Assembly (NCBI RefSeq): GCF_000969835.1 | Contig: NZ_KQ033914.1 | Span: forward strand, 62,001 to 126,000 | Length of the DNA: 64,000 nucleotides | Direction of reading: 5' to 3' | Origin: Parabacteroides goldsteinii DSM 19448 = WAL 12034 | GTDB taxonomy: Bacteria > Bacteroidota > Bacteroidia > Bacteroidales > Tannerellaceae | Shown here: one piece after another, positions 1-64,000 of the stretch | Numbering within the stretch: position 1 is the first letter of the stretch | Layout: each line of letters opens with the position of its first letter | Notes under the pieces: generated by a model | Told to the model about the DNA's origin: nothing | Database searches by the model: none | What the model saw: only the letters and a program-made list of their open reading frames with translations | Position numbers and translations under genes: made by a program

Positions 1-1082
1 CCTGGAACAGATAACATTCCGGCAGGTTTGTTAATTGCTACCAGCCAGTTATCTTCGAACAGGATTTCAAGTTCCGTGTCACGATGCAAGTCGTTTAATA
101 GCGGATTTTCTTCTACATTCAATCCTTGCAGCATGTGCTTTAAAATCGGTTCGCATTTCCCTTTGCAAGCCGGATAGAAATATCCATGATGGCGTATTTC
201 TCTTTTAGGCGAATTGCCCCACCAGAACTCTGCCATAGCAACAGGTTTCAGGCCATGGAGGTAGGCATATTGTAATAATTTGGGTGCTGCACATTCTCCG
301 GCTCCGGCAGGAGGAACCTGTTGTGTAGTCTCTTTGAAAATTTCACATAAGTTTTTCGTCTCCCCCTTTCCGTTTAGTATCCGAAACTGCTCGAAAAGTT
401 GTTGCTGGAGAGCGGCTGAGCGGGTTTTGCGTTCTGTTTTCAGCCGCTCTATCGCTTGGTCTAATGTCTCTGCTTCTGATCGTATGGCGGAAATACGTTC
501 ATCCCATTGTTTTTTTAGCCGTTTTAATTCAGCCTTTTGAAACTGGCTTTCACGTATCATGTTTGCCAGTTCGTTTTCGTCGGAGGTATGCTTGCGCCTT
601 TCTTCTCGTTTTTGTTGGGCCTCTTTCAGCTCTTCTTTGGCTGTATTGATTGCTTTTTCTGCCTGGTCGATTGTTTCTGCCAGTAGTGTCTTGGTAGCCT
701 GATAGTTTTTATCCGTCTGAGCCTTTTTGATGCGGGCGTTGATAGCAGAAATCTGATCTTCTTCGATCCGGAAGAAACCGTTCGGTTGTTGAAGGTCGTA
801 AATGGGAGGGACGAAATAATCATGTAGATTTTTTCCCGCCAGAATACCGGAAAAAGCGGCCAGATAGCCGGTCTCTCCTGTCTGGGTTTGTACGATCAGG
901 ACACCGAACATCTTCCCCTGCTCCAGATCACTTTTCCATTCATCCTTGTTTTGCAGATATTTTTGTACCTCGGCTGCTACCGCTACGCATAAAGGATGAG
1001 GTGTGTAATGGAATGGATAAGTAAACTTTTCCGGCAAATGAAAATGCGTAACCGGAAAAGGTAACTGATGGAACTTGTTCAT
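1..1082 (-). CDS. RluA-family pseudouridine synthase, Bacteroidetes long form (3' part cut by window edge)
   Basis: About 360 residues are visible and the frame stays open to base 1, so the C-terminus lies outside the window. Residues about 130-240 are rich in Lys, Glu and Gln and look helical or coiled-coil; the visible end (ELEILFEDNWLVAINKPAGM) is the start of the catalytic RluA fold. The HRLD-type motif with the catalytic Asp lies beyond the edge. RluA enzymes isomerise uridine to pseudouridine in rRNA or tRNA; the long N-terminal extension is a form I associate with Bacteroidetes. The ATG at 1082 overlaps the stop of the upstream lipoprotein gene (ATGA), suggesting translational coupling. 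Which RNA site is modified cannot be told. Confidence 0.8.
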   Translation of the reverse strand, partial: MNKFHQLPFPVTHFHLPEKFTYPFHYTPHPLCVAVAAEVQKYLQNKDEWKSDLEQGKMFGVLIVQTQTGETGYLAAFSGILAGKNLHDYFVPPIYDLQQPNGFFRIEEDQISAINARIKKAQTDKNYQATKTLLAETIDQAEKAINTAKEELKEAQQKREERRKHTSDENELANMIRESQFQKAELKRLKKQWDERISAIRSEAETLDQAIERLKTERKTRSAALQQQLFEQFRILNGKGETKNLCEIFKETTQQVPPAGAGECAAPKLLQYAYLHGLKPVAMAEFWWGNSPKREIRHHGYFYPACKGKCEPILKHMLQGLNVEENPLLNDLHRDTELEILFEDNWLVAINKPAGMLSVP

Positions 1083-1759
1083 TTCTGGGATCGGCGCAAT
1101 ATTTTATTCGCTTTTTCTTCACTGGAAAGAAAGCTCAGCGACTTAATAATGTCTTCGTAATTCTCGGAATCGACGATATGCGGGGCCACTATTTCCAATA
1201 CTTCCAGTTTATCATCATCGAAAGTGTAGATGGACATGAGGCGTATGCACTGTTTACAGGTGAAATTTTTATTGGTAACCCCCATTTCAAGAAGTTCCAG
1301 CTGGTCGTCTTTAAACGGTTTCTGTTTGACCTTGTTGTATAATTGCTGAAAGTCTTTTTCGTTTATAGCCCTGGATGGTCTTCTGTGGTCATCCGGGCGG
1401 GATGGATGGGGATGTTTTCCGTAATCGATATCACCGGGAGGATAAATGGCAACTGGAGGGTTTGCTGGATAATTATCACCGTCGAATGAGTTCATATTGC
1501 TCACCCTTTCGTTGATAAAATTGACTATAATGATGGTTGTTTCCGCTGTCAGCGGATTTGTTTTCTTGTATTCCCATTCTTCAACTTGTTCATCGAACCG
1601 GCGAAAGTCGGGTTCACCGAGCAGACTGACGACTTCTTTTTTAGCCATCCCTTTTTCAACCTTCATGATAGCACTTTTGCCGGTCATGTAACTTCCGCAA
1701 CTACAAAAGGATATGGAACTGATGATCAGTGCAAGTGCTATGAATGTTTTTGTTTTCAT
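1079..1759 (-). CDS. Lipoprotein with BamE/SmpA-like N-terminal region and DUF4476 C-terminal domain
   Basis: 226 residues. The N-terminus is a lipoprotein signal peptide: Lys-containing start, hydrophobic stretch, then SISFCSCGS; the lipidated Cys is 19 or 21. Residues about 30-90 (KGMAKKEVVSLLGEPD) resemble the BamE/SmpA/OmlA fold. A Pro/His/Asp-rich linker follows (about 95-130). Residues about 133-222 (FQQLYNKVKQKPFKDDQLELL...) match DUF4476, a helical domain frequent in Bacteroidetes surface lipoproteins. Probably outer-membrane anchored; function unknown. A TATATTTG box lies at 1803-1810. Confidence 0.8.
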   Translation of the reverse strand: MKTKTFIALALIISSISFCSCGSYMTGKSAIMKVEKGMAKKEVVSLLGEPDFRRFDEQVEEWEYKKTNPLTAETTIIIVNFINERVSNMNSFDGDNYPANPPVAIYPPGDIDYGKHPHPSRPDDHRRPSRAINEKDFQQLYNKVKQKPFKDDQLELLEMGVTNKNFTCKQCIRLMSIYTFDDDKLEVLEIVAPHIVDSENYEDIIKSLSFLSSEEKANKILRRSQK

Positions 1760-1802
1760 GATCTTCGAACTTTATATATGTATATTGTTTGTTTGTAGAA
1801 AA

Positions 1803-1810
1803 CAAATATA
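1803..1810 (-). promoter_or_regulatory. Bacteroidetes-type -7 box for the DUF4476 lipoprotein gene
   Basis: TATATTTG on the minus strand, fitting TAnnTTTG, about 44 bp upstream of the ATG at 1759. No firm -33 element was identified. Confidence 0.5.
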
Positions 1811-1838
1811 TAAAGGAATATCAGATTATGACTACTCT

Positions 1839-2480
1839 TTAGGGATAAACTTGTTTGGTTTTCGTAATATTCAATATTCCGTCATACATACGATGGAGGC
1901 TGATATACCGGCATTTATTCTTCATCTTGAGCAGTACGACACGTTCCGTGTATCCGATTTGATCGAAGAAGGAAGGGAAAGATTTTCCGGCGAGTTCTGC
2001 TTCCTTAATTCTTTGCTCGTCCATTTCCATAAATTCCTCATGGCTTTTGGCCTTGCGGGAGAGTTCAAACGCAATGTCGATGTCTGAATAATCTGTTTTT
2101 TCAGGATCAATATAACTGCCGAATAAAACGATTTTGGAGACTCTATACAGGTAAAACTCATTACTGTTGATCTCTTCGACCCGTTCCATGAATTCCTTAA
2201 ACAGTTTATCGGCCTTTTCCTTGTTGAGTGGATTTGTATACCGGGCTACACAAAGGGCTTGACCTTTAATGGTCAGTTGATACTTCCCTTTCTTCTTGGC
2301 AGCTTCGATATATCCTTCGGATAATAAGACATCGATAAGCTCTTTCGTTTTCTCTTTGTTGAGGTCGAATTGCTCGCTTATCATCTCCGGGGATATCAGA
2401 GCGGGTCTGATGTGGTCAAAATAATCCCTGATTTTCAGGATAGGAATATCGCAGATTGTCTGTTTGCGTGTCAGTCTCAT
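1839..2480 (-). CDS. Winged-helix plus nucleotidyltransferase-fold protein
   Basis: 213 residues. Residues about 25-80 look like a winged helix (ISPEMISEQFDLNKEKTKEL then LLSEGYIEAAKKKGKYQLTIKG). A polymerase-beta-type nucleotidyltransferase segment follows: GS at 121-122 and SDID with Asp133 and Asp135, the GSx(n)DxD signature of MNT and aminoglycoside-type transferases. Single proteins of this layout may be stand-alone NTases whose HTH senses or autoregulates; some NTases act as antitoxins for HEPN partners, but no HEPN gene is adjacent. The substrate is unknown. It has its own promoter box at 2504-2511. Confidence 0.65.
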   Translation of the reverse strand: MRLTRKQTICDIPILKIRDYFDHIRPALISPEMISEQFDLNKEKTKELIDVLLSEGYIEAAKKKGKYQLTIKGQALCVARYTNPLNKEKADKLFKEFMERVEEINSNEFYLYRVSKIVLFGSYIDPEKTDYSDIDIAFELSRKAKSHEEFMEMDEQRIKEAELAGKSFPSFFDQIGYTERVVLLKMKNKCRYISLHRMYDGILNITKTKQVYP

Positions 2481-2503
2481 AATGATATAATTTTATGTTG
2501 GGG

Positions 2504-2511
2504 CAAAGGTA
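2504..2511 (-). promoter_or_regulatory. -7 box for the HTH-nucleotidyltransferase gene
   Basis: TACCTTTG on the minus strand, 23 bp upstream of the ATG at 2480. Confidence 0.55.
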
Positions 2512-2534
2512 CAATCTTTTAAAAGAATAATCGT

Positions 2535-3386
2535 TTAAAGTTGTTGTTTTTCAATGATGGTCATGGGTGTCCTAGTGGTTCCGCCATCAATTGTTATGTT
2601 TTCACCGTTAATGAAATCATTTTCTTCCTGACAAAGGAACAGACAGATACGGGTTATATCTTCCGGTTTTCCCATTCGTCCGGAAAAGGGTATGGGGTGG
2701 GTTTCCGCGTAGATTGGGTCGTAATCGTCTGCTTGTATCCAACCCGGAATAATGGAGTTAACCGTCGTATGACAAGGTGATAAAGACATGGCAAGTGTCT
2801 GTGTTAATGAACATATGCCACTTTTAGATGCGGCGTATGCTTCACTGCTAAGTCTGTTTGTTGGGTAATGAGTGGACGATATGTTGATAATTCGGCCGTA
2901 CGGATTGGGTGTCGTTTGTGATTGACGGTGAATGGCGAGCAGACGGGAGGTAATAAATGCCGGTCTCAGGTTTGCGGATAAAGTCTGGTCGAAATCTTCC
3001 ACGCTGGTTTCTGTGAGAGAGGCGAATTTACTGATGCCGGCATTGTTGATGATGATATCCAGGTCGCCCCAATCTTCCAGGATATGGTGCATACAGTTTT
3101 CAAGAGCTTCTTTATTGTTGATATCTACGGGATAAAAAGTGGTACCGGTTTTTTCGGCTGTTTCTTTTCCTGATTCTTCATTCCAGTCACAAAAAGCTAC
3201 ACGGTGCCCGGCCATACGGAACGCCTTGACAATTGTTTTTCCGATACCGTCAGCGCCTCCTGTCACGAAAACTCTGCGCATTTTGTGGATTGGAGTTGTT
3301 TTTTTCTTGCCGTAGCCGCTCTTTGTAGCGGAAGATTTTTGAGACTGATATTCCTGATATTTTCTTTCCAGATAGTTATCTGCCAT
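2535..3386 (-). CDS. Short-chain dehydrogenase/reductase (SDR) with N-terminal extension
   Basis: 283 residues. Residues 1-36 are a basic, Gln/Ser-rich extension absent from ordinary SDRs. The Rossmann motif TGGADGIG is at 42-49, NNAG at 114-117, catalytic Ser near 170-171, Tyr184 and Lys188 (YAASK), and the C-terminus has GENITIDGG, typical of classical SDRs. The acidic residue in CDWNEESG at the end of beta-2 suggests NAD(H) preference, an inference. The substrate cannot be deduced. The gene stands between an NTase gene and a MazG-like gene with ordinary spacing and need not be linked to either. Confidence 0.85.
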   Translation of the reverse strand: MADNYLERKYQEYQSQKSSATKSGYGKKKTTPIHKMRRVFVTGGADGIGKTIVKAFRMAGHRVAFCDWNEESGKETAEKTGTTFYPVDINNKEALENCMHHILEDWGDLDIIINNAGISKFASLTETSVEDFDQTLSANLRPAFITSRLLAIHRQSQTTPNPYGRIINISSTHYPTNRLSSEAYAASKSGICSLTQTLAMSLSPCHTTVNSIIPGWIQADDYDPIYAETHPIPFSGRMGKPEDITRICLFLCQEENDFINGENITIDGGTTRTPMTIIEKQQL

Positions 3387-3489
3387 GATGTTTAGTTTTT
3401 TATGATCTGTCTTTATAATACTTGTTTAGTTGCAATTCCGGATTGGTATTTTTAAGAACTCTATATTGTCAGGCTATTAACCAATTCCT

Positions 3490-3831
3490 TTATAATTCGT
3501 TATATTTTTTGGCACTCCCTTTGGCTTTGTTTACCGGATACTTTTCACCATTTCTTTTCAGTTTGTTCAGTATGATTTCTTTGATGTCCATGTCGTATTT
3601 ATGGGCGATCAGGAATGCGTAGTTCATGATATCAGCTAATTCTTCTTTTACCTTTTCAATGTTTACTTCTTCCGGCTTTTTCCAAAGGAATGCTTCGTTC
3701 AGTTCGGATGCCTCTATCGATAATGCCAAAGCCAGGTCTTTTCCGTTATGGAACTGATCCCAATCCCTATCCTCGGTGAAACGGACTATTTCTTTCATTA
3801 TTAGCTCTATATCAGAATTGTTTGTAGTCAT
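3490..3831 (-). CDS. MazG-like nucleotide pyrophosphohydrolase (dCTPase/RS21-C6 type)
   Basis: 113 residues, the size of single-domain all-alpha NTP pyrophosphatases. The metal-binding signature EXXE(12-28)EXXD is present as Glu40/Glu43 and Glu64/Asp67. Such enzymes hydrolyse (d)NTPs or damaged nucleotides to monophosphate and pyrophosphate. It is divergent to the DUF2075 tandem that starts 121 bp away, so the two sides may share a control region. From memory, MazG-like genes occur next to DUF2075 genes in other genomes, which makes a functional link plausible but unproven. It could equally be a general nucleotide-pool cleaner. Confidence 0.8.
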   Translation of the reverse strand: MTTNNSDIELIMKEIVRFTEDRDWDQFHNGKDLALALSIEASELNEAFLWKKPEEVNIEKVKEELADIMNYAFLIAHKYDMDIKEIILNKLKRNGEKYPVNKAKGSAKKYNEL

Positions 3832-3858
3832 ATGCTGTCTGTTCTAAATTACGAATAA

Positions 3859-3866
3859 CGAAGATA
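3859..3866 (-). promoter_or_regulatory. Possible -7 box (one mismatch) for the MazG-like gene
   Basis: TATCTTCG on the minus strand, one base off TAnnTTTG, 28 bp upstream of the ATG at 3831, inside the divergent intergenic region. Confidence 0.3.
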
Positions 3867-3922
3867 TGAAATTGCTGGTAATGTAAATAGAAAGATTGTG
3901 ATTATTTTATTAAATATGTTTT

Positions 3923-3930
3923 TACATTTG
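3923..3930 (+). promoter_or_regulatory. -7 box for the DUF2075 tandem
   Basis: TACATTTG, 22 bp upstream of the ATG at 3953. The second DUF2075 gene starts 6 bp after the first one stops, so this box probably serves both. Confidence 0.5.
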
Positions 3931-3952
3931 TAGGTAATAAGAAATAGAAAAT

Positions 3953-6106
3953 ATGACAACGAGAGTATACAAGGTTTCTGACTTTTGCGACAGGGTGACT
4001 AATAACATTCATGCATTGATTGACGATTTATCTCAGATATCCAGGCATGTGAGTCAGGAAGAAAAAATAGCTTGGAAGCAGTCTTTCCCTGAGGTGGCTT
4101 CTGTTTTGTCAATGGCAATGGCGCAAAATAAAGGGCTGGCGGATGCTCATGTTGCATTGGAATACAAACTACCGTCTGTTTCTTTCTGGTGTGATCTGGT
4201 GCTGATAGGAAGAAATAAGGAGAATGAAAAGCAGGCAATTATTTTAGAACTGAAGAACTGGCAGGAAAACAGCAAGGATACTCCCGGATGTTTTGAAGGG
4301 TTGATGATCCGTCATGGCGCCAGCCAGCAGCATCCTGCGGACCAGGTGAAAGGTTACATTGAATTTTGCAGACATTTTCACTCTGTAGTGTTGGAACAAA
4401 ATGTGAATGTGGACGGTTGCGTATTTTTCACCCAGAGAATCAATCTTGAACCTTATAAATCTGCTCCGAACGATAAATTGACAGGAGAATATCTGTTATT
4501 TGATACAATGTTGAAAGGTGATCTTTGTCATTTTATTTGTGATCGCTTGTCTGTTGGGGATGAAGAATTTGCTAAAACCTTTGTAAAGGGGTATTATAAG
4601 CAAGATAAAAAGATTCTTTTGCAGGTTGCCCGTAATTTTGCGGAAAGTACAGCGAAGCCTTTTGTTTTGTTAGGAAAACAGCGGGAAGGATATGCCGAAG
4701 TACAACATAAATTATCGGAGACGGTCACTTCCAGGAGTAAACAAGTCATTATAGTACAAGGTCTTCCAGGTTCCGGAAAATCGGCAATGGCTGTGAATTT
4801 ATGGTTTGATGCGGTCCGGCAATATCATGCTTGTAACAAACCGGATTCAGAAAATAACGTCCTATATGTCACAACATCTTCATCACAAAACGATAATTGG
4901 GCACATATTTTTAAGGAGCACGGAAAAAGATATAATGCAGACAAGCTGATAATAAAGGCAAATGCCTTTAATCCCGGACTTAACGGGGCTAAGGTGAAAG
5001 AGCGATATCAGAATGAATTTGAACGTCTGGATTCCAGATATATTGTTCACAGATCCGATAACAGTAAGGAACTCAACAGAATGTACTGGAAAGACTATAC
5101 GGACTATTTGGAAAAAACGGTTGGTATTACATATAAACCTGATCAACATTTTCTGAGTATTGTCGATGAGGCTCATGCCTTGATAGACCCTTCTTCTCCA
5201 AGATTTCAAGGTAACAAAATTGCCGGATGGTGTTACCAAATGGGACCTCAGGCTTATCATATAATGAAGGCAAGCTGTATTTCTGTATTTTTTATTGACG
5301 GCGATCAATCGTTTCGTGATAATGAATCTACATCGTTGGAAGATCTGGTGAACATCGCAAAGATGGTTAATGCTACGGTTCATTTTATCAGCTTGGAAGG
5401 GATACAATTCCGTTGCGGAGGTTCCAAAGAATATGTGGATTGGGTAGAAAGCGTTTTACAAGGGAAAGAGATTGATAATGTGTCTCAATGGATAGAGGAA
5501 ATACCGATGACTGTTTTTGATTATCCCAGTGATATGGAGCATGCGTTGCGTAACAAAATTAGTCAGACAACGATGGATGCTCGTATTGTCTCTTCCTATT
5601 CACGTAAATGGATAAGTAAGAATATACCGGATATGCATGCTGTATTTCCTGAATCGTGCGATTTTGTTCTTCCGGACCGAGAGAACAGAACTTTTTATAA
5701 GTATTGGAATGATCACACATCTTATACTAATTATATTTTGGGAAGGGGAGATGCGATGCAGGGCGATCCGTTATCGGAAGTCGGGTGTCCTTATGTGGTT
5801 CGTGGTTTCGATTATGAATATATCGGTGTTCTCTGGTTGGAAGATTTGGTGTGGAGAAACGGGAAGTGGATGTTGGACCTGAACTATATAGAAGAAACAG
5901 CCATTGCCTCTACTAAAAAATCAGTGAAATCCAAAATAGGCAAAAAGCGTTCTTTAATTGCGCTGACTCCGGATTCGGAGGCGTTGTTTAGAAGGGTAAC
6001 AGGGACATACCGAATTTTATTGACCCGGGCAACTAAAGGAAATTTTCTTTATATCAAAGATAAAGAGACACGTGAACATATCAAACAACTGATCGGACAA
6101 AAATAA
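3953..6106 (+). CDS. DUF2075 protein 1: putative nuclease plus superfamily-1 helicase core
   Basis: 717 residues. N-terminal part: Asp81 and Glu99-Leu-Lys101 (CDLVLIG...IILELKNW) give a D-x(17)-E-x-K pattern like PD-(D/E)XK nucleases. Helicase core: Walker A GLPGSGKS near 270-277, Walker B VDEAH near 403-407, FFIDGDQSFRDNES, then QFRCGGSKEY. The family's TAQGF(D/E) motif appears altered (YVVRGFDYE), followed by YRILLTRATKG near the end. DUF2075 proteins are Schlafen group-3-like DNA/RNA helicases of mostly unknown role, often in accessory regions. The next gene is a paralogue with the same architecture. A nucleic-acid-targeting defence role is inference. Confidence 0.8.
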   Translation: MTTRVYKVSDFCDRVTNNIHALIDDLSQISRHVSQEEKIAWKQSFPEVASVLSMAMAQNKGLADAHVALEYKLPSVSFWCDLVLIGRNKENEKQAIILELKNWQENSKDTPGCFEGLMIRHGASQQHPADQVKGYIEFCRHFHSVVLEQNVNVDGCVFFTQRINLEPYKSAPNDKLTGEYLLFDTMLKGDLCHFICDRLSVGDEEFAKTFVKGYYKQDKKILLQVARNFAESTAKPFVLLGKQREGYAEVQHKLSETVTSRSKQVIIVQGLPGSGKSAMAVNLWFDAVRQYHACNKPDSENNVLYVTTSSSQNDNWAHIFKEHGKRYNADKLIIKANAFNPGLNGAKVKERYQNEFERLDSRYIVHRSDNSKELNRMYWKDYTDYLEKTVGITYKPDQHFLSIVDEAHALIDPSSPRFQGNKIAGWCYQMGPQAYHIMKASCISVFFIDGDQSFRDNESTSLEDLVNIAKMVNATVHFISLEGIQFRCGGSKEYVDWVESVLQGKEIDNVSQWIEEIPMTVFDYPSDMEHALRNKISQTTMDARIVSSYSRKWISKNIPDMHAVFPESCDFVLPDRENRTFYKYWNDHTSYTNYILGRGDAMQGDPLSEVGCPYVVRGFDYEYIGVLWLEDLVWRNGKWMLDLNYIEETAIASTKKSVKSKIGKKRSLIALTPDSEALFRRVTGTYRILLTRATKGNFLYIKDKETREHIKQLIGQK

Positions 6107-6112
6107 ACCACC

Positions 6113-8014
6113 ATGAATAGTTTTTATGCCGCTTCTTCTGAGAATTTTTTTCAGGATGTAAAGCAGGGTCGCTTTCAGCAATTGATGATTGAAAATGCAT
6201 CCCGTCAAAATATAAATGTAGGTGAGGCAGAGCAACGTTCCTATAAAGCAAGTGGTCAAAAAATAAAGGAATTGTTGAAGGCCGGCAGGATAAAAGACGT
6301 ATATCTCGTCTTTGAATTGATGGTCCCTTATTCCGGGTGTCGGATAGATTGTATGATATTCGGGTGTGATTCGGAGGATGGTAAAAATGTCATGCACATT
6401 GAATTAAAGCAATGGAGCGAAGATGGTATATTTCCTGCATCCAGTGCCGGAAATTTTGTGGAGGCGTATACCGGAGGAAAAATACAAACAGCTGCGCATC
6501 CTTCGCAACAGGTGAAAGGTTATCATGGATATCTGAAGGCGTTTGTGGAGGCGGTAAGTACGGATAGTTTGAATTTACAGGGGTGTGCTTATTGCTTTAA
6601 TTATATAAGGAAAGACGATGACGGAGTTTTGTTTAATCCGAAGTTTGATGTATTGCAGGAAGAGTTCAGGACTTATGCTGCCAACGAAAAGGATGAACTG
6701 GCAGGTTTATTGCATACTCTTTTTTCGCATGGAAGCGGAGAAGCCGTGTTTAATGAGTTTTGTTTCAGTCCGCTGTACCCTTCGGTCAATTTATTGGAAA
6801 ACATAAGTGATATATTGACTTTAAATGATAAATTGTCATTAATAGGGAAGCAGATCGAAGCTCGTAATGATATATTAGCATATTTGCGTAATAGTGACAG
6901 GTACGGGAAGAATGTTGTGATAGTCAACGGAGGACCAGGAACAGGGAAAACGGTCATTGCTTTGAAAGTATTGGCAGAACTGTCGGCGAAAGGTAGATAT
7001 CGTGTAATGTTTGCTACAAAGTCGAAACCTTTGCTGGAAGCTATAAAGTGTATGGTCGGGAGGCAGGAGGCCAATTTATTGTTTCATAATTTGAATGACT
7101 TTATACCGGCTCGCTGTATGGAAAATGGAGTCGATGTGTTGCTGGTGGATGAGGCCCACCGGATAGAGTTGAGCCCGAACAATAAGTATACGAAAAAGGA
7201 TCATTGGACTGAGTTGTCTCAGATTGAGACTCTTATTCGTGCAGCTCGCTCCTGTGTGTTTTTCATTGATGATCGTCAGGCTATTCGTCATTCAGAGATA
7301 GGGAAAACGGGTTTGATAACGTCTTGTGCACAAACCAATCACTGTAAAATTGAAAATATAGTTTTGGAATCCCAGTTCCGTTGTAACGGTTCGGATAATT
7401 ATTTGAATTGGTTGGAGGATGTGTTATATCCCCGGACGGCTTCCTGTTCATTTTCCGCAGAAGAGTATGATTTTAGGATATTTGATGATCCAGCTGAATT
7501 ATATCGGGCTATTAGGGAGAAGAATAGTGAACCGGGTATGAAGGCTCGTTTGACGGCTGGGTTTTGTTGGGAGTGGTCTGATCCGAAAAAGACAGGTTTG
7601 GTCATTAATAATGATATTAAAATAGGTACATTTCACATGCCATGGGAAACCCATATGTCTGTAACGGATCGAAGACATCTTCCCGAAGGTTATTGCTTTT
7701 GGTATGAATGGGCTTATTCTCCTTATGGCATTAAGCAGGTGGGATGTATTTATACGGCCCAGGGTTTTGATTTTGATTATATAGGTGTTATTGTTGGTAA
7801 TGATCTGAAATATAATGCCTCTGCGGATTCTTTGGATACAGAAATAACCGCCACCTATGATCCTGTATTGAAAAAAGACAGGAAGAATTTCGATACATAT
7901 GTTCGTAATATTTACCGGGTATTAATGTCAAGAGGGATGAAAGGGTGTTATATTTATTGTGTGGATAAGGAAGTAGCTGATTATTTTAGGAGACGATTAA
8001 TGTTGAAGGATTGA
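6113..8014 (+). CDS. DUF2075 protein 2: putative nuclease plus superfamily-1 helicase core
   Basis: 633 residues, 6 bp after the first paralogue. N-terminal Asp79 and Glu97-Leu-Lys99 (RIDCMIFG...HIELKQW) repeat the nuclease-like pattern with the same 18-residue spacing as in copy 1. Walker A GGPGTGKT is near 273-280, DEAH near 346-349, then FFIDDRQAIRHSE, SQFRCNGSDNYLNW, and an intact YTAQGFDFDYIGVI, with YRVLMSRGMKG near the C-terminus. Unlike copy 1, every helicase motif I can see looks canonical, so this copy is the more likely active motor. Shared order and a 6-bp gap imply co-expression, possibly as a heteromer. Confidence 0.8.
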   Translation: MNSFYAASSENFFQDVKQGRFQQLMIENASRQNINVGEAEQRSYKASGQKIKELLKAGRIKDVYLVFELMVPYSGCRIDCMIFGCDSEDGKNVMHIELKQWSEDGIFPASSAGNFVEAYTGGKIQTAAHPSQQVKGYHGYLKAFVEAVSTDSLNLQGCAYCFNYIRKDDDGVLFNPKFDVLQEEFRTYAANEKDELAGLLHTLFSHGSGEAVFNEFCFSPLYPSVNLLENISDILTLNDKLSLIGKQIEARNDILAYLRNSDRYGKNVVIVNGGPGTGKTVIALKVLAELSAKGRYRVMFATKSKPLLEAIKCMVGRQEANLLFHNLNDFIPARCMENGVDVLLVDEAHRIELSPNNKYTKKDHWTELSQIETLIRAARSCVFFIDDRQAIRHSEIGKTGLITSCAQTNHCKIENIVLESQFRCNGSDNYLNWLEDVLYPRTASCSFSAEEYDFRIFDDPAELYRAIREKNSEPGMKARLTAGFCWEWSDPKKTGLVINNDIKIGTFHMPWETHMSVTDRRHLPEGYCFWYEWAYSPYGIKQVGCIYTAQGFDFDYIGVIVGNDLKYNASADSLDTEITATYDPVLKKDRKNFDTYVRNIYRVLMSRGMKGCYIYCVDKEVADYFRRRLMLKD

Positions 8015-8053
8015 TACTGTGAGTAGAAGTAGAAAACGAACTTTGGCTGCTAT

Positions 8054-8073
8054 CCGTTTTCATTAAAAAACGG
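8054..8073. terminator. Weak hairpin between convergent genes
   Basis: CCGTTTT (8054-8060) pairs with AAAACGG (8067-8073) across a 6-nt loop; a T-rich tract follows on the plus strand. It sits between the DUF2075 tandem and the small HTH gene. The stem has few G-C pairs, so terminator strength is doubtful. Confidence 0.35.
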
Positions 8074-8085
8074 TTTACTTTGTTT

Positions 8086-8355
8086 TTATTCGGTTGCTTC
8101 CCGATATAATTCATCGTATTTCTGTACAGTGAGATTATCCAAATCACTGAGAGTCAGTCCAAGCTCAGAAAGATAAAAGCGAAAATAAAAGTTGCCAACC
8201 ATAATAGATTTTCCTATACAATTGTAATAAATGAGTTTTTTATTCACTCCCTGTATTAATGCTGCTTGAGTGATAGACGCTATAACAGCCACGTATTCAC
8301 CTTTTTTATTGAATACAATTACTGCTCTTTTTGATTTATTATCCGGTTGACTCAT
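8086..8355 (-). CDS. Small NUMOD1-like helix-turn-helix protein
   Basis: 89 residues. A short beta element (AVIVFNKKGEYVAVIASI) leads into SITQAALIQGVNKKLIYYNC, which resembles the NUMOD1/IENR1 type HTH (conserved-Gly strand, then S-I-x-x-A-A helix). The rest (FYFRFYLSELGLTLSDLDNL) may be a second small domain. Such short proteins occur in Bacteroidales accessory DNA and are probably DNA-binding. It is divergent from the 8576 gene, with 220 bp between them that hold an imperfect palindrome, so it may regulate that interval; this is inference. Confidence 0.6.
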   Translation of the reverse strand: MSQPDNKSKRAVIVFNKKGEYVAVIASITQAALIQGVNKKLIYYNCIGKSIMVGNFYFRFYLSELGLTLSDLDNLTVQKYDELYREATE

Positions 8356-8443
8356 GCTATGTTTTTTTAGTGATTAATATAAATTGCCGACACTAAGTTA
8401 ATAAAATAAATTATATATATAGTATTTGATTTGTAACTTGTTT

Positions 8444-8469
8444 GTTTATAGCTTGTTATGGCTGTAAAC
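8444..8469. promoter_or_regulatory. Imperfect palindrome in the divergent region, candidate operator
   Basis: GTTTATAGC (8444-8452) and GCTGTAAAC (8461-8469) are inverted with 8 of 9 bases pairing and an 8-nt spacer. It lies between the small HTH gene and the unrecognised 304-residue gene, about 75 bp upstream of the plus-strand -7 box. Confidence 0.35.
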
Positions 8470-8540
8470 GGTAACCATGAAGATGCTGTTTTTCGGAAAA
8501 TGAGATTTTGAAATATTATAAGACAGGCATAAAAAACTTT

Positions 8541-8548
8541 TACCTTTG
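8541..8548 (+). promoter_or_regulatory. -7 box for the unrecognised 304-residue gene
   Basis: TACCTTTG, 27 bp upstream of the ATG at 8576. Confidence 0.5.
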
Positions 8549-8575
8549 AAGTGAAATAATTAATGTAAAAGCAAA

Positions 8576-9490
8576 ATGAAAACAGTGAAAATGAAAAGTG
8601 AAAGCAGTCGCTCCTGGTTTGAAAGACAACATATTCTTTCAATGGAAAAATATATTTCTAAAGAACAATATCAAGGAAAAGACATGTCGGAAATAATTGA
8701 AGAAGTTAATGAAAATCTTTACAGGGGACAATTTCTTGGAATAGAGCATTCATATTCAAAAGCCTTAGAAATATTTTTTAAAGAGAAAGTTCAGGATAGC
8801 AGGGATATTATATTTTGGTGGAATGAGACTTTTTTTCATCTGAATCTTTTGCCGGGAACACGTGCGGGCAAAAGAGATGAAAATGATGGATCTATTCTTT
8901 TTATGATTGAAAAGATATCTTTTACCCAGGAACCTCTTTTTACATATGTCCTATTACAATTGGAACCTAATCTTCAATTGGATATAATTGATACTTATGA
9001 GCGGTATACGGCTAAGGATATCAGGTTTAAAATTTATAGTCGTTCTAAATTTAAGATTGATGGTACTGTAGAACGGGTACCGTGTAGCAATACATGCGAA
9101 GCTATTAATGAATGTTTGCAACTAAAACGTATTCCGGAAGTAACTTATCGTTTTCGCTTGTCTGATTCAAAGGAGAAAATGGATTTTAAAGGAGAAGGTG
9201 TTGATTATCGGGATTTATCTTTTGTAAAAAAATATCCGCATCTGTTCAATGATGATAAACTACCATATAAAGACTTGTTGCATTATATTGGTTATTTAGC
9301 GCCTGCTTGTCGGGATGCTTTTTTATTACAGTGTGCCGGTTTTTTTATGAAGGAGATTATGGATATTCAATATCGTGAAGGATTTCTGAAAAACATGAAA
9401 ATTAGTACAGTTCATAGCCGGACTATCGTTGCAAGGAGAAAGTTAGAAAATATTTTATTGAGAGAGGGATTATTGGGTGGATGCGATTGA
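8576..9490 (+). CDS. Unrecognised protein with a sigma-region-4-like C-terminus
   Basis: 304 residues; I do not recognise residues 1-235, which are mixed alpha/beta, charged and contain no motif I can name. The C-terminus (about 240-300) reads LAPACRDAFLLQC, then a short insert, then KISTVHSRTIVARRKLENIL. This follows the layout of sigma factor region 4 (LP..CR.vF.L, then ISV.TVk.h..rA...L), with an insert in the HTH turn. No region-2 sequence is visible, so a conventional sigma factor is unlikely; a transcription regulator that borrows the region-4 HTH is possible. AT-rich codon use fits the accessory patch it sits in. Confidence 0.45.
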   Translation: MKTVKMKSESSRSWFERQHILSMEKYISKEQYQGKDMSEIIEEVNENLYRGQFLGIEHSYSKALEIFFKEKVQDSRDIIFWWNETFFHLNLLPGTRAGKRDENDGSILFMIEKISFTQEPLFTYVLLQLEPNLQLDIIDTYERYTAKDIRFKIYSRSKFKIDGTVERVPCSNTCEAINECLQLKRIPEVTYRFRLSDSKEKMDFKGEGVDYRDLSFVKKYPHLFNDDKLPYKDLLHYIGYLAPACRDAFLLQCAGFFMKEIMDIQYREGFLKNMKISTVHSRTIVARRKLENILLREGLLGGCD

Positions 9491-9526
9491 GGAATTAAAA
9501 GCAGACAAAGGTTTAGGACAGTAATC

Positions 9527-10336
9527 TTAGGGGGATTGTGGAGCACGAAACTGCCAGAAAGCTACGGCAGCCGCAGCGGCTACGTTGAGTGAATCGACAC
9601 CGGGCGACATAGGGATACGGACTACGTAGTCGGCTTCAGCAATTGTTTCCGGTGGAAGTCCGTCTCCCTCGGTACCCATCACGATAGCCAGCTGGGGTTC
9701 GGTTACCAGGACCGGATCATCAATGGAAATAGAGTTGTCCGTGAGCGCCATGGCTACAGTACGAAATCCCAATTTGCCCAAGTCACTGAGAGAACCATCC
9801 ATCCAAGTCCATGGCACAAGAAAGACTGTTCCCATCGATACTCTGACCGCACGGCGGTTCAACGGGTCACAAGAGTTACGCGTCAGTAATACGGCATCGA
9901 TTCCAAAGGCAGCTGCCGAACGGAAAATGGCACCGATATTGGTTGTATCAACAACTCCGTCGATAACGACGATGCGTCGGGCTTCCCGGCATACCTCTTC
10001 CATGCTGCGTATCGCAGGGCGACGCATGGCACAAAGAACACCTCGTGTCAGAACATAGCCGGTCAATGTAGCAAGTAGTTCTCTGCTACCCGTATAGACA
10101 GGCAGATTACCACAACGTTCAATGATCTCGGAAGCATCCCCTGTGATATGTTTATGCTCACACAAAATGGCTAAAGGTTCAAAGCCTGCGTCCAAAGCTC
10201 TTGTGATAACCTTTGGACTTTCTACGATGAAAATTCCCTTATCAGGCTCGATACGATTGCGCAATTGAGCTTCGGTGAGGGTACAGAACATTTCAACACC
10301 GGGATGAGATAAAGAGGATATTTCGATAACAGGCAT
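9527..10336 (-). CDS. TrmH/SpoU-family RNA 2'-O-methyltransferase
   Basis: 269 residues. The three SPOUT motifs are visible: motif 1 NIGAIFR (133-139), motif 2 MGTEGDGLP (220-228) and motif 3 SPGVDSLNVAAAAAVAFW (244-261), which form the deep trefoil knot that binds S-adenosylmethionine. The N-terminal part (about 20-100, FIVESPKVITRALDAGFEP) is the L30e-like substrate-binding domain of rRNA/tRNA methyltransferases. The family transfers a methyl to ribose 2'-OH; the target nucleoside is not identifiable. Monocistronic, convergent with the preceding gene. Confidence 0.88.
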   Translation of the reverse strand: MPVIEISSLSHPGVEMFCTLTEAQLRNRIEPDKGIFIVESPKVITRALDAGFEPLAILCEHKHITGDASEIIERCGNLPVYTGSRELLATLTGYVLTRGVLCAMRRPAIRSMEEVCREARRIVVIDGVVDTTNIGAIFRSAAAFGIDAVLLTRNSCDPLNRRAVRVSMGTVFLVPWTWMDGSLSDLGKLGFRTVAMALTDNSISIDDPVLVTEPQLAIVMGTEGDGLPPETIAEADYVVRIPMSPGVDSLNVAAAAAVAFWQFRAPQSP

Positions 10337-10417
10337 ATTCTTATTTATAACTTTCGGTTAGACATACAATCGTTTTATTCATATAACAGGTCGTTTTAAC
10401 AGGCATTAAACAAGTCT

Positions 10418-11449
10418 TTAATAAATAGCGACTTTGATGACGCCGTCCAGTTTGTTTTCGAAAACACGATATGCCTCCTCTATCTCGTTCAACGGAAAGT
10501 GGTGGGTGATAAGAGGAGTGGTATCTATCTTACCTTCCTCAATCAGTCTGAGAATCTCTGCACAGTCACAGCCGTCTACTCCACCTGTTTTGAAAATCAA
10601 ATTCTTACCATACATATCAGGTAAAGGGAAAAGCAGAGGTTTGTCGTAAAGAGCCACAATAGTGACTATCGCATTGGGACGAGCGCACTCCCACGCCATC
10701 CGGAAGCTATCTTCAGTTCCCGCCACTTCCAGAACAACATCAGCTCCGCCGTGATCACTGTTTTTGAGTACAAACTCTTTGCAGTTATCAGGTGTCGTTA
10801 TCCGTACCTCGGGATAATGTTCACGGACAAACTGAATCCTCTCGGGAGACTTTTCACAGACAATGATACGCTTCGGATTCTTCAGCATCGAGCAGAGCAA
10901 AGTGCAAATACCGGTAGGACCGGCACCAATGATGAGGACAGTGTCTTTCTCTGTAATCTCTGAGATACGAGTTGCCCAGAAACCAGTGGCAAGTACATCA
11001 CCGACAAACAGAGCCTGTTCATCACTGACCGTATCGGGGATACGATTCAGCCCTTGATCGGCATAGGGTACTCTGACATATTTCGCCTGTCCGCCGTCGA
11101 TACGGCAACCTAAGGCCCAACCACCGTTGGGATCGGTACAGTTATTGACATATCCGTGGTGACAAAAGAAACACTCCCCGCAGAAAGTCTCGACATTCAC
11201 AGTCACTCTGTCGCCGGGTCTGACTGATGTGACATCAGTTCCCACTTCCTCCACGACACCTACCATCTCATGTCCGATTGTTGTTCCGGGTACTGCACGC
11301 GGTACACTACCGTGCTTGATATGCAGGTCGCTGGTGCAGATGCTGCCAAGAGTCACACGTACGATTGCATCCCGTGTATCCGTAATTTTTGGTTCCGGTT
11401 TGTCTCGTAATTCAAATTTACCTTGTTCAATATATGTGTATGCAAGCAT
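10418..11449 (-). CDS. Zinc-dependent medium-chain alcohol dehydrogenase
   Basis: 343 residues. Catalytic zinc ligands: Cys38 (GSICTSD) and His60-Glu61 (GHE). Structural zinc ligands: Cys90, Cys93, Cys96 and Cys104. A GroES-like N-terminal domain is followed by a Rossmann fold with GAGPTG at 175-180. Members oxidise alcohols or polyols with NAD(P); the closest feel is the secondary-alcohol/polyol or threonine-dehydrogenase-like branch, but the substrate is not determinable. It has a promoter box at 11487-11494 and stands alone. Confidence 0.85.
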   Translation of the reverse strand: MLAYTYIEQGKFELRDKPEPKITDTRDAIVRVTLGSICTSDLHIKHGSVPRAVPGTTIGHEMVGVVEEVGTDVTSVRPGDRVTVNVETFCGECFFCHHGYVNNCTDPNGGWALGCRIDGGQAKYVRVPYADQGLNRIPDTVSDEQALFVGDVLATGFWATRISEITEKDTVLIIGAGPTGICTLLCSMLKNPKRIIVCEKSPERIQFVREHYPEVRITTPDNCKEFVLKNSDHGGADVVLEVAGTEDSFRMAWECARPNAIVTIVALYDKPLLFPLPDMYGKNLIFKTGGVDGCDCAEILRLIEEGKIDTTPLITHHFPLNEIEEAYRVFENKLDGVIKVAIY

Positions 11450-11486
11450 AATAATCTCTTTGTTAATTAATCGATTCTATCTACCG

Positions 11487-11494
11487 CAAAGATA
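11487..11494 (-). promoter_or_regulatory. -7 box for the alcohol dehydrogenase gene
   Basis: TATCTTTG on the minus strand, 37 bp upstream of the ATG at 11449. Confidence 0.55.
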
Positions 11495-11575
11495 GTTATT
11501 TCATCAACTGCAATCATGTGTTTCGAATGCCTTAATAATTATTGATGATATATGGAAATCGTTGGGAATTATTAC

Positions 11576-12970
11576 CTATTTCCCGATGCAAAACTTCCCG
11601 AAAATATTCCCCAATATTTCATCATTACTAATCTGTCCCGTAATTTCTCCAAGATAATGCATACATTCCCTGATATCCTGGCTTAGGAAGTCACCGGAGA
11701 TATTCATTTCCAGGCCGTTGATTACACGGAGGATGGCTTCGTGGGCTTTTGTTAGGGCTTCGTAGTGGCGGATGTTTGTGACGATGACGTCGTTTTGAGA
11801 TACTTCGGGTAAAGCGGCGGCCTGGATCAGATGCTGCTTGAGTACTTCGGTATTTTCCTGTTGTTTGGCGGAAATGTATATGCGGTCAGCTGGAATATTG
11901 TTAAGCAATTGTTGCTTGAGCTCCAGTTCATCGGACGAAAGCAAGTCGGATTTGTTGAAAACAAGGATTACCTTTTTGTCTTCTGCTTTCGGGATAATCA
12001 CTTTAGCCAGTTCTTCAATCTGTTCCGCCGGAGTGTTCAGGTCGATTACCCAAAGGACGATGGATGCCTGGCGGAGCTTTTGAAAAGTGCGTTCGATACC
12101 AAGGCTTTCAATGGTATCGTTGGTTTCGCGGATTCCGGCCGTGTCGATAAAGCGGAAAGTCACTCCTGAGAGATTGATCGTATCTTCTATCACATCGCGG
12201 GTTGTTCCGTGGATGTCGGAAACGATGGCACGTTCCTCACCGACGAGTAAATTGAGCAAGGTTGATTTACCGGCATTTGTCTCTCCGATAATGGCAACCG
12301 GAATACCGTTTTTGATGGCGTTTCCGACACTGAATGAATCAGCCAGTTTGCGGATCAGTTGTTCGATGCCAGTTGCCAGTTGCTTCAGATTGGTGCGGTC
12401 GGCGAACTCGACGTCTTCTTCACTGAAATCAAGCTCCAGCTCGATCAATGAAGTGAAATCGAGTAGTTGACTGCGCAGTTTGGTCAATTCATTACTGAAA
12501 CCGCCACGCATCTGGTTAATAGCCAGTTTGTGCATACCGGCTGATGTGGATGCGATCAGGTCGGCTACAGCTTCTGCCTGGCTCAGGTCCATCTTTCCGT
12601 TCAGGAAAGCACGTTGTGTATATTCTCCGGGGAGTGCAGAACGGCATCCCTTTTCAATCAGTAACTGAAGGATCTGTTGCTGGATATAAACCGAACCATG
12701 ACAAGTAATCTCGACAGTGTCTTCTCCTGTAAATGAATGAGGAGCGCGAAAGAGGGCGATAAGTACATCGTCGATCAACTCTTCCCCGCGGCGGATACTA
12801 CCGTAGCGTAAGGTATAGGCTTTTTGGTTCTGAAGATTCTTTCCCTCGATCTTAGGCGTGAAGATTGTGTCACAAATTGTTATAGCCTCAGTGCCGGATA
12901 CACGGATAACAGCTACGCCTCCGGCTCCGGGGGCTGTCGATATGGCACAGATTGTTTCTTGATTAATCAT
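11576..12970 (-). CDS. mnmE: tRNA modification GTPase MnmE
   Basis: 464 residues, the usual length. N-terminal tetrahydrofolate-binding domain begins ETICAISTAPGAGGVAVIRVSG; a helical domain hosts a Ras-like G domain with G1 GETNAGKST near 226-234, the DTAGI G3 motif and NKSD G4, and the protein ends in the conserved CIGK. With MnmG it makes the cmnm5U34 wobble modification. All key residues are present. Downstream of the DUF362 gene with 71 bp between, which hold an iterated-repeat hairpin. Confidence 0.97.
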   Translation of the reverse strand: MINQETICAISTAPGAGGVAVIRVSGTEAITICDTIFTPKIEGKNLQNQKAYTLRYGSIRRGEELIDDVLIALFRAPHSFTGEDTVEITCHGSVYIQQQILQLLIEKGCRSALPGEYTQRAFLNGKMDLSQAEAVADLIASTSAGMHKLAINQMRGGFSNELTKLRSQLLDFTSLIELELDFSEEDVEFADRTNLKQLATGIEQLIRKLADSFSVGNAIKNGIPVAIIGETNAGKSTLLNLLVGEERAIVSDIHGTTRDVIEDTINLSGVTFRFIDTAGIRETNDTIESLGIERTFQKLRQASIVLWVIDLNTPAEQIEELAKVIIPKAEDKKVILVFNKSDLLSSDELELKQQLLNNIPADRIYISAKQQENTEVLKQHLIQAAALPEVSQNDVIVTNIRHYEALTKAHEAILRVINGLEMNISGDFLSQDIRECMHYLGEITGQISNDEILGNIFGKFCIGK

Positions 12971-12976
12971 ATATTA

Positions 12977-13036
12977 GTTGACAGTTGACAGTTGACAGTT
13001 GACAGAGATACCAGTGACAAAACTGTCAACTGTCAG
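12977..13036. repeat. GTTGACA tandem repeat facing its inverted copy (intergenic hairpin)
   Basis: Four head-to-tail copies of GTTGACA occupy 12977-13004. After 17 bases, AACTGTCAACTGTCAG (13021-13036) is the reverse complement of about two copies, so a stem of 14 or more bases can form in several registers. It fills the gap between the DUF362 gene and mnmE. Function unknown. Confidence 0.8.
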
Positions 13037-13041
13037 CTAAG

Positions 13042-14163
13042 TTATACGGTTATTAGTTCATATTCCTGAGTTCCCAGTCCGATTTTTTCGGCATGTTCCA
13101 GTCCGGCCTGCCAGTTGGTTTCCGGGTGCATGATGTGGAATTTGTCGCATCCTTCCAAATGGTCGTGATGAGGCGAATCCGAAAGGCGGTTGCCGGTCTC
13201 CAGGATCGGAGCATTGATGACTATATCGGCACAGGCTTTATCCAAAGCTACCGGGTCGAATGATGCGGCGATACCCAGGTCGGGAACGATGGCGGCATCA
13301 TTATGATTCCAGCAATCGCATTCGGGAGAGACATTCATGATAAAACTGATATGGAAATTCGGTTTATCGAGTAGTACCGCTTTTGAATATTCGGCAATTT
13401 TATAGTTGAGCCGTTCTGATGTGTCTCCATCACCCATGACCGCTGCGTCATATTGACAAAGAGCAACACACTGGCCGCAACCGACACATTTCTCATAGTC
13501 GATTGTTGCTATTTTGCTGCCATCCAGGTGAATGGCGTCATGAGCGCAGTGTTTTACACAGATATTACAACTTTTACAGTTTTCGCGGGCTACGATCGGT
13601 TGGGAGGCTGAATGTAATTCCAGCTTACCTCCGACACTGGCGCAACCCATGCCCAGGTTTTTCAAAGCACCGCCGAAACCTGTCTGTTCATGTCCTTTGA
13701 AGTGGTTCATGGTCAATACAATATCTGCATCGACGATGGCAGCTCCGATCTTTGGTGCTTTACAATATTCACCGTTTATTTCTATTTCGCGGTAATCTGT
13801 CCCTTTTAGTCCGTCTGCGATAATCACTTCACATTTGGCTGAGATAGGGTTGAAACCATTTTCCATGGCGCTCTCCAGATGATCTACGGCATTCGAACGG
13901 CGGCCGGAATATAATGTGTTGCAATCTGTAAGAAAGGGTTTTGCCCCTAATGAACGAAGCAAAGTAGCCATGCGAGCGGCATAATTGGGACGGATGTAAG
14001 CCAGGTTCCCCGGTTCTCCGAAATGAATCTTAATTGCTACAAACTGATTCTTAAAATCAATGTTTGTAATGCCGGCGCGCTTAACAAGACGCTCCATTTT
14101 ATCCAGCAAGTTACTGGATGGAGTTGTGCGAAGATTAGTAAAGTAAACTTTTGATTTGTCCAT
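13042..14163 (-). CDS. DUF362-domain protein with two 4Fe-4S clusters
   Basis: 373 residues from the ATG at 14163; a longer frame to 14184 exists, but MDKSKVYFT fits the family start and leaves room for the promoter box at 14186-14193. Residues about 1-180 are the DUF362 domain. Two ferredoxin-type motifs follow: CKSCNICVKHC and CVGCGQCVALC, each binding a 4Fe-4S cluster. A role in electron transfer is expected; partners are unknown. No signal peptide, so cytoplasmic. Confidence 0.85.
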   Translation of the reverse strand: MDKSKVYFTNLRTTPSSNLLDKMERLVKRAGITNIDFKNQFVAIKIHFGEPGNLAYIRPNYAARMATLLRSLGAKPFLTDCNTLYSGRRSNAVDHLESAMENGFNPISAKCEVIIADGLKGTDYREIEINGEYCKAPKIGAAIVDADIVLTMNHFKGHEQTGFGGALKNLGMGCASVGGKLELHSASQPIVARENCKSCNICVKHCAHDAIHLDGSKIATIDYEKCVGCGQCVALCQYDAAVMGDGDTSERLNYKIAEYSKAVLLDKPNFHISFIMNVSPECDCWNHNDAAIVPDLGIAASFDPVALDKACADIVINAPILETGNRLSDSPHHDHLEGCDKFHIMHPETNWQAGLEHAEKIGLGTQEYELITV

Positions 14164-14185
14164 TCTCTTATTGGTTTTTGTCATG

Positions 14186-14193
14186 CAAATTTA
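14186..14193 (-). promoter_or_regulatory. -7 box for the DUF362 ferredoxin gene
   Basis: TAAATTTG on the minus strand, 22 bp upstream of the ATG at 14163. This position argues against the longer start at 14184, which would leave no leader. Confidence 0.45.
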
Positions 14194-14216
14194 CATGTTT
14201 ATTTATCATAATGTAT

Positions 14217-14224
14217 TACATTTG
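14217..14224 (+). promoter_or_regulatory. -7 box for the AAA ATPase gene
   Basis: TACATTTG, 18 bp upstream of the ATG at 14243, divergent to the box at 14186-14193. Confidence 0.5.
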
Positions 14225-14242
14225 TATCAAATAGTTTAGTTT

Positions 14243-15427
14243 ATGGACATATACCAAGTAAACCATCAGCAATTACTGAAGGGGATAAGATGCAATTTTC
14301 AGCGATATCTTTATAAACAGATACAGTGGGATGATCGTCTGATTGGAATTTTTGGCTCGCAAGGTGTCGGGAAAACAACCTTGTTGCTGCAACGGATAAA
14401 ACAGGCTTTCGATGATTCGGATAAAGCCTTGTATTTGAATCTGGACAGCATTCTTTTTCAACGGGAAAAAATGGTCAACGTGGCTATGCAGTTCTATAAG
14501 GAGGGAGGTACGCATCTGTTTTTGGACAGCGTGCACCGTTATGCCGATTGGATGGCGGAGACCAGGAAGTTGTTGGAACGTTGTCCGAATCTGAATATTG
14601 TTTTTGCTTCTTCTTCGTTACTTCCGGTTTCAAAAGTGAAGAAAGGATTTAAGAACCAAGTGTCTTGTTATACATTAGCAGCCATGTCGTTCCGGGAATA
14701 TCTTTCTTATGAGTGTGTACTGGATTTGCCTCCGGTTTCTCTGGATGATTTGCTGGAAAACCATGTGGAAATATCGAGGAATGTGAACGATCAGATTGTC
14801 GTTGCCCCTATCTTCCGTAACTATCTGGAACATGGTTGTTATCCGTTTTATTGGGATGATCCGGATGCATTTCCATTTCGTTTGCAGGACCGGGTGAGAG
14901 AGATGGTCGATGTTGATCTGCCGCCTCTTTATCCATTGGAATATCGGGAATTGAAGGATATTAAAAGGCTAATGATGTCTATTTCCGGCCAGATACCCGA
15001 TGTGGCTGACGTTGCCGACTTGGCTACTCAGTTGAAGTTGGAGCGGACGGATGTCAAGCGGTATTTTGATTATCTGACGGATGCGGTTTGCATAAGATAT
15101 TACCAGTCCAAAAGGCAGGTCCAGAATCGTCTTCAGAAAACTTATATGGGTAATACCAATTTATTGATGGCTTTTGAAGAGGATGTGAATGACCGTGTGG
15201 TACTGGGAGAGACTTTCTTTGTCGATCAGTTATCGAATTTTGCGACCATTGAGTTGTTTGAGAATAATGACTTTCTGATAAACGACAAATATATTTTCAT
15301 GGTTGGCGATCCGTTGATGGATTATGATCGGATCAAAGAGTTGGATAATGCTTTTGCCGCTATCTACGGTCAACCTAAAAGTCAGAACAACAAACTCCCG
15401 ATCTGGTTGTTGGGACTTTGTTATTGA
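14243..15427 (+). CDS. AAA_14-type ATPase
   Basis: 394 residues. Walker A GSQGVGKTT spans about 38-46 and Walker B is HLFLDSVHRY near 99-108; a sensor-like FASSS follows. The C-terminal half (about 200-390) includes a winged-helix-like segment (DVADLATQLKLERTDVKRYF). This layout is common for AAA ATPases of the AAA_14/DUF4143 group in Bacteroidetes, usually of unknown role. Its stop overlaps the ATG of the nitroreductase gene (TGATG), suggesting coupling. Confidence 0.75.
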   Translation: MDIYQVNHQQLLKGIRCNFQRYLYKQIQWDDRLIGIFGSQGVGKTTLLLQRIKQAFDDSDKALYLNLDSILFQREKMVNVAMQFYKEGGTHLFLDSVHRYADWMAETRKLLERCPNLNIVFASSSLLPVSKVKKGFKNQVSCYTLAAMSFREYLSYECVLDLPPVSLDDLLENHVEISRNVNDQIVVAPIFRNYLEHGCYPFYWDDPDAFPFRLQDRVREMVDVDLPPLYPLEYRELKDIKRLMMSISGQIPDVADVADLATQLKLERTDVKRYFDYLTDAVCIRYYQSKRQVQNRLQKTYMGNTNLLMAFEEDVNDRVVLGETFFVDQLSNFATIELFENNDFLINDKYIFMVGDPLMDYDRIKELDNAFAAIYGQPKSQNNKLPIWLLGLCY

Positions 15428-16197
15428 TGGATTTCTTATTAAGTATAGATATGATAGATATAATGAAAAATCGTAGGACTATCCGCAAATATACAGAGCA
15501 GGATATTCCCGAAGAGTTGTTGAATGAATTGCTGGAAGTGGCAGCCCGTGCTTCCAATACCGGTAATATGCAGTTATACAGTGTGGTTGTTACCCGTGAC
15601 CAGTCCAATAAGGAGAAACTGGCCCCGGCTCATTTTAATCAGCCAATGATTACGACGGCTCCGGTAGTGTTGACTTTCTGTGCCGATGCCAACCGTTTTG
15701 TGAAATGGGCGGAACAGCGGAAAGCGGAAGCTGGATTTGATAATTTGCAGACTTTCATTGCTTCTACAATTGATGCGATGTTGTTTGCACAAGCTTTCTG
15801 TGATGCGGCTGAAGAGAAAGGTTTGGGTATCTGCTATTTGGGGACGACTGCCTATAATGCCGATAAAATTATCGAAGCGTTGTCTTTACCCCGTCTCGTT
15901 GTGCCTATCGTTACTGTAACTGTCGGTTATCCGGCTATGCCGTTGCCGGAACAGGTGGAACGACTCCCTTTGGCTGCCGTGGTTCATCAGGAGGCTTATG
16001 TAGATTATACTCCGGATATGATAGACGAATTATATGGTGAAAAGGAAGCACTGGAAGTCAATAAACAGTTTGTGAAAGAGAACAATAAGGAAACACTGGC
16101 ACAGGTGTTTACCGATGTTCGTTATACGAAAAAGAATAATGAGTATTTCTCCGAAGTGCTGTTGAAGGTTTTAAAAGATCAGGGATTTATGAAATGA
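15427..16197 (+). CDS. Nitroreductase-family flavoprotein
   Basis: 256 residues from the ATG at 15427, which overlaps the upstream stop; an ATG at 15451 or 15463 is also possible. The start KNRRTIRKY is the FMN-binding signature of NfsA/FRase-type nitroreductases, and GLGICYLGT near 130 fits the dimer/FMN loop. The C-terminal 50 residues extend beyond the core fold. Expected to be an FMN-dependent NAD(P)H oxidoreductase; substrate unknown. Its 3' end overlaps the convergent rpiA by 11 bp. Confidence 0.82.
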   Translation: MDFLLSIDMIDIMKNRRTIRKYTEQDIPEELLNELLEVAARASNTGNMQLYSVVVTRDQSNKEKLAPAHFNQPMITTAPVVLTFCADANRFVKWAEQRKAEAGFDNLQTFIASTIDAMLFAQAFCDAAEEKGLGICYLGTTAYNADKIIEALSLPRLVVPIVTVTVGYPAMPLPEQVERLPLAAVVHQEAYVDYTPDMIDELYGEKEALEVNKQFVKENNKETLAQVFTDVRYTKKNNEYFSEVLLKVLKDQGFMK

Positions 16198-16882
16198 TGT
16201 TTACTTCATAGTGCATAAAAAGTCCGCTTTCTATCACACCTGTGATGGACTTGATTGCATTCTCCAGGTTGTCGGGTATATTGTCGAACCAGACATCGAG
16301 TATCAGGTTCCCGTTTTCGGTGATTATCGGACCGTCTTTGCCTTGTGCCATCCGAAGTTTTATGTCAACCGGACTTAATGACCGGAGAGCTTGGTCTGCA
16401 TGTATCAATGCATCCGGAAAGATTTCTACCGGAACGGGGAAACGGGAACCCAGCTTCGAAACCATTTTGGAAGGATCAGCAATAATGAAGGTTTGCGGGC
16501 TGGAACTAATCAATAGTTTTTCTTTGAACATGGCACCGCCACGTCCTTTGATCATATTATGATTGGGATCGATTTCGTCCGCCCCGTCAAAAGTCCAGTT
16601 CGGTTTGTGTTCAAGCAGACTTGTCAGGGGGATACCGAGTTTGGCACAAGTCATCTTTATCTCCTGAGAAGTAGGAATGGCATGGATATGTAACTGTTCG
16701 GTCCGGATACGGTCGGCTATTTTTAAGAGTGCCAGATAAGCCGTTGAGCCTGAACCTACGCCGATAATGTCGCCGTCTTTTACCATAGAGGCGATCTTGT
16801 CGGCTACTTTTTGTTTTTCTTCCCGGTTGGAAATCTCTTTACCCCATTCCAACGAATCGATGATTGTTTTCTCCCAGTCCAT
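16187..16882 (-). CDS. rpiA: Ribose-5-phosphate isomerase A
   Basis: 231 residues. GVGSGSTA (41-48), DGADEID (99-105, with the catalytic acid Asp/Glu region) and KGRGGA (112-117) are the RpiA signatures. Interconverts ribose-5-phosphate and ribulose-5-phosphate in the pentose phosphate pathway. It lies 10 bp downstream of a nucleoside phosphorylase gene, which would feed ribose phosphate from nucleosides, a sensible pairing. Confidence 0.95.
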   Translation of the reverse strand: MDWEKTIIDSLEWGKEISNREEKQKVADKIASMVKDGDIIGVGSGSTAYLALLKIADRIRTEQLHIHAIPTSQEIKMTCAKLGIPLTSLLEHKPNWTFDGADEIDPNHNMIKGRGGAMFKEKLLISSSPQTFIIADPSKMVSKLGSRFPVPVEIFPDALIHADQALRSLSPVDIKLRMAQGKDGPIITENGNLILDVWFDNIPDNLENAIKSITGVIESGLFMHYEVNIIS

Positions 16883-16892
16883 AATGTGTTGA

Positions 16893-17762
16893 TCAGATGC
16901 GTTCTAATACTGTTTCAATCAATCCGGTTAATGAACCTTTATAATTGGTGTTCATGTTCTTGTCTACCCGGCCGGCAATGATGCAGCAGACTGTCATGGC
17001 GCGATGTCCCATCAGGGCGGCAAGACCGGCAAGCGAAGAACTTTCCATCTCGAAGTTCGTGATTTGTCTTCCATTATAATTGAATGCTTCAATCTTTTCA
17101 TTCAATTTGGGGTCGGCGAGAGGCAGACGAAGTTCACGGCCCTGCGGTCCATAAAATCCGTTTGCAGCTATCGTTACGCCACGGATAATATTGTTTCCGG
17201 TGATTTGTTCGATCAGGGAATGATCGGCTGGTACGACATAAGGAGAAAGGCCGGAAAGTTTCCAGTCCAATTGTTCCTTCAAAGCTGCCTCAAAAGCAGT
17301 ATCCCTGACACGTTCGGTGTTTGCATAGAAGTAAATGACACCGTCGAAACCGATAGATTTTTCAGCGGCAACGTACGTACCGACAGGAACAAACGGTTGC
17401 AGACCTCCCGATGTCCCGACACGAACCAAAGTCAATTGTTTGAATGCTGGTTTTACGGTACGGGTAGAGAAGTCGATATTGGCCAGTGCATCCAGCTCGT
17501 TCAGTACAATATCTATATTGTCCGTTCCGATGCCGTGGGATACAACTGTGATACGCTTTTCTTTATAGGTACCGGTTATGGAGTGAAACTCCCGGCTGGA
17601 CACTTCGCATTCTTGTGTGTCGAAGTAAGAAGCAACGGTTGAAACCCTGTCGGGGTCGCCTACCAGGACTACTCTGTCTGCCAGCTGTTCCGGCTTAAGA
17701 TGCAGATGGAAGGCGCTTCCATCTGCATTTATAATTAATTCGGATTCGGGAATTACTCTCAT
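16893..17762 (-). CDS. Nucleoside phosphorylase (uridine phosphorylase-like)
   Basis: 289 residues from the ATG at 17762; the frame is open further back, but that would run into floA. Motifs of the PNP/UDP family: VVLVGDPDRV near 32-41 (phosphate loop), THIS-type SHGIGTDNI, VRVGTSGG near 124-131 and NFEMESSSL near 238-246, the nucleoside-binding segment. Splits a nucleoside with phosphate into base and ribose-1-phosphate; NFEMES favours uridine phosphorylase. Four bases after floA and 10 before rpiA, so probably one operon. Confidence 0.9.
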   Translation of the reverse strand: MRVIPESELIINADGSAFHLHLKPEQLADRVVLVGDPDRVSTVASYFDTQECEVSSREFHSITGTYKEKRITVVSHGIGTDNIDIVLNELDALANIDFSTRTVKPAFKQLTLVRVGTSGGLQPFVPVGTYVAAEKSIGFDGVIYFYANTERVRDTAFEAALKEQLDWKLSGLSPYVVPADHSLIEQITGNNIIRGVTIAANGFYGPQGRELRLPLADPKLNEKIEAFNYNGRQITNFEMESSSLAGLAALMGHRAMTVCCIIAGRVDKNMNTNYKGSLTGLIETVLERI

Positions 17763-17766
17763 CTGA

Positions 17767-18762
17767 TTAGTCTTTAAGCGGTTTTGAAGGAGCACTGGTC
17801 GGTTTGGCTATTGCTTCACGCATAGATGTATCGGCATCAATGTTCTTCATCTTATAATAATCCATGATACCCAGGTTTCCGGAGCGGAAGGCTTCTGCCA
17901 TTGCTTTCGGAACTTCTGCCTCTGCTTCGATCACTTTGGCGCGGGCTTCCTGAGCTTTTGCTTTCATTTCCTGTTCCAGGGCAACAGCCATTGCACGGCG
18001 TTCTTCGGCTTTAGCCTGGGCGATGTTCTTGTCGGCCTGTGCCTGGTCCATCTGAAGGAATGCACCGATATTCTTACCTATATCGATATCCGCGATATCG
18101 ATGGACAGGATTTCAAATGCCGTACCGGCATCAAGACCCTTACGGAGTACCAGCTTAGAGATTGAGTCCGGGTTTTCCAATACTGTTTTATGGCTTTCGG
18201 ACGAACCGATGGACGATACGATACCTTCACCGACACGGGCAAGGATAGTCTCTTCACCGGCGCCACCGACCAACTGTTTGATATTGGCACGAACGGTTAC
18301 ACGGGCTTTGGCAATCAGCTGGATACCATCTTTTGCAACGGCAGTTACAGGAGGAGTATCGATCACTTTCGGGTTAACCGACATCTGAACGGCTTCGAAT
18401 ACGTCACGGCCTGCCAAGTCGATAGCGGTTGCCATCTGGAAAGGCAGGTCTATGTTGGCTTTGGAGGCAGATACCAGTGCATGAACCACTTTCTCAACAT
18501 GTCCGCCTGCCAGATAGTGTGCTTCCAGTTCATCACGGGTCAGTGACTTCAGACCGGCTTTGTGTGCTTCGATCATGGCACGGGCGATAACATAAGGAGG
18601 TACATTACGGATACGCATCAAAAACAGCTGTATCAGCGAGATGTTTACACCCGATACTTTGGCCGAGATCCATAGCAGGAACGGCACATAGTAAAAGAAA
18701 ATTGCCAGCAGCAATACCGCTGCACCCAGTAGGATAAAAGGCAAATAATTCAATTCTTCCAT
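17767..18762 (-). CDS. floA: Flotillin-like protein FloA
   Basis: 331 residues, standard length. One N-terminal hydrophobic hairpin (about 8-45) is followed by the SPFH/UPF0365 domain and a Glu/Ala/Lys-rich coiled coil ([20 protein letters not shown]) near 235-290. FloA scaffolds membrane microdomains. The NfeD-like partner is encoded 10 bp upstream, as is usual for this pair. Confidence 0.95.
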
Positions 18763-18772
18763 ATAAATTTAA

Positions 18773-19261
18773 TTAAGCGTGAATATCTGTTTGTTCTTTT
18801 CTCTTAACCAATACGTTATAACCGTCGACACGCAGTACTTCGACCGGCGTGTTTTCGTCTATCAATTCATCCATCGACTTCGCCTCGACGGTGATGCCCT
18901 TGATACGTGCTTTGCCGATAGGAGCAAGGCGTGAAAGGGTGATACCTTCGTCACCCGGTTCGATGCCCAGGTCACGGCTTGAAGTCAGTTTGGAGTCGAC
19001 ATCCGTTTTCAGGGCGACCTTGTTGAATGACCGGGCACGTAATAACCATACAAATGAGGCGGCAAAGGCTGTTAACGACAGGAACAATGTGATATGTCCG
19101 GCCGTTTCACCTACCGTATAGGCATAAATGACGCCTGATGCCGCGAAAAGAAATCCTCCGACACCGGCAATTGTTATTCCCGGCAAAAGGAATATTTCCA
19201 GCAGGATAAGCACGATGGCTACCAGCATCAAAAAGACAATAATGGTTATTTCCCAGATCAT
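18773..19261 (-). CDS. NfeD-family membrane protein (short form)
   Basis: 162 residues. Three or so membrane helices (about 5-95, starting ITIIVFLMLVAIVLILLEIF) precede a C-terminal OB-fold domain (about 100-155: GDEGITLSRLAPIGKARIKG, ENTPVEVLRVDGYNVLVK). Lacks the protease domain of long NfeD proteins. Expected to work with FloA. Confidence 0.9.
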   Translation of the reverse strand: MIWEITIIVFLMLVAIVLILLEIFLLPGITIAGVGGFLFAASGVIYAYTVGETAGHITLFLSLTAFAASFVWLLRARSFNKVALKTDVDSKLTSSRDLGIEPGDEGITLSRLAPIGKARIKGITVEAKSMDELIDENTPVEVLRVDGYNVLVKRKEQTDIHA

Positions 19262-19277
19262 AATAGTCGCGGTTGAA

Positions 19278-20717
19278 TTATCTGTTACTTTTTAAATAGT
19301 TTATCTCCGTATTACGAGCTTTCTTTTCCAACTCTTCAGGCTGGTCGAGCAGACTGTTCAATTGCTCTTCCGCTTCAAGAATTGCCGGTTTCAACTGTTC
19401 CTTCTTTGCACTGTTCCCGGAAGAATAGGAGGCTCTGAGGTCGGCCAGTTTATCATTCAGTTCTTTTATCTGTTTGTTCAGTGAGACAACTTTTCCATAG
19501 TAACTCTTTGCTTCCGGACTTTTGATATCGTCCAGTTTATAGTAAACCAGGCTGTTGTTTATCACGAACTCGAAATCTTTTTCGATTTTTGCTTCCCCGT
19601 AAGGTATTTCTTTATGGGCCAGTTCGACCAGATTGCTGTAGTCGCTTCCCGGTTTCCATGAGTCCTGAATGGATGTGATGGCGGCACGGGCACGTTTCAT
19701 TTCGATATCTTCACTTTCCACACGGCTGTGTTCATTGTTCGGGATGAACAGGTAAACGCATACTTTATCTTCGGGCTGGAAGCGGTCTGATACGAACCAT
19801 CCCAACTCCTTGGTTTCATCATACACCATCATATAATCATTGAACGGTGAGTTGAAAGGCATGCTTAACTGCTCCGGTGCCAGATAAGTATCGGAGTTGA
19901 TGTTGTAGCGTGTAACAAACAGGTCGTATCCTCCCAATGAACCGTTTCCTTTGGAGGCATAGTAGATGGTGACTCCATCAGACAGAACAAAAGGATAATT
20001 GTCGTCATCGTTGCTGTTGATATTCATCGGCAACTGTTTTTCATCCCCCCATTTGTCCATTAATCTGGATTGGGTGAAAAGGCAGTAGCGGTCGTTGTCT
20101 GTTGCATGGGCATAATAAATCTTGTCGCCCTTCTGGTTCATATAAACCGTTGAGGATACAGGTTCATTTGTCTGGAAGAAATCTTTGAAAGAAGTCAATG
20201 TGCCGCTTTCTTCGCTCAGTGTATAAGCTGCCAGAAAATCATCTTTGTCGACAACGATACTGTCTATAATCTGTACATCTTCCGTCTTTTCCATCATCCG
20301 GTGGGCGTTCTCAGCCAGACTGAGTTTTTCTTCGAATGCTTGTGTGTCCTGTTTCTTTTTAGTTAGCAGGTCGATGTACTCTTCCATCATTTCCGCCGCT
20401 TCATCAAAACGGTAGGTCTGATAATAAACATCCGACAGATAGCGATAAGCTTCCTGAACTTTGCGCTTGACTGCCACTTTCAGATGTTTTTCGGCACCGG
20501 CCAGATCTCCGGTCTCGTAACAACACACACCATACCAATGATTATAGGACGAGTTGCTGGGAGCTTGTTTCACCAGTTTCTCAAAGGCAGGTTTAGCTTC
20601 AGCGTATTGCCCTTCGTTGTATAGTTTTTTGGCCTGGTCCAGGCTCTGTGCCTGCAGGCTGCAGCAAAGAAATGTAATTCCAATTGTGTAAAACAGTTTT
20701 TTAGATAACCGGCTCAT
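19278..20717 (-). CDS. TPR and PD40 beta-propeller protein, secreted
   Basis: 479 residues. Signal peptide to about 23 (ITFLCCSLQAQ). TPR-like helices follow (about 25-115, KKLYNEGQYAEAKPAFEKLV). Residues about 180-345 hold WD40-like PD40 repeats (IYYASKGNGSLGGYDLFVTR is the clearest). The C-terminal 80 residues are a predicted coiled coil. This architecture is frequent among Bacteroidetes periplasmic proteins, sometimes joined to an OmpA domain, absent here. Own promoter box at 20749-20756. Confidence 0.8.
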   Translation of the reverse strand: MSRLSKKLFYTIGITFLCCSLQAQSLDQAKKLYNEGQYAEAKPAFEKLVKQAPSNSSYNHWYGVCCYETGDLAGAEKHLKVAVKRKVQEAYRYLSDVYYQTYRFDEAAEMMEEYIDLLTKKKQDTQAFEEKLSLAENAHRMMEKTEDVQIIDSIVVDKDDFLAAYTLSEESGTLTSFKDFFQTNEPVSSTVYMNQKGDKIYYAHATDNDRYCLFTQSRLMDKWGDEKQLPMNINSNDDDNYPFVLSDGVTIYYASKGNGSLGGYDLFVTRYNINSDTYLAPEQLSMPFNSPFNDYMMVYDETKELGWFVSDRFQPEDKVCVYLFIPNNEHSRVESEDIEMKRARAAITSIQDSWKPGSDYSNLVELAHKEIPYGEAKIEKDFEFVINNSLVYYKLDDIKSPEAKSYYGKVVSLNKQIKELNDKLADLRASYSSGNSAKKEQLKPAILEAEEQLNSLLDQPEELEKKARNTEINYLKSNR

Positions 20718-20748
20718 TGTCTCTTGTTATGATATAATTATACTGATT

Positions 20749-20756
20749 CAAAGATA
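20749..20756 (-). promoter_or_regulatory. -7 box for the TPR/PD40 gene
   Basis: TATCTTTG on the minus strand, 31 bp upstream of the ATG at 20717. Confidence 0.55.
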
Positions 20757-20798
20757 ATAATATTTTTAGTTAAGCGTACAATTCATTGGATAAATATC

Positions 20799-20806
20799 TA
20801 TTTTTG
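20799..20806 (+). promoter_or_regulatory. -7 box for the ttcA-like gene
   Basis: TATTTTTG, 19 bp upstream of the ATG at 20826. Confidence 0.5.
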
Positions 20807-20825
20807 TGCCCGATTTAGAGTAGAT

Positions 20826-21572
20826 ATGGCAAAGTTGACAGCAGAAGAACTCCTGTTCCGGAAAATAGAAGAGAAAGTGAAGAGGGCAATTTTCGAATAT
20901 AGCCTGATCGCCAATGGTGACCGCATCCTGATCGGATTGTCGGGTGGAAAGGATTCGCTTGCCCTTGTCGACCTGCTGGGACGCCGTTCAAAAATCTATA
21001 ATCCCCGCTTTGAAGTGGTCGTGGCGCATGTGGTGATGACGAATATTCCTTATTGCTCGGATGCGGAGTACCTGAAAAGCTGTGCCGATGAACACGGATT
21101 GCCGTTTATCATTCACGAAACGAGTTTCGACGCTTCTACCGATACACGTAAGTCTCCTTGTTTTCTTTGTTCCTGGACACGGCGAAAGGCCTTGTTTGAT
21201 ATAGCCAAGAAGCATAATTGCAATAAGATCGCCCTGGGGCATCATCAGGATGATATTATCGAAACATTACTGATGAATATAACCCATCAGGGGGCTTTCG
21301 GGACTATGCCTCCGCGGTTGAAGATGGATAAGTTCGATATGGAGATCATCCGTCCGATGTGCCTGGTTGAAGAAAAAGAACTGGTCCGTATTGCCGAATG
21401 GAAAGGGTATCGTAAACAAATAAAGAATTGTCCGTATGAGTCCGGTTCCAGCCGTTCGGATATGAAAGAGGTCCTGGCCCGGCTCGAAGCTATAAATCCG
21501 GAAGCACGTTACAGCATCTGGAACAGTATGTCGAATGTACAACAGGATTATCTTCCTCAAAAAAATAAATAA
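20826..21572 (+). CDS. ttcA: TtcA-family tRNA thiolation enzyme
   Basis: 248 residues. PP-loop SGGKDS near 38-43 binds ATP; CFLCSW carries a CxxC pair, and GHHQDDIIETLLMN is the family's second signature. TtcA adds sulfur to cytidine 32 of certain tRNAs using a 4Fe-4S cluster. The symbol is given by family; other TtcA-like branches act elsewhere in tRNA. Next gene starts 4 bp later. Confidence 0.85.
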   Translation: MAKLTAEELLFRKIEEKVKRAIFEYSLIANGDRILIGLSGGKDSLALVDLLGRRSKIYNPRFEVVVAHVVMTNIPYCSDAEYLKSCADEHGLPFIIHETSFDASTDTRKSPCFLCSWTRRKALFDIAKKHNCNKIALGHHQDDIIETLLMNITHQGAFGTMPPRLKMDKFDMEIIRPMCLVEEKELVRIAEWKGYRKQIKNCPYESGSSRSDMKEVLARLEAINPEARYSIWNSMSNVQQDYLPQKNK

Positions 21573-21575
21573 GTT

Positions 21576-21947
21576 ATGCAGGGTTTTTATACTATTCTGT
21601 TATTGGTCGTATCAAATATTTTTATGACATGTGCCTGGTACGGCCACCTGAAGATGAAACAGCAGTTCAGTTGGTTCGAACATTTGCCGTTGATCGGTGT
21701 GATCTTATTCAGCTGGTTTTTGGCTTTCTTCGAATATTGTTTTCAGGTACCGGCAAACCGTATGGGATTCAGGGAGAATGGCGGACCGTTCAATCTGATC
21801 CAATTGAAAGTAATACAGGAGGTTATTACGCTTGTCGTATTCGTGGCTTTCAGTGCGATTGCCTTTAAAGGGGAATCGTTTAAATGGAATCATGCATTGG
21901 CTTGCTTGCTTTTGGTAGCGGCGGTATACCTGGTATTTAAGAAGTAA
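21576..21947 (+). CDS. DMT-family small membrane protein (DUF486)
   Basis: 123 residues with four predicted membrane helices (start FYTILLLVVSNIFMTCAWYG; end ALACLLLVAAVYLVF). The motif NRMGFRENGGPFNLIQLKVI in the middle is typical of DUF486, a half-size drug/metabolite transporter relative. Substrate unknown. Probably co-transcribed with ttcA. Confidence 0.88.
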   Translation: MQGFYTILLLVVSNIFMTCAWYGHLKMKQQFSWFEHLPLIGVILFSWFLAFFEYCFQVPANRMGFRENGGPFNLIQLKVIQEVITLVVFVAFSAIAFKGESFKWNHALACLLLVAAVYLVFKK

Positions 21948-21961
21948 ATAAGTAATCGGCG

Positions 21962-22027
21962 TACAATGAACCCACCTCGGGGATTCATTCATTGGATGAA
22001 TGTATTTCTGAAGGTGGGTTCATTGTA
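21962..22027. repeat. Perfect 16-bp inverted repeat with nested hairpin
   Basis: TACAATGAACCCACCT (21962-21977) and AGGTGGGTTCATTGTA (22012-22027) are exact reverse complements. The 34-nt spacer contains ATTCAT (21983-21988) facing ATGAAT (21996-22001). It starts 15 bp after the DUF486 stop. No T-run follows on the plus strand, so a classical terminator is not certain. Confidence 0.75.
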
Positions 22028-22207
22028 TGGGGAAGGTTCTTTTTTGACTATTACTTTTACTATGTGGGTAGGGAGTTTTCCTGCCTTCTGAAGTTGGCGG
22101 AAAAGACTATTTCTGTATTCTTTACCGTTATTTTATTCATATTATAGTTGCTATTCCATTAAATGCAGCAAATATCAGTGAACCAGCTATGGGTTTAATT
22201 TTGAATT

Positions 22208-22701
22208 CAACTATCATACTATCATAATTTGATGTAATATGCGTATAATGAGTGTGTTATCCTATGATGGTTGTTGTTATTAACTATCATTTATCTATCA
22301 TGCAACGATCATATTTACATTGTTTTAACTAAACTATCGTTCCTGTATCTATTAAAAAGCCTCTATCCCAAGTCTTTTTTGCCGAAATATATAGACTTAT
22401 TTCATCGAAACAACTATTTATTGTTGTCAGGATGCCCGTTTTGTCCTGTTTGACACCCGGATGTTGACGATGCTCAGACCCGGGTGTTGGCAACCTTGAG
22501 ACCCGGGTCTCGAACAACATAAGTAATTACTTCCTTGAAAATAAACAATATACTTCAGCAAAAAAAGAAGCTTACACTGGACCTTTGGATAAGACTATGA
22601 TAGTTGCCTGATAGTTATATGATAGTTAATAACAACAACTGTCATAGGGTAATAATCTTGTAATTAGTGACTTATGATTTTAAATGATAGTATGATAGTT
22701 G
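22208..22701. repeat. Non-coding 494-bp element with 106-bp imperfect terminal inverted repeats (MITE-like)
   Basis: Left arm 22208-22313 and right arm 22596-22701 are each 106 bp and mutually inverted. The outer 18 bases (CAACTATCATACTATCAT) are identical, and about 50 of the inner 57 match. The arms are full of iterated CTATCAT words. The 282-bp core carries no credible gene but has three 23-bp-spaced ACCCGG units at its right side. It fills the space between two convergent genes. Together with 21962-22027 it accounts for most of the 796-bp gene-free stretch 21948-22743; 22028-22207 shows nothing I recognise. Confidence 0.7.
22455..22523. repeat. Three 23-bp tandem units beginning ACCCGG
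   Basis: Units start at 22455, 22478 and 22501, exactly 23 bp apart. The first two end in CTCAG or TTGAG and share GATGTTGRC- or GGTGTTGGC-like middles. Units 2 and 3 contain the palindrome ACCCGGGT. Inside the core of the inverted-repeat element. Confidence 0.65.
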
Positions 22702-22743
22702 GTTTGATAAATCGTTTGAAGAAGGCATTCCATCCTCAACATG

Positions 22744-23649
22744 CTATTGGTTTTTTATTATCCCATCCAGATACCGTAATATTTCTGTTTCTTCGTCCGG
22801 ATGAAACCATTTGATCTCTTCGTCCCGTTTAAACCAGGTCATTTGTTTGCGGGCATAGACACGGGAGTTGCGCCGTATTTTCTCTACGGCCAGGTCGAGC
22901 GGCCATTCTCCGTCGAAATAGTTGAACAGTTCTTTATAGCCGACCGTATTGAGGGAGTTCAGGTGGCGGAAAGGGTAGACTTTGCGTGCTTCTTCCAGCA
23001 GGCCGTCAGCCATCATCTGATCGACACGGCGGTTGATGCGGTCGCATAATTCTTCGCGGTCGCGTGTCAGTCCCACTTTGATGATTTTGAACGGGCGTTC
23101 TTTCTTTATATTGGTGCGGAAAGAAGAATAAGGCTTTCCCGTCATCCGGCATATCTCGACAGCATGGATTACCCGTTTGTAGTTCATCCGGTCTACTTCT
23201 TCATAATGGACAGGGTCGGATTCTTTTAACTCTTGTAGGATATTTTCCAGTCCTTCACGCTCGAACTGGGCGTAAATAGCCTCACGTATATCGGGGGTGA
23301 CGGTTGGAATATCGTCAATGCCTTTACATACGGCGTCGATGTACATCATGGAACCGCCTGTCATTACAACGGTTGGAGTGGTACGGTGGAGTGTTTCCAG
23401 GAGGGAGATTACGTCTTCTTCAAAGTTACTGGCGCTGTAATAATCGGTCAGGTCCAGTGTCCCGACCATATAATGTTTTACTCTTGCCATTTGTTCGGCG
23501 GTGGGGGCAGCCGTTCCGATAGGGAGGTCTTTATAGAGCTGACGGGAGTCGGAAGAAATAATAGGCGAACCGAAATGTTCTGCTACGCGCAGGCTCAGTT
23601 CGGTCTTTCCGACTCCTGTCGGCCCGAGTAATATGACAAGGGAGTTCAT
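22744..23649 (-). CDS. miaA: tRNA dimethylallyltransferase MiaA
   Basis: 301 residues from the ATG at 23649 (the frame also has a TTG one codon earlier). [11 protein letters not shown] is the P-loop near 8-18; [16 protein letters not shown] and the C-terminal [12 protein letters not shown] are MiaA signatures. Transfers a dimethylallyl group to N6 of A37 in tRNAs reading UNN codons. It starts 4 bp after the pRiA4b ORF-3-like gene and ends the lpxD-lpxC/fabZ-lpxA run. Confidence 0.96.
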
Positions 23650-23652
23650 CAA

Positions 23653-24213
23653 TTAAAAACGCTCGTCGTCGTACGGGTTTTCCATCGGTACGTCGCCTAA
23701 ACCTTCGAAACCGCCTTTGTCCAGTTCGTCGATGTCGTATTCTGAGTCACCGTAAAAGTCTTCGCCGATCTCTGTGCTTCCGTTTTTGGTTTCGAACTCA
23801 TCGAAGTCGATCGTCTGGGCAGGTGCGACACCTATTGATTTGCTGACGATTGCTTTATCGAGATCTTTACCCGGCTCTATTTCGCGGAGCTCCATGAAGA
23901 AAGCACGTTCGGTCATATAGTCGAAAACGAACATAAGTTTCTGGTGTTCGTCTTCAAGCAATTCTTCCAGACGAGTTTCAGCCATTATATAGTTATCCAC
24001 TTCCGAAGTGGTGTCCATTTCAACTAATGTAATTTCCGTATTTTTGCTCCAATCGTCGTCACAAATAAAGAAAGAGCACATCTGATCTTTCGTGTAGCCA
24101 ACCGACTCAAGGATGGCGTCGTGCAGATCAAGGAAAGTTGCTTCCGCATCAATCTTGATTTCGCGTTTGAAGTCATCTACTTCATCTGATAGAATGAGGA
24201 ATCTAAATACCAT
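23653..24213 (-). CDS. Plasmid pRiA4b ORF-3-like protein
   Basis: 186 residues from the ATG at 24213 (MVFRFLILSDEV); the longer frame to 24300 would translate the repeat hairpin. The N-terminal 130 residues match the pRiA4b ORF-3-like/IS1096 TnpR-like family (FLDLHDAILESVGYTKDQMC, FFICDDDWSKNTEITL). The C-terminus is very acidic (DFYGDSEYDIDELDKGG). Biochemical role unknown in any organism I know. Its own -7 box is at 24239-24246. Confidence 0.8.
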   Translation of the reverse strand: MVFRFLILSDEVDDFKREIKIDAEATFLDLHDAILESVGYTKDQMCSFFICDDDWSKNTEITLVEMDTTSEVDNYIMAETRLEELLEDEHQKLMFVFDYMTERAFFMELREIEPGKDLDKAIVSKSIGVAPAQTIDFDEFETKNGSTEIGEDFYGDSEYDIDELDKGGFEGLGDVPMENPYDDERF

Positions 24214-24238
24214 AGTCTTTTTAGTTTTTTGTTGGTTC

Positions 24239-24246
24239 AAAAGTAG
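24239..24246 (-). promoter_or_regulatory. -7 box for the pRiA4b ORF-3-like gene and miaA
   Basis: TACTTTTG on the minus strand, 25 bp upstream of the ATG at 24213, placed after the repeat hairpin that follows lpxA. Confidence 0.45.
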
Positions 24247-24255
24247 TAAAATAAA

Positions 24256-24364
24256 AATAATGTGCCAATAAAATAATATGCCAATATGCCAATATGCCAA
24301 TAAAAATACTATCTGTTGATATTTTCATTGGCGTATTGGCATATTGCCTGATTAGCACATTATT
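24256..24364. repeat. ATGCCAAT iterated repeat facing its inverted copy (hairpin after lpxA)
   Basis: Left arm 24256-24302 has three tandem ATGCCAAT-type units; right arm 24326-24364 (ATTGGCGTATTGGCATATTG...) is an imperfect reverse complement reaching AATAATGTGC at the outside. The outer end overlaps the lpxA stop codon. May terminate lpxA transcripts; no U-tract is obvious. Confidence 0.75.
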
Positions 24365-25148
24365 ATTCGTCGATCGAACCTCTTACGATACCGCGTTCGG
24401 AAGTCTTGATAAAGTTGAGTATCAAGTCTCTTTCTTCGCTGGCTTCGTATTCGGTCTCGATAGCCTTGATGGCTTCTGTATTATTCAGGCCACGGGTATA
24501 TAACGTACGGTAGATATCCTGTATCAGGAATACCTGCTGGTTGGTGAACCCACGGCGGCGCAATCCTACGATATTGATGCCACAGTAAACAATCGGGTCG
24601 CGGCCGATCAACGTATAAGGCGGAATATCTTTACCGATACGGGAGCCGCCCTGTACCATCACATGTTTCGATATGCGGGTAAACTGGTGAACCAGGCTGC
24701 CGCCGCTGACAATAGCAAAATCGTCAATCTCCACTTCTCCGGCTATCTGGGATGCGTTCCCGAGGATAATATGATCTTTCAGCACGCAATCGTGTGCGAT
24801 ATGGGAATATGCCATAATCAGGCAATCGCTTCCGACTATGGTCTTTCCCTTTGATGCTGTTCCCCGGTTGATCGTGACACACTCGCGGATTGTCGTATTT
24901 TTTCCGATTTCAGCGGTGGTCTGCTCTCCTTTGAACTTGAGATCCTGTGGAATACCGGCAATTACAGCTCCCGGGAAGATGGAACAGTTGTCTCCGATCC
25001 TTGCCCCGTCGAGAATGACTGCATGTGAATAAATATGACAATTGTCGCCTATTACTACATCCTTTTCAATCACTGCAAAAGGATCTATCGTTACATTCTG
25101 GCCGATCTTTGCTTCGGGATGAACGACTGCTAAAGGGGATTGATTCAT
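24363..25148 (-). CDS. lpxA: Acyl-ACP--UDP-N-acetylglucosamine O-acyltransferase LpxA
   Basis: 261 residues. Hexapeptide repeats run from about 8 to 180 (GQNVTIDPFAVIEKDVVIGD), forming a left-handed beta helix, and catalytic His falls in MAYSHIAHDC near 120-129. First step of lipid A synthesis. It follows lpxC/fabZ by 18 bp in the conserved Bacteroidetes order. Confidence 0.96.
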   Translation of the reverse strand: MNQSPLAVVHPEAKIGQNVTIDPFAVIEKDVVIGDNCHIYSHAVILDGARIGDNCSIFPGAVIAGIPQDLKFKGEQTTAEIGKNTTIRECVTINRGTASKGKTIVGSDCLIMAYSHIAHDCVLKDHIILGNASQIAGEVEIDDFAIVSGGSLVHQFTRISKHVMVQGGSRIGKDIPPYTLIGRDPIVYCGINIVGLRRRGFTNQQVFLIQDIYRTLYTRGLNNTEAIKAIETEYEASEERDLILNFIKTSERGIVRGSIDE

Positions 25149-25166
25149 TGCCTTCTTCTGTTATTA

Positions 25167-26552
25167 TTATTTGTTTTTAATGATCTGAGCCATAAATTCA
25201 GCTTCGCAAACCAGCTTATCGCCAACGAAGATATAACCTTTCATCGTAGAAATACCGCGGCGGATAGGAGCCAGCAGCTCCAGACGCAGGATCAGTGTAT
25301 CTCCCGGTACTACTTTCTGACGGAATTTCACGCCATCGATCTTCATGAAATAAGTTGAATAGCGTTCCGGTTCGTCTACTGAATTCAGAACGAGCAAACC
25401 TCCGGTCTGTGCCATCGCTTCAACCAGCAATACACCCGGTGTAACAGGTTCCTGCGGGAAGTGTCCGGTAAAGAACGGTTCGTTTGTCGTGATATTTTTT
25501 ATTCCGACGATATAGTTACCGCCTATTTCGATGATCTTGTCGACCAGCAGGAAGGGGTAACGGTGGGGAAGCAACTCGCGGATACGGTTGATGTCCATGA
25601 TCGGAGCTACGTTCGGATCGTAAATCGGAGCTTGTACTTCGTTTAATTTGATGTCCTTGCGGATCATGCGGGCCAACTGGTTGTTGATCTTATGTCCGGG
25701 GCGGGTTGCGATGATGCGTCCGCGGATAGGCTTACCGATCAGTGCCAGGTCGCCCAGTACGTCAATCAGTTTATGGCGTGCCGGTTCGTTGTCGAATACC
25801 AGCGGTTTGTTGTTGATGTAACCCAGGTCGCATACGTCTTTGTGGGGTATGCCGACTTCATCTGCCAGTTTATCAAGTGTTTCCTGCGGCATTTTCTGGT
25901 CGTAGATAACGATTGCATTGTCAAGGTCACCGCCTTTGATCAGATTGTTCTGGCGGAGCATTTCTACTTCGCGAACGAATACAAATGTACGGGAAGCGGC
26001 AATTTCTTCGGGAAACTCGCTCAGATCGTTCATAGTGGCGAACTGATTGGATAAAACGGGCGAATCGAAGGAGATCAGCACATTCACACTGAACTTCTCG
26101 TCTGGGAGGATGATCAGTGAAGAACCTGTTTCTTCGTCTTTTACTTCGATCTTATGTTTTACGATGTAAAAATCTTTCGGAGCGTTCTGTTCAACGATTC
26201 CTGCTTTCCGGATCTCTTCAGAGAAGAAACGTGAGCTACCGTCCAGAATCGGAAACTCGGGAGCGTTCACTTCAATCAGGCAGTTGTCGATTTCGTAGGC
26301 ATATAATGCTGCCATTGCGTGTTCAACTGTGCTGATCTGGATGCCGTTTTTTGATAAAACGGTACCTCTTTGTGTACTGGCTACGTTTTCTGCCAACGCA
26401 TCAATAACAGGTTGTCCTTCCAGGTCAACACGTTTAATTTTGTATCCGTGGTTTTCCGGTGCCGGATTGAACGTGATCTGTATGTCCAGTCCGGTATGCA
26501 AGCCTTTACCTTGCATCGAGAAACTCTTGGCTAGCGTCTTTTGTTTCTGCAT
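25167..26552 (-). CDS. lpxC-fabZ: Bifunctional LpxC deacetylase / FabZ 3-hydroxyacyl-ACP dehydratase
   Basis: 461 residues. Residues 1-305 are LpxC: VEHAMAALYAYEIDN contains a zinc-ligand His and RHKLIDVLGDLALIG the HxxxD zinc site. Residues about 315-460 are FabZ: LLPHRYPFLLVD, then EPFFTGHFPQEPVTPG with the catalytic His and LVEAMAQTGG with the catalytic Glu. The fusion links committed lipid A deacetylation with fatty-acid dehydration and is characteristic of Bacteroidetes. 11 bp after lpxD. Confidence 0.97.
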   Translation of the reverse strand: MQKQKTLAKSFSMQGKGLHTGLDIQITFNPAPENHGYKIKRVDLEGQPVIDALAENVASTQRGTVLSKNGIQISTVEHAMAALYAYEIDNCLIEVNAPEFPILDGSSRFFSEEIRKAGIVEQNAPKDFYIVKHKIEVKDEETGSSLIILPDEKFSVNVLISFDSPVLSNQFATMNDLSEFPEEIAASRTFVFVREVEMLRQNNLIKGGDLDNAIVIYDQKMPQETLDKLADEVGIPHKDVCDLGYINNKPLVFDNEPARHKLIDVLGDLALIGKPIRGRIIATRPGHKINNQLARMIRKDIKLNEVQAPIYDPNVAPIMDINRIRELLPHRYPFLLVDKIIEIGGNYIVGIKNITTNEPFFTGHFPQEPVTPGVLLVEAMAQTGGLLVLNSVDEPERYSTYFMKIDGVKFRQKVVPGDTLILRLELLAPIRRGISTMKGYIFVGDKLVCEAEFMAQIIKNK

Positions 26553-26563
26553 ACGTATATTAA

Positions 26564-27604
26564 TTATTTATTGATTTCCTTTTTTAATTGTTCGATCTCG
26601 CGTTGCAACTGTCCCAGTGTACGGTACATATCGGGCAAGCGGTTGAATACGGCACTTGAACGCATGAAGTTTTTCGCGTCGATAGCCGGAGCACCCAATA
26701 CAGTCTTAGCTTCCTTAATGTCGCTGATCACACCGGATTGTGCACCGAATACGACGCCGTCGGCAATATGGATATGTCCTGCCAGTCCTACCTGTCCGCC
26801 AAACATACAATGGCTGCCGATCTTGACTGAACCGGCGATACCTACCTGGGCTGCCATTACAGTGTTTTCTCCGACTTCTACGTTATGGGCGATCTGCACC
26901 AGGTTATCCAGTTTCACACCGCGGCGGATGATGGTTGAACCCATCACGGCACGGTCGATCGTGGTATTGGCCCCGATCTCGACATTGTCTTCCAATACAA
27001 CATTCCCCAGTTGCGGGATCTTTTTATAATTCTCTCCTTCGGGAGCAAAACCGAAACCGTCCGAACCGATCACTGAACCGGCATGGAGGATACAATTATT
27101 TCCGATTTTACATCCGTTATAGATGGTTGTATGCGGATAAAGAATGCAGTTATCTCCGATAGTCACGCCATCACCGATGTATGCGTTGGGATATATCTGG
27201 CAGTTCTTACCCAGCTTTACCTGTTCTCCGATATAGGCAAAGTTGCCGACAAAGCAATCTTCTCCCATTGTCGCAGAGGCTGCAATGAAAGCTGCCGAAG
27301 AAATACCGGCTTTTTTAGGTTTTGACTGTTCTACCAGGTTGAGTAACATGGCAAGAGCAGAATATGCATTTTCAACTTTCACTAAAGTAGCGGTGATCTG
27401 TTCAGCCGGAGAAAAGTCGTTATTCACCAGAACAATGCTTGCTTCTGTATTATAGATATAATGTTCGTACTTGGGATTAGCCAGAAACGTCAGTGTTCCG
27501 GGTTGTCCTTCCTCTATTTTTGAGAAGTTGCTAACTTTCACTTCCGGGTTGCCATCAACGGTTCCACCAAGAAAGTCCGCTATTTGTTGGGCTGATAACT
27601 CCAT
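26564..27604 (-). CDS. lpxD: UDP-3-O-acylglucosamine N-acyltransferase LpxD
   Basis: 346 residues. N-terminal uridine-binding domain (about 1-100) followed by hexapeptide repeats ([20 protein letters not shown]) to about 300 and a C-terminal helical tail. Catalytic His lies in [13 protein letters not shown] near 238. Third step of lipid A synthesis; first gene of the lpxD-lpxC/fabZ-lpxA run. I could not pick a convincing promoter in the 89-bp gap upstream. Confidence 0.96.
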
Positions 27605-27693
27605 TACTTATTTTGTTATATTGTATTTTGAATTGAGACTGCTCCACTAAGAACAAAGCAGTTTGCAAAAATGGTGAAAAATATTGGGATAGC

Positions 27694-28536
27694 CTATGCT
27701 TTGCAGGGAATAATTCCCTTATCATGCAGATATCCTGCCATTTCACGTTGCACAGCTTGTGCTGCTTCGCGGGCAAATGAGGCAAAATTCTCAGATTTAT
27801 CTACGTAAATGATCGCACGTGAAGAGTTAACAAGCAAACCGCACTGATCGTTCATTCCGTATTGAGCCACTTCCTGCAAGCTGCCACCCTGTGCTCCGAC
27901 ACCCGGAACCAACAGGAAGTGGTTGGGGGCATGTTTACGGATGTCCAGGAACATTTTTCCCTGAGTTGCACCGACAACGTACATCATCTGTTCGTCGGTA
28001 GCCCAGTCCTGCGATTTCTTCAATACTTTTTCAAACAGACGTTCGCCGTTGGCATCTTCTGTCATCTGGAAATCCTGTGAGCCTTTGTTTGAAGTCAATG
28101 CCAGCAGGATTACCCATGCTTCGGGATAGATCAGGAACGGTTTTACGCTGTCTTCACCCATGTAAGGAGCCACTGTAACGGCATCCACCTTGATATGGTC
28201 GAAGAAAGAGCGGGCATACATTTCGGAGGTGTTGCCGATATCGCCACGTTTCGCATCGGCGATAATGAACTGGTCCGGATAGTTTTCACGCAGGTAAGTA
28301 ACAGTCTTTTCAAAGGCAAGCATACCTTTCACACCCAAACTTTCGTAGAAAGCCAGGTTCGGTTTGTAAGCTACACAGTAATCGGCTGTAGCATCGATGA
28401 TTGCCTTGTTGAAAGCGAAGATAGGATCTTCTTCAGAGAGTAAATGCTGCGGGATTTTTTTTATATCTGTATCCAATCCTACGCAAAGGAAAGATTGTTT
28501 CTTTTTAATGTTTTCGAATAATTGTTGCTTGTTCAT
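27694..28536 (-). CDS. pyrF: Orotidine 5'-phosphate decarboxylase (type 2)
   Basis: 280 residues from the ATG at 28536 ([10 protein letters not shown]); a TTG five codons back is less likely. [14 protein letters not shown] at the start and [14 protein letters not shown] carrying the catalytic Asp-Lys-Asp cluster mark the long PyrF class. Makes UMP. Last gene of purM-prfA-pyrF on the minus strand. Confidence 0.95.
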
Positions 28537-28563
28537 CTTGTCTTGTGTCAAATAGTGAAATTG

Positions 28564-29673
28564 TTATAGTTCGGCTTCTTTCAGGCGTTCTGCATTTTCG
28601 GCAACGGTCAGTTGGTCGATGCAGGCTTGTATATCGCCGTCCATGAAAGCAGATAAATTATAGATCGTGTAGTTGATACGATGATCGGTGATACGTCCTT
28701 GCGGATAGTTGTATGTCCGGATCTTCGCGGATCGGTCGCCCGACGATACCATTGTCTTGCGTTTGTTGGCAATGTCGTCCAGGTATTTCTGATGTTCTTT
28801 GTCATAAATGAAAGAACGCAGGCGGGTAAGTGCGCGTTCCTTGTTCTTCGGCTGGTCGCGCGTCTCCGTACATTCGATCAGGATCTCTTCGCTCACACCG
28901 GTGTTCGGGTTCTTCCAGACGTATCTCAAACGTACACCCGATTCGACCTTGTTCACATTCTGGCCGCCGGCACCTCCCGAACGGAAAGTATCCCACTTAA
29001 TTTCACCTTCATTAATTTCAACATCAAACTCGTCTGCTTCGGGGAGCACAGCCACGGTAGCTGCTGAGGTGTGTACACGTCCCTGAGTTTCAGTACTGGG
29101 TACACGCTGAACACGATGTACGCCCGATTCATATTTGAGCGTACCATATGCTTTCTCACCGCTAACGGTGAAAATAATTTCTTTATATCCGCCCGACGAA
29201 CCTTCGCTGCAACTTGACAGGGCGACTTTCCAGCCTTTGGCTTCGCAGTATTTGATATACATGCGATAGAGGTCGCCGGCAAAAAGGGCGGCCTCGTCGC
29301 CTCCCGTTCCGCCACGAATTTCAACGATAGCATTCTTATCGTCTTCCGGATCGCTTGGAACAAGCAACAGCTTGATCTCTTCTTCCAGTTCCGGAATGCG
29401 GGCATTGCAGGCATCCAGCTCTTCGCGGGCAATCTCCCTCATTTCAGGATCCTGCTCGGTATCGAGCATCTGCCGTGCTTCATTTATACCATTTAATGTA
29501 TTGACATATTCGTTTCGGGTAGTCACGATCTTCTCCAGATCGCGATACTCTTTATTGAGTTTTACAAACCGTTTCATATCGGCTATCACTGCCGGGTCGG
29601 TAATCAGTGTTCCGACTTCTTCAAAACGGCTTACTAATCCGTCCAGTCTTCCTAATAAATTATTATCAGCCAT
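28564..29673 (-). CDS. prfA: Peptide chain release factor 1
   Basis: 369 residues. The peptidyl-tRNA hydrolysis motif GGQ lies in SGGAGGQNVNKVES, and the stop-codon reading loop is RVPSTETQGRVHTS with PST where E. coli RF1 has PAT. N-terminal domain 1 is helical. Reads UAA and UAG. 8 bp downstream of purM. Confidence 0.97.
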   Translation of the reverse strand: MADNNLLGRLDGLVSRFEEVGTLITDPAVIADMKRFVKLNKEYRDLEKIVTTRNEYVNTLNGINEARQMLDTEQDPEMREIAREELDACNARIPELEEEIKLLLVPSDPEDDKNAIVEIRGGTGGDEAALFAGDLYRMYIKYCEAKGWKVALSSCSEGSSGGYKEIIFTVSGEKAYGTLKYESGVHRVQRVPSTETQGRVHTSAATVAVLPEADEFDVEINEGEIKWDTFRSGGAGGQNVNKVESGVRLRYVWKNPNTGVSEEILIECTETRDQPKNKERALTRLRSFIYDKEHQKYLDDIANKRKTMVSSGDRSAKIRTYNYPQGRITDHRINYTIYNLSAFMDGDIQACIDQLTVAENAERLKEAEL

Positions 29674-29681
29674 TTATCAGA

Positions 29682-30848
29682 TTAATATACGAAGCGACCT
29701 TTTTCGCTTTCAATAATCAATTCATTCTTATCCGCCTCTTCCACGAAGCCTACGATTTGTGCATCAATGTTGAAGCTCTTGGCAATGCTGATCACTTCTT
29801 CAGCATGTTCGGGCGACAGATAGATCTCCATGCGGTGACCCATGTTGAACACTTTGTACATTTCGCTCCAGTCGGTTCCGCTCTGTTCCTGAATAATACG
29901 GAAAAGAGGAGGGATAGGGAACAGGTTGTTCTTTGTCACACGCTTGTTTTCGACGAAGTGCATTACTTTTGTTTGTGCTCCGCCTGAACAGTGTACCATA
30001 CCGTGTATCTGCGAACGTAGTTTATCCAACAATACTTTGATTACCGGAGCATAGGTACGGGTAGGGGAAAGCACCAGTTTACCGGCGTCGATACCCAGTT
30101 CTTCGATTTTGTCGGTCAGTTTCAGTCCGCCTGAATAAACCAGTTCATCGGGAACAGCTGCATCGTAGCTTTCGGGATATTGGGTTGCCAGATATTTGGC
30201 AAATACGTCGTGACGGGCAGAGGTCAGACCGTTGCTGCCTGTTCCGCCGTTATATTCTTTTTCGTAGGTTGCCTGTCCGTAAGATGCCATTCCGACAATT
30301 ACGTCGCCTCCTTGTATATGACTGTTATCAACCACGTCTGCACGTTTCATGCGGCAAGTCACGGTGCTGTCGACGATGATCGTGCGAACCAGGTCGCCCA
30401 CATCGGCCGTTTCGCCTCCGGTGGCATAGCAGCCTACACCCATTTCGCGCAGTTCTGCCAGCAGTTCGTCCGTTCCGTTAATAATGGCGGAGATTACTTC
30501 GCCGGGGATAAGCAGTTTGTTACGTCCGATAGTGGAAGAAACAAGTATATTGTCGACCGCACCTACACACAGCAGGTCGTCGATGTTCATGATCAGTGCA
30601 TCCTGGGCAATACCTTTCCACACTGACAAGTCACCGGTTTCTTTCCAGTACATGTAAGCCAGAGATGATTTTGTTCCGGCTCCGTCAGCGTGCATAATGT
30701 TACAGTATTCAGGATCACCGCCTAATATATCAGGGATGATCTTACAAAATGCTTTAGGGAATATTCCCTTGTCGATGTTCTTTATTGCATTGTGAACATC
30801 TTCTTTTGAAGCGGATACACCGCGCAGGTTGTAACGTTGGTCACTCAT
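29682..30848 (-). CDS. purM: Phosphoribosylformylglycinamidine cyclo-ligase (AIR synthase)
   Basis: 388 residues, slightly longer than the E. coli enzyme. Visible motifs: DGAGTKSSLAYMYW near 55-68 and CYATGGETADVGDLV near 139-153, both in the PurM ATP-binding fold. Fifth step of purine synthesis. The -7 box at 30869-30876 should drive purM-prfA-pyrF. Confidence 0.93.
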   Translation of the reverse strand: MSDQRYNLRGVSASKEDVHNAIKNIDKGIFPKAFCKIIPDILGGDPEYCNIMHADGAGTKSSLAYMYWKETGDLSVWKGIAQDALIMNIDDLLCVGAVDNILVSSTIGRNKLLIPGEVISAIINGTDELLAELREMGVGCYATGGETADVGDLVRTIIVDSTVTCRMKRADVVDNSHIQGGDVIVGMASYGQATYEKEYNGGTGSNGLTSARHDVFAKYLATQYPESYDAAVPDELVYSGGLKLTDKIEELGIDAGKLVLSPTRTYAPVIKVLLDKLRSQIHGMVHCSGGAQTKVMHFVENKRVTKNNLFPIPPLFRIIQEQSGTDWSEMYKVFNMGHRMEIYLSPEHAEEVISIAKSFNIDAQIVGFVEEADKNELIIESEKGRFVY

Positions 30849-30868
30849 TGTTTTTACATATTTGGCTG

Positions 30869-30876
30869 CAAAGATA
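30869..30876 (-). promoter_or_regulatory. -7 box for purM-prfA-pyrF
   Basis: TATCTTTG on the minus strand, 20 bp upstream of the ATG at 30848. Confidence 0.55.
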
Positions 30877-30893
30877 CTATTTTTTTATGTTAC

Positions 30894-31799
30894 TTATCTA
30901 AGTTTAAGCACATCTCCTTCTTCAGGAACGTAATCTTTGTCTTTTTTATTCATCTTATACAGGCTCTTGATCTGTATTCCGTATTTCTGTGCGATGCTGT
31001 GCATGGATTCTCCGACTTGTACAACATGGTCGTAATTAGGCTTATCGGCTTTCTTCTTCTTCTTTTCAATATAGACGATATCGCCTTTTTGCAACGGGAA
31101 GTCTTCCGGTACTTCGTTGAACTTTTTCAGATCTTTTACAGGAAAGTCCAGATTCTGTGCGATTTGGTCGAAGCTGTCGTTCTCTTTGGCATAAACATAC
31201 AGTAGACCGTAAGTTCTGTATATCGTATATTTGACGGTCGGGTATCTAAGTTTTTTCTTTTCCTGGCGTGTCAATTTGTGTACTTTCCCGGTATCATAAC
31301 GGTAAAGTTTATAATCTTCAATTACTTTAATCAGTTTGTTGGCATATGCGCGGTCGGTTGCGTAACCGCATTTTTGCAGACCTCTGGCCCAACCTTTGTA
31401 ATCAGTTATTTTTAATTGGAAAAGCCGGTCGTAACGCGAGCGTTTCAAAAATTTGGAGTGATCTTCATATGAATCTTCCACCCGTTTGTATTTACGGAAA
31501 CATTCTCCACGCAGGTCGTCGTCATGATAAACACGTCCGCCGCGCCAGTCGGAATGACATTTGATGCCGAAGTGGTTGTTTGAGCGGCGTGCCAGGTCGC
31601 TTTGTCCGGCTCCCGACTCCAGTAATCCCTGTGCCAGAGTGATACTGGCGGGAATTTTGTACTTCTTTTGTTGTTCTATAGCCAGAGCGCTGTATGTTTT
31701 TATATACTTTTCGTATGAAGGTATTTTGCGCTGGGTTGCTGCCTCCGCTAATGTCGCTATAAAAAATAAGAGGCAAAAAATCCGTATTGTCAGTTTCAT
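30894..31799 (-). CDS. Secreted glucosaminidase with LysM domain
   Basis: 301 residues. Signal peptide to about 21 (IFCLLFFIATLAEA). A glucosaminidase domain (FlgJ/LytG-type) spans about 30-160, with ITLAQGLLESGAGQSDLA carrying the catalytic Glu. A basic stretch follows, then a C-terminal LysM (VVQVGESMHSIAQKYGIQIK) that binds peptidoglycan, and a weaker LysM-like unit before it. Cleaves cell-wall glycan; expected in the periplasm. Confidence 0.9.
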   Translation of the reverse strand: MKLTIRIFCLLFFIATLAEAATQRKIPSYEKYIKTYSALAIEQQKKYKIPASITLAQGLLESGAGQSDLARRSNNHFGIKCHSDWRGGRVYHDDDLRGECFRKYKRVEDSYEDHSKFLKRSRYDRLFQLKITDYKGWARGLQKCGYATDRAYANKLIKVIEDYKLYRYDTGKVHKLTRQEKKKLRYPTVKYTIYRTYGLLYVYAKENDSFDQIAQNLDFPVKDLKKFNEVPEDFPLQKGDIVYIEKKKKKADKPNYDHVVQVGESMHSIAQKYGIQIKSLYKMNKKDKDYVPEEGDVLKLR

Positions 31800-31828
31800 A
31801 AAACGAGTTCCTAAAGTATTTATTTTCG

Positions 31829-31836
31829 CAAAGATA
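31829..31836 (-). promoter_or_regulatory. -7 box for the glucosaminidase gene
   Basis: TATCTTTG on the minus strand, 29 bp upstream of the ATG at 31799. Confidence 0.5.
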
Positions 31837-31883
31837 ATGAAGCTGGATATATTATTCTTCTAAATAATCTATAAAATACTGGT

Positions 31884-32615
31884 TTATATCCTGCTAATTT
31901 TAGCCAGATAATCAAAATGTTCTCCTTCCCGTATCTTCTCCGCTTTGAACCCATTGTTTGCCGCATGCAGGCTGAGCGTTTGAAAATCGAGGTATAACCA
32001 GTCGAACCGGTCGCCCCTGATATTTTTATATTGCATGCGAAAATCCACTTCTCCGTAATAGTCATCATCAATATCTATATCGAGATTGCCATCTTCATCT
32101 TCAAACAGGTAACGGAGGTCGGAAGAGTCCATCCATACACAACCTCCCGGGGCAAGCAGGCGTTTTAAAGTATGGAAGAAAATCGGGAGATTGGCTATCT
32201 TTCCGACAATCCCCGAACCGTTCATCAGCATCAGGATCGTATCGAAGCTGCCGCTGAACTGTTCGTTGAAGAAATTTTCCAGGCAGGCATCCTTTACGCC
32301 TCTTTTCAGCATGACCTCTACAGACAAAGGTGAGATGTCGATGGCTTTTACCGTCTTTCCCATTTCCTGTAATGCCAGCGAATGGCAGCCGCTTCCGGCA
32401 CCGACATCGAGTATTCTGCCTTCACTCATGCGGAGTGCCTCTTGTTCCAGTGCCGGCATTTCCGTAAAATTGCGGAATAACTGTTTCACCGGGATTTCAT
32501 CTTCATCGAACATGGAAGAAAAAACGCGGAGTTTACTAGCTTTACCGTTCGCGAAATAGTCTGCGATAGCGGCGCCCATCGGGTCTTTTTGGGGGGTAAG
32601 TAGGGGTATTTGCAT
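31884..32615 (-). CDS. Class I SAM-dependent methyltransferase
   Basis: 243 residues from the ATG at 32615; the open frame begins at a TTG further up, which overlaps the promoter. Motif I ILDVGAGSGCHSLALQ binds S-adenosylmethionine; KAIDISPLSVEVM is the post-motif acidic strand. Substrate unknown. Divergent from cdd. Confidence 0.82.
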   Translation of the reverse strand: MQIPLLTPQKDPMGAAIADYFANGKASKLRVFSSMFDEDEIPVKQLFRNFTEMPALEQEALRMSEGRILDVGAGSGCHSLALQEMGKTVKAIDISPLSVEVMLKRGVKDACLENFFNEQFSGSFDTILMLMNGSGIVGKIANLPIFFHTLKRLLAPGGCVWMDSSDLRYLFEDEDGNLDIDIDDDYYGEVDFRMQYKNIRGDRFDWLYLDFQTLSLHAANNGFKAEKIREGEHFDYLAKISRI

Positions 32616-32648
32616 ATCCTGATTTGGAATTATTCGTATTTTATCGGA

Positions 32649-32656
32649 CAAAGATA
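32649..32656 (-). promoter_or_regulatory. -7 box for the methyltransferase gene
   Basis: TATCTTTG on the minus strand, 33 bp upstream of the ATG at 32615. It rules out the TTG start at 32651, which would fall inside it. Confidence 0.5.
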
Positions 32657-32665
32657 CAAATTTAC

Positions 32666-32673
32666 TATCTTTG
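32666..32673 (+). promoter_or_regulatory. -7 box for cdd
   Basis: TATCTTTG, 20 bp upstream of the ATG at 32694 and back to back with the methyltransferase box. Confidence 0.55.
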
Positions 32674-32693
32674 TTTATCTAATCATCAGTCTT

Positions 32694-33176
32694 ATGAAAG
32701 AAATCAAACTGGAAACAAAAATAACGGTTTATTCGCTGAACGAAGTTCCGGATGAGGAACTGCCTTTGGTTCATGCGGCTTTGAAGGCAACGGAACAATC
32801 ATATGCTCCTTATTCAAAATTTCATGTCGGGGCGGCAGCGTTACTGGCTGACGGGACAATTGTGACGGGAAGTAATCAGGAGAATGCGGCTTACCCATCC
32901 GGTTTATGTGCGGAGCGGGTTACTTTGTTCCATACCGGACATCAGTATCCCGATATTCCGGTAGTTGCTCTGGCAATTGCGGCGGTAACAGGAGGGAAGC
33001 AGGTGGAAAGTATTTCGCCTTGCGGTGCTTGCCGGCAGGTGTTGTTGGAGACAGAACAGCGATATGGTAAGCCTGTGAAAGTGTTACTTTGCGGAATAAA
33101 GGATGTGATGGTTGCTCCGAGTGCGGCATCGCTTTTACCTCTTTGTTTTGGGAAAGAAGATTTGAAATCGGAATAA
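32694..33176 (+). CDS. cdd: Cytidine deaminase
   Basis: 160 residues from the ATG at 32694, which follows the promoter. Zinc-binding and catalytic residues: Cys72-Ala-Glu74 (LCAER), Cys110 and Cys113 (PCGACR). Deaminates cytidine to uridine for salvage, complementing the nucleoside phosphorylase elsewhere in the window. A strong terminator follows. Confidence 0.95.
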   Translation: MKEIKLETKITVYSLNEVPDEELPLVHAALKATEQSYAPYSKFHVGAAALLADGTIVTGSNQENAAYPSGLCAERVTLFHTGHQYPDIPVVALAIAAVTGGKQVESISPCGACRQVLLETEQRYGKPVKVLLCGIKDVMVAPSAASLLPLCFGKEDLKSE

Positions 33177-33202
33177 TATGATAAGTACTGAATGTACGTA
33201 GT

Positions 33203-33245
33203 AAAAAAGCGGAACAAGAAGTTGAACCTCTTGTCCCGCTTTTTT
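33203..33245. terminator. Bidirectional Rho-independent terminator between cdd and the phosphohexomutase gene
   Basis: AAAAAAGCGGAACAAGA pairs with TCTTGTCCCGCTTTTTT with one bulge-like mismatch; A-run on the left and T-run on the right serve both converging genes. Confidence 0.85.
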
Positions 33246-33259
33246 ATTTAACTATCTGG

Positions 33260-35008
33260 TCAGATACCCAAAGATGCTTTGATCTGGTTGATCTTTTCTT
33301 CGGCTGCTTTGTTTGCTTCCGGTAAATCTTCCAGGCTTTTTACTTTTGAATGAACTTCGCAGTAGAATTTAATCTTCGGCTCTGTTCCTGAAGGACGGAT
33401 AGATATTTTCGTATTGTCTTCAGTGAAGTATTGAAGTACGTTGGAAGTTGTCGGCATATCCAGCGTGATCGTTTCGTTATCGATGTAGCTGTAACCTTTC
33501 AGTGATGCATAATCATAGAATAATGAAACTTTAGAACCAGCGATTTCCTGTAACGGGTTTTCGCGGAAGTTCTTCATCATCGCTTCGATTTCTTCTGCAC
33601 CGCTCTTGCCTTTTTTCACAACAGAAATACCTTTTTCTTTAGAGAAGCCATATTGTACATAGATGTTCTGCAACAACTGGTACATGGTGATACCCTGATC
33701 TTTTGCCCATGCTGCGATTTCTGCCAGGATAGCACATGCAGAAACTGCATCTTTATCGCGAACGAAGTCTTCGCAAAGGAATCCGTAGCTTTCTTCACCG
33801 CCACCGATGTAGTTTTTCTTTCCTTCGTTTTTCTTCATTACATCGGCGATCCATTTGAAACCGGTGTAAACGTCGTATATTTCAACACCGTTGCGCTCAG
33901 CGATCGTACGGATCAGTTCGGTTGTAACGATTGTTTTTACGATATATTCTTTACCGTTTACCTTGCCTAATTCTTTCCAGCGGGTAATCAGGTAATAAAC
34001 GAACATCAAAGCAGTCTGGTTACCGTTCAGCAATACCCATTCGCCTTCGTTGTTCTTAACTGCTGCACCAACGCGGTCAGCATCCGGGTCGGAAGCCATA
34101 ACCAGTTCGGCATCTGTTTCTTTCGCTTTCTCAACAGCCATAGCCAGTGCTGCCGGTTCTTCCGGATTCGGCGAAACAACTGTCGGGAAGTCGCCGCTTA
34201 CAACATCCTGTTCCGGGACATGAATGATATTAGTGAATCCGAATGCTTTCAATGTAGCCGGAACGATCTTTACACCGGTTCCATGGATCGGAGTGTAAAC
34301 GATTTTCATGTCGTGGTGACGTTTGATCGCTTCCGGAGAAAGGGAAATAGTCGTCAAAGCGTCGATATACAAATTGTCGATTTCAGAACCGATGATTTCA
34401 ATCAGGTCTTTATTGCCTTTGAACTTGATGTCGCTGGCATTGCGGATCTTGTTTACTTCGGCGATCGTGTTACGGTCGTGCGGAGCGATCATCTGTGCGC
34501 CGTCGTCCCAGTAAGCCTTGTAACCATTGTATTCTTTCGGGTTATGCGAAGCTGTCAGGATGATACCGCTCTGGCATCCCAGTTTACGGATAGCAAAAGA
34601 CATTTCCGGTGTCGGGCGAAGGTCTTCGAACAGGTACACTTTTATACCGTTAGCAGAGAAGATATCTGCCGAGATTTCGGCAAATTTACGGCTATTGTTA
34701 CGGCAATCATGGCCGATAACAACTTTGATCTGATCCAGATTGGCAAATTCCTTTTTCAGATAATTTGACAAACCTTGTGTAGCAGCACCGACAGTATAAA
34801 TATTCATACGGTTGGTTCCTACACCCATGATACCTCTTAAACCTCCTGTACCAAATTCAAGGTCTTTGTAGAAAGATTCGATCAGTTCGGTCGGATCTTC
34901 GCTGTCTAATAATTCCTGAACTTTTGCTTTTGTTTCGGCATCATAACTTTTGGTAAGCCAGCTTTGCGCTTTACTTCTTACCATTTCTAGCAGTTCGTTG
35001 TTTTCCAT
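33260..35008 (-). CDS. Phosphoglucomutase/phosphomannomutase family protein
   Basis: 582 residues from the ATG at 35008; the frame opens two codons earlier with TTG. Signatures in order: GTGGLRGIMG near 51-60, the phosphoserine loop ILTASHNPKEYNGYK near 138-152, metal-binding DPDADRVG near 300, sugar-binding GGGEESYGF near 395, and phosphate-binding RPSGTEPKIKFY near 545. Interconverts hexose 1- and 6-phosphates. Length fits the PgcA-like subgroup. Confidence 0.93.
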   Translation of the reverse strand: MENNELLEMVRSKAQSWLTKSYDAETKAKVQELLDSEDPTELIESFYKDLEFGTGGLRGIMGVGTNRMNIYTVGAATQGLSNYLKKEFANLDQIKVVIGHDCRNNSRKFAEISADIFSANGIKVYLFEDLRPTPEMSFAIRKLGCQSGIILTASHNPKEYNGYKAYWDDGAQMIAPHDRNTIAEVNKIRNASDIKFKGNKDLIEIIGSEIDNLYIDALTTISLSPEAIKRHHDMKIVYTPIHGTGVKIVPATLKAFGFTNIIHVPEQDVVSGDFPTVVSPNPEEPAALAMAVEKAKETDAELVMASDPDADRVGAAVKNNEGEWVLLNGNQTALMFVYYLITRWKELGKVNGKEYIVKTIVTTELIRTIAERNGVEIYDVYTGFKWIADVMKKNEGKKNYIGGGEESYGFLCEDFVRDKDAVSACAILAEIAAWAKDQGITMYQLLQNIYVQYGFSKEKGISVVKKGKSGAEEIEAMMKNFRENPLQEIAGSKVSLFYDYASLKGYSYIDNETITLDMPTTSNVLQYFTEDNTKISIRPSGTEPKIKFYCEVHSKVKSLEDLPEANKAAEEKINQIKASLGI

Positions 35009-35059
35009 ACCCAAATATCTTGCATTTATATATGTGTTATTTCCTTATTTAGGAGAAAA

Positions 35060-35067
35060 CAAAGATA
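35060..35067 (-). promoter_or_regulatory. -7 box for the phosphohexomutase gene
   Basis: TATCTTTG on the minus strand, 51 bp upstream of the ATG at 35008. Confidence 0.5.
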
Positions 35068-35131
35068 CAAATTAATTGTTGTAAACAATGGCTTGCAGCT
35101 TTATTTTCAAGAAAAAAGAAAAAGTTATTTT

Positions 35132-36817
35132 TTACCACGTAAACGGATAAGTATAAGTGGATTGATTTCCACAGGCATCTGTTACAACCAGTTTCAGCGT
35201 GTGTTTCCCTCTTGCCAGCCGCTCTTTATCGAAGTGATAGGTAATGACGGACTTACTATTCATTTCGAATAAAACATATTGACCGTCAATTTCACCCCGG
35301 TATGTTTGTACACCGCTCAGGTTGTCCGACAGCCTGAGTGCGATGGCTTGTTTACTGACCCATGTTGCCGGATTGAGAGGTGTAATGGTCGGCGGGACAA
35401 GGTCCTGACCGAGCGTGTAGCTTCCCGTTTCTTTTATATCGGCATCGACCCAGCCGTTGCGGTAGACACCTCCGGTCCATGACCGGCGTCCGTTTTGCAG
35501 TCGGACAATACCGTATTGCAGTTTGTTATCCAGTGTGTCTGTTTGCAACCGGAGGGATAATTTGGCTGATTTGTGGAAAGCGACCGGTTTGTTGTGTAAT
35601 ATATGTGTGGCACCCAGCGCAGTACTGTCTTCTTTGACGGAATAGCGGAAATATAAGTCGTCGTAAAGATTTCCTTTCGGGATTGTCAGGCGGATTCCTT
35701 TGGCTCCGAAACGGTTGTCGCTCCACCAATGGAACAATTCGGTGTTTTCCGTGTCGACTTCCGGGATCGGTTGTTCTTTGCCTTCGATTTGGATAGAAAG
35801 CTGGGTCGTGTTGCCGAAAGCGTCTGCCAACTGGTAAGTCAGGTGATAGGTGCGAGGTTCGTCGATAGTCAGGATTCCGCGGTTAAGGCTTTCGATGAAA
35901 CGAAGCCGGTTTCCCGGGTCGACAAAACTTTTGATATAGAACGAACGGTGTTCTTTCCATTCTTCAAAATCTGTGAAACTGTTCAGGTAACGGCTCTCAT
36001 CGAAGGCGAAACGATCCAGGTTACTATGAAAAATAACCTGGCTGTCTGCCGTCAGTGTGATGTCTTTGATACCATAAATATTGGAGGTATTATCCATGTA
36101 ATCGTATCCTTTTACAGCCAGTCCGATTTCTCCCCAGGCTTCAATCTTTCCGTTCAGCGTTTGTTTTCCGTTCTTGGCAGTGACAGGTTTTAGTTCCAGT
36201 TTTCGGCGGCTTCCGTTCACAACGCCCTTTCCTGGCATTGAATAGACCATGATTCCCTGTATCTTGGGAGCCTGCGTATCTTTTATTAAATCTTTGTAGT
36301 ATTCGATCGGGTCCATCGGTTCTTCCGTCTCTGTGTCGCGCACTTCGAAATGGAGGTGCGGACCGCCGGAGCTTCCCGTGTTTCCGCTCAGCGCGACGAG
36401 TTCGCCTTCTTTAACAGGTAGTTCATCCGGAGTGAGGCTCAGGTTTACATTGAAGCTTTCCTGTTCGTATTGTTTTTCTTTGAGATAAGCGGTGATCTTT
36501 TGGGAGAATTTCTGAAGATGGCCGTAAACAGTAGTCGTACCATCCGGATGTGTGATATACAGGCCGTTGCCATATCCCCAGGGACTTACCGAAATGCGTG
36601 AGACATAGCCGTCCTGCACGGAGTGGATCGGTTTTCCTTCGACACCTTGTGTTTTGAAATCTATTCCCGAATGGAAATGATTGCTTCTCAGTTCTCCGAA
36701 ATTCCCGCTTAGCAAGACCGGAATATCCATCGGTTTGCGAAGTTGCTGGGCTTCGGCTGTGTTGTTTGTAATTCCGGCAAAGAGGAAAATCCCTGCCAGT
36801 ATATGATGTATCTGCAT
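35132..36817 (-). CDS. M23-family peptidase, periplasmic (LytM-type)
   Basis: 561 residues. Signal peptide to about 23. The peptidase domain is near the N-terminus: His49 and Asp53 (HSGID) and His154/His156 (GGPHLHFEV) are the zinc ligands, with VYGHLQ between. The remaining 400 residues are beta-rich, Ig-like (VVTDACGNQSTYTYPF at the end). Cuts peptidoglycan peptide bridges or acts in cell envelope remodelling. 12 bp from the next gene. Confidence 0.88.
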   Translation of the reverse strand: MQIHHILAGIFLFAGITNNTAEAQQLRKPMDIPVLLSGNFGELRSNHFHSGIDFKTQGVEGKPIHSVQDGYVSRISVSPWGYGNGLYITHPDGTTTVYGHLQKFSQKITAYLKEKQYEQESFNVNLSLTPDELPVKEGELVALSGNTGSSGGPHLHFEVRDTETEEPMDPIEYYKDLIKDTQAPKIQGIMVYSMPGKGVVNGSRRKLELKPVTAKNGKQTLNGKIEAWGEIGLAVKGYDYMDNTSNIYGIKDITLTADSQVIFHSNLDRFAFDESRYLNSFTDFEEWKEHRSFYIKSFVDPGNRLRFIESLNRGILTIDEPRTYHLTYQLADAFGNTTQLSIQIEGKEQPIPEVDTENTELFHWWSDNRFGAKGIRLTIPKGNLYDDLYFRYSVKEDSTALGATHILHNKPVAFHKSAKLSLRLQTDTLDNKLQYGIVRLQNGRRSWTGGVYRNGWVDADIKETGSYTLGQDLVPPTITPLNPATWVSKQAIALRLSDNLSGVQTYRGEIDGQYVLFEMNSKSVITYHFDKERLARGKHTLKLVVTDACGNQSTYTYPFTW

Positions 36818-36829
36818 GTCTGTTTTAAT

Positions 36830-37870
36830 TCAATCTTTGTTAGGCAAAGATAGTAAAAAGTCGGTAATGAGAGGTAGATGATCGCTGTAACCACCCTCAT
36901 ATTTAAAACCATAATAGGTGCGGAAAGGTCGTTTGCCGTGCCAGGTCTTATCATTAGTGAGCAGGAAGGGGGGCATGAATATTCGATTGCTTCCGGGAAC
37001 AACATGCATGGGAGAGTTTTTATCGATCAGATTGCCGGATACGATGATATGATCCAGCTGATTCCATTCTCCCTGATACTTGTGGGTTCCGGGGTTGTTC
37101 AGGACATGGGGATCGGCAAAAAGGTTGTAGAGCTTGCCGGATACCGGATTTCCGGAGGTTTTTCCGGCAGACAGTATTTGTGTGATACTGGCGTTTTCCG
37201 GTGTGTCGTTAAAATCTCCCATGATCAGCAGCTGAGGCGTTTTCCGGATTTGCAGCAAGGAATCACACAGATGCCTTAATGTACGGGCAGCATCGAAGCG
37301 GTCGGCTTCGCTTTCCTTTTCACCTCCGTAGCGCGAAGGAAGATGACAGACGAATACATCTAATGTATCGGAGGTTATTACTTTTCCCCATACATGGAGA
37401 ATGTTACGTGTCTGTTTATGTGTTTTATGGGTGAAGAGTACCGGGTGTTCTTTATGGCCGATGTATCCGAATTGAGTTCGTTGATAAAGAAGGGCGGAAT
37501 TTATTCCCCTTGTATCTGAACCGTGTGTCATGCAGTACCGGTATTGTTGTTGTTTCAAAGGTGTCCGGTTCAGCAAATGGATCAGGACGGAATCGTTTTC
37601 CACTTCACAGAGGCCGATTAGGGCGGGAGTATCCCATTCACCTGCGGCGCTGATTACTTTGGCTATTTGCTGAAGTTTATGGTAATATCGTCCGCGTGTC
37701 CAGTGATGATTACCCGATGGGAGGAAGTCATTATCGTTCTTGTCCGGATTGTCTTCGGTGTCGAACAGGTTCTCTACATTGTAACTCATAACCCTGAATC
37801 CGGGCTGGGCGTTTACCGGATGGGAGAGAAAGGCGAGAACGCAAATTAATATAGTTAAGGTCCTGGTCAT
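36830..37870 (-). CDS. Secreted endonuclease/exonuclease/phosphatase-family protein
   Basis: 346 residues with a signal peptide to about 21 (ILICVLAFLSHPVNA). RVMSYNVENLFDTED at the start, CEVEND with the metal-binding Glu, IMGDFNDTP and a C-terminal YSDHLPLI with the catalytic His are the EEP fold hallmarks. Possible substrates are DNA, phosphoinositides or sphingolipids. Probably in an operon with the M23 gene. Confidence 0.87.
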   Translation of the reverse strand: MTRTLTILICVLAFLSHPVNAQPGFRVMSYNVENLFDTEDNPDKNDNDFLPSGNHHWTRGRYYHKLQQIAKVISAAGEWDTPALIGLCEVENDSVLIHLLNRTPLKQQQYRYCMTHGSDTRGINSALLYQRTQFGYIGHKEHPVLFTHKTHKQTRNILHVWGKVITSDTLDVFVCHLPSRYGGEKESEADRFDAARTLRHLCDSLLQIRKTPQLLIMGDFNDTPENASITQILSAGKTSGNPVSGKLYNLFADPHVLNNPGTHKYQGEWNQLDHIIVSGNLIDKNSPMHVVPGSNRIFMPPFLLTNDKTWHGKRPFRTYYGFKYEGGYSDHLPLITDFLLSLPNKD

Positions 37871-37882
37871 ATTTAATTGTTT

Positions 37883-39397
37883 TTATTCTTCTTCTTTAGG
37901 AACAAATTCATAAGCGCCTATATCCGGCCCGTTGTTTGTCAGTCGGTTTACGCCGTTACGATCGACCGGATATTTCTGGGAAACAAACAAATCGGCTTTG
38001 CCTACGCCGGGAGTTGTTTCTTTATCCGGACGGAAATCATACATATATTTATTCTTTTCTCCGCCGGTCATCCGGTACTCCATTTTACTCTCGTCTTTTC
38101 CTTTAATAAAAATGACATCGGTAAAGTTTTCACTACTGGTTTGATCCATCATTACGACGCAGTGATCGAAATGATATTTTAAATCGTTGTTTCTTAGGAG
38201 CATGGACTTGGTCCCAATATCGATTTTTATTTCTTTACCGGCACCTAGACTACCATCGATTATACAATTGTCGAAATTGGCTTGTAATAAATCATATGGC
38301 ATGATCGCTTTATTTGAATTTGAATAATTGTCAAATAGTTGTAAGGTATGACTGGCTTCACCTTCTTTAGATTCCGAATGCCGGCTTTTGGCAGAGATGT
38401 AGTTTGCAAGTGTACAATGTGTAAAGCTATATTTGCCTCCATTTAATACAACAACGTCTACCGTAGCATTTGTGAACTCGCTGTTAGCGGCTTCCAGATT
38501 GCAGTTGGTTGCAGTCAATACATTCCCATCCATATTGGTGATCTGCGAATTGTTAATCTTCAATTTGGATTTTTCCGGATCAGAAGCCTTGCAGGTTATG
38601 CCGTTGTTTCCGTTTCTTACTATTACATTATTAAATATGTTGTCAAAACTTTCATTGTTGAATACAATTCCTTCCCATTGTCCCGGTGTGCGGTCGTAGG
38701 GTAGTATGTCGAGTATGAAATCGAGACGGTCACCGCGGAAGACTATCGGTTTATCCATGGTTCCGTTCGCAATGATCGTTCCGTCAACGATGATCTTTGC
38801 TTTGTCGTGCATATAGAAAGTGGTGCCTTCTTCGATATTAACTGTTACACCTTTGTCTATCATCAGGCTGTCATATATCAGATAAGGACGTTCGGCTGTC
38901 AGCTTGGTGTCTTCACTCAATGTCTGTCCGCCTTTTATCAGCTTGACATCCTGTCCGCATGCCTCCAGTAAAACTGTTTGTTTCACGCTGTTGTAGGTGA
39001 ACACTATTGAATCCTGGATTAATAACGGTTGGTCTTTTCCATTCGGATTGACAGTGACTTCCACAAATATATACATGCTGTCTTTGGCTGCAATTCTGAC
39101 ATTGTCGAAGTTGTCACCTTTTCGTCCGTCCACGTTGATACGGAATCCGCTGGTAGCAGGCGAGGCTTGTATGATTCTCTCTATATTCAGCGGCTCACTG
39201 TTTTTGTTGTAAACCATGAATTGCTTTGTGGCTGAACCTATCGTGGTAAAGACGGTATCGAATGATAAGGTATCTGTCGAGAAACTCAACCGGTGATTCG
39301 GATTGGTCGAATAATTTTCGTCCAGCCCGTCGCATCCAGCCAACAGGTTGAGTAAAAGTGTACATATTATAAGCAACGGCGCTGTAATTCTTTTCAT
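37883..39397 (-). CDS. Lipoprotein with right-handed beta-helix repeats
   Basis: 504 residues. Lipobox LLAGC gives a lipidated Cys near 22. Residues about 35-150 resemble an Ig-like fold (LSFDTVFTTIGSATKQFMVYN). Residues about 195-400 have repeated short strands (NVIVRNGNNGITCK, KLKINNSQITNM, NLEAANSEFTNATVDVVVLN) typical of parallel beta helices. The end RLTNNGPDIGAYEF is the choice-of-anchor/polymorphic outer membrane type. Surface-exposed lipoprotein of unknown ligand. 13 bp upstream of the EEP gene. Confidence 0.82.
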   Translation of the reverse strand: MKRITAPLLIICTLLLNLLAGCDGLDENYSTNPNHRLSFSTDTLSFDTVFTTIGSATKQFMVYNKNSEPLNIERIIQASPATSGFRINVDGRKGDNFDNVRIAAKDSMYIFVEVTVNPNGKDQPLLIQDSIVFTYNSVKQTVLLEACGQDVKLIKGGQTLSEDTKLTAERPYLIYDSLMIDKGVTVNIEEGTTFYMHDKAKIIVDGTIIANGTMDKPIVFRGDRLDFILDILPYDRTPGQWEGIVFNNESFDNIFNNVIVRNGNNGITCKASDPEKSKLKINNSQITNMDGNVLTATNCNLEAANSEFTNATVDVVVLNGGKYSFTHCTLANYISAKSRHSESKEGEASHTLQLFDNYSNSNKAIMPYDLLQANFDNCIIDGSLGAGKEIKIDIGTKSMLLRNNDLKYHFDHCVVMMDQTSSENFTDVIFIKGKDESKMEYRMTGGEKNKYMYDFRPDKETTPGVGKADLFVSQKYPVDRNGVNRLTNNGPDIGAYEFVPKEEE

Positions 39398-39489
39398 TTT
39401 CTCTAAATGTTAAAATGTATGCCTTTGTGTTCTTGTTTCTTTATAAACAAACGATTTATAAAGAATGTTTTCAGGCATTAACATAAAAA

Positions 39490-39524
39490 AAGAGGAAAAA
39501 CACGATTAAAGTGTTAATCCTCTT
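39490..39524 (-). terminator. Rho-independent terminator of pepD
   Basis: AAGAGGAAAAACAC (39490-39503) pairs with GTGTTAATCCTCTT (39511-39524) with two mismatches; on the minus strand the stem is followed by a run of T. It lies 24 bp past the pepD stop. Confidence 0.8.
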
Positions 39525-39547
39525 CTTATAACGCAGAATATTTAATT

Positions 39548-41020
39548 TTATTTTGCCGGTACGCTTTTTAATAATTCTAAAAGATGAGCCCACCACAAAC
39601 CGACGGTCTTAATTTCGATCCGTTCGTTCGGAGAGTGAACATCTCTTAAAGTCGGTCCGAAAGAAATCATATCCAGATTAGGATATTTTTCGAGGAACAG
39701 TCCGCATTCCAGTCCGGCATGGATAGCCATGATCTTGGCGTCCTTATTGAATAAACGTTTATATGTATCCTGTGCGACTTTCAAGATTTTGGAATCCGGA
39801 TTAGGAGCCCATCCCGGATAACCGTCACCGTGGGTAACAATCGCTCCGGCCAGTTTAAATACGGAGGCTACCTGGTTGGCAATCATGTTTTTGCATGATT
39901 CGATGGAGCTACGCTGGCTGGTTCCGACAGTGATTATCAATTGTTCTGTTTCGGCTTCATGTCTCATTTTTACGGAAGCCAGGTTGGTAGAAGTTTCAAC
40001 CAATCCCTCGATGTCATGGCTCATACCGATAACGCCATGAGGACAAGCATGCAAAGCCCAGATAACCTTTTCCATATCGAAATTAGACAGGCATAATTCC
40101 GGACGGTCGGTCGATTCCATGGTGATCTGTACGTTAGGATCGATATGTTTCAGTTCGTTTTCGATATCCGCCGTATAGTTATTGAGCAGTACACGAACCT
40201 GTTCTTTATCTTCCGAATAAAGTCCGATGACTGCATGCGCTTCACGGGCTATCGCATTGCGCAGATTACCCCCTTCAATCGAACACAAAGTGAAGTCTGC
40301 TTCATTGTTCAATAAATACAGGAAACGAACCAGGATTTTATTGGCATTACCCAGTCCCTTGTGTATTTCACCACCGGAATGTCCGCCGTTCAATCCTTTT
40401 ACATCAATTTTGAAATATAACATATTGGGGTTGGTCGGGCGTTGTTCGCAATGGAACACGGCCTGTGTATCTTTTCCTCCGGCGCAGCCCATAAAGATTT
40501 CGCCTTCGTCTTCGCTGTCGAGGTTCAACAGGATATCTCCGGTCATGAAACCTTTTTCAAGAGCTTTAGCTCCGGTCAGGCCAGTTTCTTCGTCAACAGT
40601 GAACAGACATTCGATCGGTCCGTGTTCGATATCGTCGGAAGCCAGGATAGCCAGTTCGGCGGCAACACCGATACCATTGTCGGCTCCCAGCGTTGTTCCG
40701 TTGGCACGCAGCCAGTCTCCGTCTACAATTGTTTCGATCGGGTCGTTGTCGAAATCATGAACGGTTCCGTTGTTTTTCTCGCAAACCATATCCATGTGCG
40801 ACTGAAGGATAACAACCGGCAGCTTTTCATATCCGGGTGTTGCAGGCTTCGACATCAGGATGTTTCCGGCTGCATCTTTCTTTATGGCGATTTTATACTC
40901 TTTTGCGAACGATTCCAGATACTGGATCATTTTGCCTTCCTTCTTTGAAGGACGGGGCACTTGTGTTACCTGGTGGAAAAACTTCCAGACGATTTCAGGC
41001 TTTAAGTCAGTAATCTTCAT
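39548..41020 (-). CDS. pepD: Aminoacyl-histidine dipeptidase (M20 family)
   Basis: 490 residues, the usual PepD length. Zinc site residues: LQSHMDMVCEKN with His and Asp near 70-80, LGADNGIGVAAELA, and DEETGLTGAKALEKG with the catalytic Glu. A dimerisation domain lies in the middle. Hydrolyses Xaa-His and related dipeptides in the cytoplasm. Monocistronic with its own terminator. Confidence 0.94.
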   Translation of the reverse strand: MKITDLKPEIVWKFFHQVTQVPRPSKKEGKMIQYLESFAKEYKIAIKKDAAGNILMSKPATPGYEKLPVVILQSHMDMVCEKNNGTVHDFDNDPIETIVDGDWLRANGTTLGADNGIGVAAELAILASDDIEHGPIECLFTVDEETGLTGAKALEKGFMTGDILLNLDSEDEGEIFMGCAGGKDTQAVFHCEQRPTNPNMLYFKIDVKGLNGGHSGGEIHKGLGNANKILVRFLYLLNNEADFTLCSIEGGNLRNAIAREAHAVIGLYSEDKEQVRVLLNNYTADIENELKHIDPNVQITMESTDRPELCLSNFDMEKVIWALHACPHGVIGMSHDIEGLVETSTNLASVKMRHEAETEQLIITVGTSQRSSIESCKNMIANQVASVFKLAGAIVTHGDGYPGWAPNPDSKILKVAQDTYKRLFNKDAKIMAIHAGLECGLFLEKYPNLDMISFGPTLRDVHSPNERIEIKTVGLWWAHLLELLKSVPAK

Positions 41021-41139
41021 AATGTTACAATATATTATAGTTGTTACTATATAGTTAATAATGCAATCATTTCAGGAGTTATGTATGAAAAAAAGTAGAA
41101 TTAAATACCAAAAAGATACTTTATAATCACTTAAACTCT

Positions 41140-41147
41140 TATATTTG
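41140..41147 (+). promoter_or_regulatory. -7 box for the small membrane protein and OmpH/Skp genes
   Basis: TATATTTG, 20 bp upstream of the ATG at 41168. Confidence 0.55.
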
Positions 41148-41167
41148 CGTCCACAAATATAGAGAAA

Positions 41168-41386
41168 ATGCTTACAACGATATTATTAACGGTCATAATT
41201 CTTGTTATTTGTGTTGTGTTACTTGCTGTAAAAGTGATATTCAAGAAGGGGGGAAGGTTCCCGAATACGCATGTCGGAGGTAACAGAGCACTGAGTAAAA
41301 AAGGTATCCATTGTGCCAAGACGCAAGACCGCGAACAGAAGAAGCAAAAGAATCTATATGATAGAGTAAAAGAAATAGAAGAATAA
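41168..41386 (+). CDS. Small single-pass membrane protein conserved in Bacteroidales
   Basis: 72 residues. An N-terminal hydrophobic helix (about 3-24, ILLTVIILVICVVLLAVKVI) is followed by GGRFPNTHVGGNRALSKKGI and a charged helical tail. I recognise the type as a common short Bacteroidales protein but know no function. It precedes the OmpH/Skp gene by 23 bp. Confidence 0.75.
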   Translation: MLTTILLTVIILVICVVLLAVKVIFKKGGRFPNTHVGGNRALSKKGIHCAKTQDREQKKQKNLYDRVKEIEE

Positions 41387-41409
41387 AATAAGGATTTAAT
41401 TTACACTTT

Positions 41410-42015
41410 ATGAAGAACATTAACTACGTAATTAATGGTGTGCTCGCGGTGGCTGTCGTGATATTGTTCATAATGCAATTTTCCGACAAGAAAGAATCAA
41501 CAGTAACAAAAACATTTGCATCCGGAGAAGGTGATACAACAAACCTGCTTCCTATAGCCTATGTCAATGTAGATTCGCTTTTGCTTAATTATAATTATTT
41601 CAAGGATCTGAATGAACAGCTCCTGAAAAAAGAAGAAAATTCGCGTGCTAATGTAACACAGCAGGCACGTAATTTGCAGAATGAAGTTCAGGAATTCTAT
41701 CGTAAAGCAGAAAATAATGCATTCCTAACTCGTGAAAGAGCTCAACAAGAGCAGGAACGTCTGATGAAGAAAGAACAAGAACTGAAAGACTTGGATGCTA
41801 AATTGTCACAGGATTTGTTAATGGAACGCCAGAAGCTGAACGAACAGCTTCGTGATACAGTAGTTTCAAAATTGAAAGTATATAATAAGGAAAAAGGATA
41901 TCAGGTAATTTTCAGTAACACCGCAGAAGATAATATTTTGTTAGCCGGCGATGCTTACGATATCACAAACGAATTGATCGACTTGTTGAATAAGAGTTAT
42001 TCCAGCGGAAAATAA
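41410..42015 (+). CDS. OmpH/Skp-family periplasmic chaperone
   Basis: 201 residues. Membrane-spanning signal or anchor at 7-24. Then IAYVNVDSLLLNYNYFKDLN, a long coiled coil (about 60-150, QEFYRKAENNAFLTRERAQQ) and a C-terminal strand segment (GYQVIFSNTAEDNILLAGDAYDITN), the Skp tentacle architecture. Helps outer-membrane proteins reach the BAM complex. Confidence 0.9.
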   Translation: MKNINYVINGVLAVAVVILFIMQFSDKKESTVTKTFASGEGDTTNLLPIAYVNVDSLLLNYNYFKDLNEQLLKKEENSRANVTQQARNLQNEVQEFYRKAENNAFLTRERAQQEQERLMKKEQELKDLDAKLSQDLLMERQKLNEQLRDTVVSKLKVYNKEKGYQVIFSNTAEDNILLAGDAYDITNELIDLLNKSYSSGK

Positions 42016-42036
42016 GTAGTATCAAAAACGATATAC

Positions 42037-42073
42037 AAAAAGCTGTTGCATTAAATGTAACAGCTTTTTTTGT
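42037..42073 (+). terminator. Rho-independent terminator of the OmpH/Skp gene
   Basis: AAAAAGCTGTTGCATT faces AATGTAACAGCTTTTTTT, a stem of about 12 pairs followed by a T-run, 21 bp after the stop at 42015. Confidence 0.85.
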
Positions 42074-42110
42074 ATCATACCGTTTTATTTATTGTTATGC
42101 AGAGAGTAAA

Positions 42111-42184
42111 CCCCATTACAATGGGAGTATTTCCCCATATAGAAGGGGAAAATTCCCCACATAATAAAATAGGGTGGGGAAATT
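42111..42184. repeat. Cluster of three short hairpins rich in CCCC/GGGG
   Basis: CCCAT/ATGGG (42112-42116 with 42121-42125), TTCCCC/GGGGAA (42131-42136 with 42145-42150) and TTCCCCAC/GTGGGGAA (42153-42160 with 42174-42181) follow one another between two convergent genes. G/C runs stand out in this AT-rich spacer. No known element. Confidence 0.6.
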
Positions 42185-42192
42185 TGATAGGA

Positions 42193-42522
42193 TTATTTTT
42201 GTTGCTTTCCGGAAACGAATGATGAGTAGAGCAATAGTACGGCTGCAATTGTCAGGCAGATAATCCACTCTTTCATATCTTTGAACATCAATCCGGAGGC
42301 ACAGATCATCAGGACAGAGGCTATTATGTTAAAACGGTGCAACCTGCGTTCGCGAAACTCCATATCTTTAGTAGGGAGCGTCAGGAAGCATACAGCCATA
42401 CCGGCGGCTCCGACGGCAAACAGGTAAGGTGCCAGGAACCATTTGGTAAGGAAAAGGACTGCCCCGGCCAGTATCAGTAAACCGGCCATATTGAAAATGA
42501 TTGTTCTTGCTTTTTGATTCAT
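42193..42522 (-). CDS. Four-helix integral membrane protein
   Basis: 109 residues with hydrophobic helices at about 10-27, 30-48, 65-82 and 88-104. No residues suggest catalysis. Its start overlaps the FtsB-like stop by one base (TAATG), so it is translated with that gene. I do not recognise the family. Confidence 0.75.
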   Translation of the reverse strand: MNQKARTIIFNMAGLLILAGAVLFLTKWFLAPYLFAVGAAGMAVCFLTLPTKDMEFRERRLHRFNIIASVLMICASGLMFKDMKEWIICLTIAAVLLLYSSFVSGKQQK

Positions 42523-42827
42523 TATTTCTTTTTGATGATATAGACGTCTTCGTTCGGCTTCTTCATGAAATATTCTTCACGGGCGAAGCGTTCCAGACCT
42601 TCTTTGTCGGTACGAAGATCGTTCAGTTTCTTACTGTTTATCTCGATCTCTTTCTGATAATGTTTGATCTCTCTTTCCAGGCTGCGGATCTTTTCGTCGT
42701 ATGTATACCGCTTATACAAATTGCTGTCGCCCACTGTAAAAGTGAGGATCAAAAATCCAATGATAACCAACCAGTAGGCATTTATCCTGGATAGATACTT
42801 GTTGTAAAAGTCTTTTATGCGTGACAT
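42522..42827 (-). CDS. FtsB/DivIC-like septum formation initiator
   Basis: 101 residues from the ATG at 42827; a longer frame exists but overlaps the promoters. One membrane helix (about 14-33, YWLVIIGFLILTFTVG) and a coiled coil (about 45-80, KIRSLEREIKHYQKEIEIN), then RFAREEYFMKKPNEDVYIIKK, a DivIC signature. A bitopic division protein linking FtsL to FtsQ-type partners. Confidence 0.88.
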   Translation of the reverse strand: MSRIKDFYNKYLSRINAYWLVIIGFLILTFTVGDSNLYKRYTYDEKIRSLEREIKHYQKEIEINSKKLNDLRTDKEGLERFAREEYFMKKPNEDVYIIKKK

Positions 42828-42842
42828 GGAACTTCGTTTTTG

Positions 42843-42850
42843 CAAAGGTA
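42843..42850 (-). promoter_or_regulatory. -7 box for the FtsB-like operon
   Basis: TACCTTTG on the minus strand, 15 bp upstream of the ATG at 42827. Confidence 0.5.
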
Positions 42851-42866
42851 AATGAATTATTTTGTA

Positions 42867-42874
42867 TATCTTTG
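42867..42874 (+). promoter_or_regulatory. -7 box for dnaX
   Basis: TATCTTTG, 23 bp upstream of the ATG at 42898. Only 16 bp separate it from the divergent box for the FtsB-like gene, so the two promoters overlap. Confidence 0.55.
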
Positions 42875-42897
42875 TGTTGTTAATAAAAAAGCAAAGA

Positions 42898-44727
42898 ATG
42901 GACAATTATATTGTATCGGCAAGAAAATATCGCCCGTCTACCTTCCGTAGTGTTGTAGGGCAGAAGTCTCTTACCACTACACTAAAAAATGCAATACAAA
43001 GTAACAAACTTGCACATGCCTACCTTTTCTGCGGACCGCGTGGTGTCGGGAAGACTTCGTGTGCACGAATCTTTGCGAAGACAATAAACTGCCTGAACCC
43101 GGCAGCAGACGGCGAGGCTTGCAACGAATGTGAATCATGCCAGGCTTTCAATGAACAGCGTTCCTATAATATTCATGAACTGGATGCTGCCTCCAACAAC
43201 TCGGTCGACGATATCCGTTCGTTGATCGACCAGGTGCGTATCCCGCCTGCAATCGGAAAATATAAGGTCTTCATCATCGATGAGGTTCATATGCTGAGTT
43301 CGGCTGCATTCAACGCTTTCCTAAAAACGTTGGAGGAGCCACCGCATCATGCTCTGTTTATTTTAGCGACAACCGAGAAGCATAAAGTACTTCCGACTAT
43401 TCTGTCGCGTTGTCAGATATATGATTTCTCCCGCATCTCGATTGCCGATATGGTGGAACATCTGGAATATGTTGCCTCTCAAGAAAATGTGACTGCTGAG
43501 CCGGAAGCTTTGAACGTAATTGCCCAGAAAGCTGATGGCGGTATGCGTGATGCCCTGTCTATTTTCGACCAGGTAGTTAGTTTTACCAATGGCAATATTA
43601 CTTATCAGGCTGTCATCGACAATCTGAATGTACTCGATTACGAATATTATTTCCGTCTTACGGATGCAATCCTGGCAGGAAATGTACGTTCGTCTATCCT
43701 GATCCTGAATGAAATATTGAGCAAAGGATTTGACGGGCAGAATATCATTACCGGGTTGGCCGCCCATTTCCGTGATTTGCTGGTTTGTAAGGATGAGGCA
43801 ACTCTGATCTTGTTTGAAGTCGGAGCCTCGATCCGCGAAAGATATAAAGAGATGGCAAAACGCTGTCCGGATCAGTTGCTTTTTAAGGCGATCGAACTGG
43901 CCAATACCTGTGATCTGAATTATCGTGCCAGCCGTAACAAGCGCCTGCTGTTGGAACTGACGCTTATCCAGCTTTGCCAGTTGAGTAATGCAGGGCAGGC
44001 AGCCGACGATAAAAAAAAAGGAGTAATTGAACCTATCGCATCCGGTGCTCCTGGACAGCCTGTTTCTCAGGGTACACAGGCTTCACCACAGGGGCAACCT
44101 GTCCGTCAGCCTGTTCAATCATCCGGTTATCCCGGTTCACCGGCTTCACAGCAACCGGCTGATATGGGTAATAACAATGGTCGTGTAGTAACTTCGAATA
44201 TGCCTTCTTCGGCAACAGTTATTCCGCAGCCTCCTGCTGCAACTCCTCCTAAACGTCCTTCCCGTCCGCAACATTTGGGTACGTCGCTGAAAGAAATCGG
44301 TGTGGAAAAACCGAAGAACCAGATGGGGCAACAGGAAAACCGGACAGTTCAGGAGATGGTCAACCAGTTCACGGAAGAAGACCTGGTACGTTGTTGGGAT
44401 GCTTATGCGGCAAGCGGAATTATCGATAAGAAAGTTTATCTGAAGAATACGATGATCAACTGCAAGCCTGTTTTGCAGGAAAACTATTTCTTTGAAGTAG
44501 GTGTACATAATCCCGGTCAGCAGGATGAACTGAGTAATGGTTGTGTGGATTTATTGAATTATTTGCGTGCACAACTCAGAAATACGCGTATCCAGATGCG
44601 TGTCCGGATTATCGAAACGAACGAAAAGCATTTAGCCTATACGGCAACCGAGAAGTTCGAACATTTATTGACCGTAAATCCCGTCCTGGGAAAACTGAAA
44701 GACGAGTTCAATCTGACACTGGATTAA
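42898..44727 (+). CDS. dnaX: DNA polymerase III subunit tau/gamma
   Basis: 609 residues from the ATG at 42898 (MDNYIVSARKYRPSTF). Walker A GPRGVGKTS near 42-50, a zinc module with Cys in CLNPAADGEACNECESC, Walker B DEVHML, then sensor 1 ATTEKHKVLPTILSRC. Domain III ends near 365. A Pro/Gln/Gly-rich linker follows (about 375-465), then the tau C-terminal part that contacts the polymerase and helicase. The run of nine A at codons 372-374 sits exactly at the domain III/linker join; see the separate entry. Clamp-loader ATPase of the replisome. Confidence 0.96.
   Translation: MDNYIVSARKYRPSTFRSVVGQKSLTTTLKNAIQSNKLAHAYLFCGPRGVGKTSCARIFAKTINCLNPAADGEACNECESCQAFNEQRSYNIHELDAASNNSVDDIRSLIDQVRIPPAIGKYKVFIIDEVHMLSSAAFNAFLKTLEEPPHHALFILATTEKHKVLPTILSRCQIYDFSRISIADMVEHLEYVASQENVTAEPEALNVIAQKADGGMRDALSIFDQVVSFTNGNITYQAVIDNLNVLDYEYYFRLTDAILAGNVRSSILILNEILSKGFDGQNIITGLAAHFRDLLVCKDEATLILFEVGASIRERYKEMAKRCPDQLLFKAIELANTCDLNYRASRNKRLLLELTLIQLCQLSNAGQAADDKKKGVIEPIASGAPGQPVSQGTQASPQGQPVRQPVQSSGYPGSPASQQPADMGNNNGRVVTSNMPSSATVIPQPPAATPPKRPSRPQHLGTSLKEIGVEKPKNQMGQQENRTVQEMVNQFTEEDLVRCWDAYAASGIIDKKVYLKNTMINCKPVLQENYFFEVGVHNPGQQDELSNGCVDLLNYLRAQLRNTRIQMRVRIIETNEKHLAYTATEKFEHLLTVNPVLGKLKDEFNLTLD
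44011..44019 (+). other. A9 slippage site inside dnaX with immediate stops in both other frames
   Basis: GAT AAA AAA AAA GGA encodes Asp-Lys-Lys-Lys-Gly (371-375). A shift to the -1 frame gives AGG AGT AAT TGA, stopping at 44028-44030; the +1 frame gives GAG TAA, stopping at 44024-44026. Either slip yields a product of about 375-377 residues that ends after domain III, matching a gamma-like subunit. A9 is the run known to cause RNA polymerase slippage in Thermus dnaX; in E. coli a ribosomal -1 shift does the same job. Confidence 0.6.
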
Positions 44728-44794
44728 TTCTTTCAACGGATGAAACAAGGGCGGTTTTCTGTTTAGACAAATATTATAACGTTTTTGATCAGCC

Positions 44795-44829
44795 TTTATC
44801 CGCTAAATATTTGTATTTTAGCGGATAAA
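44795..44829. promoter_or_regulatory. Perfect 13-bp palindrome ahead of the Gly-zipper lipoprotein gene
   Basis: TTTATCCGCTAAA (44795-44807) and TTTAGCGGATAAA (44817-44829) are exact inverted repeats with a 9-nt loop, ending 14 bp before the ATG at 44844. No T-run follows on either side. It could be an operator or a leader hairpin; part of the loop (AATATTTG) is one base off a -7 box. Confidence 0.6.
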
Positions 44830-44843
44830 TAAAAAATGTTGAT

Positions 44844-45470
44844 ATGAGAATGAAGAATTGGCTCCTGTTTCTGATGATACCTGTGATTGGCACGGGTTGT
44901 GCGACAATGGATCCGACATCGCGTACGATAGTGGGTTCGCAGGTCGGCATGTTGGCGGGTACGGTTACCGGTGCAGTGATCGGGCATGCGGCCGGAGGAT
45001 ATCGCGGAGAGGCGATCGGTTCGTTTGTGGGATCGGTCGGAGGGACAGTTCTGGGTGCTGCCGCCGCTTCCTCTCAAAATCAACGTGACAGGAATACAGC
45101 GAGTGCCAGAGAGTATCAGGTCCCCTATCTGGTTATTGAGGATATTTATCTGGAAGACCGGAATAACAACCAGATCGTAGATGCAGGAGAAAGTTGCCGC
45201 ATCTCGTTTATCTTATCGAATGAAGGGAGACAAACGGCTTACAATATTGAGCCTGTTATCAAGGTCGAACAGGGGGGCAAATATGTGAAACTTTCAAAAC
45301 CTCTTGTTATCCGTCAGTTACCGCCGCATAAAAGAGTCAGTTATACTGTCACCTTGCATGCTTCTCCTAAATTGAAAGCCGGAGAAATAGTGCTGTCTGT
45401 CCGTTTGAAGTCTTCAGACGGTTATCTGACGGATAAGGAGACTTTTACATTGCCTGCTGGAAGATATTAG
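44844..45470 (+). CDS. Lipoprotein with glycine-zipper and Ig/CARDB-like domain
   Basis: 208 residues. Lipobox IGTGC puts the lipid on Cys19. Residues about 30-75 are a Gly-zipper (GMLAGTVTGAVIGHAAGGYR) like those of outer-membrane stress lipoproteins. Residues about 95-205 are beta-rich (YLEDRNNNQIVDAGESCRIS), resembling CARDB/Ig-like adhesion domains. Likely outer-membrane anchored; function unknown. Confidence 0.75.
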   Translation: MRMKNWLLFLMIPVIGTGCATMDPTSRTIVGSQVGMLAGTVTGAVIGHAAGGYRGEAIGSFVGSVGGTVLGAAAASSQNQRDRNTASAREYQVPYLVIEDIYLEDRNNNQIVDAGESCRISFILSNEGRQTAYNIEPVIKVEQGGKYVKLSKPLVIRQLPPHKRVSYTVTLHASPKLKAGEIVLSVRLKSSDGYLTDKETFTLPAGRY

Positions 45471-45500
45471 GCATTTATTTTTATAAGAAAACATCAGGCA

Positions 45501-46022
45501 ATGATTATAGAACAAGGCACAACGCATCATCTTGACGAACTGGAGGTTCTTTATGACGGGTTGAATGACTATTTGTCTTCCACGGTAAACTATCCGGGAT
45601 GGATAAAACATATATATCCTGTCAGGGAGACGGCCATGCAGGGGATTGATGAGAAATGCTTGTTTGTTGCCATTGAAAATGGAACTGTTGCCGGAAGTAT
45701 TATATTGAATCATGAGCCGGAAAAGGCTTACAGTCAGGTTCGCTGGCTGGTTGAGGCGGAATATGCTGATATTCTGGTGATCCGGACGTTGGTTGTACAT
45801 CCTTCATTTTTGAAACAGGAGGTGGCGACCCGATTGATGGAGTTTGCTAAACAATATGCGGTTAGTCACCGGATGAAATCGATCCGGTTGGACGTGTCAG
45901 TCGATAATACACCAGCTATTAGCCTTTATAAAAAACTCGGTTATCAATATATTGGGACTGTTGATCTGGGACTGCCTTATGAGCATTTGAAATGGTTCCA
46001 ACTTTATGAATTGGTTTTATGA
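45501..46022 (+). CDS. GNAT-family N-acetyltransferase
   Basis: 173 residues. Acetyl-CoA-binding segment: ILVIRTLVVHPSFLKQEVAT then RLMEFAKQYA, with the usual R/Q-x-x-G-x-G/A loop weakly kept. SIRLDVSVDNTPAISLYKKL and GYQYIG are GNAT motif B features. Substrate unknown. The AraC-type gene begins 11 bp after its stop. Confidence 0.85.
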   Translation: MIIEQGTTHHLDELEVLYDGLNDYLSSTVNYPGWIKHIYPVRETAMQGIDEKCLFVAIENGTVAGSIILNHEPEKAYSQVRWLVEAEYADILVIRTLVVHPSFLKQEVATRLMEFAKQYAVSHRMKSIRLDVSVDNTPAISLYKKLGYQYIGTVDLGLPYEHLKWFQLYELVL

Positions 46023-46032
46023 CGCTTGTCCG

Positions 46033-46905
46033 ATGAAAAAGTCAATACCCCGCTATACATTTTATAAGCACAAGTATGGTAGTGAGTTACTGGTGGATGT
46101 TGTTGAACTGAAAAACATCAAGAAGTTTCTGGATATCAATCCGGTGCATACGCTGACTTACTATGACATTACTTTTGTCACCGAAGGTTCTGGCTCTTTT
46201 TCAATTGATAACCAACAGTATGACGTCTGTCCCGGTGATGTGATTTTTTCAAAGCCGGGGGAGATACGTCATTGGGATAAAGATCATATTATAAATGGGT
46301 ATGCACTTATTTTCGAGGAAGAGTTTCTTTCCTCTTTTTTCAAAGACGACCAGTTCGTTCAGCATCTCAGTTATTTTGATCCAGACAAAACTGCGGCAAA
46401 AATACATCTTTCGGAATCAGTTTCCGATCGTATCTTCCAACAGATATGTAATATTAGGGATGAGATCGGTCTGTCCTCCCGAAATGGTGACCATGTGTTG
46501 AGGGCACTGCTTTATGAGGTTCTTATGCTCCTTGACAGGGGATACAAGGAGGAAGAAGGGAAAACGGATATAGTGAAGGGGCGTAACCTTCATCTTACTA
46601 ACTTTATCCGTTGGGTCGACAAGTCTTTTAAAGAACATCGTGCAGTCAGCTATTATGCTGATAAATTATGTATTACGCCGAATTACCTGAATGAAATGAT
46701 TACGGCCTCCATGCAGGTCAGTGCCAAACAATATATTCATAACAAAGTGATGGGAGAGGCCAAAAGGATGCTGACCTATACTGATTTACCCGTCTCGGAA
46801 ATAGCCGCCCGGCTGAACTATGATACTGTATCTTATTTTATCCGTTCATTTCGTCAACATGCCGGACAAACTCCATTGGCATACAGAAAAATGCACAAAC
46901 CGTAA
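46033..46905 (+). CDS. AraC-family transcriptional regulator
   Basis: 290 residues from the ATG at 46033; the open frame begins inside the GNAT gene. N-terminal cupin-like sensor domain (about 30-130, YDVCPGDVIFSKPGEIRHW). Two HTH units at the C-terminus: SYYADKLCITPNYLNEMITA and SEIAARLNYDTVSYFIRSFR, ending GQTPLAYRK. May control the GNAT gene or the flavin-binding gene that follows 90 bp later. Confidence 0.9.
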   Translation: MKKSIPRYTFYKHKYGSELLVDVVELKNIKKFLDINPVHTLTYYDITFVTEGSGSFSIDNQQYDVCPGDVIFSKPGEIRHWDKDHIINGYALIFEEEFLSSFFKDDQFVQHLSYFDPDKTAAKIHLSESVSDRIFQQICNIRDEIGLSSRNGDHVLRALLYEVLMLLDRGYKEEEGKTDIVKGRNLHLTNFIRWVDKSFKEHRAVSYYADKLCITPNYLNEMITASMQVSAKQYIHNKVMGEAKRMLTYTDLPVSEIAARLNYDTVSYFIRSFRQHAGQTPLAYRKMHKP

Positions 46906-46957
46906 AAAGTGACATTTTCTCCCTGTTTACTGTTGCATCCGGGATAGCTTCATACTC

Positions 46958-46965
46958 TATTTTTG
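46958..46965 (+). promoter_or_regulatory. -7 box for the PPOX-like gene
   Basis: TATTTTTG, 30 bp upstream of the ATG at 46996, with a TTG-containing word about 23 bp further up as a possible -33. Confidence 0.45.
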
Positions 46966-46995
46966 CCCTTATTATAAACGAATAACAGTTTAATT

Positions 46996-47415
46996 ATGAG
47001 AGATCCGGAAAAGACGATAGGTAATATCGTTGACAAACAGACAGTTTCATTCCTCGGTTCGGTTGATGAGGAAGGTTTCCCTAATATCAAAGCAATGCTT
47101 CAACCTCGTAAGCGGGAAGGAATCCGTACATTTTATTTTACTACCAATACATCTTCCAGGCGTGTGGCTCAGTTCAGGGAGAATGACCGTTCCTGTATTT
47201 ACTTTTGTGACCGGCGCTTTTTCAAAGGCGTGATGCTGAAAGGAACAATCGAAGTCCTGACCGACCCGGCAAGCAAAGAATTAATCTGGTTGCCGGGAGA
47301 TACAATGTATTATAAAGAAGGTGTTACCGATCCGGATTATTGTGTGTTGAAATTCACCGCTTTTTCGGGAAGATATTATAGTGGGTTCAAATCCGAGGAT
47401 TTTAGTGTTGAGTAG
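46996..47415 (+). CDS. Pyridoxamine 5'-phosphate oxidase-like flavin-binding protein
   Basis: 139 residues with the split-barrel fold: VSFLGSVDEEGFPNIKAMLQ, then TFYFTTNTSSRRVAQFREN and SCIYFCD. This matches the general stress protein 26-like branch, which binds FMN or F420-like cofactors. Role unknown. Its last 14 bases overlap the convergent helD-like gene. Confidence 0.82.
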   Translation: MRDPEKTIGNIVDKQTVSFLGSVDEEGFPNIKAMLQPRKREGIRTFYFTTNTSSRRVAQFRENDRSCIYFCDRRFFKGVMLKGTIEVLTDPASKELIWLPGDTMYYKEGVTDPDYCVLKFTAFSGRYYSGFKSEDFSVE

Positions 47416-49477
47416 CCGTACGGATAAATTCACTTTGTTCCCCTGAATATGTCACTGTCAATTGATGCATTGCTCTGGTTACTGCCACATAAAGCATGCT
47501 TTTATCGATTTCCGAACAGTAATTTGTCTTATTGGTTTGGGGGATGATTACTTCATCGAACTCCAACCCTTTTGCCATATGGGAAGAAGTGACGATGGTG
47601 CCATTTATGAAAGCGGAACTTTGACTGGACAGGAAATATATGTTTTCGATTTGTTTTTGAAGTTTTTCTGCCATATCTTTTGCCTGTAATTCAGTTTTGC
47701 ATACGATTCCCAATGATTTGTAATCTGATTCTCTGAATACAGAGACCAAATGAGCGATGGCGGATATTTCTTCTTCAGCATTTCCGAACCGGAGAATTTC
47801 CGGCTTTTTGCCATGACGTACAACCGGTATCAGTTCGTCATTAGAACGTATCTTTTGGGCAAAGCCGGTTATTTCGACGGTCGAACGATAACTTTTGCAT
47901 AATTTCATGACCTCTCCTGCAGCAAATGCTTTGCGAATCATTTCGGCTGTTGATGAACCATAGGGATTTACCGATTGGCATGCATCGCCGAGAATAGTTT
48001 TCCGGCAGGGATAAAGTTTTTGAATTACCTTAAATTGGATGGGCGAATAGTCCTGCATTTCGTCTATCAGGAGATGTTTGATATGGGAATATGTCGTGTT
48101 TCCGTCCAACGACATGTGCAGGTAGGCTAACGGGGCAAGGTCTGCATATTCAAGGATATGGCCTTTACGCAGTTTAAACATTTCGGGTTTCCCGGTCCAT
48201 TTGAAAAAGTCTTTATATACCTGGAGATCATTGTTTCCGCCGAACATCTTTTTTATCTCTTTTTTCAGCAGGTTCTTTTCTGACGTGGTTACGGATATGT
48301 TGTATTGGATTTTCATCATATCCAGTATGTAATCGGTCATTGTCTCAAACCGTTGTCGCATCGGATAACGGTTGAATCGTTTGAACTGTTCCTCGATGAA
48401 GCCGGCGGGAATGGTGATATGTCTGGTGAGCCGGACATCTGTAGCCTTGAAATAATTGTTTTCCATGTGGAGGATGAATTTGTCCAACAGGGAAATGAAA
48501 TCGAACGATGCCTTGTATTGTATTCGTTCGATAAAATCCCGGGATGGTTTTTCCAGCAATTCGGTTACCTGGTCGAAGAAATTCCGGTATTTATATTTAT
48601 TTTCGAGTAATTCCGAAAGGATTTGTTCCATACTGGTTTCAGGAACTGTCTCTTCTCCGAGTTCGGGTAGTACGTTGGATATGTAATCGGCAAAGACTTT
48701 ATTGGGGGATATAATCAGAATATCCCTGGAAGAAATATTTCCTTTCAGGGTGTAAAGCAGATAAGCGATACGATGCAAGGCAATGGAGGTTTTACCGGAA
48801 CCGGCTACTCCCTGTATGATAAGTACGGGAGCTTCTTCGTTACGGATAATTTGATTCTGCTCACGCTGGATAGTCGTTACGATATTCTTCATTTTGTCGT
48901 CGGCATTGGCACTGAGTTCTTTCTGTAGAATGTCGTCATGGACGGTGAGGGAACTTTCAATCATATATTCCATCTGGCCTTTACGGATGCGGTACTGGCG
49001 TTTGAGCGATATTTTGCCGTTGACTTCGCCGTTCGGGGAGGTGTAGGAGGCTTTGCCCAGTTCATGGTCGTAAAACATGCTTGAGACCGGGGCTCTCCAG
49101 TCGTATATCAGATTGGTCCTGCTTATGGAGTCGTAGAATGTGTGTATTCCAATATAAACAGGTATGGTTTGGCTGCCATCTTTCTCTTCTTTGAAATCTA
49201 TCCGTCCGAAATAGGGAATATCGAGAATCCGGCCTAACCGTTTGCGTTTATCGATGACGTTTTCTCCCAATGCGAAATGGTTCAGGATACTTTCACGCAT
49301 GGAACGAATCTCGTGTGGGTCTATGTCTTTGTTAGACCATAAATAATCCTTGTATTCTTGCAGGGTGTCTACATGGTCTTTAACTGATTTGTCGGTATTG
49401 TTAATCGTAGCGTGTATGATACTGAGTATCTTTTGTAAATATTCTTTTTCCTGTTTTTCTGTTTCGTTGAATACCAT
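47402..49477 (-). CDS. HelD-like UvrD-family ATPase
   Basis: 691 residues. An N-terminal helical/coiled-coil arm (about 1-80) precedes YDWRAPVSSMFYDHELGKAS, a HelD feature. Walker A GVAGSGKTS is near 221-229; DEMQDYSPIQF is motif II; SYRST, SSHMAKGLEFDEVIIP and AVTRAMHQL are motifs IV-VI. HelD releases stalled RNA polymerase from nucleic acid in Firmicutes; the Bacteroidetes member is inferred to act alike. UvrD-type repair helicase is the alternative. Promoter box at 49519-49526. Confidence 0.85.
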   Translation of the reverse strand: MVFNETEKQEKEYLQKILSIIHATINNTDKSVKDHVDTLQEYKDYLWSNKDIDPHEIRSMRESILNHFALGENVIDKRKRLGRILDIPYFGRIDFKEEKDGSQTIPVYIGIHTFYDSISRTNLIYDWRAPVSSMFYDHELGKASYTSPNGEVNGKISLKRQYRIRKGQMEYMIESSLTVHDDILQKELSANADDKMKNIVTTIQREQNQIIRNEEAPVLIIQGVAGSGKTSIALHRIAYLLYTLKGNISSRDILIISPNKVFADYISNVLPELGEETVPETSMEQILSELLENKYKYRNFFDQVTELLEKPSRDFIERIQYKASFDFISLLDKFILHMENNYFKATDVRLTRHITIPAGFIEEQFKRFNRYPMRQRFETMTDYILDMMKIQYNISVTTSEKNLLKKEIKKMFGGNNDLQVYKDFFKWTGKPEMFKLRKGHILEYADLAPLAYLHMSLDGNTTYSHIKHLLIDEMQDYSPIQFKVIQKLYPCRKTILGDACQSVNPYGSSTAEMIRKAFAAGEVMKLCKSYRSTVEITGFAQKIRSNDELIPVVRHGKKPEILRFGNAEEEISAIAHLVSVFRESDYKSLGIVCKTELQAKDMAEKLQKQIENIYFLSSQSSAFINGTIVTSSHMAKGLEFDEVIIPQTNKTNYCSEIDKSMLYVAVTRAMHQLTVTYSGEQSEFIRTATQH

Positions 49478-49518
49478 AGCTGTCTTGTTGTTATATTAAA
49501 ATGATTGGAAAGGACGGA

Positions 49519-49526
49519 CAAAGTTA
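49519..49526 (-). promoter_or_regulatory. -7 box for the helD-like gene
   Basis: TAACTTTG on the minus strand, 41 bp upstream of the ATG at 49477. Confidence 0.5.
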
Positions 49527-49583
49527 CATGAACCGACCTGTCTATTAAATAGTGATTTATAGCTATATTTCCGGCCTTTTTCA

Positions 49584-49591
49584 TACTTTTG
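49584..49591 (+). promoter_or_regulatory. -7 box for the nucleotidyltransferase-like gene
   Basis: TACTTTTG, 22 bp upstream of the ATG at 49614. Confidence 0.5.
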
Positions 49592-49613
49592 CGTGCACAT
49601 TAAAAATACAAAA

Positions 49614-50198
49614 ATGGATATTCTCGATATAGCACGGCTGAATCAGCAGCGGGCCTGGAAAGTAGTGGAGGACAGCGGCGTTATCCCCGCCTGGGAAAGT
49701 ATAGGGGCTGAAATCAATCTGGTTGGTTCTTTAAGTACGGGGTTACTGATGACGCACCGGGATATTGATTTTCATATTTATACCTCTCCGTTGGAATTAT
49801 CAGACAGTTTCCGGGCGATGGCAAAACTGGCGGAGAATCCGTCTGTCAAAAAAATAGAGTGTGCGAACTTGTTACATACGGTTGAAGAGTGCGTGGAGTG
49901 GCATGCCTGGTTTCAGGAACCGGAAGGTGAACTTTGGCAGATAGATATGATTCATATCCGGAAAGGTTCCCGATATGACGGTTATTTTGAAAAGGTAGCC
50001 AAGCGAATCGCTGCTGTTCTGACGGATGAAACAAGACGGGCTATCCTGCAACTGAAATTTGAAACACCCGCAACGGAAAAGGTCATGGGAGTGGAGTATT
50101 ATCAGGCTGTTATTCGTGACGGTGTGCGGAGTTATGCCGAATTTGAGGAGTGGAGAAAACAATATCCGGTTACCGGTGTGGTGGAGTGGATGCCGTAA
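49614..50198 (+). CDS. Nucleotidyltransferase-fold protein
   Basis: 194 residues from the ATG at 49614. NLVGSLSTGLLMTHRDIDFH gives the GS (38-39) and DxD (Asp50, Asp52) of polymerase-beta-type transferases, and Asp111 in WQIDMIH is a plausible third metal ligand. Substrate unknown. Its 3' end overlaps the convergent LuxR-type gene by 29 bp. Confidence 0.7.
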   Translation: MDILDIARLNQQRAWKVVEDSGVIPAWESIGAEINLVGSLSTGLLMTHRDIDFHIYTSPLELSDSFRAMAKLAENPSVKKIECANLLHTVEECVEWHAWFQEPEGELWQIDMIHIRKGSRYDGYFEKVAKRIAAVLTDETRRAILQLKFETPATEKVMGVEYYQAVIRDGVRSYAEFEEWRKQYPVTGVVEWMP

Positions 50199-50967
50199 GC
50201 CGGTTTAACAGTCCAGATTCCAATCCGGCATTTATAGCTTCGATAGAGTTTTGGACCCCTAATTTGTGTAACAGGTTCTGACGATGGATATTCACCGTGT
50301 GGATACTGATGCATAGTTTATGAGCGATTTCCTTACTTAGCAGTCCTTCCTGGATAAGATGTAATATCTCCGTTTCCCGCGGAGTGAGAATCGGTTGCCG
50401 ACGGGGCGGGAGGGAAGGGGAGAACATCTCTCCGTTCCTGAGGTTGAGGACGGTACAATCTACCCCATCTGTCTCTTCCTGGTTGGGTGAAATGTCCATA
50501 TTCCCTAATATAAGCCATGCTTTTCCTGCTGCGTCCTGTTCCATTACCTGATGTTTACTGATGACACGTACGTATTGTTGACGGATGTTGCGGACACGGA
50601 AACTGTAAATATTGCAATAGTTGTTCCGTTCAGCGGCAGGGAGGCTGTAAATGAATTCTCCCAACCGGATTTGGAAAGCCTCCAGTTGCTGGCGATCGTC
50701 CGGATGGATACGTGATTCCAGATAGTCGCCCTGTTTTTCGAGAGTGGCAATTTTATGGCTGTCATATCCCAGCAAGTCGGAAAAGTTTGAGGAAGCGAAA
50801 GCATATCTGCATTTGTAGACATCGACAACGAAGGTACAGGTACGATTTATTTTCGCCATTTGCAGGAGCATGGCTTTGTCTCGTTCCCAAACGGCGTAAT
50901 CGATGCCGGTAGCTGATAGGTTTTGCCTGGCCCATAATTCTTCGCGGGTGATATTGTCTGGCTTCAT
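50170..50967 (-). CDS. PAS-like and LuxR-type HTH transcriptional regulator
   Basis: 265 residues from the ATG at 50967, which overlaps the cupin gene stop (ATGA). Residues about 45-150 look like a PAS fold (CRYAFASSNFSDLLGYDSHK, ESRIHPDDRQQL). The C-terminal LuxR HTH is clear: LTPRETEILHLIQEGLLSKE, IAHKLCISIHTVNIH, RQNLLHKLG. No receiver domain. Probably senses a small signal. Confidence 0.88.
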   Translation of the reverse strand: MKPDNITREELWARQNLSATGIDYAVWERDKAMLLQMAKINRTCTFVVDVYKCRYAFASSNFSDLLGYDSHKIATLEKQGDYLESRIHPDDRQQLEAFQIRLGEFIYSLPAAERNNYCNIYSFRVRNIRQQYVRVISKHQVMEQDAAGKAWLILGNMDISPNQEETDGVDCTVLNLRNGEMFSPSLPPRRQPILTPRETEILHLIQEGLLSKEIAHKLCISIHTVNIHRQNLLHKLGVQNSIEAINAGLESGLLNRLTASTPPHR

Positions 50968-51458
50968 TGAAGTTCCCTCCATTTCTCCTGGGGATTTTCT
51001 TCTCCGTCAAAATAACCGGATTGAGCGGATTTATTGAATATCTCACCTGACGGAACAAGATATATTTTATCGGAATCCGGATATTCACAAATGTCATGTC
51101 CGATAAATGTCCTTATATCAAGGTATACGCAGGGTTCTGTCGTGTGATTGTATAATTGATGTGCTCCGGTTTCACCTTTTTCGAAAAAAATCAAATCTCC
51201 GCTGCTTACGGCTTCTAACCCTTTAGGTGTTCTTAAGGTGGCAGAGCCGGAGATAATCAAGAATAATTCTTCTGCGTATCGGTGGAAATGGTACGCAGAA
51301 CAGTATTGTCCGGGATTCAGTTGACGCAAGTCGAAATTTAAATTTTCCGGTTCCACTCCTTTTTGGGTTCTGGAGATGTCTGTGAATAATTTGAAAGGCT
51401 CAATCCTGTTCGGATTTTCCTGAAAGTTTCTTTCGGTTGATTTTAAAATAGTAGCCAT
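50964..51458 (-). CDS. Cupin-domain protein
   Basis: 164 residues. One cupin barrel: CSAYHFHRYAEELFLIISGS carries His and Glu metal ligands and DLIFFEKGETGAHQLYNHT the second motif. Possibly a metal-binding sensor or sugar isomerase-like protein. Directly upstream of, and coupled to, the PAS/LuxR regulator. Confidence 0.82.
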   Translation of the reverse strand: MATILKSTERNFQENPNRIEPFKLFTDISRTQKGVEPENLNFDLRQLNPGQYCSAYHFHRYAEELFLIISGSATLRTPKGLEAVSSGDLIFFEKGETGAHQLYNHTTEPCVYLDIRTFIGHDICEYPDSDKIYLVPSGEIFNKSAQSGYFDGEENPQEKWRELQ

Positions 51459-51526
51459 GATTTTGTCTTTTAGTGATTTTGTTTTTAAGAGAGTGAAGTT
51501 ATTACAAATTTTCTCTATTCATGTAG

Positions 51527-51534
51527 CAAATATA
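51527..51534 (-). promoter_or_regulatory. -7 box for the cupin-LuxR operon
   Basis: TATATTTG on the minus strand, 68 bp upstream of the ATG at 51458. Confidence 0.4.
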
Positions 51535-51591
51535 GTTTGTAAAGCGTAATTTTACAGATATTTTACTCCAAATATTAATAACAGCGAAGGT

Positions 51592-52101
51592 ATGGACTTT
51601 TTAGAACTAACAAAGAAACGCTTTTCAGCAAGAAATTATAAGTCGGATAAGGTCGAACAGGATAAGATAGATTATATTATTGAATGTGCCCGGTTAGCTC
51701 CTTCTGCGGTAAATTATCAACCGTGGCATTTCATGGTCGTAATCAGTGAAGAACAGAAAAAGAAGATACAGCAATGTTATAATAGAGAATGGTTTGCAAA
51801 AGCACCAGTCTATATCGTGGTATGTGCTGATAAATCGGAAGCCTGGGTACGTAAGTCTGATAATAAAAATCATGCAGACATCGACGCCGCCATTGCAACA
51901 GAACATATTTGTCTTGCTGCTACAGAAATGGGGTTAGGTAGTTGCTGGGTTTGTAACTTTGATTTGGATTTACTTAGAACAAACTTTCAATTACCTGCTG
52001 AAAAATATCCGGTAGCGATTATACCATTGGGATATATCGCAGAACAACCCGAACGTTTCTCAACTCGGAAGGAGAGGGGGGAAATAGTAACGGTGTATTA
52101 A
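51592..52101 (+). CDS. Nitroreductase-family protein (compact)
   Basis: 169 residues. KKRFSARNYKSDKVEQDKID and LAPSAVNYQPWHFMVV are FMN-binding features; ICLAATEMGLGSCWVCNFD and PLGYIAEQP complete the fold. This short form is common in anaerobes. Substrate unknown. Confidence 0.88.
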   Translation: MDFLELTKKRFSARNYKSDKVEQDKIDYIIECARLAPSAVNYQPWHFMVVISEEQKKKIQQCYNREWFAKAPVYIVVCADKSEAWVRKSDNKNHADIDAAIATEHICLAATEMGLGSCWVCNFDLDLLRTNFQLPAEKYPVAIIPLGYIAEQPERFSTRKERGEIVTVY

Positions 52102-52393
52102 ATGGGGTACGTTGCGGCATAATAGATTGCCTTTGTTTCCTGATAAATAGAAAACAATTGAATTTATGATAATAAACAAAAGTAACATTGAATTAATGCC
52201 CCTTCGAAAGAAAACACTTTTTCCGTAAAAGCCTTATTGAGTAATGGATTCAAGAAAAAAAGGAGATGGAGATTATCGAAAAACATAACGTGAGGAAATG
52301 ATTGATATGGACAGTGCCGGTATGACTCAGAACGTATTACTTAAATCTACCTTAATCGTTTTGATAACGAATTGATGGACGTAGTCCGAAGAT
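52102..52393. other. Gene-poor stretch with no recognisable feature
   Basis: 292 bases of AT-rich sequence between the nitroreductase gene and the next minus-strand gene. Short open fragments occur in all frames but none resembles a family I know. It may be decayed coding DNA. Confidence 0.5.
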
Positions 52394-52783
52394 CTACTCT
52401 AAGCCAATAATTCTCCACAAGCGCGTAAAAATAGTACCATGCTCAATTCTTCTTTGTAAGAAATCAATGGTCAAATCCAACTCTTCCAATAAACGAGGAT
52501 GTTGCCCATCTACCTTTCCCCATTCGTTTTTTAAACCTTTTAATGTCCTTAAAGAAAATAGGAAATACCGTTTAAAATGTCTAAGTTCATAAATAATAGC
52601 AGCCTGCCTATCAATGTACATTGAATTTTTTTCATCGTCCGGTTGAACCAACTCTTTTATTAATTTATGATAGTTCTCAAATTCTTTTAAATTCTGTTCC
52701 CTTTTGCGAGAATCAAAATATTGACAAATAGCCCAAATAAAAGATGCTAACCCCAACAAAGTAGTTATGTCGTTCTGAATCAT
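52394..52783 (-). CDS. Unrecognised protein with N-terminal membrane helix
   Basis: 129 residues. A hydrophobic segment (about 7-22, TTLLGLASFIWAICQYF) is followed by a charged helical domain (about 25-129). No named motif. It lies 51 bp downstream of the broken AlbA-type gene and may be accessory. Confidence 0.55.
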   Translation of the reverse strand: MIQNDITTLLGLASFIWAICQYFDSRKREQNLKEFENYHKLIKELVQPDDEKNSMYIDRQAAIIYELRHFKRYFLFSLRTLKGLKNEWGKVDGQHPRLLEELDLTIDFLQRRIEHGTIFTRLWRIIGLE

Positions 52784-52834
52784 TTTATAATGAGATTAAA
52801 ATAGCGAACAAATATACATCATTATTCTTGTATC

Positions 52835-53970
52835 TCATAGGCTATTTGTTTTTGGAAAATAACCACCTGTTTTTGGGGCACCTCTAAACTCGATTAATTC
52901 TTTATCATTCAGTGATTTTAGATACCGTTTAGTCATTCTTAGACTCTTAAATATTCTTTTCGATATCTCAATAGCATTTAACCCTTCTTCTTTTCTTATT
53001 AAATTTAATACATTTTGTTCATTCTCATTTACAGTGCCATTTACAGTGCCATTTACAGTGCCATTTACAGTGCCATTTACAGTGCCATTTACAGTGCCAT
53101 TTACAGTGCCATTTACAGTGCCATCAATGTCACTATTGTTCTTTCTTTTGAACACTACCGTAAACATTCCATCCGTATGAAATTCAGGTTCAGAAAGATT
53201 AGCTTCTTTCATGGCATTCTGCATACGGGGAATGCCGGATGCCACCCTTTCAACCAAGTGCATACGGGTAAACAATCCAAATATTAATGGATTGCGCGTC
53301 ATGCTCTTATGTCCGAAGTCTTTGGCTACGATAGGTAAAAGTCCTCCGGGATTGGAAACCTCTACACGGTCATCAAACATTTCTATCGTAATGGTTGCGC
53401 CTTGTTCGTAATAGTCACGGTGGGAGAGGGCATTGATAATGGCTTCTTTAAATACAGTAAGAGGTATTTCCCAAATTTCTTCTCTTGGTCCTGCTCCCTC
53501 TATTTTGTAAGCAACTTGCAGTTTGCTTTCCAGCCATGCCATAGCCTGCAAATATTGCTGGTATAGTGGACCGCCAAAGGTTTTATCATCTATGATATAT
53601 ACTTTAGTAGTTCCTTTGAAAAGAACGCATCTTGTCACAGCGTGTGGAAATTTCCGTTCAGGTTGTTTCCCAAAGAACATGGCGGAACCGTTTTATCGTC
53701 GATATTTACCGCATACATATCACAATGGAGAGCTGGAGAAATTTCACTGATAGAGCCTTGAATGGCTGAACGTTTGTCATTCTCCAAATCTGTACCAACA
53801 ATCTGACCGTTATCATCTATCCCAATGAGCAAATATCCTCCGTCAGCATTAGCGAAAGCACAAATCTCTTCTGTCAGTTCACGAATCTTTGAGGGAACAC
53901 GAACTTTGAACTCTACATTATAGCCTTCTCCGCTATTAATGAGCGACTGTATGGTATTAGTATTCAGCAT
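52835..53970 (-). pseudogene. AlbA_2/Schlafen-type ATP-binding protein, internally deleted and frameshifted
   Basis: The 5' part (53635-53970) encodes the AlbA_2 domain start: EFKVRVPSKIRELTEEICAF, then ANADGGYLLIGIDDNGQIVG. It goes out of frame near 53690 after NIDDKTV. The 3' part (from about 53680 to 52835) resumes with FFGKQPERKFPHAVTRCVLF and contains the GHKL-like region (EAIINALSHRDYYEQGATI) and a C-terminal winged helix. From memory intact relatives carry roughly 100 more residues between these pieces, so I infer a deletion that also shifted the frame. Protein 2 alone could still be made from the ATG at 53680. Confidence 0.7.
53031..53126. repeat. Eight tandem 12-bp repeats encoding GTVN
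   Basis: ACAGTGCCATTT repeats from 53031 in eight copies (the last ends CA instead of TT), giving (GTVN)8 on the minus strand between the ATPase-like part and the winged helix of the pseudogene. The unit is a multiple of three, so copy-number change keeps the frame. Confidence 0.9.
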
Positions 53971-53987
53971 TTATTTTAATCTTGTTA

Positions 53988-53995
53988 CAAAAGTA
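53988..53995 (-). promoter_or_regulatory. -7 box for the AlbA-type pseudogene
   Basis: TACTTTTG on the minus strand, 17 bp upstream of the ATG at 53970. The intact promoter suggests recent decay. Confidence 0.45.
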
Positions 53996-54040
53996 ATGAT
54001 TTTGTTTGGCAAATGGGGTGTTAATTAGAAGTCTTTGGGG

Positions 54041-54048
54041 TAATTTTG
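54041..54048 (+). promoter_or_regulatory. -7 box for the Crp/Fnr-like gene
   Basis: TAATTTTG, 18 bp upstream of the ATG at 54067. Confidence 0.45.
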
Positions 54049-54066
54049 TGTTCTCAAACTGTAAAT

Positions 54067-54636
54067 ATGATATTAGAGAACATTCTAATCAACGAAGTAG
54101 GTCTATCGTCCGATTTATATGGAAGGCTGATAGATACATGCGATAAAGTTTTTTTGAAGCGGAAAGACTATTTATTGCATCAGGGACAAATCTGTAGATT
54201 TATAGGCTTTGTGGAATCGGGAGTTTTACGCTCTTACATAGAAAAGGAAGGAGACGATTATATCAGTGACTTTTATTTTGAAGGTTCATTTATCACATCT
54301 TATAGAAGTTTTCTAACTAAAGAGGCAAGTGTAGGAAGCATACAGGCATTGGAAGACTCGGTTATATATTGTTTATCTAAAACTAATTATGACCAATTAC
54401 TACAAGCCTCGAATGAGTGGTATAAATTGGGAAAATATATAGCAGACACTCTCTTTATTAAAAAATGCAGGAAAGAGACATCATTACTTATGGATAATGC
54501 TTTAGACAGATATAAATTACTTCTACAAACTTATCCTAATATAGAACAACATGTATCACAATATCATATAGCATCATATCTTGGAATAAAACCTGAATCC
54601 TTGAGCCGTCTTAAATCTCTTAACATAGGTCAATGA
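54067..54636 (+). CDS. Crp/Fnr-family regulator
   Basis: 189 residues from the ATG at 54067. Residues about 20-110 are a cyclic-nucleotide-binding-like barrel (KDYLLHQGQICRFIGFVESG, DYISDFYFEGSFITSYRSFL). The C-terminal HTH is HIASYLGIKPESLSRLK. Members regulate transcription in response to small molecules or redox state. The cupin gene downstream has its own promoter. Confidence 0.85.
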   Translation: MILENILINEVGLSSDLYGRLIDTCDKVFLKRKDYLLHQGQICRFIGFVESGVLRSYIEKEGDDYISDFYFEGSFITSYRSFLTKEASVGSIQALEDSVIYCLSKTNYDQLLQASNEWYKLGKYIADTLFIKKCRKETSLLMDNALDRYKLLLQTYPNIEQHVSQYHIASYLGIKPESLSRLKSLNIGQ

Positions 54637-54656
54637 AATAAGCTCTTGCTCTGTCC

Positions 54657-54664
54657 TATCTTTG
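54657..54664 (+). promoter_or_regulatory. -7 box for the lipoprotein cupin gene
   Basis: TATCTTTG, 17 bp upstream of the ATG at 54682. Confidence 0.5.
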
Positions 54665-54681
54665 CAGCAAACAAATCTATC

Positions 54682-55083
54682 ATGAATAAGATAGCAGTAT
54701 TCATTGTATTAATCATTTTAAATTGTTGCACAAGTATGGAAAAGAATAACGTAGCAAGAACCAATCTTCTTTCTATCCAATTGAAGGAAAAGCAAGGTTT
54801 ATCAAAAGTCGAAATTAAAAGAGTCGTTATTCCGCAAAGTGGAAAGGCTGAGTATCATTTACATCCTTGCTCAGTTGTGGGGCATGTTGTTTCAGGTACT
54901 TTATCGTTCCAGGTTGAAGGAGAAAAAGCTCAATTGCTAACAGGTGGAGAAGCATTTTACGAACCTAAGAATAAGCCGATACTGCATTTTGATAATGCAT
55001 CAGATTCCGAATCTTTAGTGTTCATTGCATACTATTTAATCGAAGAGTGTGAGGATTTAATAGTGTTATTACCTGAAAAGTAA
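54682..55083 (+). CDS. Cupin-domain lipoprotein
   Basis: 133 residues from the ATG at 54682. Signal peptide with lipobox LNCC gives a lipid-modified Cys near 16. A single cupin follows: KAEYHLHPCSVVGHVVSGTL and GGEAFYEPKNKPILHF. Possibly a periplasmic small-molecule binding or detoxifying protein. The upstream Crp/Fnr gene is its likely regulator by position only. Confidence 0.78.
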   Translation: MNKIAVFIVLIILNCCTSMEKNNVARTNLLSIQLKEKQGLSKVEIKRVVIPQSGKAEYHLHPCSVVGHVVSGTLSFQVEGEKAQLLTGGEAFYEPKNKPILHFDNASDSESLVFIAYYLIEECEDLIVLLPEK

Positions 55084-55131
55084 GCTCTCTTCGGATAATA
55101 ATTGTTTATTTTGCAATAAATACTCGTTATT

Positions 55132-55239
55132 ATGCCTGAAAGTATTTCGCAATTCTATAAAAGGATACAGCTTCGTCCTTCTCAACCGGATGCTATTTAT
55201 TCTAAGGAGAAACCCTACTTTAATATTTTCTCCCGGTAA
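55132..55239 (+). pseudogene. Short fragment resembling the N-terminus of an AraC-type regulator
   Basis: 35 codons (MPESISQFYKRIQLRPSQ ... PYFNIFSR) then a stop. The FYK...FNIF pattern recalls N-termini of AraC-family proteins in Bacteroidales, but nothing continues in another frame. Weak call. Confidence 0.3.
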
Positions 55240-55375
55240 TGTAATTTTGGAACAGTGGAATTCAGTTACAGAGTGTTTTATTCGGGAGGGAATTGAGCCT
55301 TAAAAAAATCCTCCCCGAATTACACACCTTGAAACCGCAGAATTCGGTGTATTTTTCCTATTGGATATAAAAGGA

Positions 55376-55408
55376 AAACCCCTGAACTCGCTTTGAATTC
55401 AGGGGTTT
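55376..55408. terminator. Terminator-like hairpin
   Basis: AAACCCCTGAA and TTCAGGGGTTT form an 11-bp stem; moderate T-richness follows. It is the only structured element I see in the 561-bp stretch 55084-55644 besides the AraC-like scrap and the integrase promoter region. Confidence 0.6.
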
Positions 55409-55561
55409 GCTTCATTTTTCTTCTTTAATAAGTGGTGCCACCAGCAATATTAAAGTTAAATTATCATCAATCGGCTTAAATCGCAATCAATATTAATATG
55501 TTGATAATAAAGCATATTAAACTATTTTGAATTTAGTCGGATAGCAGGAAATTCAAGAAAG

Positions 55562-55600
55562 ATAGTGACTATTATAGTGACTATTCAGGAAAAGTCACTA
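55562..55600. promoter_or_regulatory. Direct and inverted AGTGACTATT repeats upstream of the integrase
   Basis: ATAGTGACTATT occurs twice head to tail (55562-55573 and 55574-55585); AGTCACTA (55593-55600) is the inverted half. The repeats abut the -7 box at 55599-55606. They could be arm-type integrase sites or an operator. Confidence 0.5.
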
Positions 55601-55606
55601 ACTTTG
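55599..55606 (+). promoter_or_regulatory. -7 box for the integrase gene
   Basis: TAACTTTG, 39 bp upstream of the ATG at 55645, overlapping the inverted repeat half-site. Confidence 0.45.
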
Positions 55607-55644
55607 CAGTGTCAGATTCATAAGGGAATCAGACCTCGATTTAT

Positions 55645-57081
55645 ATGGCAAAATCTCTTTCCCGGTTCTTCATCCGCAAGCAGGACGAGAAGAACGAAAT
55701 AGCCACTCTTTTCTTTAGGGTGCAGAACAAGAAACATAAGGTTGACACTCTCTTCTCGTCTCAGATCCGCGTAAATGTGGCTGAATGGAGAGAGGCGTTA
55801 TCGTGTCCTGAAAAATGGATGCGTCACCAACGTGCGAATTTCAATCTGCATGATTCCCTCAACAGGATTGAGCTTGTTGTAAAGTCCGAGGTCGAAGGTA
55901 TGTCTTTCGACAAATCTCATGTCGAAGCGGAAATCCTTTCCATCGCCAATCCCAAGAAAGCAGAGGCAATAATGAAAGCCAAACGCGAGGAGGAAGAGCG
56001 TCAGCAAGAGGAACTGCGGATCAAGGCAGAGCAGGAACGACTGATAAAGGAAGGCATCGATGCTGAGCGTGCAAAAATATGGAATTTCCTTAACCGCTTC
56101 TGTGAAGAGATAAAGAGCGGTGCCAGACTGAACGGACATAACAGATATGCACCGGGGACAGTCAAGGCATGGTTCAGTTTTCGGAAACTCTATGACATGT
56201 TCGACAAAAAGCACCGTTTCACATGGTATCAGGTTGACCGTGCTTTCGTCACCAAGTTCCTTGCTTTTATGGAGAAGAACGATTACATGGTATCGGCGCA
56301 GAACAAGTATCTTGTCGATCTCCGCGCCATTGTCAATTACGCCTACCTTGACGGCATCCACAACAACGACCGCGCCATGCAATATTTCTCCAAGAAGAAA
56401 ATCGAGGATGGAGACAAGGCGATAGAAATTTACCTTACCGAAGCCGAGTTGCAGGCATTATACGAGATGCCATTGTCCGGCAAGCAGGATGAGGTGCGCG
56501 ACATATTTCTTGTGGGTTGCTACACCTGCCAGCGAGTGAGCGATTACAATGACATCGACAAAAATTGTTTCACAACAACCGCAAAGGGAACGCCCGTCAT
56601 ACGACTCGTCCAGAAGAAAACGCGCAACGAGGTAAAGATTCCGATAATGAATCCCAACCTCAGGGCTATCTGTGAGAAATACGCCTACAATCTTCCTTCG
56701 GTGGTTGATGTGATACTCAACCGTTACATAAAGGATATTCTGAGAAAGCTGTCTGAGACTATTCCGACACTCGGAAAGATGGTTACGACCAAGCTCACGA
56801 TGAAGCAGAAAAAATTGGTAGAAGATGGCAAACTCGTTGTTGAGCGTAACGACAAAGGTGAGGTAGTGATGCCCCGTTATGCCTGTGTCACCACCCACAC
56901 AGCTCGACGCAGTGGAATCACCAATATGTACCTCACCCACAAATACACCATCGTTCAGATGATGCACGTCAGCGGACATAAGACCCAAAAGACATTTATG
57001 GACTATATCAAGCTCTCATCTGATGAAATAGCCGATGAGATAGACGCCATCGCCAATCCGACAAAAGCGGATGTTTTCTGA
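55645..57081 (+). CDS. Tyrosine-family site-specific integrase
   Basis: 478 residues. N-terminal arm-binding/SAM-like domain (about 1-240) with a Lys/Glu-rich helix near 110-140. Catalytic residues: Arg297 (CQRVSD), His418 and Arg421 (HTARR), His441/His445 (HVSGH) and Tyr454 (FMDYIK), the expected R..HxxR..H..Y set. Typical of Bacteroidetes integrative and mobilisable elements. It marks the left end of the island that fills the rest of the window; no attachment site was identified. Confidence 0.93.
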   Translation: MAKSLSRFFIRKQDEKNEIATLFFRVQNKKHKVDTLFSSQIRVNVAEWREALSCPEKWMRHQRANFNLHDSLNRIELVVKSEVEGMSFDKSHVEAEILSIANPKKAEAIMKAKREEEERQQEELRIKAEQERLIKEGIDAERAKIWNFLNRFCEEIKSGARLNGHNRYAPGTVKAWFSFRKLYDMFDKKHRFTWYQVDRAFVTKFLAFMEKNDYMVSAQNKYLVDLRAIVNYAYLDGIHNNDRAMQYFSKKKIEDGDKAIEIYLTEAELQALYEMPLSGKQDEVRDIFLVGCYTCQRVSDYNDIDKNCFTTTAKGTPVIRLVQKKTRNEVKIPIMNPNLRAICEKYAYNLPSVVDVILNRYIKDILRKLSETIPTLGKMVTTKLTMKQKKLVEDGKLVVERNDKGEVVMPRYACVTTHTARRSGITNMYLTHKYTIVQMMHVSGHKTQKTFMDYIKLSSDEIADEIDAIANPTKADVF

Positions 57082-57123
57082 CACTTAAATCCTCACAGAT
57101 AGCTTACTATCCAAAATAAATTG

Positions 57124-57131
57124 TAATTTTG
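57124..57131 (+). promoter_or_regulatory. -7 box for the RhuM-like gene
   Basis: TAATTTTG, only 4 bp before the ATG at 57136, so the transcript would be nearly leaderless if used. Confidence 0.35.
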
Positions 57132-57135
57132 CTAT

Positions 57136-58152
57136 ATGAACGACCTTACAGCATCAAATATCGAGCGGCAAAACGTGTTGAACAACCGCTATGCTCTCCA
57201 GACCATCCAAGAAAACTTGGCTGTCGATGGCCTGCGGTATCACGATGAACTGCTATTTACCACGAAGATGGTTGCAGATTTCTATGGTGTTGATGAACGA
57301 ACGATTAAACGTTATATACAAGATCATGGTGACGAACTTCGTGCTAATGGATATTTTTTAAGTCAAGGTAAAGAGCTGAAAGATATTAAGATACAAATTG
57401 GTGATGACATAAATGTCCCTACCAAAACGACCATTATGTCGTTCTTTACATTCCGGGCATTCCTGAACATCGGAATGCTTCTCACGGAGAGCGAAAGGGC
57501 CAAACAACTCCGCACTCGCATACTTGATATTGTAATTGCAACAATCAACGGTCGTGCCGGAGGTGGCACCAAGTATATCAACTGGCGTGACCGTGATTAT
57601 CTTCCAACAGCGATAAAGAGCGAGAATTATCGCAAGAACTTCACTCAAGCTGTCGGCAAGTATGTGGATGGGCTTCCCACCTATAAGTACGAGCAGATAA
57701 CCGACTTGATATATAAAGCAGTGTTCCGGGAAAATGCAAAGGAATATCGCGTTGTCCTTCGTCTGCAAAACGAGGAGAACGTGCGTCACACGCTCTATGC
57801 CGAAGTTCTACTATGCATATCCTCATTTGAGAATGGCGTGGCTCATCAGATAGAGAAGCGATATTCTGAGAACGGGAACAAATTGTTGACCATCGAAGAG
57901 GTAAAGGCAATCATTGATGATTTGGCTGCTGCTCCTATGATGGAGCCGTTCATCAATGATGCAAGATCGAAGATGGCATCTCGTGATGTTGCGTTCCGCG
58001 ATGCTTGGCACGTAAATCTGGCAGAGTACCTTCGTGCGGTTACTCCCGACGAGTTCGACAAGTTTATAGGCGATGCGTCGATAGACTTCGACAATATTCT
58101 TGAAGCCAACCGCGAAGTCCTAAAACGTCTAAAGCAAGCCGAGGATGAATGA
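57136..58152 (+). CDS. RhuM-like DNA-binding protein, putative antitoxin
   Basis: 338 residues. FTTKMVADFYGVDERTIKRY is an HTH-like segment near 44-63. TTIMSFFTFRAFLNIGMLL and ILDIVIATINGRAGGGTKYI match the RhuM/virulence family N-terminal domain. The C-terminal half is helical. Genes of this type precede Doc/Fic toxins; here the Doc ATG lies inside its last codons (58145 versus stop at 58152), implying coupling. DNA-binding and antitoxin action are inferred from context. Confidence 0.78.
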   Translation: MNDLTASNIERQNVLNNRYALQTIQENLAVDGLRYHDELLFTTKMVADFYGVDERTIKRYIQDHGDELRANGYFLSQGKELKDIKIQIGDDINVPTKTTIMSFFTFRAFLNIGMLLTESERAKQLRTRILDIVIATINGRAGGGTKYINWRDRDYLPTAIKSENYRKNFTQAVGKYVDGLPTYKYEQITDLIYKAVFRENAKEYRVVLRLQNEENVRHTLYAEVLLCISSFENGVAHQIEKRYSENGNKLLTIEEVKAIIDDLAAAPMMEPFINDARSKMASRDVAFRDAWHVNLAEYLRAVTPDEFDKFIGDASIDFDNILEANREVLKRLKQAEDE

Positions 58153-58606
58153 GGGACTGAAATACATCGACTACGATGAGGCGTTGGTGGTTTACAGCAA
58201 GACTGTGGCAGCCAGCGGTGGCGGTCTGCAAGGCGTAAAGGATGAAGGAGGAATCCGCAAGGTACTTGATTTCGTGCAGAACGACCTGTATTATCCGACA
58301 TTCGTAGAAAAGCTGACATATCTTGTCTTCGGCTTATGCACTGGGCATTATTTCGAAGACTCTAACAAGCGAGTGGCATTGACAATCGGTGTATGGTTTC
58401 TCGTGCATAACGGCTACTATTGGCACGCCTACAACTTTATGCAGTGCATGGAGGCAATCATTTACCACGTTGCCGCCGGACGCATTGACAAAGACCTGCT
58501 CCAACGCATCATCACCTGTTACATGGCAAACGAGGACTACCCCGAATCCCTCAAACTCGAAATAATCCACGCTATTGAGAATAAAGGAATAGGTATTAAT
58601 GAATAA
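58145..58606 (+). CDS. Doc-type toxin (death on curing)
   Basis: 153 residues. The Doc/Fic motif is HYFEDSNKR at 68-76, matching HxFxxANKR of Doc proteins that phosphorylate EF-Tu rather than AMPylate. GGLQGVKDEGGIRKVLDFVQ at 27-45 is the usual start of the Doc core. Overlaps the RhuM-like gene by 8 bp. The motif residues look intact, so it may be active. Confidence 0.88.
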   Translation: MNEGLKYIDYDEALVVYSKTVAASGGGLQGVKDEGGIRKVLDFVQNDLYYPTFVEKLTYLVFGLCTGHYFEDSNKRVALTIGVWFLVHNGYYWHAYNFMQCMEAIIYHVAAGRIDKDLLQRIITCYMANEDYPESLKLEIIHAIENKGIGINE

Positions 58607-58614
58607 ATTGTATC

Positions 58615-59607
58615 ATGAACAGTTTTTGGACATCTCCAACATTTAATCTTCTTTCGATATTAGTTACAATCGTTGCGATTGTATTTATCGGATTGAAATA
58701 TGGGACATCGCTTAAAGATAAACGGTTGCATTTAGGTTATATATGCGGTGTTTGTATATTTCTTATTGTTGAGCTCGCAACGTATATATGCATACAAAGT
58801 GACCACTCGGCAGATATCGTATCATACATTTCCTTTGCTTCAACTCTTTCGTCATTAATCCTTTCCGTAGTCGCAATAATTTATGCAATCGTGTCTAACA
58901 ATAAAGGTGAAGTACAATATGGCAAGATTGACACCGCATCTTCAAAAATAACCGACTCCCTTTCTGAATTTTCAAAAAAATCAGATGAATTGACGCAAGG
59001 TCTATCAGATGTTTTAGATCGCCTATCTGAAGTTAGAAGTATTTCAATTGAGACGCGAGAACAGGTTAGCAGAATGAATAGTGATGAATTTAGAAATCCG
59101 AAGGATTCACAATCAAACATCACACAGAATCTTCCACAATCATCAACAACTACTGATAATGTAAATAGCGAAAAGTCAGAGTCTGCAGAACACAATGATG
59201 AAAATATAGATGAGAAAATAAATAAAGCTTCTCAAGATACGATTGATAGAGTTGTCTTTAATTTTGTGAATGCCGGATCCTTTATTGGAAATCTCGCATT
59301 ATTGGCGTGTATATATTCTCATGACACAAACAAACCATTTAATGCTTCGGATATCTTTCCTCCATCAAATCAAGATTATGAGATGTATATTTTTGGTTAT
59401 ATAATAGCTTCTTCTGCCTTAGGTGTTGTTTATGCTCAAAATATAAATGGAAGATTTCAAGTGATAAATTATTATGCCCTTATAAAACTCATATTAGAGC
59501 GAAATATTCAAGCCTATTTAACTCGCCCAAATGATCCGGCGCAACCTTACAATAAGGAAGCTTACGATTTTATGCGAAGCTATTTTGGTTTGGCAGAAAA
59601 CAAGTAG
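58615..59607 (+). CDS. Unrecognised membrane protein with coiled coil, next to the toxin-antitoxin pair
   Basis: 330 residues, starting 8 bp after the toxin stop. Three hydrophobic segments at about 10-30, 39-62 and 73-98 are followed by a coiled coil (about 115-160, SDSLSEF... LSEVRSISIETREQVSRMNS) and a Ser/Asn/Glu-rich linker. The C-terminal domain (about 205-330) is helical with possible hydrophobic helices. No family recognised. Its position suggests co-expression with the TA pair. AT-richer than its neighbours. Confidence 0.6.
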   Translation: MNSFWTSPTFNLLSILVTIVAIVFIGLKYGTSLKDKRLHLGYICGVCIFLIVELATYICIQSDHSADIVSYISFASTLSSLILSVVAIIYAIVSNNKGEVQYGKIDTASSKITDSLSEFSKKSDELTQGLSDVLDRLSEVRSISIETREQVSRMNSDEFRNPKDSQSNITQNLPQSSTTTDNVNSEKSESAEHNDENIDEKINKASQDTIDRVVFNFVNAGSFIGNLALLACIYSHDTNKPFNASDIFPPSNQDYEMYIFGYIIASSALGVVYAQNINGRFQVINYYALIKLILERNIQAYLTRPNDPAQPYNKEAYDFMRSYFGLAENK

Positions 59608-59652
59608 GATATTTTTTATTTACCGAATCTTATCTAAATTCACTGCAATACA

Positions 59653-59698
59653 AAAGAATCTGTATACTCCTTTACCATCACAAGCATACAGATTCTTT
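59653..59698. terminator. Long hairpin terminator between convergent genes
   Basis: AAAGAATCTGTAT (59653-59665) and ATACAGATTCTTT (59686-59698) form a perfect 13-bp stem, with AT-rich flanks on both sides. It sits between the membrane-protein gene and the recombinase remnant. Confidence 0.7.
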
Positions 59699-59704
59699 CT
59701 AATT

Positions 59705-59983
59705 TTACCAAGTAATCACTTTATCAACGATTTCTTGTTGCTCGGTAGAGCTGCGGTGCAGGTAGATGCGTGTGGTTTCGATGCTTTCGTGTTCCATAAG
59801 GTCGGCAAGGAGAGAGATGTTGTTGAACTTTTCGAGAAAGTTCTTGGTGAAGTGATGTCGCAATGATAGATGTTCCGGAGCATCCACATTAGAAAATTCA
59901 ATCCAGACTTCCAACGGAATGGGAATCAGATTAGACAATCCTAGGACTGAGAAGAAGATCGAATTCGTATCGAATTTTATCAT
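59705..59983 (-). pseudogene. C-terminal remnant of a tyrosine recombinase
   Basis: Only the last part of a recombinase remains: HLSLRHHFTKNFLEKFN (His/Arg box), then LADLMEHESIETTRIYLHRS with the catalytic Tyr and a typical EQQEIVDKVITW end. Upstream sequence does not continue the fold, so the gene is truncated. The residues before about 30 look unrelated. Confidence 0.8.
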
Positions 59984-59995
59984 CCATTAAGGCTG

Positions 59996-60100
59996 ATGCA
60001 GAAAAAGCATGGCGGAAAATGTCGCCTCAATCCAAAGGAGAGAGAGGCTGATGAATTTCTAACGACACACTTATTTCTCCTTAAAAATGGCAAATTGTGA
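59996..60100 (+). CDS. Tiny hypothetical ORF
   Basis: 34 codons (MQKKHGGKCRLNPKEREADE ...). Frame can be read further upstream to about 59951 without an ATG. Its stop overlaps the next tiny ORF's ATG (TGATG), which hints at real translation. Not recognised; may be decayed. Confidence 0.25.
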   Translation: MQKKHGGKCRLNPKEREADEFLTTHLFLLKNGKL

Positions 60101-60267
60101 TGTCTGCCAAACCATACAGTCTTTCCCCTCATGTCGTGATTCATACAATCGCTAAAGAAGCAGAGAAAAACGGCATAAGTGCATTAATCGCAGTAGCCCG
60201 CTACAAGCACGAAACTCGCTGCTACAACATTCGTGGCTATCGGTCACCTAAAATTACAGGGTTATAA
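60100..60267 (+). CDS. Tiny hypothetical ORF
   Basis: 55 codons (MSAKPYSLSPHVVIHTIAKE ... RSPKITGL), coupled to the preceding ORF by TGATG. Mildly basic, no recognised motif. Likely an island remnant or small accessory gene. Confidence 0.3.
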   Translation: MSAKPYSLSPHVVIHTIAKEAEKNGISALIAVARYKHETRCYNIRGYRSPKITGL

Positions 60268-60269
60268 AA

Positions 60270-60288
60270 CTGCGACAAGCTGTCGCAG
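60270..60288. repeat. Perfect 8-bp stem hairpin
   Basis: CTGCGACA (60270-60277) and TGTCGCAG (60281-60288) with a 3-nt loop, just after the 55-codon ORF. Its GC-rich stem stands out. Terminator or mobile-element structure. Confidence 0.55.
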
Positions 60289-60360
60289 ATATAATAAGCG
60301 ATTTAAGAAATTCAAAAGAGGGTGAATTCTAAGTCCTCTCCAAACAATATCTATAAAATC

Positions 60361-60405
60361 TTACCCAAGTTTACGAACATTAACGTATCCTTGGGTAAGT
60401 TCGTA
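60361..60405. repeat. Two overlapping inverted repeats that could form alternative hairpins
   Basis: TTACCCAAG (60361-60369) pairs with CTTGGGTAA (60390-60398); TACGAAC (60372-60378) pairs with GTTCGTA (60399-60405). The two stems overlap in space and exclude each other. Lies in the 499-bp gap 59984-60482 shared with the tiny ORFs. Confidence 0.5.
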
Positions 60406-60482
60406 TATAGACATAATTACTCTTCAGAAGTGTATAGCTACTTCCTAAATCTAAGATGTTTTCGAAATTAAGGGCCTTTTTA

Positions 60483-61478
60483 TTATACGACTAATGTTAC
60501 AAATGGAGTCTGTCTTCGTATCACAGCAAAAGACCTTGCTATGATTTTGGCTCTTACAGCATTGATTACAGATGCTTTATGTTTCCCCTCCGCTATTTTC
60601 CTTTTATAATATGCTTTCATCTGCGGATCCCAAGAGATGGCAGTAATAGCTGCCCGGGTAAGGTACACTTTTACTTCTTTGTTAGCCAATGGAGAAGTCT
60701 GCGTTTTTCCCCGTATGGAAATACCTGAAGTATGTTCAAAGGGAGCAACCCCGCAATAACAAGCAAACTTCCTTGGGTTGTCAAATCTTTGAAAATTGTT
60801 AGTAACACACAGTAATACAATGGCATTGATTATCCCTACACCTTTTATACTTCTTAATAACAAGTAGTTTGTGCAAAGAGAACAACTAGCGGCTATTAGT
60901 TGCTCCATAGCCTCTTCCACCTGCAGGATCTTTTCTTTTATCGACTTGAGCTGCTCTTCCAAAAAAGAAATGGAGTCTGTCACATCAGCCAACTTGGCCA
61001 TCTGGGAGAATGTTTCCAATAACTTTATGCTTGATACTTTTTGCTTGACCAAATTGTCACGTATAATAATCCATCCCCGCAGTCTCACCAAGTCTTTGTC
61101 AGGCAATTTGTATAACTCTAGTTTTCGATAGTGTAATACCGCATAGTTCGCTATTCTTTTAGCGTCAATGCGGTCATTTTTGCCTCGTTGCAAGCCTATG
61201 GACTTCTTGATGGTCAACGGGCAAACCAAAGCTAGGGAAAAACCCATAGAGGCACTGGAAACAGATAACTCTGTGACATAACTTCCCATGTTTTCAGCAC
61301 AGAACAAGAGTTTGGATAAAGAGAGATGATAACCTGCTATCCAATCTAATAAAGATTGGATCCCTTCTGAAGTGTTATCAAAAGACTTGTGAGACAACTC
61401 TTTTTCGTCCGCAGACATTAAGGATGCATCGAAAGTTTTTTTCCCTACATCAAGACCTACAAAATGAGAATAATTCAT
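60483..61478 (-). CDS. IS110-family transposase
   Basis: 331 residues. N-terminal DEDD-type RuvC-like domain: GLDVGKKTFDASL with the first Asp, then RIANYAVLHYRKLELYK. C-terminal Transposase_20 domain: SIKGVGIINAIVLLC, then CGVAPFEHTSGISIRGKT with the Ser used for DNA cleavage. Complete length, so it may be active. IS110 enzymes recombine at sites chosen by an RNA encoded in the element's non-coding end. Confidence 0.92.
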   Translation of the reverse strand: MNYSHFVGLDVGKKTFDASLMSADEKELSHKSFDNTSEGIQSLLDWIAGYHLSLSKLLFCAENMGSYVTELSVSSASMGFSLALVCPLTIKKSIGLQRGKNDRIDAKRIANYAVLHYRKLELYKLPDKDLVRLRGWIIIRDNLVKQKVSSIKLLETFSQMAKLADVTDSISFLEEQLKSIKEKILQVEEAMEQLIAASCSLCTNYLLLRSIKGVGIINAIVLLCVTNNFQRFDNPRKFACYCGVAPFEHTSGISIRGKTQTSPLANKEVKVYLTRAAITAISWDPQMKAYYKRKIAEGKHKASVINAVRAKIIARSFAVIRRQTPFVTLVV

Positions 61479-61507
61479 AACTTTGTATTTACAGTATTAA
61501 ACATGAA

Positions 61508-61650
61508 GGAGAAACAGCTAATACATTTATTAGGTCGTGAGCCTACAATTCTAACTGGCTAGGTTCTCCAATTAAGAGAGTTGCAGTCTGATTCAGCCCA
61601 TAGTCATTTAAGACTAGTGTCAAAGTTAGTTCACTGCAACTCTTCTTTTC
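61508..61650 (-). ncRNA. Putative IS110 bridge RNA
   Basis: Upstream of the transposase on the minus strand. Stem B: GAGTTGCAGT (61578-61587) pairs with ACTGCAACTC (61633-61642), enclosing TAGTC/GACTA (61601-61605 with 61612-61616). Stem A: GGAGAA (61508-61513) with TTCTCC (61564-61569), enclosing TAGG/CCTA (61531-61534 with 61542-61545). Two successive stem-loops with internal loops match the target- and donor-binding loop plan. The 61526-61534 word TTTATTAGG recurs at 61668-61676 near the presumed left end. Confidence 0.55.
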
Positions 61651-61689
61651 AAATATACACTTATATTTTTATTAGGATATTTAATACTG

Positions 61690-61697
61690 CAAATGTA
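61690..61697 (-). promoter_or_regulatory. -7 box that could drive the IS110 bridge RNA
   Basis: TACATTTG on the minus strand, just outside the presumed left end of the element and about 50 bp before stem B. Confidence 0.4.
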
Positions 61698-61728
61698 AAT
61701 GTGTCAAAACTCCTTTTTTGAAAAAATC

Positions 61729-61758
61729 ACCCCTGCTACAGCTATCTGTGACAGGGGT
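61729..61758 (-). terminator. Terminator for the tail-anchored coiled-coil gene
   Basis: ACCCCTG (61729-61735) and CAGGGGT (61752-61758) form the stem; on the minus strand it is followed by GATTTTTTC. It lies 130 bp past the gene's stop. The remainder of 61699-61890 shows nothing else. Confidence 0.7.
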
Positions 61759-61890
61759 AAATCTTTCTATTTGGGTATTAATTTGTGCATCTTAACTATA
61801 TTGAATAGGCTCCAGTATAATGACTAGATGCTTTTTTATCCTATGTGGCAACAGACGTATAAAGGTTAACAACCCCTATAAATAGATGCT

Positions 61891-62763
61891 CTATCTTACA
61901 AACATCAGTAGCATTATTAGGAGCAAGCCTATGGTGTTTATTATTCCAAGAATTTTGATCATGTTGGCAGTTTTTCTTACGCCATCGACTTTTACGTCAA
62001 GCATATTCATTCTAGAATCGAGGTTCGTCAACACGTTTTTGACACTATTGTGAATTTGCTCTTCAGTGGATTTTTGTTGCTTCTGTAAATCGCTAACCAC
62101 ATCCAAGGAATGCTGAAGACTTTTAATGCCAGAATCTTGTTCTGCATGTAAAGATTTCAGTTCATCAGATATCTGGTTGAGAATCCGGGTATGATTATAT
62201 CCTGTGGATTTAAGTCCTTCGGAAATCTTGCTAAGAACAACATCTTGCTCTTTTTGAGAATCATTGAGTTGAGATTCCAATGTTGATATATCCGCTTTAA
62301 GCGATGTTACAGATTCTGTCGCCTTTATTAGCGCAACATGAATCTTTGACAGCTCCGTTATGCTCGATCTAAAATCCGAGTTGTTTTTTTCGTAGGTCGC
62401 TGATAGGGCAACAGTCTCAGTCGAGAATTTATTCCTGACTTCAGTAATTTTTTCGGCGAACCGTACAATAACGTTATTGCATTGGTCTACAAACGAATCA
62501 TGTACGTTTAATAATTGAGCTTTTATAATCTCAACTGATTTATTCGCTTCGTCCGACAAGGATGTTTGTCCCTCATCAAGTGCATTTGATATTGAGTTGA
62601 GAGAGCTAACTACTTTATGAAACTCAGCAACGAATGATCGTATTTCCTGCTGAACTTCTTTATACGATTGTGTAGTCTGCTCTACGAGAAGTCTTGCCGA
62701 GGCAACTTCTTGCAGTTCAGATTCAAGGCGAGAAAGACTCGCCAGTATTTCCTGTGGGGTCAT
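61891..62763 (-). CDS. Coiled-coil protein with C-terminal membrane anchor
   Basis: 290 residues from the ATG at 62763 (MTPQEILASL); the longer frame would overlap the upstream gene. Almost the whole protein (about 5-245) is predicted coiled coil (SKIHVALIKATESVTSLKAD, ISTLESQLNDSQKEQDVVLS). The last 25 residues are hydrophobic (MIKILGIINTIGLLLIMLLM). No enzymatic motif. Fifteen bases after the larger gene, so co-transcribed. A membrane-anchored partner of a nucleic-acid enzyme is possible. Confidence 0.65.
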   Translation of the reverse strand: MTPQEILASLSRLESELQEVASARLLVEQTTQSYKEVQQEIRSFVAEFHKVVSSLNSISNALDEGQTSLSDEANKSVEIIKAQLLNVHDSFVDQCNNVIVRFAEKITEVRNKFSTETVALSATYEKNNSDFRSSITELSKIHVALIKATESVTSLKADISTLESQLNDSQKEQDVVLSKISEGLKSTGYNHTRILNQISDELKSLHAEQDSGIKSLQHSLDVVSDLQKQQKSTEEQIHNSVKNVLTNLDSRMNMLDVKVDGVRKTANMIKILGIINTIGLLLIMLLMFVR

Positions 62764-62777
62764 ATGTGGTTTATCTT

Positions 62778-64000
62778 TTATGCTGTGAAATTTTGAGTAA
62801 ATTTGTGTGCCCATTCTGCATGTTCTACTGCTTCGCACATCATTATCAATAATCCGAGATATTCTAAATGTTTATCATCAGTGACATTGTATTCCTTCAA
62901 TATGTCCATATAACGTCCGATATACTTTTGTATGTCATACTGTGATAAATTCTTACGCAACTCTACGTATCCTTCGATGAATGATGTCTCTATTTCATCT
63001 TTTAGAGCAACTGAAGACTCATCAGCCTTAAGAAACAGAAGACAGAATACATTCAGCAAACTAAGGACAGGGTTGGGTGAAAGGATACCACGTCGAATAA
63101 GACGGATTGCACCCCTAAGATGCTTTACATTATCTTTTGGAGACGATACTCCCTCACTATTGACTATCCTCATGTACTTCAACAATATGGATTGGTCAAA
63201 ATCCTTGCCATTGGAAGCATCTAAATTAGCAATGCTTCCTGTAAAGAACCATTCTTTCCCGGATTGTGTGTCATCAACAAGAGAATAAGAACGGCCTGCA
63301 TCATCCTTGTATTCATGACGGGCATATTTTGAATTGAAATAATAATAGAGAGTATCTTTCAACTCTTCATTCATTGCCAACCAGTCTGTGCCGTCTGAAG
63401 TTGCTTCCTTACAGAATTGTTCGATATCTTCAATGGCCTGCTTCCTTTTAGTCGCAATTTTTTTATAAATAAATTGCGTCAAGAAAAATAGACAATTTGC
63501 TATTTCTGTCCCTTTATAGCGTTTGCAATATGCTATCTGGGCATCGGCTCGTCTTTCGTTATAATAACGCATGAAGAATTGCTTTAATCCCTCATAATAT
63601 GCGCCATCCGATTTCTTACGCGTAACGATTCTAAACTCTTGGTTTATATAATCTTGTGTAAAATCCTCGATAAGGCCGATACAGCACATACGATAAATTG
63701 CCTTCATCAAGGCCGCTTGATACTGCTCTTGATTAAGAGACCGTAGTTGCTGAGTGTTTTCTTTTGGTGAGCGTGGTTGTTGGGTTATCGGGCGCAGATT
63801 TGCCTGACGCAAATATTCGTCTAGTGTTTCTGAGTCTTTCGATGGATAGCGATATGATATATACGATATAACCGCTTCCCCGTCTTTGGCTTGAATTAGC
63901 TTAGATATAAAACCTGATACAGTTTTGTTTTGACGAGAAAGGGCATCCGTATCTTCGGTAATGGCTACTTGATGATTCATAAGATAATCCATGACAGTCC
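62778..64000 (-). CDS. C-terminal part of a large protein, possibly a RecQ-like DEAD/DEAH helicase (5' end outside the window)
   Basis: The frame is open to the right edge, and an ATG at 63992 may not be the true start. The visible 404 residues contain AALMKAIYRMCCIGLIEDFT and LKQFFMRYYNERRADAQIAY, which recall the C-terminal region behind RecQ-type helicase cores in accessory loci; no helicase motif is in view. Rich in helices. Followed by the coiled-coil membrane protein. The assignment is from memory and weak. Confidence 0.4.
   Translation of the reverse strand, partial: TVMDYLMNHQVAITEDTDALSRQNKTVSGFISKLIQAKDGEAVISYISYRYPSKDSETLDEYLRQANLRPITQQPRSPKENTQQLRSLNQEQYQAALMKAIYRMCCIGLIEDFTQDYINQEFRIVTRKKSDGAYYEGLKQFFMRYYNERRADAQIAYCKRYKGTEIANCLFFLTQFIYKKIATKRKQAIEDIEQFCKEATSDGTDWLAMNEELKDTLYYYFNSKYARHEYKDDAGRSYSLVDDTQSGKEWFFTGSIANLDASNGKDFDQSILLKYMRIVNSEGVSSPKDNVKHLRGAIRLIRRGILSPNPVLSLLNVFCLLFLKADESSVALKDEIETSFIEGYVELRKNLSQYDIQKYIGRYMDILKEYNVTDDKHLEYLGLLIMMCEAVEHAEWAHKFTQNFTA

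Follow-up and report, generated by a model that had tools for sequence, protein, structure and literature searches.

The dnaX gene of a 64-kb stretch of Parabacteroides goldsteinii DNA (hereafter the window, i.e. the whole stretch that was analysed) carries a run of nine A directly after the codons of its clamp-loader part, and this A9 run is very probably a programmed site of transcriptional slippage of the Thermus type, which would give both the full-length tau (609 aa) and a short gamma subunit (375-377 aa). More precisely, RNA polymerase transcribing the run would produce dnaX mRNAs with 9 A (or 9 plus or minus 3), as well as others with 8, 10 or more. Translation of the in-register ones would give the 609-aa tau, and out-of-register mRNAs would end at the TAA or the TGA of a TAATTGA cassette, thereby yielding a gamma of 375-377 aa that would act as a clamp-loader subunit with domains I-III, devoid of the linker and of the tau C-terminal part. 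The slippage in this species, its occurrence at the level of RNA, its efficiency and the use of gamma are what we infer from the sequence. The existence of gamma outside Thermus and the enterics, and the question of whether gamma matters, are an old issue in the field of replication.

The dnaX gene of the window

All the features described below lie on the forward strand. The gene occupies positions 42898..44727 and encodes tau as one uninterrupted ORF of 609 aa plus the stop (67.6 kDa, computed), frame 0 being open to 44725. The best NCBIfam model for its product is PRK14971 (NF011531), with 929 bits over residues 1-609, and Pfam recognises the ATPase, the lid and domain III, the match of the latter ending at residue 365. 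In addition, the gamma chain of E. coli (PDB 1jr3, 373 aa) aligns to residues 3-358. On the basis of Pfam, of this alignment and of a structure model, domains I-III, the clamp-loader ATPase part that would be common to gamma and tau, were assigned to residues 1-371 (42898..44010). In the AlphaFold2 model, obtained from a 20-row alignment (mean pLDDT 68, pTM 0.46), the last helix of domain III covers residues 348-371, its end being modelled at low confidence, the pLDDT is below 50 at residues 368-484, and a fold is found from about residue 485 onwards. The tau linker is accordingly predicted to be disordered over residues 375-484 (44020..44349), and the tau C-terminal folded part would comprise residues 485-609 (44350..44724). 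In the light of this last helix and of the low pLDDT that follows it, the A9 run is placed, by prediction, at the domain III/linker boundary, where the clamp-loader part ends and the tau linker starts.

The run itself, at 44011..44019, reads AAA AAA AAA in frame (codons 372-374, K372-K374) and is the sole run of at least nine A or T within the window. An earlier note on this DNA had located it at the end of the ATPase/clamp-loader part; reading the sequence confirms the position, and the structure model is in line with the boundary. The double-stop cassette TAATTGA (44024..44030), also recognised in relatives, is embedded in the frame-0 V-I-E codons just downstream. Its TAA (44024-44026) is the stop of the +1 frame, 4 nt past the run, and its TGA (44028-44030) is that of the -1 frame, 8 nt past the run, so that both alternative frames do close within four codons, as had been claimed. 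When translated in silico, the A8 version of the gene gives 375 aa (41.9 kDa, C-terminus KKKE) and the A10 version 377 aa (42.1 kDa, C-terminus KKKRSN), in agreement with the slipped products of about 375-377 residues initially put forward.

The in-frame heptamer of the window is A_AAA_AAA, followed by GGA, and not the A_AAA_AAG heptamer of E. coli, and no SD-like motif was found by reading the sequence upstream of the run. A 7-bp stem, with its left arm at 44057..44063 and its right arm at 44076..44082, is present in the sequence as reported and begins 38 nt past the run. The earlier note had discounted it as a stimulator, and rightly so: none of the 9 near relatives examined has an exact copy of the right arm close to the run, and the fold z of the window sequence downstream of the run is -1.11.

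Sample of dnaX loci

Relatives were studied through 376 dnaX loci, of which 366 unique ones remained once 7 identical loci and 3 with cut junctions had been removed. Eighty of the 376 are the best 80 of one homologue search (19 with the run, 45 with a hairpin described below and 16 with neither), and the others come from the family, order and phylum around a P. gordonii genome and from the family around a Dysgonomonas genome, these labels resting on the genome used as centre. Per genome set, 78/82 (3 of the 4 others being already among the best 80), 60/62, 0/10 and 40/67 loci were taken. Since 20 of the 40 were chosen for short open frames, the two-ORF share of the phylum sample (29/68) is inflated. 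Genomes with no dnaX match at the cut-off amounted to 8/118, 8/99, 3/41 and 2/99 in the four sets. The loci are related by descent, so that Fisher p values and counts across loci are not independent. One genome, G068, harbours two DnaX-like genes, L189 (G068:C219) and L163 (G068:C205), with 83% and 63% identity to the window protein over the matched parts; the second one has no run and may be a paralogue or a contamination.

Conservation of the run and of its flanking stops

A run of A9-A13 is found at the dnaX junction in 223 of the 366 unique loci from the phylum of the window, compared to 0/1830 upstream and 3/729 downstream control windows of equal size with at least nine A in the same genes. 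Junctions with A6-A8 account for 24/366 loci and those with no run of six for 119/366, the run lengths clustering at 9-11. Among the 223 run-bearing loci, the start of the run is seen in all three codon phases, which argues that the nucleotides are kept rather than a lysine motif. Besides, the lysine codons of the run are AAA and AAG in a ratio of 591:52, versus 2637:1550 in domains I-III. ORFs were also called mechanically in the window and in 400 kb of P. gordonii that do not contain its dnaX (270 ORFs with a minimum length of 150 aa, 371 kb coding). Among them, at least nine A in a row were detected in the window dnaX only, whereas about 10 occurrences are expected by synonymous resampling and about 14 by codon-order shuffling. 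Avoidance of 9A runs has been used as a sign of costly slippage (PMC1088944).

The idea that relatives keep the A9 run together with both stops holds for the most part, a run of at least nine A being kept in 92/107 unique loci of the Tannerellaceae sample, and does not extend to the whole collection, the run being missing in 143/366 unique loci that include a Bacteroidaceae clade and 15/107 Tannerellaceae. In the loci where it is missing, gamma would be dispensable or made otherwise. On a tree of domains I-III, the presence of the run changes at least 49 times.

As for the stops, the first ones in the other frames of single-ORF genes with the run are found at a median of 5 nt (+1) and 8 nt (-1), and in 143/155 of these genes neither is more than 24 nt away from the run, against 333/1852 control points in the same genes. 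In Tannerellaceae, both other frames are stopped near the junction in 74/77 single-ORF genes with the run versus 3/15 without it, which bears out the proposal that the stops of relatives are kept alongside the run. In the same line, a T[A/G]ATT[A/G]A cassette, which provides two stops in two frames, was found in 51/76 genes with the run, over a search span of 30 nt, and in 1/15 without it, over a span of 70 nt. In Dysgonomonadaceae, paired stops occur in 21/22 genes with the run versus 5/7 without it, a difference that is not significant (p 0.14).

Relatives with tau out of frame

A dnaX gene was considered as two-ORF when a frame-0 stop lies at most 130 nt from the run and another frame is open for at least 330 nt. 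The window gene, in which no frame-0 stop follows directly after the run, is not of this kind. Such an architecture was found in 65 of the 223 loci with the run (A9 or more) and in 0 of the 143 without it, and this restriction of an out-of-frame tau to run-bearing genes is the strongest point in favour of the proposal of the earlier note, namely that gamma would be made by slippage at the A9 run, a proposal which the relatives support. The shifted tau frame is -1 in 60 of the 65 loci and +1 in 5, and for 36 of them tblastn recognised the tau part in the shifted frame, with 25-62% identity. In a two-ORF isolate, no full-length tau would be expected without slippage; relatives keep the run even where the long protein could apparently not be made without it. 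Separate initiation of tau in the two-ORF genes was considered and rejected, few start codons being found nearby: an ATG of the tau frame is present at most 45 nt away in 4/65 of them (1/155 single-ORF controls), and an ATG, GTG or TTG in 12/65 (23/155 controls).

The distribution of this state was followed on a FastTree tree built from domains I-III without the junction (367 rows including the window), on which it changes at least 28 times. The two-ORF loci form 32 groups, the largest of which contain 13, 6, 5 and 5 loci, and 22 of the 32 are single tips. All five genes with tau in +1 are single tips, so that each of them could be an assembly error. Fourteen independent pairs differing in two-ORF state were found on well-supported branches, and a sign test of two-ORF state versus run on independent supported pairs gives a median p of 0.06, not significant alone, a weakness due to the fact that most pairs share their run state.

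A few loci depart from these categories. Among those without the run, L333 is short and has no other long frame, and L078 lies close to a contig end, neither being a simple single ORF; among those with the run, L206, L218 and L290 have a frame-0 stop 119-284 nt past it and no other frame that is long by the above definition. L195 combines an A11 run with tau in +1, unlike its Dysgonomonas relatives, which are single-ORF with A10; this would be due either to an indel that arose recently in the run or to an erroneous assembly.

Alternative explanations

The short product could also be made by -1 ribosomal frameshifting on the A run, as in E. coli dnaX, a possibility that we regard as improbable. 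The in-frame A_AAA_AAA of the window would permit such a slip, the phase-1 runs of relatives give A_AAA_AAG, which is the E. coli site according to PMC3711429, and tau is in the -1 frame in most two-ORF genes (60/65). However, a single -1 shift gives no tau in the five +1 genes, would be satisfied with seven A although the run length clusters at 9-11, and has no need of a +1 stop, which is nevertheless no farther away than the -1 one (medians of 5 and 8 nt). These points favour transcriptional slippage; since the +1 genes are all single tips, this part of the argument weighs less for the transcriptional reading and leaves more to the ribosomal one. The direction of the frameshift was used likewise to tell transcriptional from ribosomal events in PMC3711429. 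Transcriptional slippage is further favoured by the lack of a clear stem 4-58 nt downstream on average and of a conserved SD-like element. A downstream stem was rejected as a stimulator, the fold z of the 55 nt downstream having means of -0.34 and -0.39 across loci, near the -0.14 of controls; nevertheless, z is lower than -2 in 12% of two-ORF genes versus 6% of controls, which counts against a stem-free slippage. An SD-like upstream stimulator was rejected as well, any of five motifs being present in the 20 nt upstream in just 29/223 run-bearing loci. It is possible that some ribosomal slippage occurs alongside the transcriptional one.

Linkers such as that of tau commonly begin with charged residues, and the run could therefore be a lysine-rich linker start kept for its charge, its length and the stops being incidental. 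This reading is strongly disfavoured, and indeed very improbable, given the synonymous bias towards AAA, the three codon phases, the absence of A9 elsewhere, the paired stops and the fact that tau is out of frame only in genes with the run. Slightly less credible still is the view that the two-ORF relatives are homopolymer assembly errors or broken genes, and as such uninformative on slippage. Homopolymer miscounts are a known type of error, many of the source genomes are drafts, 22 of the 32 two-ORF groups are single tips, and L195 is one A apart from its Dysgonomonas relatives. Against this, the state is common to related groups of 13, 6, 5 and 5 loci, the contigs that carry some of the two-ORF loci (L182, L337, L339, L341) are 2.3-3.3 Mb long, tblastn detects the tau part in the other frame in more than half of the cases, and none of the 143 genes without the run is in the two-ORF state.

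Comparison with known dnaX systems

Transcriptional slippage in the dnaX of Thermus thermophilus was reportedly described by Larsen et al. in 2000. Three papers attribute it to an A9 run (PMC1088944, PMC5009743, PMC3711429). Like the Thermus gene, the window dnaX has a nine-A run in a single tau ORF with close stops in both other frames, and thus shows, at the level of sequence, the features of the Thermus type; the shorter Thermus product comes from mRNAs of other run length, and the same is proposed here. The two differ in that the Thermus run is located seven-eighths through the coding sequence according to PMC1088944, whereas that of the window starts at codon 372 of 609 and immediately follows domain III, and in that slippage was measured in Thermus and is predicted from the sequence in the window.

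The architecture of the 65 two-ORF relatives resembles that of the two-ORF dnaX genes collected in 2013 with GeneTack (PMC3711429). That study lists 17 genes, of which all are -1 in the DNA and 12 have poly-A, and concludes from the poly-A at the ORF junction to transcriptional realignment. In these genes gamma is the default and tau needs slippage, whereas tau is the default in the window; besides, they are all -1, whereas five relatives have tau in +1 here. In E. coli, dnaX undergoes a -1 programmed ribosomal frameshift, with A_AAA_AAG, an SD-like element upstream and a stem loop downstream as signals (PMC5009743 and PMC3711429). The likeness to the window lies in a single gene with two products, of which gamma corresponds to the N-terminal part, and the difference in the SD-like and stem-loop stimulators, neither of which was found conserved in the relatives. 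The mechanism is thus already known, both from Thermus and from the two-ORF dnaX genes (PMC3711429), and the addition made here consists of its reach and of its repeated switching. A literature search that covered long result lists in part and left subscription papers mostly outside showed no report of dnaX slippage for Parabacteroides or other members of its family; the relevant papers it gave were the GeneTack study, the review PMC5009743 and PMC1088944. One study of an insect symbiont (PMC3017870) is said to concern slippage.

A wider reading, held tentatively and at a chance slightly short of even, is that the poly-A run of Bacteroidota makes dnaX frame-agnostic. As slippage would provide transcripts of each register, an indel within or beside the run would be nearly neutral and the default would flip between tau and gamma, in either frame direction, as in the changes counted above; a Bacteroidaceae clade would have replaced the system with a conserved RNA hairpin. 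From the comparison, one can predict which Bacteroidota would produce both subunits and which would have to slip to make tau, and that the Bacteroidaceae clade makes gamma in another way or not at all. In dnaX, the length of the A run and the frame also vary naturally across the phylum, which would be useful for the study of RNA polymerase slippage in vivo.

A putative hairpin in place of the run in Bacteroidaceae

A GGGC-N3/4-GCCC stem lies in frame just after dnaX domain III in 46 loci (e.g. L017 and L013), none of which has the run; those with titles belong to Bacteroides, Phocaeicola, Prevotella and kin. Because the stem pattern served to select these loci, its frequency is better judged within a clade: in one Bacteroidaceae clade, the stem is present in 46 of 48 tips and is perfect in 44, the exceptions being L201, with an A11 run, and L066, with neither run nor stem. 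Synonymous resampling of the 46 loci gives a mean of 2.0 stems and a maximum of 8 (1000 draws) versus the 44 perfect ones observed, and GGG makes up 13% of the glycine codons elsewhere in the hairpin-bearing genes. Judging from these counts, the putative stem is conserved under synonymous constraint. Its pairs hardly vary over the 46 loci, and covariation is therefore no test of the hairpin.

Two roles were considered and rejected. A genomic repeat is not indicated by the counts of GGGCNNNGCCCT, with 22 sites versus 40 for the reversed control in G004 and 12 versus 12 in G010, and a frameshift signal is not indicated by the 46 rows read, in which no slippery codons lie just upstream. The first stops in the other frames at the hairpin loci scatter over 7-1558 nt (42/46 rows, the anchor being at an earlier codon in some). 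A search of Rfam with three loci gave two matches, both below the gathering cut-off.

The four-base loops (n=4) are GUAA (twice), UUCG and GUCA. Counted from the first base of the stem, third-base bias extends over about 32 nt; at about 18-32 nt on this count, the third bases are biased to A in an (I/L)-K-P-I stretch, and the proline codons that follow K are CCC in 24/28 cases, versus 31% elsewhere.
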